From Massariosphaeria phaeospora (taxonomy: Eukaryota; Ascomycota; Dothideomycetes; Pleosporales): 64,000 nt of DNA. Below the pieces are notes generated by a model. The model made no database searches. It had not been told where the DNA came from and worked only from the letters and a program-made list of their open reading frames with translations. Where the stretch lies: NCBI GenBank assembly GCA_011032825.1, contig JAADJZ010000008.1, positions 1,364,001-1,428,000 on the forward strand, read 5' to 3'. The position numbers and the translations under genes are program-made. Positions within the stretch are counted from its first letter, which is position 1, and every line of letters starts with the position of its first letter. This document shows positions 1-64,000 of this stretch, piece by piece.

Positions 1-178
1 AAATAAAAAACCTACGTACGTTGTGCTTGCATTTAATTTAAAATATTTTTTTGTATTTTTTTTGCACGTTTGCGCGTTATGCCTAGTTCTGCTACAGTTT
101 CTACAGCGCCGTAGAGCTAGTTAAGCTAGTTTTTAATTACTACTACTACAAGCTTTTTTAGATTACTAAAGCGCTGCA
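1..178 (-). mobile_element. pogo type B element (B0), transposase C-terminal fragment
   Basis: Read on the minus strand this encodes the transposase C-terminus, including a CCHC-like knuckle (CRNCSRTRHNAQTC), matching the C-termini of B1, B2 and B3 in this window. The element is cut at 178 by the insertion of gypsy Gy1a and resumes at 9493; the 5-bp duplication CTGCA (174-178 and 9493-9497) joins the halves. The outer TIR lies beyond position 1. The knuckle cysteines and histidine are unusually well preserved here. Confidence 0.85.
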
Positions 179-399
179 TGTAAAGCTAGGTAACTTTACG
201 TATTTGTTTTTTTTCTATTAATAGCTACTGTAGGCTATAACGAGCTAGACTAGTTTCTTGCAAAGCTTTTAAAAGTACCTCGCACCGAATTGCTGCCAAA
301 ACAGCGATTCATTTCTTTTACACGAATATACTATCTTTATTACTATACTATTAATCTATTTTAAGTGTTATTAAACTTACAATTAAACGCAGTCTTACA
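179..399 (+). repeat. 5' LTR of Gy1a (221 bp)
   Basis: It aligns without gaps to 9272-9492. By eye there are about 16 differences, all but one of them transitions, so most divergence is RIP-like rather than neutral. It starts TG and ends CA, and the target duplication CTGCA lies just outside. Confidence 0.95.
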
Positions 400-568
400 T
401 TCAAATCGCTTTATTAAAATACTTTCAATAAATCGATTACCTTGTCTACAATGTTTAATCTATTTAACAATTAAGCTACGTTGCTTTTAAAACACCTATA
501 TAAGAGTTCTATTGTGCAACTAATTACTCTCTAACTTCTAGTCGTAGATAAAACCAAATAGAATAAAA

Positions 569-1760
569 ATGCTAATAAAGAAGTTTAGATTAGTAATAGT
601 GCTAACGTTTTAAAGCGTAGTTGCGCTTCTAGCGTTGAACTAAGCTAGAATAACCTAGTTCGCTTTAAAAGAAATCCCAACACTTTACTTTTAAACAATA
701 AGAATAACAACGAACTTTTCTACGAAGCAAGCTTTCGACAAGCTAAAAACTTAGTAGCAGAATAAGCAAAACTGTACAGAACTTATTCGCTTTAAAGCGT
801 TAAAGGCTCTATACTAAGACGAAAACAAAACAGCGCTTGCTAAAGCTATTAGGCAACTAGTTGTGCTAGCACTCGCTTAGACTATTTCTAACTAGGTTAA
901 TTTGCCTCGCTCTAAGCTACTGCACTGCTATTTAAAAAAGAATTGCGCAAACTACAACTAATAGGTTCGCGATTGCAAAAGCTACTACACAAAAAGCTTC
1001 GACTTCTTTAGCAAATTTTAAAAAGTTTTTTTTAAGTTAACGTATGTTACTAAAAACTTTTGTACGCTCTAAAAAACCTATAAGATTTATAAAAAAATGC
1101 GATTCTTTTTATAGTCCTCTACTTAGGCATTGCTTAAAAAACAAATGTTAAGTACTCTAGGCACTTTTAAAAAACGTAAGTAGTAAGTATACAATTCTAT
1201 TAAAGCTTTACGTTAAAAGCTATTTTAAACTTTTTCTAACTTACTTCTACTTTTTCAACTTTTTTAGACTAAGATTGACTAAACAAGCTTATTTAGCATA
1301 GCAGCGAACTTTACCGCGGCACTTCTCGAAAAAGTAAAAAAGCAACTACGTTACTTTCTGCTGCAGAGTTGCACTACTTTCTACTAAGTAAAGCAAAAAG
1401 CTAATTAGATTTATCGTAACCTCTAACAGAATAGCAAGATTTAAAAGAAAACTAAGAAAAACAAGAAGCGAGCCGCGTCGCTAATAGAACATGAATTAAC
1501 TTATTTTAATGCCAAACGGCACAAAAAGAAACGCAACGCTCGCTTTAAGCCTAAGAAAAGTAATAACAAAAAAAACAAAAGCTTTAACGAGCTAGTTTGC
1601 TACGCATGTAACAAACTAGGCTATTTTGTTTTTACTTACTCTAACAAAGCAAAGAAAAACGCCTACTTCGAGAAAAAAAAAGAAAAAAGAAAAGGCTTAA
1701 AGAATTAGCTTTTTACTTTGTAGCCTATATTAACTTGTTATAGTTAAAGAAAGTAGGCAC
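569..1760 (+). pseudogene. gag: gag relic of Gy1a
   Basis: The frame starts at an ATG at 569 and encodes a gypsy-type capsid region with many in-frame TAA/TAG codons. Near the C-terminus (about 1597-1640) is a zinc knuckle read as CYACNKLGYFVFTY. The expected His and last Cys are Tyr, as C-to-T and G-to-A changes would produce. A lysine/arginine-rich stretch precedes the knuckle, as usual for nucleocapsid. It would package element RNA. The homologous Gy1b region (38723-39920) has the same knuckle with Ser restored (KLGYFVSTY). Confidence 0.8.
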
Positions 1761-1770
1761 TTTTTGTAAA

Positions 1771-2085
1771 ATGCTAACAAGCAAGAACTCAACGTTTCTT
1801 ACTGCGTTAGCAAAGATTAAAAGTTTAAAAAACTTAAAAGCAATTGTAAATAGTAGAGCTTATTTTAATGTTCTTTTAGCTGTCGTAGCGAAAGAACAGA
1901 ATCTAGTACTTAAACTAATTTCTAATATTTTCTTTATATTGCTAAGTAAATTGAGTTACACTATCTATAGTTGTACTGTAGCAAAAGTTTGCATTATAGA
2001 TTCTAGAAGCAAAGTACAAACCTATAAAATCTTCTTCGTAGTAGCTAATTTTAAAAAGCTTTCGATGTATCTTAGACTTCTTTAG
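1771..2085 (+). pseudogene. aspartic protease segment of Gy1a pol
   Basis: This is a stop-free 104-residue stretch from an ATG. The retroviral-type protease active site appears as AIVNSRAYFNVL, where D-S-G-A is expected; Asp to Asn and Gly to Arg are both G-to-A changes, so the enzyme is dead. The Gy1b homologue retains the Asp (AIIDSRAYFNIL). Downstream, KKLSMYLRLL corresponds to the conserved hydrophobic ILGLPWL-type strand. The protease would process the Gag-Pol polyprotein. The open stretch survives by chance within a disrupted pol. Confidence 0.85.
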
Positions 2086-2439
2086 ATAGATTAGTTTTAG
2101 CCGAAGTTAAACTATTTGCGTCGCTGCATGCTCTTTAGAAGCATAAAAGACCTAAATAGACTAAACTATGCCAAAGTAGCTATAAAAAACGCAGCAAAGT
2201 TTGTTTAAACTTTGAATAGTTCTAATGCAAAGCTTTATGTCTATTTAATTAGTGCACTCTCTAAAGCAAGCGACTAAAAAAAGCAAAGCTCTAGTTTGCA
2301 ACTTAAATATTAGAAGTACTAAAACGTAGCGAGCTCTAATAGCTCGTTAGTAATAGCGTCTTATAAAAAGCAGAATCTCGCGATTAAACTTTAGCTTAGT
2401 ACAACTTTTTTGCATCAACCTTTGTACAACATGTTAACA

Positions 2440-3657
2440 GCAAAATTAAAGTATCTTTGCAAATACGTAAACGAGTACTTTAATAAAAAATAAATAAAGC
2501 GCTTAAAGTTTTTAGCTAGTGCGCTAATTCTTTTCGCGAAGAAAAAAAATAGCACTTTAAAACTTTGCGTTGACTATTGAGGCTTTAACAAAATTACAAT
2601 TAAGAATTGTTATTTTTTACTCTTTATTGCAGAGTTCTTAGAGAGGTTAGCTAAGGCGAAAGTTTATACTAAGCTTAACATTCGTAAAGCCTATTACAAA
2701 ATCTAGATTAAAAAAAGAAACAAATAGAAAAAAGCTTTTAGGACTTGATATAGTTATTTTGAGTACTTTGTTATGCTATTTAGTTTTACAAATGCTTCTG
2801 CAGCATTTTAAACCTACATTAACCAAGCTTTCGCTAGGCTAGTTAACGTAACCTGCATTATGTACTTTAACAACATTCTAGTGTTTTCTAACACAGAAAA
2901 AGCCTATGTAAGCTAAGTTAAAAAAGTTTTTTAACGTTTGCGTAAAGCAAAGCTATACTTAAAGCTTAGTAAGTGCGAGTAGCACATACGGCAAACAAAG
3001 TACCTAGGTTACATTGTATGCCTAGAAGAAGTTAAAATAAACTTAGAACAGATTAGAACGATCTAGAAGTAGCTAATGCTAAATACGGTTTGAAATATTC
3101 GAGTATTTATAAGCTTTATGAACTATTATTAGCGCTTTATCGCTAAGTTCTCTAAGCTTGCTCTACTATTAACTAAACTAACTTAAAAGAAGCTAGAAGC
3201 GGCCCGAAGCAGGCACGCTCAAAGAAAAAAAAAAAGCTAGCAAATTAATCTTGAAACTAAAGCTAAGAAAGCGTTTAGAAAACTCAAGAGTGCTTTTCTC
3301 GATGTTTTTATTCTAGTTTATTATAAAGCAGAATAGCTTATAAAGCTCAAAACTAACGCTTCTAAAAGCGCTATTAGTAGAATTCTAAGCTAGAAAGTTT
3401 CTAACGGTAAAAACAGCAAAAAAAGTGCGCATTAGCGCTTAATTAGTTTCTTCTCGCAAAAAATAAACAAAGCGAAGTACAATTACAATACTTATAATAA
3501 AAAGTTGTTAGCAATTAACAAAAGTCTGTTACACTTTTACTATTTTTTTTTAAGTATCCCGTTTAATCTCTATACAAACTACAATAACCTACGATAGTTT
3601 ATAAAAACGAAAACTCTAAATTATTATTAAGTTTGCGCTTACAAAAGGTTAACAGAG
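2440..3657 (+). pseudogene. pol: reverse transcriptase and RNase H of Gy1a, interrupted
   Basis: The reading shows ALKLCVDY at the start of the RT fingers, YTKLNIRKAYYKI (gypsy consensus KLDIRKAYY-type), a VMLFSFTNASAAF segment (PFGLTNAPA-type), and MYFNNILVFS where the catalytic YxDD is now Y-F-N-N. Both catalytic aspartates became asparagine by G-to-A. The connection, with KCE and YLGYIV, and the RNase H part follow up to about 3650. Pogo A1 was inserted at TA 3658-3659. The reading resumes at 5523. Stops are TAA/TAG throughout. Confidence 0.9.
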
Positions 3658-3659
3658 TA

Positions 3660-5520
3660 ACGTACTTTACGAGTAGTCGGGCTACACGAGTTCGCAGGAC
3701 ACTTTTGCCAAGCTTCTACCAACTCTACCTATGTACACAATGCTTCAACAACAACACTAGATAGAACTTTCTAATAAACGTTAGATACAAACTGCTTTTT
3801 AAGCTTTTAAACAAAACGCGACACTTTCTTTGCAACGCGCTGCAGCTATCTATAACGTCTCTCGAACAACACTAAGCTATTAACGCGCTAGACGACTTTC
3901 ACAAGCAGATTATAGGCCTAAATTAATGAATCTAACAAAGACTAAGAAGAGCGTAGTTGTTGAGTATATACTTGAGCTTATATCGCGCGGATTTCTCTCT
4001 AGGCTCGCAGCTGTAGCTGATATAGCCAATTCCTTGCGCGCAAAGCGCAATCTAGGCTAGGTTAGCTTAAACTAGCCTAGTACGTAAGTTATGCACCGCC
4101 TTAAGTTTACAATAAAGTTTAATCGCAAGTACAATTACAAAAAAGCGCTCTGCGAGAATTCTAAAGTTATTTAGAGCTAGTTTCGCCTAGTAGCTAACAT
4201 AAAAGCTAAGTACGGTATTTAGAATGTAGACACGTACAACTTTGACAAGACAGGCTTTATAATAGGCTAGATATTAACTAGAGCAGTTGTTACAGCTTTA
4301 GAGAAACAAGAACGGCTAAAGGCAATACAGCAAGGCAATAGAAAGTAAACAACAGTTATCTAAAGCATCAACGCGACAAGGTAAGCTATTCTACTCTTTA
4401 TTATCTTTAAGAGCTGATACTACCTCTTTGCCTAGTATAAAGAGGAGTATCTGCTCTAGAACTAAGTTATTGCAGTCTCTAAAAAAAGCTAGACAACAAA
4501 TAAGCTTAAGCTGCAGTAGTTAAAGCACTTTAATAAGCATACAAAGAAAAAGGTAGTTGGCAGCTACTAACTACTCGCAATTGACGGCTATAAGAGCTAT
4601 AACTCGCTCGCATTCTAGCAATACTGCAAGGAGAACAAGATTATTACTATTTGCATGCTTCTGCACTTATCGCATCTTTTGCAGCTTTTTAATGTAGGTT
4701 GTTTTGCTTCTCTAAAGAAAGCGTACAGGCGCTAAGCCGAAAATCTTATGCGCAACTAGATTACCTACATTACAAAACTTAAGTTCCTACTATGCTTTAT
4801 ACGCGCCTATAATGCAGCAATTACTTTTAGTAATATCCAAGAAAAGTTTCGAGGCGCTGGATTGGTTTTATTTAACCTAGAACAGGTTATAACAGCTCTT
4901 GACGTCTAGCTACGTACTCTATTACTACTACTCTCTAGCAATAAGCTCTAGCAGTCGCAAACTCTAAGCAATACCTTTGAATTAGAGTCGCAATTGACGC
5001 TTGTAAAAGCAAGAATTTAGAGGCATATAGATAGCTCGCTAACTTTTATAGTAGAGGCTTTTAAGAAGGTCTCAAAGGAAGCAGCTATTATCGCGCACAA
5101 GCTAGTGTTAGCGCAACGAAAGATAGCTAAGCTGAAAGTAGCAAATAAAGCTGCTACGCGACGTAAATTGCATAAAAGAAAGCGGGTTTAGGTAGAAAGA
5201 ACTTTGACAGTTGAGAATAAAGCTCGTCTAACTGCTCTAAAAGAGTTTGAAGCGCGTAGTAATAAAAAGAAGCTAAAGACGCAAGTGCGCGCTAGAGCAG
5301 GTGAACTATCTCAAAGGCAGTGTAGACGGTGCAATTAAACTAGGCATAACGCGCGTACGTGTAAGCAAGCAGCAGAAGTAGACTCTAAATAATATCTTAA
5401 GTTAAATTGCTCTATATAGAGCTAAAATAAGCTGTTTTGCGCTAGAATAGAGTGGTTTTGGTAGGGGCTTGGCAAAAGTGTCTCGCGAACTCGTGTAGCT
5501 CGACTACTCGTAAAGTACGT
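3660..5520 (+). mobile_element. pogo/Fot1-like DNA transposon A1
   Basis: The 1861-bp element inserted at a TA dinucleotide (3658-3659 and 5521-5522) in the RNase H region of Gy1a. Its terminal inverted repeats are about 63 bp, begin ACGTACTTTACGAGTAGTCG and end near TGCCAAGC..CTACCAA. Within each TIR a motif beginning ACGAGT occurs twice. A1 is less degraded than A2 and A3 and differs from them in the first TIR repeat unit. Confidence 0.95.
3740..5392 (+). pseudogene. pogo/Fot1-type transposase of A1
   Basis: The frame runs from ATG 3740 to TAA 5390-5392 without frameshift, 550 codons plus stop, close to Fot1-family length. The N-terminal helix-turn-helix part contains QRAAAIYNVSRTTLS. The DDE part shows NFDKTGFIIG (first Asp retained), LLAIDGYKSYNSLAF (second Asp retained, of the DGHGSH type) and LSHLLQLFNVGCFASLK (HTSHLLQPLDVG.F.PLK type). 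The C-terminus has a CCHC knuckle CRRCN-TRHNARTC. Some 30 in-frame TAA/TAG codons sit where Gln or Trp would be. It would cut and paste the element at TA sites. Confidence 0.9.
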
Positions 5521-5522
5521 TA

Positions 5523-7250
5523 CAACTTCGTTATAATTTATCAACCTAAAAAGACAAATCTAGCTAATAGCTTCTTTTGACGACTAGACTACATGAAAAA
5601 AGCCTATGCTTCTGCGCAGAAAAGCAATAAAATCTACGTAGATTTATTACGAGCTTTAATAACTTGTAGTGTTTATAGTAAGCCCGCTCTAGTAGCAGCA
5701 ATTACAAAATCAGCTAGCTAACTTGCAAAAAAACTAAGCCTGCTAACTTTTTTAAAGAAAATAAAAGCCTTAGACTTAAAAATGCATATTGAAGAAAAAC
5801 CAACTTAAGCACTTTAGCTTAGGCTCTTAGAGAATAAAGTTCTTTTAGGTAATCTAGTAAGCAATCTCGCGAACTTTTTAAACTTAAACTTAAACTTTAA
5901 CTTAGAAAACGAGTCTAGACTAGTAGAGCCTATAGTAGCCTAAAATAAACTAAAACTAGCTATAACAAAGTAGTTAGATAAAATTTACTTTAATACAACA
6001 GAAGAAAAGGCAAAAGCTTTCTAAAAATGTTATAACAGCTTAATAGCTAGCTACTTTAGCGTTAAAAAAACCTTAGAGAAAGTTAAACGCTAATACGAGT
6101 AAAAAAGCATAAAGAAAAACGTTAAGAAGTACTGCAACGACTGTTTAAAGTGTTGCAAATTAGTAGCAGCTAGACATAGCTTTTACAAACTTTTTATACT
6201 TTTGCTAGCTTTTAATAGCCCGTAGTGTAATGTTACAATAGACTTTATTACAAAACTTTTACTATTAAAGTATATAAAGCAAGTATACAACTCTATTCTT
6301 GTTGTAGTAAACTGCTTAACTAAAATAGCCTACTATATTCTAGCTCGCGCTAACTAGATAGCAAAGAACTTTGCAATAGTTTAAATAAAAGAAATTGTAA
6401 AACTTTACAGCGTCTCGAAGAACGTTATTTTAAACTAAAGTTTTATTATAAACTCAAAGTTCTAGAACAGCTTCTGCTACTATTTTAGCTTAATAAGCGT
6501 TCTCTCTTCTGCTTATTACTCTCAAACAAATAGTTAAACCAAAAAACAGAATTAAACGTTGAAATAGTACTTTCGATGTTACTGTTGCTTTGAATAAGAC
6601 AATTAGACTGTGTAGCTGCTAGTAGCGAAGTTCGCGTACAACAATAGCTAATACGCAACTACAAAAATTACTTTTTTTGTAGCGTACTACAAAGCGTTTC
6701 TAAAAGCTTTAGATTAGCTTAAAATGCTTTTTAGTAACAAACAGTTGTTTATAGAAACAAGCATAGCAGTTTACATAATTGCTCTTTAAGCTAAATGCTA
6801 GCGCAAAATTAAAGCTGCAAACGCTTATTAAAAGAAGTATTTTAACAAGCGTAGAAAGTACATCTTGCTAAAGCAAAGTAACTAGGTGCTAATTTCAAAC
6901 TGCTACATAAAATCTACTAGGCTAAAAAAAAAGCTTAACTAGAAGTACGTAGAGCTAGGCACTATTGTAAACTAAATTAGCACTAACGCGTACTAAGTAG
7001 ACTTTTTTAAACTAAAAAGTGTTTATCTAGTCTTTTACGTATTCCTGTTAGAACTTTACAATTAAAAAAAGTTAATACTCTTTTAAAGCAAGCTTTTAGT
7101 AGATACTTTGCGCACTTTTAAAAACAACGTGTACTACGTTAAAAAAGTGCTTAATAAAAAAAAATCTTTAGTTAGCACATAAAAGTACCTCGTTAAATAA
7201 AAAAAATACTTAGACAATAAAAACTTTTAGGAACTTAAGTCAAATATAAG
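5523..7250 (+). pseudogene. pol: integrase and chromodomain of Gy1a pol
   Basis: Downstream of A1 the pol frame continues with the end of RNase H and a linker. The HHCC zinc domain follows, ending KKYCNDCLKCCK at about 6130, with its first His apparently Tyr. The DDE core includes VTIDFITKL near 6240 and a VVNCLTKIAYY segment. Near 7120-7230 the reading YYVKKVLNKKK...KYLVK.KKYLDN matches a chromodomain, which in chromoviruses guides integration to marked heterochromatin. Stops are TAA/TAG. The Gy1b copy (41823-43560) reads the same. Confidence 0.9.
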
Positions 7251-7259
7251 TGCAAATGC

Positions 7260-9271
7260 ACTTAATAATTTTAAAAAAAAAAAAAATATTTGTAGCAAAA
7301 AAAATAAAAGACGCACTCTAGGCAATGTGCTTTTAAAAGAGAAATAATTAACACGTTTTACTTTGCTACTTAACGCATAGTCAGCATTTAAATTTTAAAA
7401 AAATTTGAGATTTTCTAAGTTACGAACTTTTTTGAAAAAAATAATATATTATTTTACTATTGCAAGGCATAGCGTTAAGAGAGCTACTTTGTGCTATTAT
7501 AAGCTAGTGTAGTACACTTTACAGCAAAGAAAAACAAAGTAAGTTTTAAAAATGTATGCATAACTATGCTACTCTTAAGCGAACTGCTTTTACACTAACT
7601 ACTAAGTATTAGCTTTTGTTACGCTAAAATAAAGTTCTAAAGCGCTAACGCCGTGCTCAAAAACTAATTTAAGCAAAAAAACTACTTTTAAAGCTACAAT
7701 AGCTTAAAAAGCTGCAATTTAACGCTAGAAACTACTAAGCTACTTATAACTTTTTAGCTAAAGTTTATAAACTTTGCTGTAAGTAACTTAACTCTCTTTG
7801 TAAGCACACTTTTTTGCACTTTGTTTTTTTTAACTGCACGCTTTGCAGTTGCGTTGGCAAAGTCTGCAAAGAGCTAGGCGCGCTCGCGATTTTTTTTAGC
7901 TACTAAATCAATAACAACGCAAGCTTTTTTAAACTAGAATATGTTAATACGAGTTATAGTAGCCTATAATAGGCTAACATACTTTCTTACGCAAAGTATT
8001 AGCTTGCTTAACGTTCTTTTAAAGCCTCGCTGCTACTAACTAGTTAAACAACTGCTTAAGATACTTCTGCCAAGAAGCAGCAGCTTTAACAGTACAAACG
8101 CAACTATTTAGCTTAACTTTAGCATTAAGATTTTTATTAAGGTTAGTAGATTTATTGTAAAAGTAGAAGTGCGCGCTATAAAAAGCATATTAGCAACTAA
8201 AAACTAAATTAGCGCTTTGCTACACTTTAAGGAGTTATAACACATACTTGTTAAGCGTTTTAAAAACGTTTTTGCAAGTTCTGCTTATTTTTATTATAGC
8301 AAGCTCTACTTTATTGTTAGTATACGCTTTAAACTAGCGAAGAGTTTTAAAAACTTTTTTTTTAGTTTTAGGCGCGCTAAGGAACAGAGGCTTGTAAGCA
8401 AAGTTAAAAACAACTACAAAATAACTTTTGTTGCAAACTCTCTTTAGAGCGAGCACGACTTTTTTTAACTTATTCTAAAGCTCTTTTAGTACTTTATATA
8501 AAATTAGAATAGCTTATAACACTTCTAACTAGTTTAAATACGCACCAAATAGTAGTCTTCGTTTGTATTAAAACACTAGAAGCATTTTAGATACCTATGC
8601 TCTTTGCTTTTGTTGTTTTTAATAATCTACTTTTAGTACAAACGCTTGTTAAAGTTGTTAACAATAAGCATACAGCATTTTACTTAGCCTAAGTAATAGT
8701 ACTTTTTATTACTTTAGAACGCAACGCAACGCGCGCAAAAGTGCACTATAAAGTTGCTATTGTCTAGAATGTCATTGCTAACTCTAGTAATGTTTATGTT
8801 AGCTAGTAAAGAATTAAAGCAGCCAAAGAAAAGCTAACGCGAGCTAATATGCAAAAAAAAAACTAATAGTTACACCGTTAGCTACTAAACACTTTACAAT
8901 AGCCTATTATAACCTAGATCAACTTACTTATCCTAACGTTAACTAATTTTTAAATCCAAGAATTTAGCGAGGTTAATGTAAAAATAAAAGTTAAAAAGAG
9001 CTAGTACGAGCTATAAAAGAACTATAGGCAGCACCTGCCGCTAGGCCGAAAATTCGCTAGATTCTGCTAGTAGTACACTTTACCGCTAGCTTTACTAAGA
9101 AAAACTTTACTACTTTTTTACTTTAACTTTACTTGAGTTCGTACTAGTTCGAGGCATTGGTATAGAGCCCTAAGGAGCTATTCTGCTTTACAATAGCCTA
9201 TAGAAGCCTCTATTAGAGAATTTTAAACAAGATTAGCTTACAAAACGTTCGAGCTCTTAGGAAAAAAATAA
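7260..9271 (+). other. ~2 kb region of Gy1a between chromodomain and 3' LTR
   Basis: No recognised domain was found. The region is present in both Gy1 copies (43570-45964 in Gy1b, there split by MITE M2), so it belongs to the element. On the minus strand a candidate antisense gene may start at ATG 9155-9157 (MPRTSTNSSKVKVKK). A fairly coherent stretch of that strand at about 7740-8250 includes CVVIDLVAKKNRERA and LFADFANATAKRAVKK once TAG/TAA are read through. The plus strand also reads open in places. Which strand is coding cannot be settled by eye. Confidence 0.5.
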
Positions 9272-9492
9272 TGTAAAGCCGAGTAACTTTACGTGTTTTT
9301 TTTTTTTCTATTAATAGCTACTGTAGGCTATAACGGGCTAGACTAGTTTCTTGCAAAGCTTTTAAAAGTACCTCGCATCGAATTGCTGCTAAGACAGCGA
9401 TTCGTTTCTTTTACACGAATATACTATTTTCATTACTATACTATTAATCTATTTTAAGTGTTATTAAACCTACGATTAGACGCAGTTTTACA
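9272..9492 (+). repeat. 3' LTR of Gy1a (221 bp)
   Basis: Same length as the 5' LTR and collinear with it. It is preceded by the purine-rich tract and followed by the target duplication CTGCA at 9493-9497, after which pogo B0 resumes. Confidence 0.95.
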
Positions 9493-11070
9493 CTGCAAAC
9501 GCTTTAGCAGCTACTTGCGCTGTAGTAGTTCTATACTCTATAGTACTACTTTGCTAAATTCGCTTGCGCTTACGCAATTTCTACTTTGTAAACTTTGCTA
9601 ATTGCTTTTCAAGCTCTTTATTGCGAACAGCAAGAAAAGCGTTTTAGTATAGCATAAGTTTACTACTTTTTATAAGCTGCAAAAAGCTAGCTTAAGCTGT
9701 AATAAGTAATTGAAAAAAAAAATTGCGTACTAGCTTTAACTAAGATCTAAACTTGTGCGTATTGCTTAGAGTTTTTAACTGCTACAGCGTTTTTTGGTAT
9801 AAAAGTGCTAGTTAAGTACGCAGCTGCATTTTAAAGCAATTTAACACTACTTGCGCGTTAATAGAAACTATTTTTAACGCTTTAAAAGCTTTGCAGCAGT
9901 TTTTCTTTGTAAATACGTCAAAAAACGCGTTCTTAAAAGCTAAAAGAAAGCTTTTTTTGTTAATATAAAAAACGCGTTAGCGTGCTAAGTTTCTAACGCG
10001 CTAAAAGTACTTGCGCTTTAGTAGCAAAAAGCAAACTACGTTAAGTAGCTAAAAAAATGTGCAACAAGTAAAAAAGCATGCAGAAAGTTAAAATCTTGTT
10101 TTTAAAGTAATAGTTTTTAAAATTCTAAAATTAGTAGCTTTTATAGCTGTCTAGAATAAGCAGCTAGTATACTTCTACTTAGCGCGTTTTTGTATGCGCG
10201 TTAAAGTGCTTTAACTACTTTAAACTTAAAGCGTTGTTTGTTTAGCTATTTTTTAACACTAAAAGCTTTTAATTGCGCAGTATTAAAGCTTTTTTGTACT
10301 ACGCAAAGATGTAGACGCGTTTTTTGTAAATAATAAAAAGCGAAATTGCGTACTTAGCAGCGTACACGCTTTAGATAACTGTAACCTACTCGCAATTGCC
10401 TAGCTAAACAAGCTCTAGCTAAGCACGTTTTTTTGCGCTTGTAACAACTTTTATAGAGCTAATTACGCTTATTTAGAAGCTAGTTTTGTTAAAGTTGTAT
10501 ATATTGTCGTTGTAAACGCTGTACATAGCTTTAGTTTTCTCTACTAGCTTAAACTACGCGCTAATTACTTCTAGATTCTTCTAAAGTATTCTCTACTTAT
10601 TTTTTGCTTAATTAAAAGTTACTTTGAGTTTATCTAAGCGCGTTACAAAGCGCTTAGCTTAGTATTTGCTAACTAGCTTACTACTGCGCACACTTAGTAC
10701 TTTATTAGTTATATCTACTACTTTGCACAGCTAAAGCGCAAATTCTTGCAAATTAAAGTTAAGAATATATTAGACAATTGTTTGCTCTTTAGTTGTAGTA
10801 AGTTTCTGTTAGCTGTTACGTTTTTTAATAATATGCATAATTTTGTTGTATTAATTAGTTAAAGTTAAAAAAAGTATGCTAAATACTTTAGTAGCGCGGT
10901 AAAAGCTTTAAAATTAGCGTGCAGTATAGGCATAAAAAGCAAGCTAAATTCTGCTTTTTTAATTAGATAGCTGCGCGTTTTGTTGTTAAAGCATGTTGCG
11001 TTAATAAAGAAGTTAGTGCTGCTAAGCTTTTTTAGCTAAAGTAATAAGTTAGCTAAGGTAATAGTAGAAT
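9493..11070 (-). mobile_element. pogo type B element (B0), main body
   Basis: This part continues the fragment at 1-178 after the Gy1a insertion. The inner part of the right TIR (about 11030-11070) contains two spaced copies of a TTAGCTAA-containing motif. Its last bases were separated by hAT MITE M1 and reappear as ACGT at 13297-13300, followed by target TA 13301-13302. B0 itself was inserted in an older type-B copy (B4) whose sequence begins at 13303. The TIR sequence matches that of B5 rather than B1 or B2. Confidence 0.85.
9498..10994 (-). pseudogene. pogo type B transposase of B0 (N-terminal and DDE parts)
   Basis: The start is the ATG whose complement is at 10992-10994. The minus-strand reading gives the helix-turn-helix N-terminus, a DDE core and most of the C-terminal half, collinear with B1 (561 codons). 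The last part lies at 178-1 beyond Gy1a. Stops are TAA/TAG. Open stretches visible on the plus strand in this family (for example 37844-38062 and 57028-57246 in B1 and B2) are antisense shadows of this core. Confidence 0.85.
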
Positions 11071-11192
11071 TACGCTAGCGAATAAGTAGAAAGTACTTAT
11101 TGTTGAGTATAAGTTAAGTTAAAGTTGCACAAACTTAAAGTTAAAGTTAGGTTAGAGTAATTAAAGCGTAGGTTAAAGTTAAGTTATAAGTA

Positions 11193-13081
11193 ATATACTT
11201 TACGAGTTCGTACATTATACGAGTTCGTGCATTACTTTTGCCAAGCTCCTACCAAAACTACTCTATTTTAGCGCAAAACAGCTTACTTTAGTCTTGTATA
11301 GAGTAATATAACACGAGATATTATTTAAAGTTTACTTTTACTGCTTGCTTACACGTACGCGCGTTGTGCTTAGCTTAATAACACTATTTACAACTTTACA
11401 CTATTTTTGAGATAGTTTACCTACTTTAGCGCGCACTTGCGTTTTTAGCTTTTTTTTATTACTACGCGCTCTAAACTTCTTTAGAGTAGTTAAACGAACT
11501 TTATTTTCAACTGTTAATGTTCTTTCTACTTAAACTTGCTTTCTTTTATGCGATTTACGCTGCGTAGCAGCTTTATTTGCTACTTTTAGCTTAGCTATTT
11601 TCTATTGCGCTAACACTAGCTTATGCGCGATAATAGCTGCTTTTTTTAAAACTTTTTTAAAACTTTTTTAAAAGCTTCTACTATAAACGTTAGTAAGCTA
11701 TTTATATACTTCTAAATTTTTGCTTTTACAAGCGTTAATTGCAACTTTAGTTTAAAAGTATTGCTTAGAGTTTGCAACTGCTAAGGCTCGTTGTTAATAA
11801 GTAGTAGTAGTAATAAAGTACGCAACCAAATGTTAAAAGCTATTATAACCTATTCTAGGTTAAATAGAACTAATTTAGCGCTTCAAAACTTTTTTTTAAA
11901 TATTACTAAAAGTAATTGCTGTATTATAGGCGCGTATAAAGCATAGTAGAAACTTAAGTTTTGTAATGTAAGTAATCTAGTTGCGCATGAAATCTTTAGC
12001 TTAGCGCTTGTACGCTTTCTTTCAAAAAGTAAAACAACTTATATTAAAAAACTGCAAAAAGTGCGATAAGTGCAAAAACATACAAATAGTAATAATCTTG
12101 TTCTCTTTGTAGTATTACTAGAATGCAAGCGAGTTATAGCTTTTATAGCCGTTAATTGCGAGTAGTTAGTAGCTAGCTACTAACTACTTTTTTCTTTGTA
12201 TGCTTATCAAAGTGCTTTAACTATTACAGCTTAAGTTTATTTGTTGTCTAGCTCTTTTTAGGAACTGCAATAACCTAGTTTTAAAGCAAATTCTTTTTCT
12301 TGTACTAAGCAAAGAGGTAATAGCAGCTTTTAAAAATAATAAAAAGTAAAATAGCTTACTCTATTGCGTTAATGCTTTAGATAACTATTGTTTACTTTCT
12401 ATTGCTTTGCTATATTGCCTTTAGCTTTTCTTGTTTTTCTAAAGCTGTAACAATTGCTTTAGTTAATATCTAGCCTATTATAAAGCTTGTTTTGTTAAAG
12501 TTGTACGTGTTTTTATTTTAGATACTATACTTAGCTTTTATATTAGCTACTAGGCGAAACTAGCTCTAGATAACTTTAAAATTCTTGCAAAGCGCTTTTT
12601 TATAATTGTACTTGCGATTAAACTTTATTATAAACTTAAAGTAGTGCATAACCTACGTACTAAGCTAGTTTAAGCTAACCTAGCCTAGATTGCGCTTTGC
12701 GCGTAAAGAATTAGCTATATTAGCTACAGCTGCGAGCTTAAAAAAAAACTTACGCGAAATAAGCTTAAGTATATACTTAACAACTACGCTCTTTTTAGTC
12801 TTTGTTAAATTCTTTAATTTAGGCTAGTAATTTGCTTGTAAAGTTTGTTCTACGCATTAGTAGCTTAGTGTTAATTAATCAACGTTGTAGATAGCTGCAG
12901 CGCGTTGCTAAAAAAGTGTTGCATTTTGTTTAAAAGCTTAAAAAGCAAGCTGTATCTAACGTTCTTTAGAAAGTTCTATCTAGTGTTGTTGTTAAAGTAT
13001 TACGTAGAAAAGTAGAGTTTAGCAAAAGCTTGGCAAAAGTAATGCACGAACTTGTGTAATGCACGAACTCGTAAAGTACAT
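11193..13081 (-). mobile_element. pogo/Fot1-like transposon A2
   Basis: The 1889-bp element lies in MITE M1, with TA target copies at 11191-11192 and 13082-13083. Both TIRs carry two tandem copies of the motif ACGAGTTCGTGCATTAC or close variants, then CTTTTGCCAAGC. The left terminal ACGT has decayed to ATAT. It is the same family as A1 and A3 and is oriented minus. Confidence 0.95.
11331..13000 (-). pseudogene. pogo/Fot1-type transposase of A2
   Basis: It is collinear with A1. The start codon has become ATA (complement at 12998-13000) and the stop complement is at 11331-11333. The length (1670 nt) is not a multiple of three, so it has at least one indel in addition to many TAA/TAG codons. 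The DDE core and the C-terminal basic/knuckle region can be followed, but several knuckle residues are lost. It is more degraded than A1. Confidence 0.85.
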
Positions 13082-13302
13082 TACTACTTTTAAGTTAATA
13101 AACTTGTTATAACTAGCTGTTATAATTATAAAAAGAAAATATATTAAAATATAGAATTGTAGAAGTCTATGCTAACTCAACTTTAACCTACGCTATTTAG
13201 TTTTAGCGTAGGTATAAGTTGAGTTAGCACTAAAGTTTTACGTAAGCTAACTTAACTTTAACTTAACCTATACTTATTTACTACTCTAAGTAGAATACGT
13301 TA

Positions 13303-13479
13303 GCTCTAAAGCTTTTTTAGCTTTTTTGCAGTTTTTTGTTGTAAACTTTTTAAAAAACGCGTTTTTAAAGGCTAGTAGAAAGCTTTTTTTGTTAATATAG
13401 AAAACGCGCTAGCGCGCTAAGTTCTAAACGCGTTAAGAGTATTTTAGCTTTAGCAAAAAAAAGCAAACTACATCTAGTA
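13303..13479 (-). mobile_element. older pogo type B copy (B4), first fragment
   Basis: The sequence aligns with the middle of the type B transposase (compare B1 37310-37470) and begins abruptly at the end of B0, showing that B0 jumped into B4. It is interrupted at TA 13478-13479 by element H and continues at 16114. The left part of B4 lies outside the window. Confidence 0.8.
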
Positions 13480-16113
13480 CTTAAGCTTAAAAAGTTTCTT
13501 CGAAAAATCTTAAGAAATTGCCTGTGCGTAGCACAGGCCTATTTTTGTAATAGAAATAATTTTTTTAATACAAACAAAATACTTATATATAAATTAACAC
13601 TTGCTACAACGCTATATAATTAATTTCTAAAGTAGTAGAAATTTTTTAAACATGCTTTGCAACTTTGCTAACGCAAAAAAATACGATAAAGAAGTAGTAG
13701 ATTTGCAGCTGCATGCGTTGCACTTTTGCATTTATACAGCGCTTAACTTTAAATCGTACGCTATAGTTTACAACTTCTTTTACGCTCGCTTGCGCTATGC
13801 TTATTTAAAGCTTCTAACGCAATTTAATTGTAAAGCAACTTAGCTACTATTGCTTACTTAAGATCTCGCTTTTGTGCGCTTTATTAACTTAATTAACGCT
13901 ATTAGTTTAAGAATATACTAAGTGCAAGTTAAGTAGCAAGCAAACTTAATACTTCAAAAGTTGTATTTAGAAGTTAATAAAGCTCTTTTGCTATTAAGCA
14001 AACATTAGGCGCGCTGCTAGCTACAAAGGCACTTAAAATACAAGCGCGTTAAAGCAAAGCTAATAGAAATAGCAAAAAAACTTGCTTAGCAACTAAAAGC
14101 GCTGCGCGCTTAGTTTACAACTTTAGAAAGCTACATTAAACACTTAAGCGTGTTGCTTTGCGATACGTACAATATAAACAAAACTAGCTACTAAATTAGC
14201 GTTGCAACTAGCTAGTACGTTTATAGCTAATATAGGCGCTAGATTTTTATACCTAACGCTAATAACTACGAGTTAATAACTTTCGTAGAGTACGTAAGCG
14301 CTAACGGCAAGGCAATAACGCTTTTAGTTATTATCAAAGCAACTATAGTAATAGAGCACTAGATACTTAACTTGTTTAAAAACTACTTTATTAACGTTAG
14401 CAATAGCAGTTATAGCAACAATTAAATAGCGCTTAACTAGCTTAAATACTTTAATAAAATAACAGCTAGGCAACAGCAAAGCGTATAGCAGCTACTACTC
14501 GTTAATAGCTACGAATTTTATAAAACAAAAAAGTTTGCTTAATACGCTAAGAATAATTGTATTTTGCTATACTCGCTACTACTTTACACAACTTACATGT
14601 TGCAGCTACTTAACGTTAGCTATTTTTAACTACTTAAATAGTATTACAGTTGCTAGCTTAACTAAACTGCTTGCGCTAGGTTTAAAGATATAAGCAAAGC
14701 TAACTTTCTAGCAACTATAGCAGAGATCTAATGTTTTAGGTTTACTTGTAGTACTATACTAAGTAGTTAGCAACGTACAAAGCTTACGCTGTTCAAACCT
14801 AATATTGTACTTCGTTAATTAAAGCTACTAGAAAACTGCAACTTTAGCAACAACAAGCGCTTGCTTACGCTTTTGCTACTTGTACGCTCTACAACGCCTA
14901 TAGTACTTTTCTTGCTACTAAAAGTTAGCTCGTTGCTATCTCGCAAGCTATCTCGCGCGCTTATTTAGCGCTACAACTACGTTAAAATTAACTTACAATA
15001 AACGTAGCTTGTTTGCTACGCTTACACGCTTACAACGCTAGAGCTAGCAAAGCTAAAACTAAAAAACGCTGCTTAGCGCACGCCAAAGACTGTACGCTAA
15101 ATACAAACGCAAAAGCTTTTCGTTTAAACTATGCTACGTTAACACTTTTTTTAAAAAGTTGCTACTAGCGTTATTAAACACTAGCGAAGCGTTTTAGCGC
15201 TTGCTTGCGTAGCAAGTAGCTTGCAGCGAAAGCTACGTAAAATAGAAGCAGCTATAACTACTAAAAATAAGCGCTAGCGCTAAAAACAGCGTGCGCTTAA
15301 CGTTAAAAGTAGCTTAATCTACGCTTAAAACGCGCGCGCAATAGTATAGCTGCGAGTTGTTAACAACGCTACTTGCGCTATACAAAACGTTACAGCTAAA
15401 CAACTTCGCTAGATTATAGTTTTACTTAACAAATACTTTAAAGTACTACTTTCTATAAAGAACTAGAGCAGAAAGTACGTTAATTAAAAAAAAGCAAAAG
15501 TTGTAGCTTACTGCAACGTTGCTCGCTAGGTACACTTTTTTAACAACAAGCGCTACAATACTATAGTAGCAAGCAAATTAGAGTATATACAGCAGCTAAG
15601 CAGTTTCAAATATAAGCGCAAAGTAACTAACGAGTTAACGCTAGCTATTAACGTAGCTAGCTAAGTGCGTTGCTTAATTAACCTGTACAACAAACTCGTT
15701 ATCGCGAAACTACAAGCAGAAAATCAACTACAAAAAAGCAAAACAGCCAAAGAAAAGCAAAAAAAGAAAATTTACTACTAGCTTAGCAATCTCGTTTACA
15801 AAGCGTTAAAAACGAGTTTCAACTTACTTCTACAAAGTTGCTAAATAAAGTTTCTAATAAAGCTTTATTTAATGCTAAAAGTAGCAACGCAACCTACGCT
15901 TCGCTTAATAATGCGCAAAATAACTAAAGCTTTTAATAATGTGTATAGATTAATTTTACAAGTTTACAATATTTAAATTACGCGTAGCTAGCTAACAAAT
16001 TAAAACTATAGTGTACTATTTGCATTAAGAGAATTATTTCTATTAAAAGAATAGGCCCGTGCTACGCACGAGCAATTTCTTGAAATTTTTCGAAAAAACT
16101 TTTTGAGCCTAAG
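13480..16113 (+). mobile_element. pogo-superfamily transposon H (2634 bp) with hairpin-bearing TIRs
   Basis: TIRs start CTTAAGCTTAAAAAG (left) and, on the complement of the right end, CTTAGGCTCAAAAAG. They extend about 60 bp and flank TA target copies (13478-13479, 16114-16115). Each TIR holds a near-perfect hairpin: GCCTGTGC-GTA-GCACAGGC at 13520-13538 and its counterpart at 16055-16073. The ends differ from the ACGT ends of the other pogo families here, and the element is about 0.75 kb longer. Confidence 0.85.
13652..15960 (+). pseudogene. pogo-like transposase of element H
   Basis: From ATG 13652 a single frame can be followed for roughly 770 codons with many TAA/TAG. N-terminal residues include DKEVVDLQLHALHF. 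Around 14200-14660 the DDE_1 signature appears: FIPNANNYELITFVEYVSA, LLLVNSYEFYKT (second Asp now Asn), then CILLYSLLLYTTYMLQLLNV (PPHTTHMLQPLDV type). The C-terminal third is Lys/Arg-rich and not recognised. It is longer than the Fot1-like proteins here and probably belongs to a distinct pogo clade. Confidence 0.8.
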
Positions 16114-16511
16114 TAGCTAGAAAATACAAAATAAATAAGTTAGCATGCAAAGCGTAAAGATTTTGTTTTTAAAGCAATAGTTTTTGAAATTCTAAAATTA
16201 GTAGCTTTTATAACTGTTTAAAATAAGTACCTAATATACTTCTACCTAACGCGCTTTTGTATGCGCGTTAAAATACTTTAGCTATTTAAAACTAAAAGCG
16301 TTGTTTGTCTAGCTATTTTTAGAAACTAAAAGCTTTTAATTGCTAGATATAAAGTTTTCTTTGTACTATGCTAAAATATAAACGCGCTTTTTGTAGATAA
16401 TAATAAGCAAAATTGCGTACTTTGCGGCGTAAATGCTTTAGATAACTATTATCTACTTCTAATTGCCTAGCTAGATTAGGTTAAGTTGAGTACGTTTTTA
16501 AAAGCTTGTAA
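16114..16511 (-). mobile_element. older pogo type B copy (B4), second fragment
   Basis: The sequence resumes type B homology exactly after element H and runs parallel to B1 37470-37868. It stops at about 16511, after which unrelated sequence begins. The rest of B4 was not found in the window. Confidence 0.75.
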
Positions 16512-16828
16512 CGTAGTGTTAGATTAAAAGTAGAATTCAAGAGATATTGAATAAAGCTGTTAAAACACGGCATGTAACTTTTTGTTCTTAGATAAACTAG
16601 CGCGCAAAGCTTTCTTGCGTTCTAACTTCGTTAAAATGCAATATACACAACAATATACATAATTATTACAAGATATTATTACAACTTATTATATCTAACA
16701 ATTAAAAGTTTTAGTGCTTTTACTTTTAAGCACTAAAAGTAAACTAAACTTAAAAATACCGCTGTTGCACAAACTCTAGCGAAGAATACTCAAAATAACA
16801 ACGCTATTAAATTGCAACTAAACTGTTA
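16512..16828 (+). other. possible 5' end of a copia-like element
   Basis: This ~315-bp non-pogo stretch lies between the break in B4 and the left end of B3. It contains TGTTAG at 16516, a common start of copia LTRs. Removing B3 (TA to TA) joins it to the copia-like gag/pol relic at 24650-26601. It holds AT-rich repeats such as ATTATTACAA. The LTR boundary, primer-binding site and target duplication could not be confirmed. Confidence 0.35.
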
Positions 16829-16908
16829 ACGTAAAGTACTAGCGAACTTAACAAACTAGTAAACTTAACAAAATTTGCCAAGACTACTACTTTTTCTATC
16901 AACGCAAT

Positions 16909-17637
16909 ATGTTTTAACCAACTAACGCGTTATTACACTAACACGAAGAAAAACTTTAGCTTACTTTTAAAGCTTATAATTTTAGCTAATTCTAAAGCTA
17001 TTAAGCTGCTACTAGTGCTTTAACGTTAAACACTATACTCTTTCTAAACGCGCTAGAGAAATTCTATTTCGAGCTTAAATACAACTTATATTTTCAAAGC
17101 TTACTACAACTAAAAAGCAAACGATTATTTAATATATTCTTAACTGCTGTCTAAGGTAGGAGATATAGAAAATAAACTAGTAGCTGCGCAAAGTAAAGAG
17201 CTAGTAAGCAAAAACTAGACTAAGAGATTTGTAACGCGTTTAAGCGAGCTTAAAATAGCTTTCAATTAAGCAAAGAACTAGCAGAGAATACAACAAGAAA
17301 ATTCTAAAGTAATTAGCGCGTAGTTTAAGCTTGTTAAGAATACCAAAGCTAAGTACAGCATCTAGAATAATAATATACACAACTTTAACAAAACTAGCTT
17401 TTAAATAAGTGTTATTAAGTTTATAAAAGTTGTTATAGGCTTTTAAAAACGTACTCAACTTAATTTTATTTAGCTAGGCAATTGAGAGTAGGTAATAGTT
17501 ATTCAAAGCATCTGCGCTGCAAAGTACGCAATCTTGCTATTTATTATCTACAAAAAGCGCGTTTACATTTTAGCATAGTACAAAAAGAACTTTATACCTA
17601 GCAATTAAAAGCTTTTAGTTTCTAAGAACAGCTAGAC
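16909..17637 (+). pseudogene. type B transposase of B3, N-terminal half
   Basis: The frame starts at ATG 16909 and gives a helix-turn-helix region, then a DDE segment with FNKTSF near 17395 (FDETGF type, Asp to Asn). Stops are TAA/TAG. It breaks at the 8-bp hAT target site and continues at 23628. Joined through one copy of the target site, the total length is not a multiple of three, so at least one small indel exists. Confidence 0.8.
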
Positions 17638-17689
17638 TACGCTAGCGAATAGGTAGAAAGTACTTATTAATAGGTATAAGTTAAGTTAT

Positions 17690-17860
17690 AGGTCGCACAA
17701 ACTTTAAGTTAAAATTAAGTTATAGTTACTCTAGCGTAGGTAGAGGTTAGGTTAGAGTTATTAAAGCATTAAGTTATAGTTTAGTTAGAGTAATTAAAGC
17801 TTAGAGTTAAAGTTAAGTTAAAAGTTATATTTAAGTTATAAAGTTATGTGTTAGCTTAGA
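17690..17860. repeat. left subterminal repeat array of the hAT element
   Basis: Repeated short units of the form AAGTTA, TAGTTA and GAGTTA occur here, with the complementary array at about 23430-23615. hAT transposases bind short subterminal repeats, so these are probable binding sites (inference). The same array is compressed in all six MITEs. Just inside lie two copies of GTTATTACAG (17881-17890 and 17937-17946). Confidence 0.7.
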
Positions 17861-18104
17861 GAGTTGCTAAAGTTTAAAAAGTTATTACAGCTAGTTATTA
17901 CATTTAAGAACGCGCAAATTGTATTTACAAAGTTTTGTTATTACAGCTACTATTCACGTACAAAAACACAAGTAAAGTAAAAAAAGTTGTATTACTACAA
18001 ATATTAATTACAGTAGCGTAAAAGTCGAGCGCGCTTTTGTAGCGAAAGTAGCAAATTCTTTTCTTCTAAATTATTATTTAACAGAGTTATTCTTGATTGT
18101 AAAG

Positions 18105-18215
18105 GCCTAGATGTAAGCTTAGATGTAGGCCTAGATAACGAGCTAAGTATAAGCCTAAGTATAAGCTTAGGTATTAACCTAGATAACAAGCTAAGTGTAA
18201 GCGTAGATATAGGCC
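18105..18215. repeat. imperfect 12-bp tandem repeat in the transposase tail
   Basis: About nine degenerate copies of a 12-14 bp unit related to AGGCCTAGATGT or AAGCTTAGATGT lie in a row. On the minus strand they encode a run of Ser, Arg, Leu, Pro and Lys (for example LSRPTSKLTSRP). The length suggests an expandable C-terminal linker. Confidence 0.75.
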
Positions 18216-18830
18216 TAAAAGTAGAGTTTACATACTGCGCTTAAAAGTTAAGTAAGTTTTCAACTTCGTTACATAGTAGTTTCTTATTATCTGCTTTTGC
18301 AAACTAAGAAACGCTGTCTTGTTCTTTTTCTTAAGCAATATAGTTTTTTAATATTATAATTCGCTAAATTGTTTAGGCAGCAAGTTAGTGCTTTCTATTG
18401 CTAATAGCATTCTTAGCAACGTTAAATTTGCGCTTAACTCTAACTTAGGCAATTTGTACTACAAGTACATTTTTTGCAACTTGTAATAAACGTAAATACG
18501 TTTTTTCATTTACTTGCTACTATTTAAAAATATTAAAAGAAGCACTAGCGCGTACGCAGGCAATGCTTAGATAAGCTTTTCTTTTTTAGCAAGTTAAGCT
18601 CTTTTCTTTTTTTGTTTTGTTTAGGTTAATAGGTGAAAAACTGCTTGGCAGCAACTAAAGTAAAAGCTTTAGTTTTTAAAACTATTTACTACTCTAGAGT
18701 CTAGTTGTACAAAACGAAAAAATAAAAGTAAAAGCAAAGCAAGTATCGTCGTTATAGCAATTAAAGTAATCAAAAAACTATTCGTAGTAGGTGTGCTTGT
18801 TTTAATTATTTTAAGTTTCGTTTTAAACGC

Positions 18831-18873
18831 GCAGTTAGCATATAACTGTAATAAGTAACTGTAATAACTATAC
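18831..18873 (-). other. candidate intron of the hAT transposase sharing the common intron motif
   Basis: The minus-strand sequence starts GTATAGTTATTACAG and contains a second TTATTACAG and a branch-like GCTAAC. It resembles the introns of the neighbouring cargo genes. The 3' AG is not visible at the expected point, so its status as an intron is uncertain. Confidence 0.45.
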
Positions 18874-20989
18874 TTCGTAGGCCGTAAGCTTTTAGCTAGA
18901 GTTTAAAATAGTAGCATAATTAAATAAAAACTCTCGTTTATTGCTAGTTTTTCTATAATACTTGCTAAGTTTAGCTTTTTTTTTTATCTACAGCAGCTCG
19001 TACAACTGTAAGCTACTTAAAAGTATTTTAATTTTTTATGTCGTTGTTAAGTTCGTTTTGCATACTATTTAAAAAGTTAAAAAAATAGTAGATATATTAG
19101 ACTTGTAGCTTATAGTTTTTACTTAAAAAGTTTGTTGCGTTCTTAAAGTTTTTAAGCATATTAGTAATTAACTTTAAGTAGTACTATTTGTTTAGTGTTA
19201 ATTTTAGTTGCCTAAAGTCGCGAAAGTTTACTTTTGCTATATTTTTATTATCTAAGATACTGCTTGCACTAATTGTTATTTTAAGTGCAATTTCTTTTAC
19301 TAGCTATTTGTTAATAAATTTTTAAATTTTAAGTGCGCGCTTGCACATATTGTAAGTTAAATTCTATTGTATTTTAACGTTGCGAATAATAGACATTTGT
19401 TGTTTTAGTAGCAAGTGTAGTTGCGTAGCAATAAACCGCTTGTATTGTTAAAACAACAAATTAATTGCTATGCAGATAGCTTAAAGCTAGGTGTGTATTA
19501 AGCTGTAATAAAAGTATATAATAACGCACTATATACCTTGCAAAAAGAGTTTAAAACAAAGATATTTGCTTGCACGTTGCTTAAATAGCGTCTTTGTAGT
19601 ATTTTTTTTAGTTTAACGTTAGCACTTGCTAATGCTGCAAGCTTAAAGTGTAAAATAATATTTTAAACAACAAAGTTAATAATGTAAGCAAAATACAAGA
19701 TTAAGTTTTTTAATAAGCTTTAAAGTATGTTCTTTGCTTCTAGTTGCTGTTAAATAACACAACTAAGCGTTTTGTTTTTTTTAGCATTATTTGTAGTAAT
19801 TGCTAAAAAGCGTAATTTAATGCTAGTGTTTGAGAGTACTTGCAGTATATTAGCAGCTGCAGCAGCACTAGTATGTCTTTCGCGTAGAAAAATAAAATCT
19901 AGCAACTTCTTTTAAAGCTGCTAGTTGCAGTTAACGTAGTATCTTTTAACTACAAAGAAACTAAAATAATTAAAAGCAAACTACTTATCTATCGCAATTG
20001 AGATCTTAGTTAACTAGCTAATGTTATTAAGAAGTAATGCTTTAGCCTCTTCAAATCGTTTATAAAACATTTCTTAAAATTTGAATTAGCTAATACTTGA
20101 AATATTAGGTTAAAAAAATTAAAGAAATTGCTAGAATAAAGGCCGCTTAATTGTTTAAAAAAACTAGTTGCTATATATAACTACTCGTACTAGTTCTTGT
20201 TTAAAAGCTTAAGTTAAATATAGTAGTACAATAGTAGTAAATTAAAGTTAACGTAGTGCTAGCTGTAGATAAGGTTAAGAGTAAACAAAAGCAAGCGTTC
20301 TTTAGCAGGTTCTAGATTCAAGGTAGTTAAGTAAGTGTTTAGTTTTAATAGTTTTAACTGCTAGGTGCTAAAGAGCAAAGCCGCAATTATAGCAGAATAC
20401 GTAAAAGTAGCTATTACTAGAATTAGCAGCTTTTTTAAACTATAGCTATACTTAACTAGTGCGTACAGCAGAGTTCTATCGCGAATTTGCTATTTTTAAG
20501 TCTAAAGCCTACTTAGTAGAACTCTACTACATTTTCTACGCAGTTACGACTGCCTTTCGTTCTGTATTATCTTTAATATGCGTAGAAAAATATTTTACTA
20601 GATGTAGTTTATTTCTTTTTTCTCTTTAGACGAATTGCTTAGCGTTGAATTTAAATAAACGAACAAGTAGCGAAAGTTCTGCTATGTTTATAACAAAAGG
20701 TATAGTACAAAAGCGCAGGTACTGTAATAATAAACTATAATAATTAGTGTTAGAGTAGACTAAAAATAGAGAATAGGTACATTGCCAAAGAAGAACACGC
20801 AGATTGTTAAAAGAAAACAGAATATGCTTTTTTGCTTGCGAAATATTGCTAACGTTCAAGCGCAAAGGCTAAGGCAGTAATGCAACTAAAATTAGAGCTA
20901 GAATTAAAGCCGCAGTAGTAGCGCTTTAATTTTACAGTTCTAATTGAGTTATACTTGCTAATTTGTTAATTGCAATGTTATGCACGTTT

Positions 20990-22385
20990 TAGGCTGCGTT
21001 ATAAATAGTAGATACTAGCTATGTTTATACTAGCAACGTTTTAATTTACATAAAAAGTAAAGAGCCTTAGGTTTGCGCTTCTTTATAAGCGTTACTATCG
21101 TTAGAAAAACTTTTTTAATCTAAATACTCTACTAACTTAGTTTGCTCTACTACTTTAGTTTGCTCTACTACTTTATCTACTACCTCATTTTACTCTTTAT
21201 TCTTATTCTTATTTTCAACTTTTTTTTTATTTTTACTAGAGGACTCGTTTGCTTCTGCTAACGCTTTTTTCTACTAATTTTTTATTTTATATTCGTCTTT
21301 ATACTTATTGTAGAACGCATTAATTTCTAAGTTGCTACTTGCTTCTTTTTTACACTTATCAATTGTAGGCGCTAGAATATACAAGCTGTTGATATTTTTA
21401 TAAGCATCGTTGCTGTTAACGCGTAGTTCGAGAAAAAGCGTAAGCTCGCGTAAGCTAGTGCAGTTAGTATAAGTATGTAATAAACTACTGTAATAACTTA
21501 CTTCTAGTCTTTAGCAGTTACTAGTGTTAGATTCTCTAAAGTCAACGTCTTTACAAACTCTTGCTAATCTATTTTAGCTTTTTTGTTTTTAAACGAATTA
21601 TTCTTTAACTTAGCTAATTTGTCTAAGTAGATACGTTGCCTAATTCTATTAGTAGCTTCGCTAGCGCCAAATATTCGCGACATTAGCTAATTCTTAATTT
21701 TTCTCTTGTTTTTTAGTGCTTTGGCATTTTGTTCAAGAATGTTTCTGTGCTGTTAAAAGTTAACATTGTAATAAATACAAGCTTACTTTTTATAGGCAAG
21801 GCTAAGTTTTGCTTAAAGCTACTTAACTGCGTATTGTAAGTACAATAACGTGATAAACTAATATAATAACTTACTACTTTTCTGTGCGCGGTAGCGTTGC
21901 TTATTTAAAAGCTTAAGTTTAGTTGCTAACTGCTTTTTCTAGTCGTGCGTAGACAACGCAGTAAACTTTTCTTTCACTTTAAGCTTCTTTTTAAGCTAGT
22001 ATTTTGCTTGCTAATTTTCTGCACTAGCATTTGCAATAGCTTTTTCTTTAGCATTTAGGTAAGCTGTTTGATTTCTCTAAGCAGTTGCGCAAGCAGTATT
22101 GCTTAATTAACTCTTAGACAGTAGCTTGTAATGTGTAGAGCGCTTTTTTTGTAATCTAACGCAACTGCAATTCGCTAGTACGCTAAGAACTTCGTGCTTT
22201 TTAAACTTAAAGCTCTAAGTTTGTTAGCAGATGCTGTAATAAACTTCTGTAATAATTACATTTGTAAGCGCTTTCTACTTCGCTAGCTTAAACCTAGTCG
22301 AAACTTCAATTTTGTAAAGCGGAAGCAACTTATTATCAAGCTCGTAGTCTATCTCGTTGTTAAGCTTTTGCTTAATTGCAGCCAT
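20990..22385 (-). pseudogene. unrecognised four-exon cargo gene with acidic C-terminal tract
   Basis: The start ATG has its complement at 22383-22385 (MAAIKQKLNNEIDYELD). Exons are 22260-22385, 21875-22214, 21502-21826 and about 20990-21454. Introns at 22215-22259, 21827-21874 and 21455-21501 start GTAATT or GTAAGT and end AG; splicing keeps one frame of roughly 430 codons. The middle is Lys/Gln-rich and looks coiled-coil. The C-terminus has a KNKKKVENKNKNKE tract that, because G-to-A turns Glu/Asp into Lys/Asn, was probably strongly acidic. In-frame stops are TAA/TAG. No family was recognised. It is transcribed away from the H3-like gene, about 295 bp between starts. A histone-chaperone-like role is speculation from the acidic tract and neighbour. 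Confidence 0.65.
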
Positions 22386-22680
22386 CGTATTTGTAATAAA
22401 TGTAAGTAATAATGAAGCTAGTTGTAGTACGTAGGTAGGTAAAAGCAGAAAGTAAAGTAGCAAAAAGTTAGGTAGCGAATTTACAAGCTAGATTTTGTGT
22501 AGAGTAGCTTGTGCGCTGCTGCAAAAGCTGCAGCCTTAGCTAGCGCTTCGCTGCTAGCTACTCAAAACACGCACCTTTGCTGCAGCCTCTGCAGCTTCCT
22601 TACCTGCCGTAATTATTACAAATAATTATTACAACTTTCTACTCTCTACACTACACCTATTACGCATTAATTCTTTTGCA
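22386..22680. promoter_or_regulatory. divergent intergenic region of the two hAT cargo genes
   Basis: This interval of about 295 bp separates the starts of the minus-strand gene and the plus-strand H3-like gene, so it should hold both promoters. It contains GC-richer blocks with CTGCAGCC/GCTGCAGC repeats (about 22510-22600) and an ATTATTACAA repeat at 22612-22640. No TATA box can be assigned with confidence in such AT-rich sequence. Confidence 0.45.
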
Positions 22681-22846
22681 ATAGCCCGCACCAAGCAAAC
22701 TAACTGCTACTACTTTGCTACTAGCGGCAAGGTTCCGCGAAAGCTTTTCGCAGCAAAAGCAGCTCGCAAATCTAGCAATCTGTACAAGAACAAGAAGAAA
22801 CTAACAACAAGTAGTGTAAAGAAGCTTTACTGCTAAAAGCAAAGAA

Positions 22847-22895
22847 GTAAGTTATTACAGCAGTTAATTGCAGCTTTGTTTCTAACAACATGCAG
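22847..22895 (+). other. intron 1 of the H3-like gene (49 nt)
   Basis: It starts GTAAGTTATTACAGCAG, has branch site CTAAC and ends ATGCAG. Removing it restores the H3 reading across the junction, with the codon ACT made from 22846 and 22896-22897. Its first 14 bases are identical to those of the third intron of the divergent cargo gene. Confidence 0.85.
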
Positions 22896-23078
22896 CTGTT
22901 GCGTTGCGCAAAATTTAACGATACTAGAAATTAACTAAGCTCTTTATGCGCAAACTGCTATTTAGTCGGCTAGTTCGCAAGATTGCGCAAGAGTTTAAGC
23001 CTAATCTGCGCTTTCAAGCTAGTGCAATTGAAGCTATACAAGAAGTAACGAAGGCTTTTCTAATTAGCATCTTCGAAA

Positions 23079-23123
23079 GTATAGCTTTCTACCTGTTGCT
23101 AGGTGCAAAGCTAACTTTAACAA
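23079..23123 (+). other. intron 2 of the H3-like gene (45 nt)
   Basis: It starts GTATAG, has a GCTAAC branch site, and ends CAA where CAG is expected (a G-to-A change). Splicing here turns FE plus an insert into FE-N-TN, matching H3 FEDTN. It lacks the shared TTATTACAG motif. Confidence 0.75.
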
Positions 23124-23429
23124 ATACCAATATTAACGCTATATACGCGAAATAGGTAATAATTAACACAAGAAACATAAATCTAGCACAAAGATACTAC
23201 AAGAAGTACAAGAAAAGTTCGTAGCAAACGTAAAAGCTAAAGTTTAGTTGCTACTTATTCTAGCAGTATAAAGCTATAATGATTTTGAATTTTCTAGCGA
23301 TACCTAGCGTAGACGTTGCTTTGTACTTAGCTATTAAAATACAACTAATTCTACGCTGTAATAACAATCCGTAATAAACTTAAGCAACTTGTACTTTGCT
23401 AACGTTAAAATACAACATGTAAACTCTAA

Positions 23430-23620
23430 ATATAATAACCTAACTATAACTCAACTATAACCTAGAGCCTATGCGAGATAGCTCAACTTTAACCTAAAGT
23501 TTGTGCGACTCAACTTAACTATAACCTTGTACTAGCGTTAAAAGATTGAGTATATAAGTAGAGTTGAGTTAGAGTTATAAAAAAAGCAACTTAACTTTAA
23601 CCTAACCTCTACCTATTCGC
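23430..23620. repeat. right subterminal repeat array of the hAT element
   Basis: Complementary units TAACTT, TAACTA and CAACTT are repeated up to the terminal ACCTATTCGCTAGCCTA. Inside the array, CTGTAATAAC at 23356-23365 is the inverse of the GTTATTACAG motif near the left end. Confidence 0.7.
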
Positions 23621-23627
23621 TAGCCTA

Positions 23628-24566
23628 AGCTAGACAAACAACGCTTTTAGTTTTAAATAGTTAAAGCATTTTAACGCGCATACAAAAGCGCGTTAAGTAG
23701 AGAAGTATTAGCTACTTATTTTGAATAGCTATAAGAGCTACTAATTTTAGAATTTTAAAAACTATTGCTTTAAGTACAAGATTTTTACGCTTTGCATGCT
23801 AGCTTATTTATTTTATATTCTTTAGCTGCTAAATGTAGTTTGCTTTTCGTTGCTAAAGCTAAAGTACTTTTAACGCGTTTAAAACTTAGCGCGCTAGCGC
23901 GTTTTTTATATTAACAAGAAAAGCTTTCTGCTAGCTTTTAGAAACGCGTTTTTTAAAGTATTTACAACAAAGAACTGCAAAAAAGCTTTTAAAGTTTTAA
24001 AGCTAGTTTCTATTAACGCGCAAGTAGTACTTAATTGTTTTAAAGTACAGCTGTGTACTTTGCTACTACTTTTTGCACTAGAAACGCCGTAGTAGTTAAA
24101 AACTCCAAGCAATACGCTTGAATTTGAATCGCGATCAAAGCTTATTACTACTAAGCTTAGTTTCTCTCTATTATTTCTAAAGAATAGAGTTAATTAGCTT
24201 GTTAAAGAGTTCTACTAGATAGCCTATTAGGTTAAGCTAATGCGCAATCGAATCTCTAGCTTTAAAAAAACTATTAAAGAAGCAACAAAAAGAAAATTAC
24301 AAAAACAAAAGCGAATTTAAATAGGTAGCACAATAGAGTATAGTAATAAATTAGCGCAAGTAGCTGCTAAAGCGTCTACAGCACTTTAGCTATTAAAAAA
24401 AGCGCGTAGTAAAAAGAGTTAAGAAAGAGCACAACTAGCTCTACGACGCTGTAAGAACTGTAGTAATACAAAACACAATGCTCAAACTTATTAAAAGAAT
24501 ACAAAAAAAGCTTTTGAATCTAAAGCTAGCACGACGTACGCAGGTTTCTTGTTTAATAGCAATTAA
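23628..24566 (+). pseudogene. type B transposase of B3, C-terminal half
   Basis: The reading resumes after the hAT and runs to TAA 24564-24566. It shows the DDE end, a Lys/Arg-rich linker and a knuckle CKNCSNTKHNAQT whose last Cys is now Tyr. The minus-strand open stretch at 23906-24112 is only its antisense shadow. Confidence 0.85.
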
Positions 24567-24649
24567 TTTAATGTTCTTTAAAATAAGTTGGTTGTGCTAA
24601 AATATTTTATTAAGTTCACTAGTTTGTTGAGTTCGCTAGTACTTTACGT

Positions 24650-26601
24650 TACTTTACTTAATTACACATAATAAATTAAATAGCTTAACTAACTTAAAAT
24701 TACTTGCACTTAGCTTAAAGTCTAGTAGTTTTTAAATCTAACTTAAAAAGCTTAGGAACAAGCGAAGCTACGCATTCTAGCGAGTTTTAAAATTAGCAAC
24801 TACTAGCTGTTAAATGCAGCAGTAAGCGCGCACGCTATATAATACTAATTAAACTACTTAAACGCAGCTATTATACTTTCGTTCGTGCTAGTTCGCTTAT
24901 CTAAGATATTAAATACTAGAAAAGCGTTATTTAAAGAAAATACAAACGAGTTAAAGCAATAGTTTAATATTTACAAAGCTTTAAACAACTAATACAAACA
25001 AAAAAGCAAATACATTAATAATATTATTACTTTTTTTAGAATAACTGTTTTTGCTTACTTATTTAGCAATTGCTGTAAAGTAAACGAGCTATATCAAAAC
25101 TAAATTACTAAGCTCGCTGCTACGATTAGCGTACAAGCAAAAAACAAGCGCAAAAAAGCAAAAACTTGTTACTACAACGTTTTTAAACTAATAAAAACTA
25201 TTGCGCAATAGAACTTTTAGCTTACTAAAGTAAACTACGTAGTTACCAAAGCAAAAGCAGCTAGAGTACTAAGCTACTAAAGCGAGTAGTTAGTAAAGAA
25301 AAACTTTGCAACTGTAGCAAACAAGTATTTCTCAATGTAAGCTACGCAATTTATAAAAAACAAATTACAAAACTTTTTTGTTACTACAACTAAAATGTTT
25401 CTTTAGTTTCAACAAACTGCGTAGATAACTTATCTAGCTAAAAGTAAATTTAACAAAACAGCTTTTACTGCAAGTAAACTTACTTTTAATAGCAAAAAAT
25501 CTAATAACAGCAAGAACAAACTAAAAAAAGCAAAAATTAAATTTAACGCTAAAAACGCGCTTAGCTATTTAACAACTAAATATTATTGTTGCAAAAGTGC
25601 AAAGCATGCGACAGCTACTACTTTTTTAGTAAGTGCTAGTATGCTTTTCTTAACAACGCTCTATTTAAATAGAAACTAAAAAACTACATTACAAGAATAG
25701 TTAAAGATAAAATTAGCAATACTACTAACTTACAGAAAAGCATTAGATTAGCAAAAAAATCGCAATTAAAAACTTTAAAAATTAAGAAGTTAATATTAGC
25801 AACGCTAACTACTAAGCTTGTGTCTAAAAAGTAACTGCATAGCTAGAAAATTAAAAAAATTAATTTAGTAATTATATCTGCCTTATATATAGCTAAGAAA
25901 TCTAGATATTTTTTTAAACAATTTTTTATTTTTAACTTAGGCACTACTTGCTACCTTAAAAACAATATTAATTAATTTACAAGTATCTAAAAGCTAGCAT
26001 AAAAAAAATTATAAATAAAAAACTTGCGTATATAAATTTAAGCGTATAGCACTATTACAATTAGAGTAAATAAAAATAGCTTAATAATTTTTTTGCTTGT
26101 ATAACGTTGCTTACTACTTAGACTTATACTATAGCTTTGTTTAATTTTAAATACTTCGCTAGCAAAGCCTCTAGTAGAATACTAGATCAAATTTAATAAT
26201 ACTGCAAAAACGAGATAATACCGTAGTATCAACGCTCTAAAAACAATACAAACAATAAGTTGTTAAATACAATACTACAACAAAGTAGCGCGCAAGTTTT
26301 GCAATAGCTTCGCGTTAAACTAAGCTATAGCAACAAGCTAACGCAATTATTTAGCACAAGCAACTAAAATACTTAAAATTTTAAGCACTTAAGCATCTTG
26401 TGCATAACTTAAAAAAAGTAAAAATTATTAGCTTGCTTACTATCAACTGCGGCGCATGTAGAAAATTAAAATTAAAAAAACTAAATTAAAAAACGATTTA
26501 AGAGATTTCTAAAGGCTTAGAAAAGCGTATAGCTATCGATTTCTATAATTACAAACAAAAAAGTAATACTAAAGAAAAATGCTAAATGCTAATTATGTAT
26601 A
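24650..26601 (+). pseudogene. Ty1/copia-like gag and integrase-start relic
   Basis: Between B3 and B5, the plus-strand reading gives a gag-like region, then near 25585 a knuckle-like KYYCCKSAKHATAT. A protease-like stretch follows, then a GAG-pre-integrase type segment near 26330-26560 (KYLKF.ALKHLVHNL, TINCGACRKLK) and AIDFYNYKQKSN at the integrase start. This order is that of copia elements. The copy ends where pogo B5 inserted at TA 26600-26601. The remainder (integrase core, RT) was not found. Stops are TAA/TAG. It is strongly degraded. Confidence 0.65.
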
Positions 26602-26608
26602 ACGTATT

Positions 26609-27039
26609 TGTTACGATGTAGTATTACAACTAGATCTAGCGCGAAGCGCTTAGGTTATAAGCTACTAATAGAGTTACATAGCAAGCTAACTAAACTTTAG
26701 TTACGTAACCGCTTATTAGTAAGCGCTTAAGAATAAGCGCGCTTAATAGTAAGCGCTTAGTAGTAAGCACTGCTTAGTAGTAAACGCTTAAGAATAAGCA
26801 AAAACACTTTCTAGAGTATATAAACCTAAGAAAACAACGCACTTTTATAGTTGTTGTTTTTAATTTTACAATCTACAAGTTAACTTTTACTTTAACTTTA
26901 ATACTCTTTGCAAAACGAAGCTTGCTACTGCTTTAGTATTAAACGCTATACAACTTTTTTAGTCTATTAAACTTACTTATTTCTTAAAAACCAACCTAAG
27001 CTTAACAAACAATTTTTTTAAGTTTAGTTAGCTTTTACA
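26609..27039 (+). repeat. 5' LTR of Gy2 (431 bp, expanded)
   Basis: It is about 60 bp longer than the 3' LTR because of extra copies of a unit like AGTAAGCGCTTA at about 26710-26805. Outside this the two LTRs are collinear. Confidence 0.9.
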
Positions 27040-27059
27040 TATTAAAAACTCTTAAGATA

Positions 27060-27960
27060 AGTAATACTTTAATAACTACTTCTTTTTATACTCGCACCGG
27101 CAGTACGAAAGTAGCGAAGCCTGATTTTTACTACAGAAACTAAACAAAGCTAGAGAACTAGTTACTCTAGTTTAACTTTTTTTTCAAATTCGAAGATAAC
27201 TATGTTAACGACATTAACAAGGCATTTCTAATAGCTTTTTACATAAAAAGAATAGCTCTTAAGTAGGTTTAACTTTACTTAAAAAAGTACTTAGATAACG
27301 ATAACAACAAAAACATAATTACACGCATGTTTAAAAATCGCGCCGTGTTTAAAAACAAGCTGCAACAATTTTACGCAATCCCTAACAAACTCGCTATCGC
27401 AGAAAAAACTATTTAACAAATGCGCTAAACTAAGTTAGCTAGAAACTACGCTAACCTATTTTAACAGTACTTTATTTAAACTAACTAAAATAACAAAGCA
27501 CTTATGCGCATGTACAAGCAAAGGCTAAAAAATAACGTTAAAGTAAAACTAATGCGCTTTAGAGCAGCAACAGACACTTTAAGCAATTTAATTAAAAAAT
27601 TAATCTACTTTAACAACGAGTTGTACAAACTCGCAATTAAAACGCAAGCTAAAGCAAAGTTTTACGCACTAAAAAGCAACAAGAGCTATATACACAACAC
27701 TAGTTAGCGCTAAGCACAAACGCAACACTTACGCTTAACAAGCATATACAACTTAGCTTAAAAATATAAACTTATGCACCTCAACAACCTTAACAAAAGC
27801 AAACTAATTAAAAAAAAATTAAAGTATAGCAAAGAAACAAGGACTTGCTATAATTGTAGCAAACTAGGCTACATCTCTAGCAACTGTTACTAAAAAAACA
27901 AAGTTGTTTAACAGTTAAACGTACTATCTAATGCTACGAGTAGTATTAATAAAAAATAAA
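27060..27960 (+). pseudogene. gag: gag relic of Gy2
   Basis: The reading shows a fungal gypsy capsid: a FAFLIAFYIKRIAL-type helix (here INKAFLIAFYIKRIAL), a MFKNRAVFKNKLQQFY segment, then the stop-free stretch 27504-27707 starting MRMYKQRLKNNVKVKLMRF. A zinc knuckle CYNCSKLGYISSNCY (His to Tyr) is at about 27850-27895. It would form the particle. Stops are TAA/TAG. Confidence 0.8.
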
Positions 27961-28839
27961 AAGTAATTACCTTTATAGATGTTAAGAGTTAAAGAGAATA
28001 GTTACCTAAAGAAACAGGTTTAGCTAAAAAAAAATTGCTTTGCAACAATTTTAACTTTTTAATAGACAAAAAATATAAGTTGCAAGATAAGCAACTAAAT
28101 CTACTAAATTCCACAGAACATAGAGATTAGATTACTAAAAAAAAACAAATACAAAGAATCTATTAATCTAACACTTTACTTTGAGATAATGTAGCTAATT
28201 GCGATATAGCAGTGTAAAAATATCTTAACAAGCTCAACTAATAGCTTACAAAAAAAAAAAAAGAGATTTATTAAGCTACAAAGAAAAAAAAATACTCTAA
28301 ACAAAATACTTTACTTTTAGATCTAAACAAATTGTCTACTAAAAAACACTAGCACGATAAAGCTGCAAAAAAATCTTAACAAAACTTTAAAAGCAACTGC
28401 AAGAATGCAAACTCTTACAAACTATAGTACTACTTAAACTACTAAAACTTAGAACACGCAAAAATGTTATAAATAATGTGCTTTTACGACTACTATCTTA
28501 CTTATTACTCTAATAAGCAAAGTTCAAAATAGTTCTCTAAAAAAAAAAGCTAATTTTGCTTTTAAAAGTAGTTTGACTGCAAAAACGATACTTGCGAATA
28601 CTACTTATAAAACAAACGCAACATACTATATTTTCTTAGAAAAAACAACTTAGCAAAACTTTTTGCAATGCAAATGCTTGTAAACAGCAACTGTACTTAA
28701 GCTTAGTAGCAAACTTGCTTACACTCTAACTGCGCACAGCATTAGACTTTTAAAAAAGTTAACAAATTTAGTATAGAGTTTTTTTTAGGCTAGCAACGCT
28801 TAACTTTGAAGTTAAACAGATTAACGTAATTAACTTAGC

Positions 28840-31800
28840 AAAATAGATTAAGCTTTTAGTAAAGCTTAATAGTTATTTAATAAAAGCCTTAATCGACATA
28901 GAAGCTTAGAACAACTTTGTTTCTACTTAAGCAGTATTTGTAGCTGAACTACACTTACTAAAGAAATAATAGCTTTATCTACTTGCTAGTGCTAACGAAT
29001 AGCTTATACAAGCGCAACTAGTAGTTACACATAAAATACGTAGTATACTATTACACATTAGACAATATTAAAAGAAGTTAGCTTTTAACGTCTTTAAACT
29101 AGCTATCTACAACATTATTTTAAAACTTTTTTAGTTAAAAAAGCACAATTCTTAGATTAACTAAAAAAAGAATACGCTTTTACTAGAGTGTTGTAGGAAC
29201 AGCGCTTCTAACACTATGCCTACGCATCGGCAAAGTTTAATAGCAAATAAAAAAACAATTAATGTAATTGCATTAACAAAGAACAGTTTTAAAATACAAA
29301 AGTTTAACTTAACAAATACTAACTTAAAGCTTTTAAATTAACAAGTTAAAGTAAAGAAAAAAATTAGCGCACTTTTAGAAATACTCTACGAGTATAGAGA
29401 ATTTAGATATTTCTTTTAAAAAGTAGTAGATGCAGAAGCATTACTAAAACACAAATTTTAAAACTATAAAATCGTCTTACAAAAAAAAAAGCAACTAACT
29501 TTTAACTTAATTTACAAACTATTAAAAAAAAAGTTAAGCACACTTCGCGATTACATAAAAAATAACTTAAAAAAAAGTTACATACGACTATTACAGTTAC
29601 TTGCAAAATACTTAATTATTTTTGTACTAAAAAAGAATAGCGTACTACGACTATGCGTTGACTATCGCAAGCTCAACGACATTACAGTTAAAAATTAATA
29701 CTTTCTACTAAATATTACAAAGTTACGAGATTGATTATTTTACGCAAAAGTCTTTACAGCGCTTAACCTACGAGATAGTTACTACTTTATTAAAATTAAA
29801 AAAGCAAAAAAAAAAAAACAGCGTTTTAAACGAGATACAAATATTACAAATACACTATTGTACTATTTAAGCTTACAAATGCCTTAGCAACTTTTTAAAA
29901 GCTTATTAACAACGTGTTGAAAATGTACTTAGATATTTTTATCGTTGCTTACTTAAACAACATTTTTATTTATTTTAAAACTTAAAAAAACTATGTTAAA
30001 CATGTTAAAACAGTACTAAAGTGCTTTAACAAGTTTAACTTTTAACTTAAACTAAAAAAGTGCGAATTTTACAAGCGCAAAGTTGTATTTTTTAGATATA
30101 TAGTAAAAGCAAACAGAGTACGCATAAGCAAAGAAAAAATTAAAGTAATTAAAAAATAGCTACAACTTAAAAATGTTAAGGAAATACAATTTTTTTTAAA
30201 GTTTTTAAACTTTAACTAATAGTTTATTAAAAATTACTTAAAAATTGCTATACTTTTGACAAAGCTTACGCGAAAAAACACAGCTTTCGCATAAAGCAAA
30301 AAAGTAAAAAAAGCTTTCTAATAGCTTAAAAACGCAAGCATTAGTTTACTATGCTTCTAAATATTTTAAGCAAAACAACTTTTACGCTTTAAAACTAACG
30401 CGTTAGATTTTGCGCTAAAAAAATGTGCTAGTTAATTGCACAAAGGCAAATAGCATTTTATTGCTTACTATTTACGCAAGTTTTTAAGACTTAAGAAATA
30501 ATACAACGTGTACAACAAAAAGCTGCTAGCTATTGTCGCATACTTACAGCATTAGAAAGTTTACGCAGAAAGCTACTTAAAACTTACAATATTTACGAAT
30601 TACAAGAACTTAGTTAATTTCACAACTACTAAAGTACTTAACTAAAAACAAGTTAGATAGTTAGAAATGCTAGGCTAGCACAAGTTTAAAATTGTGTACA
30701 CACTAAAAAAAAATAACAGCAAAGCCAACGCTTTTAGCTAATAACATAATAATTTTCTTTGTTTTAGCATTATCAACACCGCAATACTTAAAGTTAACTA
30801 AAACAAATTACTAGAACTAGCTAAGACGCTAAACGTGCTTCTAAAAATTGCAATTACAATTCTAAAAAAATTGCAAAAAGCAATTATACAACAATATTAC
30901 AATAACCTAGTTTACAGTTACTCTAGAATAACACGAACAATAGAATTTATCAAGCAAAACTACGAGTTTAGCAGAATAAAAAACAAAGTTACTGCAATTG
31001 TTAAGAAATGTGCAAACTATTAGAAAAACAAACATAGTACCTACGCACAATACGAAGAAATGCAAGCTCTAGAACTACTAAATAAGCTTTAAACTAACAT
31101 TTTTATAAATTTCGTAATAGAATTACTTTTGTTAAAGAACCTTGCTATAGAAATAGCCTACAACGCTATTATAGTTATAGTTAACCAATTTACTAAGTAC
31201 GCAAAAATAGTACTCTTTAAGAATACGTACACTGCGCAACAACTAGAATTTATTCTTTTAAATCAACTTATTAGATACTATAAAATACTCAAATTGATTA
31301 TTAGTAACAAAAACAAGCTTTTTACATTAAACTATTAGACAACTTTGTTAGCTGCAATTAAAACAAAACGCAAGCTATTAACAGCGTATTATCTACAAAC
31401 AAACGAGTAAACAAAAACAACAAATTAAACTATAAAAACATATCTAAGAATATACAGCAACGAACAACAAACTAATTAAATAAAGCTTTTACTAATAGCA
31501 TAGTTAGTGTATAACAACAAGTTGTTAGAGTTTACAAAACAAACACTTTACTACGCAAACTACAAAAAATACTTATATTTCTTTAAAAAAACGTTTTTAA
31601 GCGCAAAAGCTAAGACTGCTACGCAAGTAGTAAAGAAACTTAAAAAAACACATAAGTTACTACGAAGTAAACTTAAAATAGCACAACGCTAAAGCATTTT
31701 ATATGTTAACTAAAAACAAAAAATAGCACTTTAGCTAAAGAGAAGAAATAGAGTTTATCTTTTTACAAAAAATTTGCGTACTAAACAACTAAGCAAAGGT

Positions 31801-32095
31801 CTAGACAACGTTAAAGTCAAACTATTTTTAATATTAAAGCAACGAAGCCTAGTTAATTACAAGTTAAACTTGCTTAAAAACGCAAAGATCTACTTAGTAT
31901 TCTACATAGCTTTGTTAGAACTAGCTAACTTACAAACGCTACTCTAGCGAACCTTTCGCTACAAGACTAAAAAAGAAAACGAATTTAAAGTTAAAAAAAT
32001 TATTACACACTAAGTTGTAGACAACTAGAAAAAGTATCTAGTTAAATAGTTAAGCTACTTAGATAGCGAGAATACATAGAAACTAGGCACGAACT
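28840..32095 (+). pseudogene. pol: pol relic of Gy2 (protease, RT, RNase H, integrase, chromodomain)
   Basis: The protease site is ALIDIEAQNNFVS, derivable from DTGA by C-to-T and G-to-A. RT at about 29640-30200 shows LRLCVDYRKLND and VFTALNLRDSYYFI. The YxDD box is at about 29940-29960, where Y-L-N-N precedes IFIYF. RNase H and HHCC zinc regions follow. The integrase keeps stop-free stretches at 30835-31023, 31129-31338 (IVIVNQFTKYAKIV) and 31507-31692. A chromodomain ends the frame near 32030-32090 (KYLVK.LSYLDSEN). Active-site Asp residues are mostly Asn. Confidence 0.88.
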
Positions 32096-32167
32096 TTACA
32101 AACTACTACTAGCTCCTAGCTCAATACTATAACTAGCAACAAAAGAATTAAGCAAGCTTATTGTAGC

Positions 32168-32419
32168 TTACATCGCAAGCGAAAATTCTATTCTAATCAA
32201 CGCTGCAGAACAATTAATTTCTTTCGCTAGCTTAGTTTCGCCTAATGCTTTTATTTCTAACGCAAAACAAAGAGTTTTCTTGCGCGCCTGCTTTTTTGCT
32301 TGCTTTAGAATTTTCTTATTTTGCAGCAAACAATTTATTACCTCTGCTAACAACTTTTTATTTTTATTTACTTTCTTTTTATACTTTTTACGAGTACGAT
32401 CTAACGACTTCTACGACAT
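32168..32419 (-). pseudogene. antisense ORF between pol and 3' LTR of Gy2
   Basis: On the minus strand, ATG (complement 32417-32419) opens an 83-codon frame with a single TAG at codon 3 and a stop at 32168-32170. The product is Lys-rich with a helical look (KKYKKKVNKNKKLLAEVI, ILKQAKKQARKKTLCF). Being nearly intact inside a heavily mutated element is unusual. No family is recognised. Antisense genes upstream of the 3' LTR are known in some LTR elements. An alternative start at 32353 would avoid the TAG. Confidence 0.5.
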
Positions 32420-32693
32420 GTTAACACACGCTTAACCTAAACGCGTGCACTTAGCGCACTTTTAAACAAAAATCTAGCATAACAAAACAATCTAAGCTTT
32501 GCAAGAAACAACAATTACAAGCAATTTTAGCAAGTGTATTAGCTTAACGAATTTTAGAGCTAAGACAAAAGCAACGATAAGTTAACGAAAACATCGCAAG
32601 TTGCTACTAGCTAGATGCGAGATAACTCTAGCTACTTGTACAAAATAAGCAGCTTCTACAATTTAAAAACGAATTATTAAAGAAAAAGAATAA

Positions 32694-33064
32694 TGTTACA
32701 ATTTAGTATTACGACTAGATCTAGCGCGAAGCGCTTGGGTTATAAGCTACTAATAGAGTTACATAGCAAGCTAACTAAACTTTAGTTACGTAACTACTTA
32801 TTTAGTAAGCGCTTAAAAATAAGCAAGAACACTTTCTAGAGTATATAGACCTAAAGAAACAACGCACTTTTACAGTTATTGTTTTCAATTTTACAATCTA
32901 CAAGTTAACTTTTACTTTAACTTTAATACTTTTTGTAGAACGAAGCTTGCTACTGCTTTAGTATTAAACGCTATACAACTCTTTTAGTCTATCGAACTTA
33001 CTTATTCTCCAAGAACTAACCTAAGCTTAACAAACGACTTTTTCAAGTTCGATTAGCTTTTACA
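32694..33064 (+). repeat. 3' LTR of Gy2 (371 bp)
   Basis: Collinear with the 5' LTR apart from the missing repeat block. It ends TTTTACA and is followed by GTATT, the second target copy, and by the remainder of the B5 left TIR. Confidence 0.92.
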
Positions 33065-33112
33065 GTATTCTACTATTACTTTAGCTAATCTATTACTTTA
33101 GCTAACTTATTA

Positions 33113-34958
33113 ACGTACTTTACGAGTTCGTGCATTACTTTTGCTAAGCTTCTACTAAACTCTACTTTCTACGTAATGCTTTAACAACAACACTAGATAG
33201 AACTTTCTTAAGAACGTTAGATACAGCTTGCTCTTTAGGCTTTTAAATAAAACGCAATACTTTTTTAGCAACGCGCTGCAGCTATCTACAACGTCGATTA
33301 ATTAACACTAAGCTGCTAACGCGTAGAACAAACTTTACAAGCAAATTACTAGCCTAAATTAAAGAATCTAACAAAAACTAAGAAAAGCGTAGTTGTTGAG
33401 TATATACTTAAGCTTATATCGCGCAAGTTTCTTTCTAAGCTCGCAGCTGTAGCTAATATAGCCAATTTCTTGCGCGCAAAGCGCAATCTAGGCTAAGTTA
33501 GCTTAAACTAGCCTAGTACGTAAGTTATGCACTGCTTTAAGTTTACAATAAAATTTAATTGCAAGTACAATTACAAAAAAGCGCTTTGCGAGAATTTTAA
33601 AGTTATTTAAAGCTAGTTTCGCCTAGTAGCTAACATAAAAGCCAAGTATAGTATCTAGAATATAAACACGTATAACTTTAACAAAACAAGCTTTATAATA
33701 AGCTAGATATTAACTAAAGCAGTTGTTACTGCTTTAGAAAAACAAGAACAGCCAAAGGCAATATAGCAAGATAATAAAAAGTAAACAATAGTTATCTAAA
33801 GCATCAACGCAACAAGGTAAGCTATTTAACTTTTTATTATCTTTAAAAGCTACTATTACCTCTTTGCTTAGTACAAGAAAAAAAATCTACTCTAAAACTA
33901 GGTTATTGTAGTTTCTAAAAAGAGCTAGACAACAAATAAGCTTAAGCTGTAGTAGTTAAAGCACTTTAATAAGCATACAAAGAAAAGAGTAGTTAGCAGC
34001 TACTAACTACTCGCAATTAACAGCTATAAAAGCTATAACTCGCTCGCATTCTAGCAATACTACAAGAAAAACAAGATTATTACTATTTGCATGCTTTCGT
34101 ACTTATCGCACTTTTTATAGCTTTTTAATGTAAGTTGTTTTGCTTTTCTAAAAAAAGCGTACAGGCGCTAAGCTAAAAATCTCATACGCAACTAAATTAC
34201 TTACATTACAAAACTTAAGTTTCTACTATGCTTTATACGCGCCTATAATGTAGCAATTACTTTTAGTATTATTTAAAAAAAGTTTCGAAGCGCTAGATTA
34301 GTTCTATTTAACCTAGAACGAGTTATAACAGCTTTTAACGTTTGGCTACGTACTTTATTACTACTACTACTTATTAACAACGAGCTTTAGCAGTTGCAAA
34401 CTCTAAGCAATACTTTTAAACTAGAGTCGCAATTAACGCTTGTAAAAGCAAGAATTTAGAAGTATATAGATAGCTTACCAACGTCTATAGTAAAAGCCTT
34501 TAAAATAGTTTTAAAAAAGCAGCTATTATCGCGCACAAGCTAGTGTTAGCGCAATAGAAAATAGCTAAACTAAAGATAGCAAATAAAGCTGCTACGCAAC
34601 GTAAATTGCATAAAAGAAAGCAGGTTTAAGCAAAAAAAACTTTAATAGTTGAAAATAAAGCTCGTTTAACTGCTCTAAAAGAGTTTAGAGCGCGTAGTAA
34701 TAAAAAAAAGCTAAAAACGCAAGTGCGCGCTAAAGTAGGTAAACTATTTTAAAAATAGTGTAAATAGTGTTATTAGGCTAGGCACAACGCGCGTACGTGT
34801 AAGCAAGTAGTAAAAGTAAACTCTAAATAATATCTTGTGTTATATTACTCTACACAAAGCTAAAGTAAGCTGTTTTGCGCTAGAATAGAGTAGTTTTGGT
34901 AGAAGCTTAGCAAAAGTAATGCACGCACTCGTGTAATGCACGAACTCGTAAAGTACGT
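33113..34958 (+). mobile_element. pogo/Fot1-like transposon A3
   Basis: The 1846-bp element is inserted in the B5 left TIR at TA (33111-33112, 34959-34960). The right TIR has two copies of the GAGTTCGTGCATTAC-type repeat, the left TIR only one, which accounts for part of its shorter length than A2. Confidence 0.95.
33176..34830 (+). pseudogene. pogo/Fot1-type transposase of A3
   Basis: Collinear with A1, with ATG 33176 kept and the stop at 34828-34830. The length of 1655 nt implies indels; one missing base is visible near 34500 relative to A1. The second catalytic Asp (DG in A1) reads INSYKSYNS here. Many TAA/TAG codons are present. Confidence 0.87.
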
Positions 34959-35007
34959 TACTTTAGCTAAAAAAGCTTAGCAGCACTAACTCTTTTATTA
35001 ACGCAAC

Positions 35008-36490
35008 ATGCTTTACCAACAAAATACGCAGCTATCTAATTAAAAAAGTAGAATTTAGCTTGCTTTTTATGGCTATACTGTACGCTAATTTTAAAGCTTT
35101 TACCGCGCTACTAAAGTACTTAGCATACTTTTTTTTAACTTTAACTAACTAATACAACAGAGTTACGCACATTTTTAAAAAACGTAATAGCTAATAAAAG
35201 CTTACTACGACTAAAAAGCAAACAATTGTCTAATATATTCTCAACTTTAATTTGCAAGAATTCGCGCTCTAGCTATGCAAAGTAGTAGATATAGCTAATA
35301 AAGTACTAAGTGTGCGCAGTAGCAAGCTAGTTAGCAAATACTAAGCTAAGCGCTTTGTAACGCGCTTAGATAAACTTAAAATAGCTTTTAATTAAGCAAA
35401 GAATAGGCAGAAACTACTCTAGAAAAATCTAGAAATAATTAGCGCGTAGGTTAAGCTAGTAAAAGAAACTAAAGCTAAGTACAGCGTCTACGACAACGAT
35501 GTGCACAACTTTAACAAAACTAGCTTTTAAATAAGCGTAATTAGCTCTATAAAAGTTGTTACAAGCGCAAAAAAACGTGCTTAGCTAAAGCTTGTTTAGC
35601 TAGGCAATTGCGAGTAAGTTATAGTTATCTAAAGCGTGTACGCTGCTAAGCACGCAATTTCGCTTTTTATTATTTACAAAAAACGCGTTTACATCTTTGC
35701 GTAGTACAAGAAAGTTTTAATACTACGCGATTAAAAGCTCTTAGTATTAAAAAACAGCTAGACAAACAACGCTTTAAGTTTAAAGTAATTAAAGCACTTT
35801 AACGCGCATACAAAAACGCGCTAAGTAAAAGTATACTAGCTACTTATTCTAAACAGCTATAAAAGCTACTAATTTTAGAATTTTAAAAACTATTGCTTTA
35901 AAAACAAGATTTTAACTTTTTGCATACTTTTTTACTTGTTGCACCTTTTCTAGCTGCTTAACGTAGTTTGCTTTTTGCTGCTAAAGCGCAAGTACTTTTA
36001 GCGCGTTAGAAACTTAGCACGATAACGCGTTTTCTATATTAACAAAAAAAGCTTTTTTTTAGCTTTTAAAAACGCGTTTTTTAATGTATTTACAAAGAAA
36101 AACTGCTGCAAAGCTTTTAAAGCGTTAGAAATAGTTTCTATTAACGCGTAAGTAGTGTTAAATTGCTTTAAAGTGCAGCTGCGTACTCTACTAGCACTTT
36201 TATACTTAAAAACGCTGTAGTAGTTAAAAACTCTAAGCAATACGCACGAGTTTAGATCTTAGTTAAAGCTAGTACGCATTTTTTTTTTCAATTACTTGTT
36301 ATAGCTTAGGCTAGCTTTTTGCAGCTTATAAAAAGTAGTAAACTTATGCTATACTAAAACGCTTTTCTTGCTGCCTACAATAAAAAGCTTAAAAAGCAAT
36401 TATCAAAGCTTACAAAGCAGAAATTGCGTAAGCGCAAGTAGATTTAGCAAAGTAGTACTATAGAGTATAAAACTACTGTAGCGTAAGTAG
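35008..36490 (+). pseudogene. type B transposase of B5, truncated by Gy1b
   Basis: The frame starts at ATG 35008 (MLYQQNTQLSN) and follows B1 through the helix-turn-helix, the first DDE segment (HNFNKTSF near 35495) and into the C-terminal linker. It is cut at the Gy1b 5' LTR before the zinc knuckle. The minus-strand open stretch 36034-36240 is an antisense shadow. Confidence 0.82.
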
Positions 36491-36658
36491 TGTAAAACTA
36501 AATAGCTTTACGTAGTTGTTTTTTTCAATTAATAGCTACTATAGGCTATAATAAGCTAGACTAGTTCTTTGCAAAGCTTTGAAAAGTACCTCGCATTAAA
36601 TTGCTACTAAAACAGCAATTTATTTCTTTTACACAAATATACTATTTTTATTACTATA

Positions 36659-38499
36659 AAGTATCACCTCGGTTAGACTATTACTTTAGTTAGTTTTCCT
36701 TAGCACAACCAACTTATCTCAAAGAATATTAAATTAATTGCTATTAAACAAGGAACCTGCGTACGTCGTGCTAGCTTTAGATTCAAAAGCTTTTTTTGTA
36801 TTCTTTTAATAAGTTTGAGCATTGTGTTTTGTATTACTACAGTTTTTACAGCGTCGTAGAGCTAGTTGTGCTTTTTCTTAACTTTTTCTACTACGCGCTT
36901 TCTTTAATAGCTAAAGTGCTGTAAACGCTTTAGCAGCTACTTGCGCTAATCTATTACTATACTCTATTGTGCTACCTATCTAAATTCGCTTTTGTTTTTG
37001 TAATTTTCTTTTTGTTGCTTCTTTAATAGTCTTTTTAAAGCTAGAGATTCGATTGCGCATTAGCTCAACCTAATAAGCCATCTAGTAAAACTTTTTAACA
37101 AGCTAGTTAACTCTATTTTTTAGAGATAATAAAGAGGAACTAAGCTTAGTAGTAATAAGCTTTGATTGCGATTCAAATTCAAGCGTATTAGTTGGAGTTT
37201 TTAACTGCTATAGCGTTTCTAGTGCAAGAAGTAGTAGTAGAGTACGTAGCTATACTTTAAAGCAATTAAAAACTACTTGCGCGTTAATAAAAACTAGCTT
37301 TAAAACTTTAAAAGCTTTTTTGCAGTTCTTTGTTGTAAACACTTTAAAAAACGCGTTTCTAAAGGCTAGCAAGAAGCTTTCTTTGTTAATATAGAAAACG
37401 CGCTAGCGCGCTAAGTTTCAAACGCGTTAAAAGTACTTTAGCTTTAGCAGCAAAAAGCAATCTACATCTAGTAGCTAGAAAATATAAAATAAATAAGCTA
37501 GCATGCAAAGCGTAAAAATCTTGTTTTTAAAGCAATAGTTTTTAAAATTCTAAAATTAGTAGCTCTTATAGCCGTTTAGAATAAGTAGCTAATACTTTTC
37601 TACTTAACGCGCTTTTGTATGCGCGTTAAAATGCTTTAACTATTTAAAACTAAAAGCGTTGTTTGTCTAGCTGTTTTTAAAAACTAAAAGCTTTTAATTG
37701 CTAAAAATAAAATTCTTTTTGTACTATGCTAAAATGTAAACGCGCTTTTTGTAGATAATAAACAGCAAGATTGCGTACCTTGCGGCGCAAATGCTTTAAA
37801 TAACTATTACCTACTCTCAATTGCCTAGCTAGATTAGATTAAGTTGAGTACGTTTTTAAAAGCTTGTAACAACTTTTATAAACTTAATTACGCTTATTTA
37901 AAAACTAGTTTTATTGAAGTTGTACACGTTATTCTCGTAGATGCTGTACTTAGCTTTAGTATTCTTAACAAGCTTAAACTACGCGCTAATTACTTTAGAA
38001 TTTTCTTGTTGTATTCTCTGCCGCTTTTTTGCTTAATTAAAAGCTATTTTAAGCTTTTTTAAACGCGTTACAAATCTTGTAGCTTATTTTTTGCCTACTA
38101 GCTCTTTACCTTGCGCAGCTACTAGTTTATTTTCTATATTTCCTACTTTAAACAGCTAAAGTGCAAATTCTTGCGAATTAAAGTTAAGAATATATTAGAC
38201 GATTGTTTGCTTTTTAGTTGTAGTAAGCTTTTAGCAGCTGTTGCGTTTATATTAAAGAAATACAATTTTATTGTATTAATTAGTTAACGTTGTATGTAGT
38301 ACGTTGAATACTTTAGCAGCGCGTTAAAAGCTTTGAAATTTGTAATTATAATAAGCAGAAAGAGCAAGCTCAATTCGGCTTTTTTAGTTAAACGCTATCG
38401 TGTTTTGTTGTTGTAACATATTGCGTTAATAGAGTTGGTAGTGCTTTTGGCAAAAACTAACCAAGGTAATAGTCTAACCGAGGTAATAATCTAATACGT
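36659..38499 (-). mobile_element. pogo type B element B1
   Basis: The 1841-bp element is inserted at TA (36657-36658, 38500-38501). The right TIR on the complement begins ACGTATTAGATTATTACCTC and carries two spaced copies of a GGTTAG unit; the left TIR shows the same core but its first bases are partly deleted (AAGTATCACCTCGG). It is one of the better-preserved type B copies. Confidence 0.93.
36734..38419 (-). pseudogene. pogo type B transposase of B1
   Basis: The frame from ATG (complement 38417-38419, MLQQQNTIAFN) to TAA (complement 36734-36736) is 1686 nt, 561 codons, with no net frameshift. It has an N-terminal helix-turn-helix, a DDE core, a basic linker and a C-terminal CCHC knuckle (CKNCSNTKHNAQT). 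Stops are TAA/TAG. It serves as the reference for the broken B copies here. Confidence 0.88.
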
Positions 38500-38722
38500 T
38501 ACTATTAATCTATTTTAAGTATTATTAAACTTACAATTGAACAAAGTTTTACATTCAAATTGCTTTATTAAAATACTTGTAATAAATCAATTACTTCGTT
38601 TACAATATTTAGTTTATTTAACAATTAAGCTACGTTGCTTTTAAGATACTTAAATAAAAGTTCTATTATGCAACTAAACACTTTTTAACTTTTAGTTGTA
38701 AATAGAATTAACTAGAATAAAA

Positions 38723-39920
38723 ATGCTAATAAAAATGTTTAGATTAGTAATAGTACTAACGTTTTAAAGCGTAGTTGCGCTTTTAGCGCTAAACTAAACT
38801 AAAATAACCTAGTTCGCTTTAAAAAAAATTCCAACACTTTACTTTTAAACGAGGAGAATAACAACGCACTATTAAAGCTCTTTATAAAGCGAGCTTCCAA
38901 CAAGCTAAAAACTTAGTAGCAAAATAAGTAAAACTGTATAAAACTTATTTACTTTAAAGCGTTAAAAGCTTTATACTAAAACGAAAACAAAATAGCGCTT
39001 GCTAAAGCTATTAAGTAACTAGTCGTGCTAGCACTTGCTTAAACTATTTTTAACTAGGTTAATTTGCCTCGCTCTAAGCTACTACACTGCTATTTAAAAA
39101 AAATTCGCGTAAACTACAACTAATAGGTTTACAATTGCAAAAGCTACTACACAAAAAGCTTCGACTTTTTTTAGCAAACTTTAAAAAGTTTTTGTAAGTT
39201 AACGTATGTTACTAAAAACTTTCGTACGCTTTAAAAAACCTATAAGATTTATAAAAAAATGTAATTTTCTTTATAGTTCTCTACTTAGGCATTGCTTAAA
39301 GAACAAATATTAAGTGCTTTAGGCACTTTTAAGAAACGTAAGTAGTAAGTATACAATTCTATTAAAGCTTTATGTTAAAAGCTATTTTAAACTTTTTCTA
39401 ACTTACTTTTACTTTTTTAACTTCTTTAAACTAAGATTGACTAAACAAGCTTATTTAGCATAGCAGCAAACTTTACTACGACACTTTTTAAAAAAGTAAA
39501 AAAGCAACTACGTTACTTTTTGCTGCAAAGTTGCACTACTCTCTACTAAGTAGAGCAAAAAGCTAATTAGATCTATTGTAACTTTTAACAAAATAGCAAG
39601 ATTTAAAGAAAAACTAAAAAAACAAGAAGTAAGCCGCGTTGCTAACAGAACATAAATTAACTTATTCTAATGCTAAATAGCACAAAAAGAAACGCAACGG
39701 CTGCTTTAAGCTTAAAAAAAGTAATAACAAAAAAAACAAAAGTACTAACAAGCTAGTTTGCTACGCATGTAAGAAACTAGGCTATTTTGTTTCTACTTAC
39801 TTTAACAAGGCAAAAAAAAAAACGCTTACTTAAAAAAAAAAAAAAGAAAAGACAAAAGCTTAAAGAATTAGCTTTTTACTTTGTAGCCTATATTAACTTG
39901 TTATAGTTAAAAAAAGTAAG
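38723..39920 (+). pseudogene. gag: gag relic of Gy1b
   Basis: Parallel to Gy1a gag, from ATG 38723. The zinc knuckle near 39760-39800 reads CYACKKLGYFVSTY. Many TAA/TAG codons are present, most but not all at the same places as in Gy1a, which shows independent mutation of the two copies. Confidence 0.8.
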
Positions 39921-39933
39921 CACTTTTTGTAAA

Positions 39934-40248
39934 ATGCTAACGAGCAAGAACCTAACGTTTTTTACTGCGTTAGCAAAGATAAAAAGTTTAAAAAACTTAA
40001 AAGCGATTATAGATAGTAGAGCTTATTTTAATATTCTTTTAGGTATTGTAGCAAAAGAACAGAATCTAGTACTTAAACTAATTTCTAGTATTTTTTTTAT
40101 ATTGCTAAGTAAATTGAGTTACACTGTTTATATTTGTACTGTAGCAAAAGTTTGCATTACAAATTCTAAAAGCGAAGTACAAACCTATAGAATTTTCTTT
40201 GTAATAGCTAATCTCAAAAAGCTTTCAATGTATCTTAAACTCTTTTAG
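39934..40248 (+). pseudogene. aspartic protease segment of Gy1b pol
   Basis: A stop-free stretch of 104 residues equal in length to that of Gy1a. The active site reads AIIDSRAYFNIL: the Asp survives but Gly is Arg. Comparison with 1771-2085 gives about 27 transitions and three transversions by eye. Confidence 0.85.
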
Positions 40249-40599
40249 ATAAATTAGTTTTAGTCGAAGTTAAACTATTTGCGTTGCTGCATGCTCTTTA
40301 GAAGTATAAAAAACCTAAATAAACTAAACTATGCCAAAGTAGCTATAGAAAACGCAGCAAAGTTTGTTTAGATTTTAAATAGTTCTAATGCAAAGCTTTA
40401 TGTCTATTTAATTAGTGCACTTTCTAAAGCAAGCGACTAAAAAAAGCAAAACTCTAGTTTGCAACTTAAATATTAGAAGTACTAAAACGTAGCGAGCTCT
40501 AATAGCTCGTTAGTAAAAGCGTCTTATAAAAAGCAAAATCTCGCGATTAAACTCTAGCTTAGTACAACTTTTTTGCATTAACCTTTGTACAACATGTTA

Positions 40600-41822
40600 A
40601 TAGCAGAATTAAAGCATTTTTGCAAATACATAGACGAGTACTTTAATAAAAAATAATTAAGGCGCTTAAAGTTTTTAGCTAATGCGCTAATTCTCTTTGC
40701 AAAGAAAAAAAACAGCACTTTAAAACTTTGCGTTAACTATTAAAGCCTTAACAAAATTACAATTAAAAATCGTTATTCTTTGCTTTTTATTGCAGAGTTT
40801 TTAGAGAGGTTAGCTAAGGTAAAAGTTTACACTAAGCTTGACATCTGTAAAGCCTATTACAAAATCTAGATTAAAAAAAGAAACTAATAGAAAACAGCTT
40901 TTAGAACTTGATATAGTTATTTTAAGTACTTTGTTATATTATTTAGTTTTACAAATGCTTCTGCAGCATTCTAAGCCTACATTAACTAAGCTTTTGCTAA
41001 GTTAGTTAACGTAACTTGCATTGTATACTTTAACAACATTCTAGTGTTTTTTAAGACAAAAGAAGCTTATGTAAGCTAGGTTGAAATTTTTTTTAACGTT
41101 TGCGTAAAGCAAAGCTATACTTAAAGCTTAGCAAGTGCGAGTAGCACACATAGTAAACAAAGTACCTAGATTACATTGTATACTTAAAAAACGTTAAAAT
41201 TAATACAAAACAAATTAGAACGATCTAAGAGTAGCTAATGCTAAATATAGTTTAAAATATTCGAGTATTTATAAGCTTTATAAACTGTTATTAGCGCTTT
41301 ATTACTAAGTTCTCTAAGCTTGCTCTACTATTAACTAAACTAACTTAAAAAAAGCTAGAAGCAGCTCGAAGCGAGCACGCCTAAAGAAAGAAAAAAAGCT
41401 AGCAAATTAACCTTAGAACTAAAGCTAAAAAAGCGTTTAAAAAACTCAAAAGTGCTTTTTTTAATGTTTTTATTCTAGCTTATTATAAAGCAGAATAGCT
41501 TACAAAGCTCAAAACTAACGCTTTTAAAAACGCTATTAGTGAAGTTTTAAGCTAGAAAGTTTTTAACAGTAAAAACAGCGAAAAAAGTGCTTATTAGCGA
41601 CTAATTAGTTTTTTCTTGCAGAAAATAGACAAGGCGAAGTATAATTACAATACTTATAATAAAAAGTTGTTAGCAATTCACAAAAGTCTGTTACACTTTT
41701 ACTATTTTTTTTTAAGTATTTTGTTTAATTTTTATACAAACTACAATAACCTACGATAGTTTATAAAAACAAAAACTCTAAATTATTATTAAGTTTGCGC
41801 TTACAAAAGGTTAATAGAGTAC
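40600..41822 (+). pseudogene. pol: reverse transcriptase and RNase H of Gy1b
   Basis: The frame shows LKLCVNY, YTKLDICKAYYKI (Asp kept, unlike Gy1a), the FSFTNASAAF segment and a YFNNILVF active site with both Asp as Asn. It continues without interruption through the point where A1 sits in Gy1a (AGAGTACAAATTCG at about 41815-41828). Confidence 0.88.
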
Positions 41823-43560
41823 AAATTCGTTATAATTTATCAACTTAAAAAGACAAATCTAGCTAATAGCTTCTTTTAACAACTAGACTATATAAAAGAA
41901 GCTTATGCCTTTGCGCAAAAAAGCAATGAAATCTACGTAAATCTATTACGAGCTTTAATAACTCGTAGTGTTTATAGTAAGCTCGCTTTAGTAGCAGCAA
42001 TTACAAGATTAGCTAGCTAACTTGCAAAAAAACTAAGCCTGCTAACTTTTTTAAAGAAAATAAAAGCTTTAAACTTAAAGATGCACATTAGAGAAGAACT
42101 AACTTAAGTACTTTAACTTAAGCTTTTGAAGAATAAAGTTTTTTTAAGTAATCTAGCAAGCAATTTTGCAAACTTTTTAAACTCAAACTTAAACTTTAAC
42201 TTAGAAAACGAGTTTGAACTAGTAAAACCTATAGTAGCTTAAAATAGACTAGAACTAGCTGTAACAAAGTAGTTAAATAAAATCTACTTTGTTACAACAA
42301 AAAACAAGGCAAAGGCTTTTTAAAAATGTTATAACAGATCGATAGCTAGTTACTTCGGCGTTAAAAAAACTTTAGAGAAAGTTAAACGCCAATACGAGTA
42401 AAAAAGCATAAAGAAAAACGTTAAAAAGTACTACAACAACTATTTAAAGTGTTGCAAATTAGTAGTAGCTAGACATAGCTTTTACAAACTTTTTATACTT
42501 TTGCTACTGCTTAATAGCTCGTAGTGTAATGTTACAATAGACTTTATTACAAAACTTTTACTATTAAAGTATATAAAGCAAGTATACAACTTTATTCTCG
42601 TTATAGTAAACTACTTAACTAAAATAGCTTACTATATTCTAGCTTGCGCTAACTAGACTACAAAAAACTTTGCAATAGTTTAAATAAAAAAAATTGTAAA
42701 ACTTTACAGCGTCTTAAAAAACGTTATTTTAGACTAAAGTTTTATTATAAACTTAAAGTTCTAGAATAGCTTTTGCTACTATTTTAGCTTAATAAGCGTT
42801 CTCTTTTTTGCTTATTACTCTTAAACAAATAGTTAAACTAAAAAACAGAATTAAACGCTAAAATAGTACTTTTAATGTTACTGTTGCTTTAAACAAAACA
42901 ATTAAACTGTAGAGTTGCTAGTAGCGAAGTTTGCGTACAACAATAGCTAATACGTAACTACTAAAATAACTTTTTTTATAGCGTACTACAAAGCGTTTCT
43001 AAAAGCTCTAAATTAGCTTAGAATACTTTTTAGTAACAAACAATTGTTTATAAAAATAAGCAAAGTAGTCTATATAATTACTTTTTAAGCTAAATGCTAG
43101 CGCAAGATTAAAACTGCAAATGCTTATTAAAAAAGTATTCTAACAAGCGTAAAAACTATATTTTGCTTAAGCTAGGTAACTAAATGCTAATTTTAAACTA
43201 CTATATAAAATCTACTAGGCTAAAGAAAAAGCTTAACCAAAAGTACGTAGAGCTAGGCACTATTATAAGCTAAATTAGCACTAACGCGTACTAAGTAAAC
43301 TTTTTTAAACTAAAAAGTATTTATCTAGTTTTTTACGTATTCTTGATAAAACTTTATAACTAAAAAAAGTTAATAGTTTTTTAAAGCAAGCTTTTAGTAA
43401 ATATTTTGCGTACTTTTAAAAACAACGTGTACTACGTGAAAAAAGTGCTTAATAAAAAATAATCTTTAGTTAGCACCTAAAAGTACTTCGTTAAAAAAAA
43501 AATACTTAAATAATAAAAACTTTTAAAAACTTAAGCCTAATATAAGTGCAAATGCACTTA
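41823..43560 (+). pseudogene. pol: integrase and chromodomain of Gy1b
   Basis: Collinear with Gy1a 5523-7250: a zinc domain with KKYYNNYLKCCK (two Cys or Asn changes), a VTIDFITKL core, then YYVKKVLNKK and KYFVK near 43430-43500. Stops are TAA/TAG. Confidence 0.86.
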
Positions 43561-43569
43561 ACAATTTTT

Positions 43570-45964
43570 AAAAAAATTAATTTATTTGTAGCAAAAAAAA
43601 TAAAAAACGCACTTTAAGCAATGTGTTCTTAAAAAGAAAATAATTAACACGTTTTACTTTGCTACTTAATGCATAGTTAGCATTAAAAATTTTAAATTTT
43701 TTAAATTTTTAAAGTTACAAACTTTTTTAAAAAAATATTATATTATTTTACTATTGCAAGGCATAGCGTTAAAAGAGCTACTTTGTGCTATTATAAGCTA
43801 GTGTAGCACACTTTACAGCAAAGTAAAGCAAAGTAAGTTTTAAAAATGTATGCATAACTATGCTACTTCTAGGCAAACTACTTTTATACTAACTACTAAG
43901 TATTAGCTTTTGTTTTGCTAAAATAAAGTTCTAAAACGCTAACGCTAAGCTTAAAAACTAATTTAAGCAAAAAAACTATTTTTAAAGCTACAATAGGTTA
44001 GAAAGCTGCAAGCTAACGCTAAGAACTACTAAGCTACTTACAACTCTTTAGCTAAAGTTTATAAACTTTATTGTAAGCAACTTAACTTTCTTTATAAGCA
44101 TACTTTTTTGCACTTTGTTTTTTTTTAACTGTACGCTTTGCAGTTGCGTTAGCAAGATTCGCAAAGAGCTAAGCGCGTTCGCAATTCTTTTTAGCTACTA
44201 AATTAATAACAACGTAAGCTTTTTTAAACTAGAATATGTTAGTATAAGTTATAGTAGCCTATAATAGGCTAACATACTTTTTTACGCAAAGTATTAGCCT
44301 ACTTAACGTTTTTTTTAAAGCTTTGCTTTTACTAACTAGTTGTACAACTGCTTCAAGTACTTTTGCTAAAAAGCAGCAGCTTTAACAGTACAAACGCAAC
44401 TATTTAGCTTAACTTTAGCATTAAGATTTTTATTAAAGTTAGTAAGTTTATTGTGCAAGTAAAGGTGCACACTGTAGATAGCATATTAGCAACTAAAAAA
44501 CAAATTAGCGCTTTGCTACACTCTAAGAAGTTATAACACATACTTATTAAGCGTTTTAAAAATGTTTTTGCAGATTCTACTTATTTTTATTATAGCAAGC
44601 TTTATTTTATTGTTAGTATACGCTTTAAGCTAGCAAATAGTTTTAAAAACTTTTTTTTAGTTTTAGGCGCGCTAGGGGACAGAGGCATGTAAGCAAAATT
44701 AAAAACAACTACAAAATAACCTTTGTCGCGAACTTTTTTTAAAGCGAGTACAACTTCTTTTAACTTATTCCGAAGCTCTTTTAGTACCTAAAATAAAGTT
44801 AGAATAGCTTACGCTAGCGAATAAGTAGAAAGTATTTATTAATAGATATAAGTTAAGTTATAGGTTGCACAAACTTTAGGTTAAAGTTAAGTTAGAGTTA
44901 ACCTAGCGTAGGTAGAAGTTAAGTTAGAGTAGTTAAAGCTTTAAGTTAAAAGTTAAGTTAGAGTTACTTAAATAGTTAAAAAACTATAATAAATAAATGT
45001 AATAAATATACATAGAAAACTTAATATTAATATAAGTTGTAATATTATGTAAAACTTAACTACAACTTTAAGTTTTAACTACTTTAACTTAACTTTAACT
45101 TAAGCTGCTTAGTAACTAGCGCGGGTTAAAGCTAGAGTTAAGTTAGAATCTAACGTAAACTAACTTAACTCTAACTCAACTTCTATTTATTTACTAGCCT
45201 AAAATAGCTTATAATGCTTTAAACTAGTTTAGATACGCACTAAATAGTAGTTTTAGTTTGTATTAAAACACTAGAAGCATTTTAGATACCTATGCTTTTT
45301 GCTTTTGTTGTTTTTAACAATTTACTTTTAGTATAAATGCTTGTTAAAGTTGTTAACAACAAGCATGCAGCATTCTACTTAGCTTAAGTAATAGTACTTT
45401 TTATTGCTTTAAAACGCAACGCAACGCGCGTAAAAGTACACTATAAAGTTGCTATTATCTAAAATATTGTTGCTAATTCTAGTAATGTTTATATTAGCTA
45501 GTAAAGAATTAAAGTAGCTAAAAAAAAGCTAAAGCAAGCTAATATGCGAAGAAAAAACTACTAGTTACACTATTAGCTACTAAATACTCTACAATAACCT
45601 ATTATAACCTAGATTAACTTATTTATTTTAACGTTAACTAATTTCAAATCTAGAGATTTAGCGAGGTTAATGTAAAAATAAGAGTTAAAAAAAGCTAGTA
45701 CAAGCTATAAAAGAATTATAAGCAGCACTTGCTACTAAGCTAAAAATTCGCTAGATTCTACTAGCAGTACACTTTACCGCTCGCTTTACTAAAAAAAACT
45801 TTACTACTTTTTTACTTTAACTTTACTTAAGTTCGTACTAGTTCGAGGTATTAGTATAAAGCTTTAGAAAGCTATTCTATTTTACAATAGCCTATATAAG
45901 CTTTTATTAAAAAAAATTAAACGAAGTTAGCTTACGAAACGTTTTAGCTTTAAATAAAAAACAA
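43570..45964 (+). other. 3' region of Gy1b, holding MITE M2
   Basis: Homologous to 7260-9271. The minus-strand candidate stretch is also present here (for example VVINLVAKKNCERA near 44190-44215). No domain is recognised. M2 interrupts it at 44810-45201. Confidence 0.5.
44810..45201. mobile_element. hAT-type MITE M2
   Basis: This 392-bp MITE starts TACGCTAGCGAATAAGTAGA and ends TATTTACTAGCCTA. The target duplication is GAATAGCT (44802-44809) and AAATAGCT (45202-45209); the one mismatch is a G-to-A change. The uninterrupted site is seen in Gy1a near 8505. It is the same subtype as M3, M4 and M5, with a central AT-rich core. Confidence 0.9.
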
Positions 45965-46185
45965 TGTAAAGCTAAATAGCTTTACGTAGTTGTTTTCTTT
46001 CGATTAATAGCTACTATAAGCTATAATAGGCTAAACTAGTTACGTACAAAGCTTTTAAAAGTACCTCGCACTAAATTGCTACTAAAACAGCAATTCATTT
46101 CTTTTACAGGCATATACTATTTTTATTACTATACTATTAATTTATTTTAAGTGTTATCAAACCTACGATTAAACGTAGTTTTGCA
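45965..46185 (+). repeat. 3' LTR of Gy1b (221 bp)
   Basis: Starts TGTAAAGC and ends GTTTTGCA, with one A/G difference in the terminal TTACA. Collinear with the other three Gy1 LTRs. Confidence 0.9.
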
Positions 46186-46687
46186 ATTTTAAGCTAAAAA
46201 AGTATAGCTTAAATAAGCTTGTTTATTTGCTTAGGTATTACTTTAGAAGTAAGCAAGTTGTTAACAACATTAATTTTAAGCTTAAGAATTGCATTGATAT
46301 TAAAGTAAAAGTTGTACAGAATCTAGCAATAAGTTAGAAAAAAACAAATAATTAAAAATAGAAAACTTACTACACAACAAGTTTTATAAGTATTATAACA
46401 AGCAAAGTAAGTACTTTTAAAACTACGCTTAAGTAGCATCTAGTAGAGCTCTAATACATAATTTATAATATTAGCGCAGCGAAAGTAAAAATTACTAGCA
46501 GAACAAACAAGCGCGTAGAGCTTTAGGTTTACTTTTTTTAGTTGCTTTTGCTTTTTTCTTTGCAGGTAGTAGAGTTAGCAAGCGCTTATTCTCTTTATTA
46601 AAAGTACTATTTTTAACGTTTTTAATAGCAACTTTAGCAGCGTTACGCTTACGCTTAAACAAACGCGTTGCAAAAACTAGAACTAAA
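46186..46687. other. unassigned AT-rich sequence right of Gy1b
   Basis: No match to the other families was seen. On the minus strand at about 46500-46690 a basic stretch reads KRKRNAAKVAIKNV and PAKKKAKATKKSKPKAL, possibly a nuclear-localisation tail of a degraded transposase. It cannot be assigned. Confidence 0.4.
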
Positions 46688-47080
46688 TACGCTAGCGAAT
46701 AAGTAGAAAGTACTTATTAATAAGTATAAGTTAGGTTATAAGTTGCACAAACTTTTAGTTAAAATTAAGTTAGAGTTAACCTAGCGTAGGTAGAAGTTAA
46801 GTTAGAGTAGTTAAAACTTTAAGTTAAAAGTTAAGTTAGAGTTACCTAAATAGTTAAGAAACTATAATAAATAAATGTAATAAATATACATAGAAAACTT
46901 AATATTAATATAAGTTGTAAATATTATGTAAAACTTAACTACTACTATAAGCTTTAACTACTTTAACTCAACTTTAACTTAAGCTACTTAGTAGCTAGCG
47001 CGAGTTAAAGCTAAAGTTAAGTTAGAGTTTAACGTAAGCTAACTTAACTCTAACTTAACTTCTACTTATTTACTAGCCTA
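46688..47080. mobile_element. hAT-type MITE M3
   Basis: A near-identical relative of M2 and M5 (TACGCTAGCGAATAAGTAGA to TTTACTAGCCTA). The adjoining 8-mers GAACTAAA and GACGAGCT do not match, so unlike the other five MITEs it lacks a target duplication. Confidence 0.85.
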
Positions 47081-47680
47081 GACGAGCTAAGTCGATTGCT
47101 GCAAAAATTACAAAAATCCAATTGCTTTTAGTAGAAGCGCATTTACTTGAAAGTTTTGTAGTTTTAGCTATCGCACTACCTAGCGTCAAAGGCAACTATT
47201 TTAAGTTTATTTTAAATAAGCAACAAATGTTAAACTCTAGCGCTTAATTTAATACTATTCTAATAGCGCTTGAAAATTAATAGCGCTACATAAAATAGTA
47301 AATGCGAAAAAATATTTCAAATAATATTACGAAAATGTAGTGTAGTGCAAAATTTAAAGAAAAAGTAAAAGTTGCTAAGCAAATATAAACTAACTACCTA
47401 AAAATAGCAATATATTAAGCTGAATTTATGCTAATTTAGATAAACTAGCAAACTAGCAGCGCTGCTTAGCGAAGACTTTGAATAGGTAAAGCGCTAGCTA
47501 TAGCTAAAGCTTCTACAGTAGCGCAAAATTAGTACAGCTAAAGTATTTTAAGTTTTGAAGTTCGTTGGCTAATCTTTGGTTGTGCTAAGATAAATAGTAC
47601 TAAAAGCTGCACGTGTACTTTGAGAACTATAGTGCTATATACTCAAATCGTAGTGCCGTTTATTCGTTGCTTTAAACTTA
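47081..47680. other. unassigned sequence between M3 and the pogo D fragment
   Basis: A mixed AT-rich stretch. Short readable pieces exist on the plus strand but no domain or repeat relation was recognised. Confidence 0.35.
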
Positions 47681-48144
47681 ATCTAAAGCTTAAAGTAACG
47701 CTTAACGAACAACGTAACCTAGTTTTTTTTAACTAGTAGCTAGCTTTGCGCTGCGAGTAGTAGGTTAGCTTTATTCTTTAACTTAGCAAGCTTAAGTTGA
47801 AAGCTTTGCGCGTTAAAGTTAACTACATACTTTTTAATTACTATGTTCTCTATTAGACGAAGCTTTATTAAGTTAAGTATGCAATCGCGTTGTAAAAGTT
47901 TTTTAGCAAGCTAATTGCTTAGTATTTTTTAAAAAACGTTGTAGATTAATGCAGCGCGTAGCTAAAAAAGTATTGCGTTGCGTTAGATAGCTTAGATTGC
48001 AAGCTATATTTAGCTTTTATTTAAAACGCATAGCGCGTTGTATAGTTAAGCTATTGCGTAGTAGAAAAAAAAAGTAGGTATTAGTAGAAAGCTTAGCGCA
48101 AGTAAGTAGCTTGCTTAGGTAAGCAACTCGCTAGAGATCTACGT
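47681..48144 (-). mobile_element. truncated pogo type D fragment (D2)
   Basis: It matches the first ~460 bp of D1 in inverse orientation, including the TIR with two GCGAGTTGCTTACCT-type repeats, and ends ACGT at 48144 before TA. Homology stops at about 47681, inside the N-terminal transposase region; the rest is missing. Confidence 0.8.
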
Positions 48145-48171
48145 TAATTTTTATTTTATTTTTCTAATTTA

Positions 48172-50015
48172 ACGTGTTTTATTAGTAAGTCGGCTACTTT
48201 AGTAAGTCGGCTACTAAACCCTAGCGTCGCGCACGCGCAGCGACGTAGTACAACACTACAACAAATTACTATACTATACGCAATAGAATAATATTATTCA
48301 GAAGCAGTACTACTATTTACATTCTCTATTTCTACTTTACAGGTGCGGGAATTATGCTCAATTTCGCTACAACGGCCGCAGCGCTTCTCTGCGCGCACTC
48401 TCTTCGCAAGCGTCTTGCTGTTCTTACAACTACTACCTTTCTTTGCAGCAATTAAGTTAGATACTTTACTAACTGTTAGAGTTTTTTTAACTCGTACGTA
48501 TTGCCTTTTACAGGTTTTACGCTTTGTAAGCTTTTCAATTGCGCTTCGCATACGCGCTTGTTTTTTCTGTAGCAACACTATATTATGCGCTATCTACTGC
48601 GCGCCTTTACTTAGCTGTTGTACCTACTCGTTAAAAGAGCTCGCTAAGAAACCTAAGCGCTTTTGCATTCTCTGTTAAATAAGCGTAGTCTAAGCTTCTA
48701 GCTCTTTTGCGTTGCGCAGCGTTTTTGCTTTCTATGCAGCGTCGTTGCGCTGTAGCAGAGTTAGCGTGCGCAATTTTACATCAAGCTTCGATAACACTGC
48801 ATCTAGGTTAAATAGAACTAATCCAGCGCTTTTAAACCCTGCGCGAGCGTTCTTTTTAGTAAATGTATGCTCGTAGGCAGCTTTAAAGGCTAGTAAAAAA
48901 GTTTCTTTGCTAATGTAGTAGATGTAGTTGCGCGCTAAAACTAAGATACTATCGCTATAAGAGCGCTTCAGCGGCGCGAAGCAGGCAACGTCGAGAAGCT
49001 GCAGCAAGTGCGATAAGTAAGATAGCATGCAAAAAGCAATAATCTTGTTCTCTTTGCAGTAGTCTTAAAAAGCAAGCGAGCAATAGCTTTTGTAGCCGTT
49101 AATAATAAGTAGCCTGTACGCTCTTACAGACTTTGCATGCGTATTAAAGTGTTTAAGCTAGTTAACCCCAAGATCGTTGCTCGTCTAGCTATTTAGACTA
49201 ACTTAAATAACCTAGTTGCGTAGTATTCCTAGCTCAAACTAAGTAGAGATTAGAACTTTGCTAGCGAAGATAATAAAAAGTAAAATGCGCTTTCCCGTCG
49301 CGCTGACAGCTTGTATTAGAGTAGTCTATTTGCAATCGCTAGGCTGTAGTTTCTTTGCTTTTTTAGGCTTATCTAAGCTTGTTACTACGAGCTAAGACGT
49401 AATCTTGCCTATTAAAAAGCCTAATTCATCAAAGTTCCAGGTATTCTTATTAAGGATACTGTACTTCGCCTTTACCAATTGAACTAGGCTGAACTAGGGC
49501 TCGATAACTGCTAGGTCTTTGCAGGCAGCTCGCTAGCGATTGTACAAACGGCTCTATCGCGTTCGCAGCTCAAAAGTACGCTTGATAAACCTATCAACCT
49601 AGCACTTGCTAGTAGGGTTGCATCTGCGCTCTTTTAGCAGTCTATCTGCTATATCTTGTATGTGTGCCTTCAAGAGCAGTAGACTTTGTAAAGATTCGTT
49701 AAGTATACGCTGCACAATTGCCTTCTTTTCTAGTTTTGTAAGGCGCTTTGATTTCGGCTCGCAGTCGCGTCAAGAGCGTTTTCTAGCGCGTTGGTTTTAA
49801 ATTGTTAATTAAGAAACTTTGTAGACTGCAGCAGCGCGCTTTTTGCTTTAAATCTGCTTAGATTGAATATTAGAGATAGCAATATATATATTGCTTTTAG
49901 TATAGGTACTTTGCGCGTTGTGTTGTTGAGACATTACGTGTTGTTGCCGCGCAGTCGCTGCGCTGGTGTTTAGTAGCCAACTTACTAAGGTAGCCGACTT
50001 ACTAATGAAACACGT
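48172..50015 (-). mobile_element. pogo/Fot1-like transposon F1
   Basis: The 1844-bp element lies between TA 48170-48171 and 50016-50017. TIRs begin ACGTGTTTTATTAGTAAGTC, with two tandem AGTAAGTCGGCTAC units. It has exactly the same length as F2 in opposite orientation and is clearly richer in GC than its surroundings, so it is a late arrival. Confidence 0.95.
48294..49934 (-). pseudogene. pogo/Fot1-type transposase of F1
   Basis: A single frame from ATG (complement 49932-49934) to TAA (complement 48294-48296), 546 codons plus stop, no indel. The first catalytic segment NFDELGFLIGKI is intact. The second reads LLLINGYKSYCSLAF (Asp to Asn). HLLQLLDVACFAPLKRSYSD follows. The C-terminal knuckle CGRCSEIEHNSRTC keeps all four ligands. 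Fewer than about 25 TAA/TAG codons interrupt it. Open stretches on the plus strand (48343-48678, 49606-49800) are shadows. Confidence 0.92.
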
Positions 50016-50017
50016 TA

Positions 50018-51311
50018 TCTATTTATCTATATATATAAAATATATATACAAATACTTTTATATATTATTTTCTAAGCTAATAGATATCTAAAGTAGCAAT
50101 TTTAGTTAGATAACGCTAGAATTTATACTACTTCTATGTAACGTTTTAGCTTAGTTTAAAAGAAATAATATTATACTTTACTTTTATTCTTTTTATAGTC
50201 TAGACCTAGCTTTTATTAAAAATATATAAGCTATGCTTAAAAGTAGCTTATATAAAAGAGAAAAAAAGTTTTTAACTATAAAAGCTATATTAGGAAAAGT
50301 ATAAACATGTAGAATTCTAGTTACTACGTGAAATTGCTGTTATAGCGCTTGCATAGCTTCTACGTTTTCTACACGCTTTTTACAGCAGTTACGCTTGTTA
50401 CGTTGCTTATGTAATTATATAAAAATTATATAAAAATTCTCCTAGCTTCTTTCTTTAAAACGCACTAAAAATTATAATTGTAGCTAGTCTATCTATAGAG
50501 ATGTTAAATAAAGAAAATAAAATTTCTAGAAATAGTAATGTTCTTCGCTAAAAGAAATACTAGCTAATGCTCTAGCTATTTAGCTATTATAAAATTCTTA
50601 AAATTTTCTTTACTCTAGGTAGGTAAAACTCTAAGCTTACAATATTATATATTACTGTATTATATTATACTATTGTACGTACATAGTAGATAGATAATTA
50701 ACTTTAAAATAAAAAAAGTTACTAAGTTTAAATCTCTATATCTCTACAGCTAGACTAGCTATAATTAAAAAATTTAGCGCATTTTAAAGAGAAAAGCTAG
50801 AAAAATGTTTTATAAACTTAGAAAAAATTACGTAAACAACGTAATAGGCCTAAAATAGCTGTAACATAGTTGTAGAATACAGCAACTTAAAATACAAAAC
50901 GTAAAAACGTAACAAACGTAGAAATACTATAACATAGCTGTAACAAGTCTAACAGCTTTAAAATAAAATAGAAAACTTTTTCTAATATAGTATTACTTCT
51001 ATACAAGTATATAAAAAAGCTATAATTATTTGTATCTAGTATAGTTAAAACTTTATATAGCTGTAGATTATATAAGCTTACTTTACGTAACGTTTATACG
51101 TAGCTATAAAGTTTTTTATTTTATTTATATATAAATTAAAAGTATATAGTACTAAGAATACTATTATATTAACTTTTTTTCTTTATATACTATATATACT
51201 ATACAAACTTCTACTACTTACCTATAACGTGTTAATTCTATTATTAGCTAGCTGTAAAGTTTATTTAATAATAATAATAATTTAGTAAGCTTTACTTTAA
51301 GAAAGTATAGA
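50018..51311. other. extremely AT-rich sequence, no gene seen
   Basis: ATATATA runs, few GC bases and no coding signal on either strand. It may be the oldest, most mutated repeat material; pogo C1 and D1 are inserted in its continuation. No relation to the other families was seen. Confidence 0.6.
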
Positions 51312-51313
51312 TA

Positions 51314-53187
51314 ACGTACTCTACAAGCGAGTTAGTTATACAAGCAAGTTAGTTACTTTGCTAAAACTCTACTAAAACGTATAGTTGCAAATAGTAAAAT
51401 AGCAATAGCTTAACAACAACATAAGCAATTTAAATTTAAAAAAAGCACGTATACAGCTTGCGCTTTAGGCTATTAAACAAAATGCAACTTTTTTTTAACA
51501 ACGCGCTGCAGCTATCTACAACGTTTTTTAAACAACACTTAGCAATTAACGCGCTAAAAGGTAGTTTCAACGCAATTGCGCGCTTAACTTAGCAAATCTT
51601 TGTCTAATAAAAAAGAAAATAATTGTTTAGCATATACTTAATTTTAACGCGCAAGAATTTCTACTACGACTTGCTACTATAAAGAATATAGCTAATCTAC
51701 TACGCAAAAAGCGTAGCTAACTACTAGTAAGCGTTAACTAAGCTTCAACTTTCGTCAAACGTTGCTTTAAGCTTTAAGTTAAGTTTAATTGCAAGTACAA
51801 CTACAAGCGAGCTTTTTGCAAAAAATTTAAAGTTATACAAAGCTAGTTTTAACTTGTAAAGAATACAAAAGCTAAGTACAGTATTTTTAACAAAAACACT
51901 TACAACTTTAACAAGTTTAGTTTTATAATAGGCATAATATTAACTATAGTAGTAGTTATAAGCTCTAAGCGTTGAAAACGACTAAAAAGCGTTTAGCAAA
52001 GCAATTGCAAGTAGACTACAGTAATTCAAAGTATTAACGCAACTAAGTAAGCAATTCTACTTTTTGTTATTTTTTAAAGCAAGAACTACTTTTTTGCTTA
52101 GTACAAGAAAAATAGCCTACTTTGCAACTAGGTTATTGCAGTTTCTAAGAATAGCTAGACAACAAACAAGCTTAGTTTAAAGTAGCTAAAGCACTTTAAC
52201 GCTTACACAAAAAAAAGAACTATAAAAAACTATTGTCTGCTTATTATTAACAGCTACGAAAGCTACGACTCGCTTAAGTTCTAGTAGTACTACAAAAAAA
52301 ACAAAATTATTACTCTTTGCATGCTTTTTTACTTGTTGTAATTTTTGTAGTTTTTTAATGTAAGTTGTTTCTTGCTATTGAAAAAAGCGTATAGGCGCTA
52401 AGCTAAGAACCTAATGCGCAACAGAATTAACTACATTATTAAACTTAAGTTCTTGCCGTACTTTATTAGTGCTTTTAAAAATGCTATTACTAAAAGCAAT
52501 ATCTAAAAAAGCTTTCAAAGTGCTAGCTTGCTTCTACTTAACTTAAAAGCAGTAATATTAAAGCTTAATATTTGCTTTTGTACGCTTATACTACCTACTA
52601 CTAATGTTGCGCTCTAAGTATCTAAAACTCTAAGCAATACTTTAAAATTTAAGTTGCAATTAACGCTAATTTAAAAAAAAATTTAACAACACGTTAATAG
52701 CTCGCTTACTTACATAGTTAATGCAGTTAAAAAGCTTGCTAAAAGCGCAAAAATAATAGCGCATTCTTTAGTGTTAATAAGCAACTAAGTTAAAAAGCTT
52801 TAAGTAGCTAACAAAGCTGCTTTGCGTTGTAAATTGCGCAAAAGAAAGCGTATACAAGCTAAAAAAACTCTTACAGCTAAAAAAAGCGTGCGCTTAACTA
52901 CTTTAAAAGAGTTTACAGCGCGCAGTAATAAAAAAAAAGCAAAAAAAAGCGCGCGCGCTAAGAGCAGCGAGCTAACTCAAAGGCACTATAAGCGCTATAG
53001 CAAAGCTAAACACAACTTGCGCACATGTAAATAAGTTAAAAAAATAGCTTTTAATTAATATACTCTACTATGTAGTACTATACAAAACTATTAAAGTGCA
53101 ACTCTACTATTTGCAATAATACGTTTTAGTAAAGTTTTAGCAAAGTAACTAACTTGCTTATGTAACTAACTCGCTTGTAGAGTACGT
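51314..53187 (+). mobile_element. pogo/Fot1-like transposon C1
   Basis: The 1874-bp element lies between TA 51312-51313 and 53188-53189. TIRs begin ACGTACTCTACAAGCGAGTT and hold two tandem units of the form AGCGAGTTAGTTAC. It is strongly degraded. Confidence 0.93.
51405..53058 (+). pseudogene. pogo/Fot1-type transposase of C1
   Basis: The start is now ATA (51405-51407). A frameshift lies in the first ~50 codons. The DDE core and the C-terminal stretch 52822-53034 follow (KKSVRLTTLKEFTARSNKK). The knuckle YKRYSKAKHNLRTC has lost two Cys to Tyr, and HFN/NSYESYDS-type segments mark the core. Stops are TAA/TAG. Confidence 0.82.
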
Positions 53188-53189
53188 TA

Positions 53190-53474
53190 ACTATATACTT
53201 TTTATTTTTAAGCGTTAGTAGAACTATAAAAACGCTAAGAGGTACTATACTAAGTACTAGTAATATATTATCTAGTACTTTATTTCTATTAAGCTTTAAA
53301 TACTAACTTTTAAAATATACAAAATAATTAGAAATAAATCTAGTTAAGCTAAAAATTAAAGTTATTATATTTTTAGGCCTATAATATAACATATATAAAA
53401 ACTAAGCAAAAATATGCGCGTTCTTAAAGTCTAATCTAACACTTTTACTAAGTTTTCGTGTTTTTTTTCTTTGG
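53190..53474. other. AT-rich spacer between C1 and D1
   Basis: Similar in composition to 50018-51311 and probably the same host segment. Nothing recognisable. Confidence 0.5.
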
Positions 53475-53476
53475 TA

Positions 53477-55357
53477 ACGTAGATTTTTAGCGAGTTGCTT
53501 ACCTAGGCGAGTTGCTTACCTGCGCTAAGCTTTTTACCAACACTTGCTTTTTTTTTTCTACTACGCGATAGCTTAACTACACAACGCGCTACGCGCTTCA
53601 AACAAAAGCTAAATACAGCTTGCGATCTAGGCTATTTAACGCAACGCAACACTTTTTTAGCAACGCGCTGCATTAATCTACAACGTTCTTTAAAAAACAC
53701 TAAGCAATTAGCTTGCTAAAAAACTCTTACAACGCAATTGCACACTTAACTTAATAAAGCTTCGTTTAACAAAAAACACAGTAATTAAAAAGTATGCTGT
53801 TAACTTTAACGCGCGAAGCTTTCTACTTAGGCCTGCTAGGTTAGAGAATAAAGCTAACCTACTACTCGCAGCGCAGAGCTAGCTACTAGTTAAAAAAAAC
53901 TAGGTTACGTTGTTCGTCAAGCGTTACTCTAAGCTTTAGATTAAGTTTAATTAAAAGTACAACTATAAAAAAGCTCTTTGTAAGAATTTTAAGCTTGTAG
54001 CTAACTAGTTTAAGCTTGTAGCAAACATAAAAGCTAAGTACAGCGTAGTAAACGAGAATACTTACAACTTTAATAAAACGAGCTTTATAATAGGCTAGAT
54101 TTTAACAAGTGCAGTAATTACTAGCTTAGAGCGTTAAAAATAGCTAAAAACAGTGTAGCAAAGTAATAGAAAGTAAACAATAGTAGTACAAAGCGTCAAC
54201 GCAATAAAGTAAGCTATTTTACTTTTTATTATTTTTTAGAGCAAGAACTACTTCTTTGCCTAGTACGAGAAGAATAGCTTACTTTGCAACTAAGTTATCG
54301 CAGTTTTGAAAAACAGCTAGACAAACAACGAGCTAGGTTTAGAGTAGTTAAAGCACTTTAACGCTTATACAAAGAAACGTACTGTTAAAATAGTACGTTT
54401 ACTTTTTATTAACGGCTATAAGAGCTATAACTCGCTCGCTTTCTAGCAGTACTACAAAAATAACAGCATTATTACTTTTTGCATGCTTCTTTACTCGTTG
54501 CACTTTTTGCAGCTTTTTAATGTTAGCTGTTTTGCGCCTTTAAAAAAGGCGTACGGCTGCTAAGCTAAAAATCTAATGCGCAACTAAATTAACTACATTA
54601 CTAAACTTAAGTTTCTGCTATGCTTTATTAGCGCTTACAACGCTTTTATTACAAAAAGCAATATCTAAAAAAGCTTTTAAAGTGCTAGATTAGTTCTATT
54701 CAACCTAGAAGCAGTAATTTCGAAGCTTAACGTGCAACTTTGCACTCTACTATTACCTACTATAGAGAACAGTTTCTAGTAGTCTCAAACTCTAAGCAAT
54801 ACTCTAGAATTTAAGTCGCAATTAACGCTAATTTGAGAGAGAATTCAAAAGCATGTAGATAGCTTTTTTACTTTAATAGTTAATGCTTTTGCAAAGCTTT
54901 TTAAAGGCGCAAAGTATGCAGCAGCTTCTATGCTGCTACTACGCAACTAAGTTGCTAAACTTTAAGCTGCTAACGAAGCTTTTTTGCAACAAAAATTGCA
55001 CAAAAGAAAGCGTGTGCAGCAAAAGAGTACTTTTATAGTTAAAAAAAGCGTGCGCTTAACAGCCCTTAAGGCGTTTAAAACGCGCAGTAATAAAAAAAAA
55101 GCAAAGAAAAAAGCTCGTAGTAATGCTAGTAATTAGAGCAGCTAGCTTTTAAAACGCTGTAGACGCTGCGGCAAGCTAGAGCACGATAAGCGCACGTGTA
55201 GGTTAAATGCAGCAGTTAATTTTAAGTAATTTAAGTTATTTTAACCTATACTAGGTGCTAGAGAGAAAGTAGTAGAAAGAAAAAAGTAGGTAGTAGAAAG
55301 AAAGCTTGGCGCAAGTAAGCAACTCGCTTAGGTAAGCAACTCGCTAGAGATCTACGT
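53477..55357 (+). mobile_element. pogo/Fot1-like transposon D1
   Basis: The 1881-bp element lies between TA 53475-53476 and 55358-55359. TIRs begin ACGTAGAT and contain two tandem GCGAGTTGCTTACCT units before TGCGC-AAGCTTT. D2 at 47681 is a fragment of the same family. Confidence 0.94.
53568..55229 (+). pseudogene. pogo/Fot1-type transposase of D1
   Basis: From ATA 53568 (former ATG) to TAA 55227-55229, 1662 nt, 553 codons with no net frameshift. The core shows YNFNKTSFIIG (Asp to Asn), LLFINGYKSYNSLAF and FLQLFNVSCFAPLKKAY. The C-terminal knuckle CRRCGKLEHDKRTC is complete. Many TAA/TAG codons are present. Domain order and length match A1 and F1. Confidence 0.88.
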
Positions 55358-55834
55358 TACTAAGCAATTAACTACGATTATAGAGTTTTATTTCTATTTA
55401 TCTAGTACGTTAATAGAGCATACTAAAGCGCCTATAGCTTTACACCTTGTTAAGAAACTAAAGAATAAAAAAAAGTATGCAGCAAAATCGTTAGCTTTCG
55501 AACATTTTTGGTTTGTGTAGTGTATTTTTTTCGCTTTACTATACTTGTGCGCGCAGCGACTTACGTTGCGTAGCAATCTACGAACACTAAAATACTAGAC
55601 AAGCTACTAACATTAACGCATTGTAACTTTACTACTATAGCACTAATTAATAACGCAATTGTAGCAATTAAATTGCTAAAACTAAAAGAACATTTTACAT
55701 TTTGCGCAATTGCTTGCTAGTTTAGTATATCGCATGCTACGCTAAGCTAAAAACACTAAAGTCGTTAGCGCCTACGAAAAATTAAAAATTGCAATTAATA
55801 ATTACTTAGCTAGCAACAAAGGTATAAGCTTATA

Positions 55835-57685
55835 ACGTATTAAATTACTAAGCTAGCTAGATTACCAAGCTAGCTACTTTTTCTTAGCACAACCAACTTA
55901 TTTTAAAGAACATTAAACTAATTGCTATTAAACAAGAAACTTGCGTACGTCGTGCTAGCTCTAGATTTAAAAGCTTTTTCTGTATTCTTTTAGCAAGTTT
56001 GAGCATTGTGCTTTGTATTACTATAGTTTTTACAACGCCGTAGAGCTAGTTGTGCTCTTTTTTAACTCTTTTTACTACGCGCTTTCTTTAATAGCTAAAG
56101 TGCTGTAAACGCTTTAGCAGCTACTTGCGCTAATCTATTACCATACTCTATTGTACTACTTGTTTAAATTTGCTTTTGTTTTTGTAATTTTTTTCTTGTT
56201 GCTTCTTTAATAGTTTTTTTAAAGCTAGAAATTCAATTGCGCATTAGCTTAACTTAATAAGCTATTTAGTAGAACTTTTTAACAAGCTAGTTAACTCTAT
56301 TCTTTAGAGATAATAGAAAGAAACTAAGCTTAGTAGTAATAAGCTTTAATTGCGATTCAAATTTAAGCGTATTGCTTGAAGTTTTTAACTGCTACGGCGT
56401 TTCTAGTGCGAAGAGTAGTAGCAAAGTACGTAGTTGTACTTTAAAGCAATTAAGTACTACTTGCGTATTAATAGAAACTAGCTTTAAAACTTTAAAAGCT
56501 TTCTTACAGTTATTTGTTGTAAACACTTTAAAAAACGCGTTTCTAAAGGCTAGCAGAAAGCTTTCTTTGTTAATATAAAAAACGCGCTAGCGCGCTAAGT
56601 TTCAAACGCGTTAAAAGTTCTTTAGCTTTAGCAGCGAAAAGCAAACTACATCTAGTAGCTAGAGAATATAAAATAAATAAGCTAGCATGCAAAGCGTAAA
56701 AATCTTGTTTTTAAAGCAATAGTTTTTAAAATTCTAAAATTAGTAGCTCTTATAGCCGTTTAGAATAAGTAGCTAATACTTCTCTACTTAACGCGCTTTT
56801 GTATGCGCGTTAAAATGCTTTAACTATTTAAAACTAAAAGCGTTGTTTGTCTAGCTGTTTTTAAAAACTAAAAGCTTTTAATTGCTAAAAATAAAATTCT
56901 TTTTGTACTATGCTAAAATGTAAACGCGCTTTTTGTAGATAATAAACAGCGAGATTGCGTACCTTGCGGCGCAAATGCTTTAAATAACTATTACCTACTC
57001 TCAATTGCCTAGCTAGATTAGATTAAGTTGAGTACGTTTTTAAAAGCTTGTAACAACTTTTATAAACTTAATTACGCTTATTTAGAAACTAGTTTTATTA
57101 AAGTTGTACACGTTATTCTCGTAGATGCTGTACTTAGCTTTAGTATTCTCAACAAGCTTAAACTACGCGCTAATTACTTTAGAATTTTCTTGTTGTATTC
57201 TTTGCTAATTTTTTGCTTAATTAAAAGCTATCTTGAGCTCGCTTAAACGCGATACAAATCTTGTAACCTATTTTTTACCTACTAGCTTTCTACTTTGCGT
57301 AGCTATTAGTTTATTTTCTATATTTTTTACCTTAGACAGCTAGAAGGCAAATTCTTGCAAATTAAAGTTAAGAATATGTTGAACAATTGTTTGCTCTTTA
57401 GTTGCAGTAAGTTTCTAGCAATTAAGTTGTGTTTTTAAAGTTAAAATGCGATTCTATTAAGCTAATTAGAAAGTTTCTAGTAATTAACTTTAAACGATGC
57501 AGCAGCGCGTTGTAGACTTTAGAATTAACTAGCTTTATAAGCTTAGATTGCGATATTAATTCTACTTTCTTGTTTAGTAAGTATTGCGTTGCTTAGTTGA
57601 AGCATCGTAAGCTGATAATAGAGTTAATAGTGTTAAGAAAAATTAGCTAGCTTAGTAATCTAGCTGGCTTGGTAATTTAATACGT
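55835..57685 (-). mobile_element. pogo type B element B2
   Basis: The 1851-bp element lies between TA 55833-55834 and 57686-57687, within G1. TIRs begin ACGTATTAAATTAC and carry two units related to AAGCTAGCTAGATTACC, a different TIR unit from B1 although the transposases are alike. Confidence 0.93.
55919..57605 (-). pseudogene. pogo type B transposase of B2
   Basis: ATG (complement 57603-57605, MLQLSNAILT) to TAG (complement 55919-55921), 1687 nt, implying a small indel relative to B1. The order is helix-turn-helix, DDE core, basic linker, knuckle. Plus-strand open stretches 56372-56578 and 57028-57246 are antisense shadows. Confidence 0.86.
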
Positions 57686-58254
57686 TAGAGTATATTAAAA
57701 GTTTAACAAAGCAAAAGCTACTACCTACAAAAGAAATGCTACGAAATTTTGCTACTAAGATTGCTTACGAAAGCGCGTTAGATGCCTAGATTACGCGCTT
57801 TTTAAGCTAAAACTATAAGCATTTTATTTCTAAATACACTACTAAGATAAACGCTACACGCTACAAAGTTAACTCTAAAGAAAAGTATAAAACGTACTTT
57901 AAGCTACTGTACTTAGAAATTACTTAGTATAGCTTAAAGCCGCGTTACATGTACAATATAAATAAAAAAAGCTTTATAATTAGTATACTTATTTGCTTTA
58001 AACAAGTGTTTAGCCGTTAAATGTAAAAGCAAAAGAAAGTAACTGCAACTCTTTAAAATAGCTTTTGTAAGTAAATTACGTTTCTCGCAACTATTTGCGC
58101 TAATAAAAGTGCTTTTTTACCTAGCATTATCTACTAGTTAGCGAACAGCTTACTGCAAGCTTTATAAGTAGCCGCTATTAAAGCTAAAAAATACAACGTT
58201 TTCGTAGCTTTATTTCTATTTAGATAAACGAATAACGATATTAGTAAGCTAGTA

Positions 58255-58637
58255 AATAAGTAGAAGTTAAGTTAGAGTTAAGTTAGCTTACGTTAGATTT
58301 CAACTTAACTTTAGCTTTAACTCGCGCTAGTTACTAAGTAGCTTAAGTTGAAGTTAAGTTAAAGTAGTTAAAGCTTAAAGTTGTAGTTAGGCTTTACATA
58401 ATATTTACAACTTATATTAATATTAAGTTTTTTATATATATTTATTACATTTATTTATTATAGTTTTTTAACTATTTAGGTAACTCTAACTTAACTTTTA
58501 ACTTAAAGCTTTAACTACTCTAACTTAACCTCTACCTACGCTAGATTAACTCTAACTTAATTTTAACCTAAGGTTTATGCGACTTATAACTTAACTTATA
58601 CTTATTAATAAGTACTTTCTACTTATTCGCTAGCGTA
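58255..58637. mobile_element. hAT-type MITE M4 (inverse orientation)
   Basis: Starts TAAGCTAGTAAATAAGTAG and ends ATTCGCTAGCGTA. Target copies GATATTAG (58247-58254) and GACATTAG (58638-58645) differ by one C/T. It is inserted in the G1 DDE region. Confidence 0.9.
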
Positions 58638-59237
58638 GACATTAGTTTAGCATAGCTAGAGCAAGTATTTAATTGCTGTACAAAGTAAAAAGCGCGTTGT
58701 AAAAAAAACTAGCGTTTCTTTATACTTAATAGCTATAGCAGTTACTTTACTTAAAATTTTATTAACTACTGCAACTTCTATTGCATACTTTTAGTAGTAT
58801 TTTCTTTTTACTCTACTTATACTCTTTAGCTACTTAATATAGTTTGCTTTAAACTTTTTTTTAGCTTCTACTTAGCGCAGCTTTTTACCTACATCTAGAG
58901 AAGCCAAAAGCTTATTGCTGTTTTAAAAGAAAACTTCTTTCTACTATTCTAGAAAGCGTAGGTGTTCTCTTTTAAAACAAAGATAATTTTTAAGTTTTTT
59001 AAAGCTACTAGCATATAGCCTATAGAGCTAGAAGCTATACTCAAACGATTTGACAAAGTAAAAAGCAAAAAGCAAAAAGAAAGTAAAGCAAGTTTTTTAG
59101 CTTTTAAAGAAAGCAACTAGCGTTAGATAAATCGTCTAGTACGCTTTGCAGTAAAGAATACTGCTGCAAAGAAGTTAAAAACGCTTTCTCAAACGCTTTA
59201 TTTACTTTTAGTTCAAAACGAGCTGCTATACTACAAG

Positions 59238-59596
59238 TACGCTAGCGAATAAGTAGAAAGTACTTATTAATAGGTATAAGTTAAGTTATAGATTGCATAA
59301 ACTTTAGGTTAAAGTTAAGTTAGAGTTAACCTAGCGTAGGTAGAAGTTAAGTTAGAGTTACTTAAATAGTTAAAAAACTATAATAAATAAATGTAATAAA
59401 TATACATAGAAAACTTAATATTAATATAAGTTGTAAATATTATGTAAGACTTAACTACAACTTTAAGCTTTAACTACTTTAACTTAACTCTAACTTAAGC
59501 TGCTTAGTAACTAGCGCGAGTTAAAGCTAGAGTTAAGTTAAAGTCTAACGTAAGCTAACTCAACTCTAACTTAATTTCTACCTATTTACTAGCCTA
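59238..59596. mobile_element. hAT-type MITE M5 (359 bp)
   Basis: TACGCTAGCGAATAAGTAGA to TTTACTAGCCTA with a perfect 8-bp duplication ACTACAAG (59230-59237, 59597-59604). It is inserted in the 3' part of G1. It lacks a ~33-bp piece present in M2 and M3. Confidence 0.93.
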
Positions 59597-59695
59597 ACTA
59601 CAAGAATAATAGTTTAAAAAAAGCGCTTACAACTAAGAAAAAGTACAAGAAGCGCAGCAAACGTTTCAACTTGCAGCAGCGAAAAGAGTACCGTG

Positions 59696-59716
59696 TCCGT
59701 GCACTTAATGCACGGA
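59696..59716. repeat. perfect 8-bp hairpin in G1 3' region
   Basis: TCCGTGCA-CTTAA-TGCACGGA, followed 7 bp later by another TAATGCACG. The tandem TAATGCACG spacing resembles the doubled units in the pogo TIRs, so it may mark the right TIR of G1. Confidence 0.5.
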
Positions 59717-60578
59717 TTTAGCTAATGCACGCTAAATACTATAAACGCTCTATTAGAAATAAAGCTATAGAGCTACTTATAATTAATATTATTACAAGAT
59801 ATTCTTGTAGAGTACTATATTAATACTTGCGATTAACTTGTGCTACTTATATTTATCTAGAAGCTTAACGTTGCAGCTGCAATGCGTTAAAATAGCTAAC
59901 GTAGCAAATACGCTTTCTAAGGCCTTTGTAGTATTTCTAGTATTAACGCTACGTTTGTAACGCTTTTTGCTTTGTAAAAATAGCTGCAAAGCTTTTCTTT
60001 TACTTTTTTGTAAAAATTGTAGAGCTTTTGTAGCATTGCGAGTTTCTTTCTAGCAAGCGCGCTCTGCTGCCTTTTCTACCTACTTTTTTTTTTTTGCTAC
60101 TTTTGCTACTTTCTGCGCTACACGCTTTTTCTTTGCAATTTTCTCTTTGTACAGCTTAGCTGCTTTTTTTAGCTCTACTATCTTTGCTTTTTAAAGTTGC
60201 TACTTTTAATTTTTTTACTTCTTAATTAACTAACGAACACGTGCTTTCTTTACTTTTCTTGGTAACTAGAAAATAGCTTTACTATAATACTTCTAGCGCT
60301 GTTAAAAGTCTAAAGCTTTGCTTTTTTTCTTACGATTTTTTTTAATAGATAAAGCCTACTTAAGCCTATTTACGGTAGCGAATAAGTAGAAAGTACTTAT
60401 CGTTGAGTATAGATTAAGTTAAAGTCGCATAAACCTAAAGTTAAAATTAAGTTAGATTAATTAAAGCGTAGGTTAAAGTTAAGTTATAGGTACTATTTTT
60501 AGGTTAATAAACCTATTATAAGTAGCTATTATAATTATAAAAAGAAAATCTATTAAAATATAAAATTGTAGAAGTCTA

Positions 60579-62422
60579 ACGTGTTTTATTAGTAAGTCGG
60601 CTACTTTAGTAAGTCGGCTACTAAACACCGGCGCAGCAACTGCGCGGCAACAACACGTAATGTTTCAACAACACAACGCGCAAAGTACCTATACTAAAGG
60701 CGATATATATATTGCTATTTCTAATATTCAATCTAAGCAGATTTAAAGCAAAAGGCGCGCTGCTGCAGTTTACAAAGTCTCTTAATCAACAATCTAAGAC
60801 TAACGCGCTAGGAAACGCTTTCGACGCAACTGCAAGCCGAAATCAAAGCGCTTTACAAAACTAAAAGAGAAAGCGATTGTACAGCGTATACTTAACGAAT
60901 CTCTACGAGGTCTACCGCTCTCGAAGGCACACATACAAGATATAGCAAATAAACTGCTAAAAAAGCGCGGATGCAACCCTACTAGCAAGTACTAGGTTAA
61001 TAGGTTTATTAAGCGTACTTCTAAGCTGCGAACGCGATAGAGCTGTCTGTACGATCGCTAGCGAGCTGCCTGCAAAGACCTAGCAGTTATCGAGCTCTAG
61101 TTCAGCCTAGTTCAATTGGTAAAGGCGAAGTACAGTATCCTTAATAAGAATACCTAAAACTTTGATAAATTAAGCTTCTTAATAGGCAAGATTACGTTTT
61201 AGCTCGTAGTAACAGGCTTAGATAAGCCTAAAAAAGCAAAGAAACTACAGCCTAGCAATTGCGAATAGACTACTCTAATACAAGCTGTCAGCGCAACGAG
61301 AAAGCGCATTCTACTCTTTATTATCTTCGCTAGCAAGGTCCTAATCTCTACCTAGTTTGAGCTAGAAATACCACGCAACTAGGTTATTCAAGTTAGTCTA
61401 AATAGCTAAACGAGCAACGATTTTAAAGTTGACTAGCTTAAACACTTTAATACGCATGCAAAGTCTGTAGGAGCGTACAGGCTACTTATTATTAACAGCT
61501 ACAAAAGCTATTGCTCGCTTGCTTTCTAGAACTACTGCAAGGAGAACAAGATTATCGCTTTTTGCATGCCATCTTACTTATTGCACTTGCTGCAGCTTTT
61601 TGACGTCGCCTGCTTCGCGCCGCTAAAGCGCTCTTATAGCGATAGTATCTTAGCTTTAGCGCGCAACTACATCTACTACATTAGCAAAAAAACTTTTTTA
61701 CTAGCTTTTAAAGCTGCCTACGAGCATACATTTACTAAAAAAAACGCTCGCGCAGGGTTTAGAGGCGCTAGATTAGTTCTATTTAACCTAGATGCAGTGT
61801 TATCGAAGCTTGATGTAAAGTTGCGCACGCTAACTTCGCTACAGCGCGACAACGCTGCATGAAAAGCAAAGACGCTGCGCAACGCAAAAAAGCTAGAAGC
61901 TTAGACTACGCTTATTTAACAGAGAATGCAAAAGCGCTTAGGTTCTTTAGCGAGCTCTTTTGACGAGCAGGTACAACAGCTAAGTAAAGGCGCGCAGCAG
62001 ATAGCGCATAATATAGTGTTGCTGCAGAAAGAACAGGCGCGTATGCGAAGCGTAATTAAAGAGCTTACAAAGCGCAAGACTCGTAAAAAGCAATACGTAC
62101 AAGTTAAAAAGACTCTAACAGTTAGTAAAGTATCTAACTTAATTGCTGCAAAGAAAAGTAGTAGTCGTAAAAATAGCAAGACGCTTGCGAAGAAAGTGCG
62201 CGCAAAGAGGCGCTACAGCTGTTGCAGCGAGATTGAGCATAATTCTCGCACCTGTAAAGTAGAAATAGAGAATGTAAATAGTAGTACTGCTTTTGAATAA
62301 TATTATTTTATTGCGTATAGTATAGTAATTTGTTGTAGTGTTGCACTACGTCGCTGCGCGTGCGCGACGCTAGGGTTTAGTAGCCAACTCACTAAAGTAG
62401 CCGACTTACTAATGAAACACGT
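60579..62422 (+). mobile_element. pogo/Fot1-like transposon F2
   Basis: The 1844-bp element lies between TA 60577-60578 and 62423-62424, in MITE M6. Its TIRs match F1. It is the least degraded transposon in the window together with F1. Confidence 0.95.
60660..62300 (+). pseudogene. pogo/Fot1-type transposase of F2
   Basis: One frame from ATG 60660 to TAA 62298-62300, 546 codons plus stop, no indel, with about 19 in-frame stops (one TGA, the rest TAA/TAG). Segments: KAHIQDIANKLLKKRG (helix-turn-helix region), NFDKLSFLIGKI, LLIINSYKSYCSLAF (Asp to Asn), HLLQLFDVACFAPLKRSYSD. The knuckle CSCCSEIEHNSRTC near 62219-62260 is complete. Stop-free stretches are 61566-61862 and 61926-62300. The minus-strand stretches 60800-60988 and 61916-62179 are shadows. 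Confidence 0.92.
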
Positions 62423-63438
62423 TATGCTAACTTAACTTTAATCTACGCTATTTAGTTTTAGCGTAGGTATAAGTTGAGTTAGCACTAAAATCTTACGTAA
62501 GCTAACTTAACTTTAACTCAACCTATACCTATTTACTACTCTAAGCTTATTTATTTTATAGTTAATTAGGTTATTTTGAACAAATAGGTAGTAGAGCGAT
62601 TAACGAAGCTTTTATGTATTTTTACTACTTTAATTGCTTACTACAAAGCGTACAAGCTTATTTATCTTTTTTCAATTATAATTGCTAAGTAATAATAAAA
62701 AGTTTTCTTTTAATTCTTAAGTTTTAGTAAATCTATTAAGAATAGAATTAGAATTAGAAAGTAATATGCCTGTTGCTCTAAAAGAGCTAAAAATTGTTGA
62801 TTCTTTAAAGAAAGTTTCCTACGCTTTCTAGAATAGTAGAAAGAAGTTGCTTTTAGTAATAGAAAAAAAACCTTAGCTTGTTTGAAAGTAGTGTAGTTTA
62901 ATAGTTTTAGTAAGTAAGTAGTTAATAGAAGCTTGAATATTGCTACATTAAGTAGCTAAAGCGTATAAGTTAAATAAAAAAGTAGAATAGCAAAGAGAAT
63001 CTTGTTCTAATTACAGTAGTTAATGAAATTCATAGTAATATAGAATTCGTAGCTATTTAGAATTAAGAGTTAATAGAATTGTCGAGTTTTTTTTTTTGTA
63101 CAGCGATTAAATACTTGCTTAAGCTAAGCAAGTCTAATATCGTTGTTCGTCTAGCTAGAAAGTAATAAAGTAATAAAAACTAAGTATTTTTCTGCCTAAA
63201 TATCGTTTACCTAGCTTAATTAAATGCTTTTGTTAGCAGTTTTATAGATAAAGCTTGAAAGTAAAGCAAATTCATTAGCGTATATACATGCTAAGAGCGT
63301 AATCCATGCACAATTTCTATTCTAGATTAATGCTTTAACTTTTTTCTTCTTCTACATTCGTCTACTAAATATCCTCTTTGATCTACTAATAATGCTAATT
63401 AAGAAGCCTTTCTCGTCTATATTGTAGGCGAAGGATAC

Positions 63439-63503
63439 GCGGAACCACACTTTGGGTAGGCGGAACCACAGTTTGAGAAATACGCGTGCAGCCGGATTAT
63501 CCG
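63439..63503 (-). repeat. TIR-like end with doubled unit, right end of G2 or a derivative
   Basis: Two direct copies of GCGGAACCACA-TTTG-G (63439-63456 and 63460-63477) lie 3 bp apart, then CCGGATTATCCG, ending at TA 63504-63505. The doubled unit is the same architecture as the other pogo TIRs here. It is not mutated to AT. Confidence 0.5.
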
Positions 63504-63506
63504 TAC

Positions 63507-64000
63507 TGCCGAGATTTAGCCGACGAACACCAAAACATCGGACGGCAGAGGCAGCAGAGGCGCCCGCACCTAAAGGCGAGCTGCCGCACCCGCTGCACCA
63601 CCTCCACAGCGACTCAAAATACCTGCGCTTCGAACAAGGCTGTGAGATTTGTATGCGACGGCTATACAGACTCTCGCAGCCTTTTTCTATCGCGTGGTTG
63701 TTGTGCGCGGTCGCTGCAGGTGCGCCGCCGCCATCGCGAGAGGCACCCGCAGAGGCACCCGCAAAGGCACCCGCAGAGGCACCCAGCGGCGGCGCTCGGT
63801 GGCTGGGTGCGCACCTGCAGAGACACCCGCGCCTGCAGCGCAGCAACCAGACGTCAGAAAAAGGCTGCAAGCGTTTGTATATCTGTCGCATACAAATATT
63901 ACAGCTTTATTCAATGCGCAGGTATTTTGAGTTGCTGTGGAGGTGGTGCAGCAGGTGCCTCTGCGGGTTCGGTCGTCCGAAGTTTTGGTGTTCCTCGGCA
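63507..64000. repeat. GC-rich segment with long inverted-repeat arms
   Basis: Arms at about 63507-63630 and 63907-64000 are inverted copies: GAACACCAAAAC and CTGCACCACCTCCACAGC are shared, the latter within a ~38-bp block with two mismatches. This suggests a MITE or DNA transposon end cut by the window edge. The inside is GC-rich, open on both strands, and not RIP-mutated; the overlapping open frames are not convincing genes. Confidence 0.65.
63739..63786. repeat. 12-bp tandem repeat, four units
   Basis: AGAGGCACCCGC is repeated four times with one or two changes. It lies between the inverted arms. Confidence 0.85.

What the first reader, a model, noticed from the sequence alone, without database searches (positions are those of the whole stretch)
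17638..23627. A hAT transposon that carries a histone H3-like gene
The element has a perfect 8-bp target duplication, hAT-type ends shared with six MITEs, and its own transposase relic. Between transposase and right end is a three-exon gene whose spliced reading follows histone H3 almost from end to end. Its TIRs and the empty target site in other type B pogo copies show that the H3-like gene moved with the transposon. A mobile element bringing its own nucleosome component could affect its own silencing or its target. I know of no described fungal hAT with such cargo, but I could not search.
Basis: partly seen in the sequence, partly recalled or inferred. Interest (0 to 1): 0.92.

Follow-up and report, generated by a model that had tools for sequence, protein, structure and literature searches.

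The report
Jumping gene with K9-less histone H3
A fungal jumping gene (hAT transposon) carries its own histone H3 gene; such carriers were already known, but this H3 lacks the lysine that fungi mark to silence jumping genes, which suggests a directly testable way for it to resist silencing.

Summary
Window 17638-23627 is a complete hAT element with a perfect 8-bp target duplication, in the Pleosporalean fungus Massariosphaeria phaeospora. [quoted passage not shown] The twelve full-length copies examined (window included) all carry the three genes. One, on contig C23, is un-RIPped with all three genes open; its H3L is NCBI's 152-aa "histone H3" P0002. The cargo is not new in kind: H3-carrying hATs are published for Pyrenophora tritici-repentis (Manning 2013, same three-gene anatomy) and Mycosphaerellaceae (Dhillon 2019). 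New here are the host, the intact copy and one feature of the protein. H3L keeps K4, K14, K18, K23, K27 and K36 but has no lysine at position 9, in the intact copy and in 36 of 36 damaged copies examined. [quoted passage not shown] My best explanation: H3L is a natural "poison" H3 that weakens H3K9-methylation silencing while the element jumps (mechanism inferred, about 0.4). Against it: it did not save its own copies from RIP, some unrelated odd H3s also lack K9, and there are no expression data.

The parts
17638..23627 (.). complete hAT element, 5990 bp, RIP-damaged copy
   Evidence: TSD and inverted ends; 83% identical over full length to intact copy L029, the difference almost all C>T/G>A
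17630..17637 (.). left target-site duplication AGCTAGAC
23628..23635 (.). right target-site duplication AGCTAGAC
17638..17656 (+). left terminal inverted repeat TACGCTAGCGAATAGGTAG
   Evidence: intact form compared with its right end
23609..23627 (-). right terminal inverted repeat (reverse strand TAGGCTAGCGAATAGGTAG)
18004..20685 (-). hAT transposase relic, three exons 20685-19537, 19486-18874, 18822-18004
   Evidence: mapped from the intact 863-aa transposase of L029 (splice sites chosen by me, no transcripts); PF05699 in the intact protein
21067..22385 (-). central gene relic, four exons 22385-22260, 22214-21875, 21826-21502, 21454-21067; intact form 392 aa, last 130 aa with 53 acidic and 5 basic residues
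   Evidence: splice sites chosen by me; nothing above a Pfam cut-off, no PDB match, no database relative
22681..23233 (+). histone H3-like gene (H3L) relic, exons 22681-22846, 22896-23078, 23124-23233
   Evidence: intact counterpart is P0002
22708..22713 (+). codons 9 and 10 of H3L: TAC TAC here, CAC CAC in the intact copy; region where canonical H3 has K9
17882..17902 (-). paired motif TGTGATAA-N5-TGTGATAA (RIPped), left subterminal
23357..23377 (+). same paired motif (RIPped), right subterminal, near-mirror position
18847..18867 (+). paired motif in transposase intron 2 (eight internal copies in all; others at 19504, 20723, 21476, 21849, 22235, 22392 and, reversed, 22613)

Best explanation
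SHOWN: a three-gene hAT transposon of Massariosphaeria phaeospora, amplified recently by its sequence divergence, carries a genuine H3-like histone gene between its ends. The protein keeps most of the histone core and most of the tail residues known to matter, but has no lysine 9. INFERRED: H3L is expressed while the element is active, is built into nucleosomes beside host H3, and cannot be methylated by the host's DIM-5-like enzyme. That breaks up H3K9me3/HP1 arrays and semi-dominantly weakens heterochromatin and DNA-methylation silencing, as lab-made H3-K9 mutants do in Neurospora, giving the element time to transpose. The acidic central protein may be its loading factor. RIP later destroys most copies.
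For: Cargo in 12 of 12 full-length copies examined. Intact copy L029:289-6289, perfect TSD AATGTACC, all three reading frames open, H3L identical to P0002. No lysine between R8 and T11 in the intact copy and in 36 of 36 distinct RIPped copies aligned (matches under 200 bp dropped, other copies not fetched). Of the 9 tail residues reported lethal to substitute in Neurospora, H3L keeps 8 (K4, T11, G12, G13, K14, K27, S28, K36) and loses only K9 (PMC3248561 abstract). In Neurospora with wild-type H3 present, K9L and K9R each gave resistant colonies in 3 of 8 transformations, hypomethylated in 3/3; S10A 5 of 8 and 5/5; +G13 spacing insertion 5 of 7 and 3/5; K9L, R8A and G12P abolish DIM-5 activity in vitro (PMC3248561 sections 6, 7). 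The host has an open Pre-SET+SET (DIM-5-like) gene and C5 DNA methylase genes. H3L against host H3: dN 0.24, dS 1.74, ratio 0.14; transversions 20:9:43 at codon positions 1:2:3: it diverged as a working protein. Recent activity: seven identical short non-autonomous copies with the same ends.
Against: All 36 RIPped H3L copies examined carry stops, so H3L gives no lasting protection. No expression, incorporation or phenotype data. Among the 219 proteins my searches returned (a sample rich in odd H3s), 201 of 211 recognisable tail starts have K9 and 10 do not, P0002 being one of the 10: K9-less H3-like sequences also occur where no transposon is known to be involved. The low dN/dS could have accumulated in a host paralogue before capture; dS is near saturation and part of it is the host branch. 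Within the burst, transversions show no codon bias, so no selection is visible inside this genome. That the one lysine lost of the 8 among residues 1-37 is K9 has a 1-in-8 chance. Host H3 has an intron in codon 8, so the change could be an accident at that junction. In Neurospora the +G13 insertion did not reduce DIM-5 activity in vitro, so H3L's altered spacing alone need not matter. Whether Pyrenophora H3L lacks K9 is unknown to me.
Confidence: 0.4

Rival explanations
1. Passenger transduplication: the hAT captured an H3 gene by accident and copies it along; H3L has no role for the element and the missing K9 is drift.
For: Manning 2013 says these genes 'may have undergone drift', and Dhillon 2019 expects no function for the RIPped copies. 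All 36 RIPped copies examined carry stops. No codon-position bias among copies. Other odd H3 sequences in the databases also lack K9.
Against: Near-saturated synonymous but low amino-acid divergence from host H3; all 8 other lysines up to residue 42 kept; the H3L frame is open across both introns in the intact copy; similar cargo reported in two other published groups.
Confidence: 0.32
2. Structural helper: H3L (with the acidic central protein) helps transposition directly, for example by packing the excised or newly inserted DNA or by supplying histone outside S phase; K9 is irrelevant.
For: Present with transposase and central gene in 12 of 12 full-length copies examined; acidic tail on the central protein, 53 of 130 residues acidic, recalls histone chaperones (recalled, not tested).
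Against: No match of the central protein to any chaperone; gives no reason for the missing K9.
Confidence: 0.18
3. Host histone variant: the intact copy is a domesticated host gene that happens to sit in a transposon.
For: One intact copy annotated as histone H3.
Against: It lies inside a full element with its own TSD and open transposase; canonical H3 is elsewhere (L030).
Confidence: 0.04

Closest known systems
Histone H3-like (H3L) transduplication by hAT in Pyrenophora tritici-repentis (Manning et al. 2013, PMC3538342; abstract, section 20 part 1 and passages seen)
   Same: [quoted passage not shown] about 5.6 kb against 6.0 kb; insertions in the H3 tail; Pleosporales
   Different: Reference-isolate copies are almost identical with little mutation; here one intact and the rest examined RIPped. 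No relative of the H3L tail or central gene outside M. phaeospora beyond ordinary H3 tails was found. 'Lysine' and 'H3K9' do not occur in the main text; I could not obtain the Ptr sequence
H3-carrying hAT of Pseudocercospora fijiensis and five relatives (Dhillon et al. 2019, PMC6710886; abstract, section 9, section 10 part 1 and passages seen)
   Same: hAT, 8-bp TSD, H3-like cargo, heavy RIP
   Different: about 9.5 kb, intronless H3 retrocopy in one or two copies, no other domain found; here 6.0 kb, two introns at positions not used by the host H3, a central gene, and an intact copy
Transposon-encoded TET/JBP dioxygenases in fungi (Kojima 2025, PMC12730594; abstract and section 4.2 read)
   Same: DNA transposons, hAT among them, carrying a chromatin/epigenetic gene thought to counter silencing
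   Different: an enzyme on DNA methylation, not a histone
Neurospora hH3-K9L/K9R ectopic alleles (Adhvaryu et al. 2011, PMC3248561; abstract, sections 6, 7 and passages read)
   Same: an extra H3 gene without K9 beside wild-type H3
   Different: laboratory construct; H3L also differs at other sites and has tail insertions

Membership tests
hAT superfamily | 8-bp target-site duplication | tested here: met
   identical in 4 of 12 full-length copies (window included), RIP-type differences only in 4 more, no match in 4
hAT superfamily | short terminal inverted repeats | tested here: met
   TACGCTGGCGAATGGGTAG / TAGGCTGGCGAATGGGTAG in the intact copy
hAT superfamily | hAT transposase with C-terminal dimerisation region | tested here: met
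   PF05699 4e-16; best Hermes transposase chain matches residues 645-751 at 3.9e-14
hAT superfamily | DDE catalytic triad and activity | not tested
   not mapped residue by residue
Ptr-type H3L hAT (Manning 2013) | transposase + central ORF + H3L inside the TIRs | tested here: met
   12 of 12 full-length copies examined
Ptr-type H3L hAT (Manning 2013) | sequence homology of transposase, central ORF and H3L to the Ptr element | not testable with these tools
   Ptr element sequence not held; one search found no relative, but its word filter could miss a diverged one
Mycosphaerellaceae H3 hAT (Dhillon 2019) | intronless H3 retrocopy | tested here: not met
   two introns in H3L
Mycosphaerellaceae H3 hAT (Dhillon 2019) | about 9.5-kb element | tested here: not met
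   5990-6044 bp as cut
Canonical histone H3 | histone fold with conserved H3 core | tested here: met
   PF00125 3.1e-36; 64 of 86 core residues identical to host H3
Canonical histone H3 | K9 in an ARKS motif | tested here: not met
   N-R-H-H-P-A-T in place of A-R-K-S-T
CENP-A/CenH3 | divergent tail and longer loop 1 (recalled) | tested here: not met
   tail starts ARTKQT and the core aligns with host H3 without gaps

The most novel reading that the evidence does not exclude
H3-carrying fungal hATs are weapons rather than accidents: a histone H3 stripped of its silencing lysine is encoded by the transposon as a semi-dominant inhibitor of H3K9 methylation, kept by selection, with a partner protein to load it.
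Probability: 0.3. Interest if true: 0.93.

Novelty: new variant of a known kind. Interest (0 to 1): 0.7.

Why it matters
Manning 2013 asked whether selection keeps a captured gene such as this histone in a transposon, and why; I found no answer in print (searches; open-licence PMC papers only). The missing K9 gives a concrete, cheap answer to test: does the transposon's own histone poison the mark used to silence it? An intact natural copy and a well-built Neurospora assay already exist.

Tried and rejected
1) Selection inside the burst by codon position of transversions: among 11 RIPped copies the transversions at positions 1:2:3 are 13:9:13 in the transposase, 8:8:6 in the central gene and 0:0:2 in H3L; too few and flat, so no selection can be read. 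2) Close relatives of H3L or the central gene elsewhere: none found. One search scored only the 7991 candidates sharing most words and listed 120, so it could have missed a diverged relative; the other hits that I looked at are ordinary or odd H3s. 3) A second hAT family without cargo: the rows that I could place look like copies of this family (53 of 221 candidates scored), so this is untested. 4) Structure model of H3L: mean pLDDT 54.8, too poor to use; no fold search made. 5) H3 as a separate insertion in the hAT: rejected, same place in all 12 full-length copies examined. 6) H3L as a copy of the host H3 gene with its introns: rejected, host introns after nucleotides 25 and 361 of the coding sequence, H3L introns after 166 and 349. 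7) The claim that P0002 alone lacks K9 among H3s: true only of the 22 that I chose; 9 other tail starts in the proteins returned also lack it. 8) Copies left out of the 12: of 20 regions, 10 gave a distinct full-length element; of the other 10, one (L011) shows the element of L015 again plus an interrupted one, and 9 show only interrupted or truncated pieces.
Full report
Where it is. The window is G000:C50:1364001-1428000 of a 42-Mb genome. Protein records of Massariosphaeria phaeospora sit on contigs of exactly the lengths of C23, C49 and C5, and one of them, P0002, is identical to a gene spliced from C23. So the host is M. phaeospora, a Pleosporalean fungus.

What the element is. Window 17638-23627 has inverted ends and the duplication AGCTAGAC on both sides. 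Joining 300 bp of each flank gives a sequence that 40 of 40 scored matches (752 candidates) carry unbroken, at 92-96% identity: the element dropped cleanly into a repeat. The left end (563 bp) has 59 matches in the genome (40 of 335 candidates scored). I fetched 20 regions and one more. With the window they hold twelve distinct full-length elements of 5990-6044 bp (window, L009, L012, L014, L015, L017, L018, L020, L024, L025, L026, L029), all alignable end to end and all with the three genes. Target duplications are identical in 4 of 12, differ only by RIP-type transitions in 4, and do not match in 4.

An intact copy. L029:289-6289 (C23) is 40-53% G+C in 500-bp blocks, against 27-38% per kb across the window's element. 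It has the perfect duplication AATGTACC, and all three genes are open: an 863-aa transposase, a 392-aa central protein and the 152-aa H3L (the first two spliced by me at GT-AG sites, without transcripts). Against it the 11 RIPped full-length copies differ by 818-1219 C>T or G>A changes, 2-11 reverse transitions and 1-14 transversions over 6 kb. The damage is commonest at CpA (0.45-0.56 of sites) but also 0.21-0.39 in the other three contexts. So these copies look like one recent burst, later hit by RIP, and the intact copy is the natural un-RIPped form; no reconstruction was made.

Activity. A 391-bp query from L055 (the element there is 393 bp with its outer bases) starts with the intact element's terminal sequence and has at least 41 full-length matches at 83-100%, seven of them (query included) with the top score (40 of 179 candidates scored). 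Dhillon 2019 gives about 400 bp as the RIP minimum, which would explain why these short copies look undamaged (judged from L055 and the identical copies; the others were not analysed). Their identity points to recent mobilisation by a transposase of this family (inference).

The histone. H3L is 64 of 86 identical to host H3 in the core (residues 45-130) and 31 of 44 in the tail. It retains R2, K4, T6, R8, T11-K14, P16-K18, K23, K27, S28 and K36. Between R8 and T11 canonical H3 has K9-S10; H3L has H-H-P-A. There is also an insertion after the K27 region and a changed C-terminus. Codons 9 and 10 are CAC CAC in the intact copy and TAC TAC in the 11 copies whose letters I printed, and read Tyr-Tyr in the 37 rows; RIP of CAC explains this and RIP of a lysine codon cannot. 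Those 37 rows are 36 distinct RIPped copies (one locus twice); matches under 200 bp were dropped and not all copies in the genome were fetched. Base rate: of 211 recognisable tail starts in the 219 proteins returned by my searches, 201 have K9 and 10 do not, P0002 among them (a sample rich in odd H3s; 23 proteins had no recognisable start). So lacking K9 is rare but not unique. Host H3 has introns after nucleotides 25 and 361 of its coding sequence, H3L after 166 and 349, so H3L is not a plain genomic copy of today's host gene. Divergence from host H3 is dN 0.24, dS 1.74, ratio 0.14 (core 0.08, tail 0.17), transversions 20:9:43 by codon position. Saturation makes dS rough, and if half of it is the host branch the H3L-branch ratio is nearer 0.3; it is still well below 1. 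H3L therefore diverged while being a working protein, either in the element or before capture.

Why K9 matters. In Neurospora, DIM-5 methylates H3K9, HP1 reads it and recruits DIM-2 (PMC3248561 abstract). With wild-type H3 present, ectopic K9L and K9R each gave resistant colonies in 3 of 8 transformations, hypomethylated in 3/3; S10A 5 of 8 and 5/5; T11A 5 of 6 and 5/5; +G13 5 of 7 and 3/5; K4L, K27L, S28A and K36A gave none in 6 each. In vitro, K9L abolishes DIM-5 activity while +G13 has no significant effect. The discussion calls the K9 effect semi-dominant, as if altered H3 'poisoned' the machinery. H3L keeps 8 of the 9 residues listed there as lethal to substitute and loses only K9, plus S10 and the local spacing. 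M. phaeospora has an open Pre-SET+SET gene (L064) and C5 methylase genes at three loci, one with a BAH domain like DIM-2 (the DIM-2 likeness is recalled). This is the basis of the proposed mechanism. It is inference: no expression or chromatin data exist here. The main fact against it is that all 36 RIPped H3L copies examined carry stops. I think the effect, if real, helps during vegetative transposition bursts and loses to RIP at meiosis.

The partner. The central protein has no match above a Pfam cut-off, none in the PDB and no database relative; its last 130 residues hold 53 acidic and 5 basic ones. A histone-loading role is a guess.

Prior work. Manning 2013 reports a 5.6-kb hAT with transposase, central ORF and H3L in Pyrenophora tritici-repentis, with tail insertions and ESTs. 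Dhillon 2019 reports intronless H3 in hATs of about 9.5 kb in P. fijiensis, with similar events in five relatives; the hAT consensus sequences of these six show no similarity to the Ptr element. Neither main text contains 'lysine' or 'H3K9' or names Massariosphaeria; their figures and supplements were not available to me. Kojima 2025 reports TET/JBP genes in fungal transposons as a likely anti-silencing cargo. So the kind is known; this is a further member with a new feature, an intact copy and a mechanism that can be tested.

Verdict. Real, well preserved, not a new kind. The K9-less tail is the new point and lifts the interest.

Noticed in passing
window 17882-23377 (ten sites); L029 533-6039: A paired motif TGTGATAA-N5-TGTGATAA (one or two mismatches allowed) occurs ten times in the intact element, always in noncoding DNA (30% of the element), including near-mirror positions near both ends and five introns of the transposase and central gene; 300 shuffles average 0.06, maximum 1. 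An exact pair lies in the short non-autonomous copies. Possibly a transposase-binding or intron-associated site.
   Followed up: partly
L055:326-718 and at least 40 other places: A 393-bp non-autonomous family with the element's ends; seven copies identical over the 391-bp query, L055 looks un-RIPped, just under the reported RIP length limit of about 400 bp.
   Followed up: partly
P0001, P0003, P0004: NCBI lists partial histone-fold proteins on contigs C5 and C49 that look like gene models made from RIP-damaged H3L copies, i.e. annotation artefacts.
   Followed up: partly
G000:C34:1043500-1049000: Left-end matches mirror each other pairwise around about 1046.5 kb, suggesting a large inverted duplication of nested elements.
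   Followed up: no
L011 (C2:654500-664499): One element of the family appears to be interrupted by another full-length one.
   Followed up: no
L030: Host H3 gene has an intron inside codon 8, next to the K9 codon, exactly where H3L differs; the K9 change might have begun as a junction accident.
   Followed up: partly
copies L035, L037, L038, L050 and others: An apparently older subfamily shares transversions T5251A and C5563A (element coordinates).
   Followed up: no
P0024, P0034, P0042, P0049, P0086, P0179, P0184, P0185, P0197: Nine other H3-like proteins from databases whose tail start has no lysine at position 9; origins not examined.
   Followed up: no
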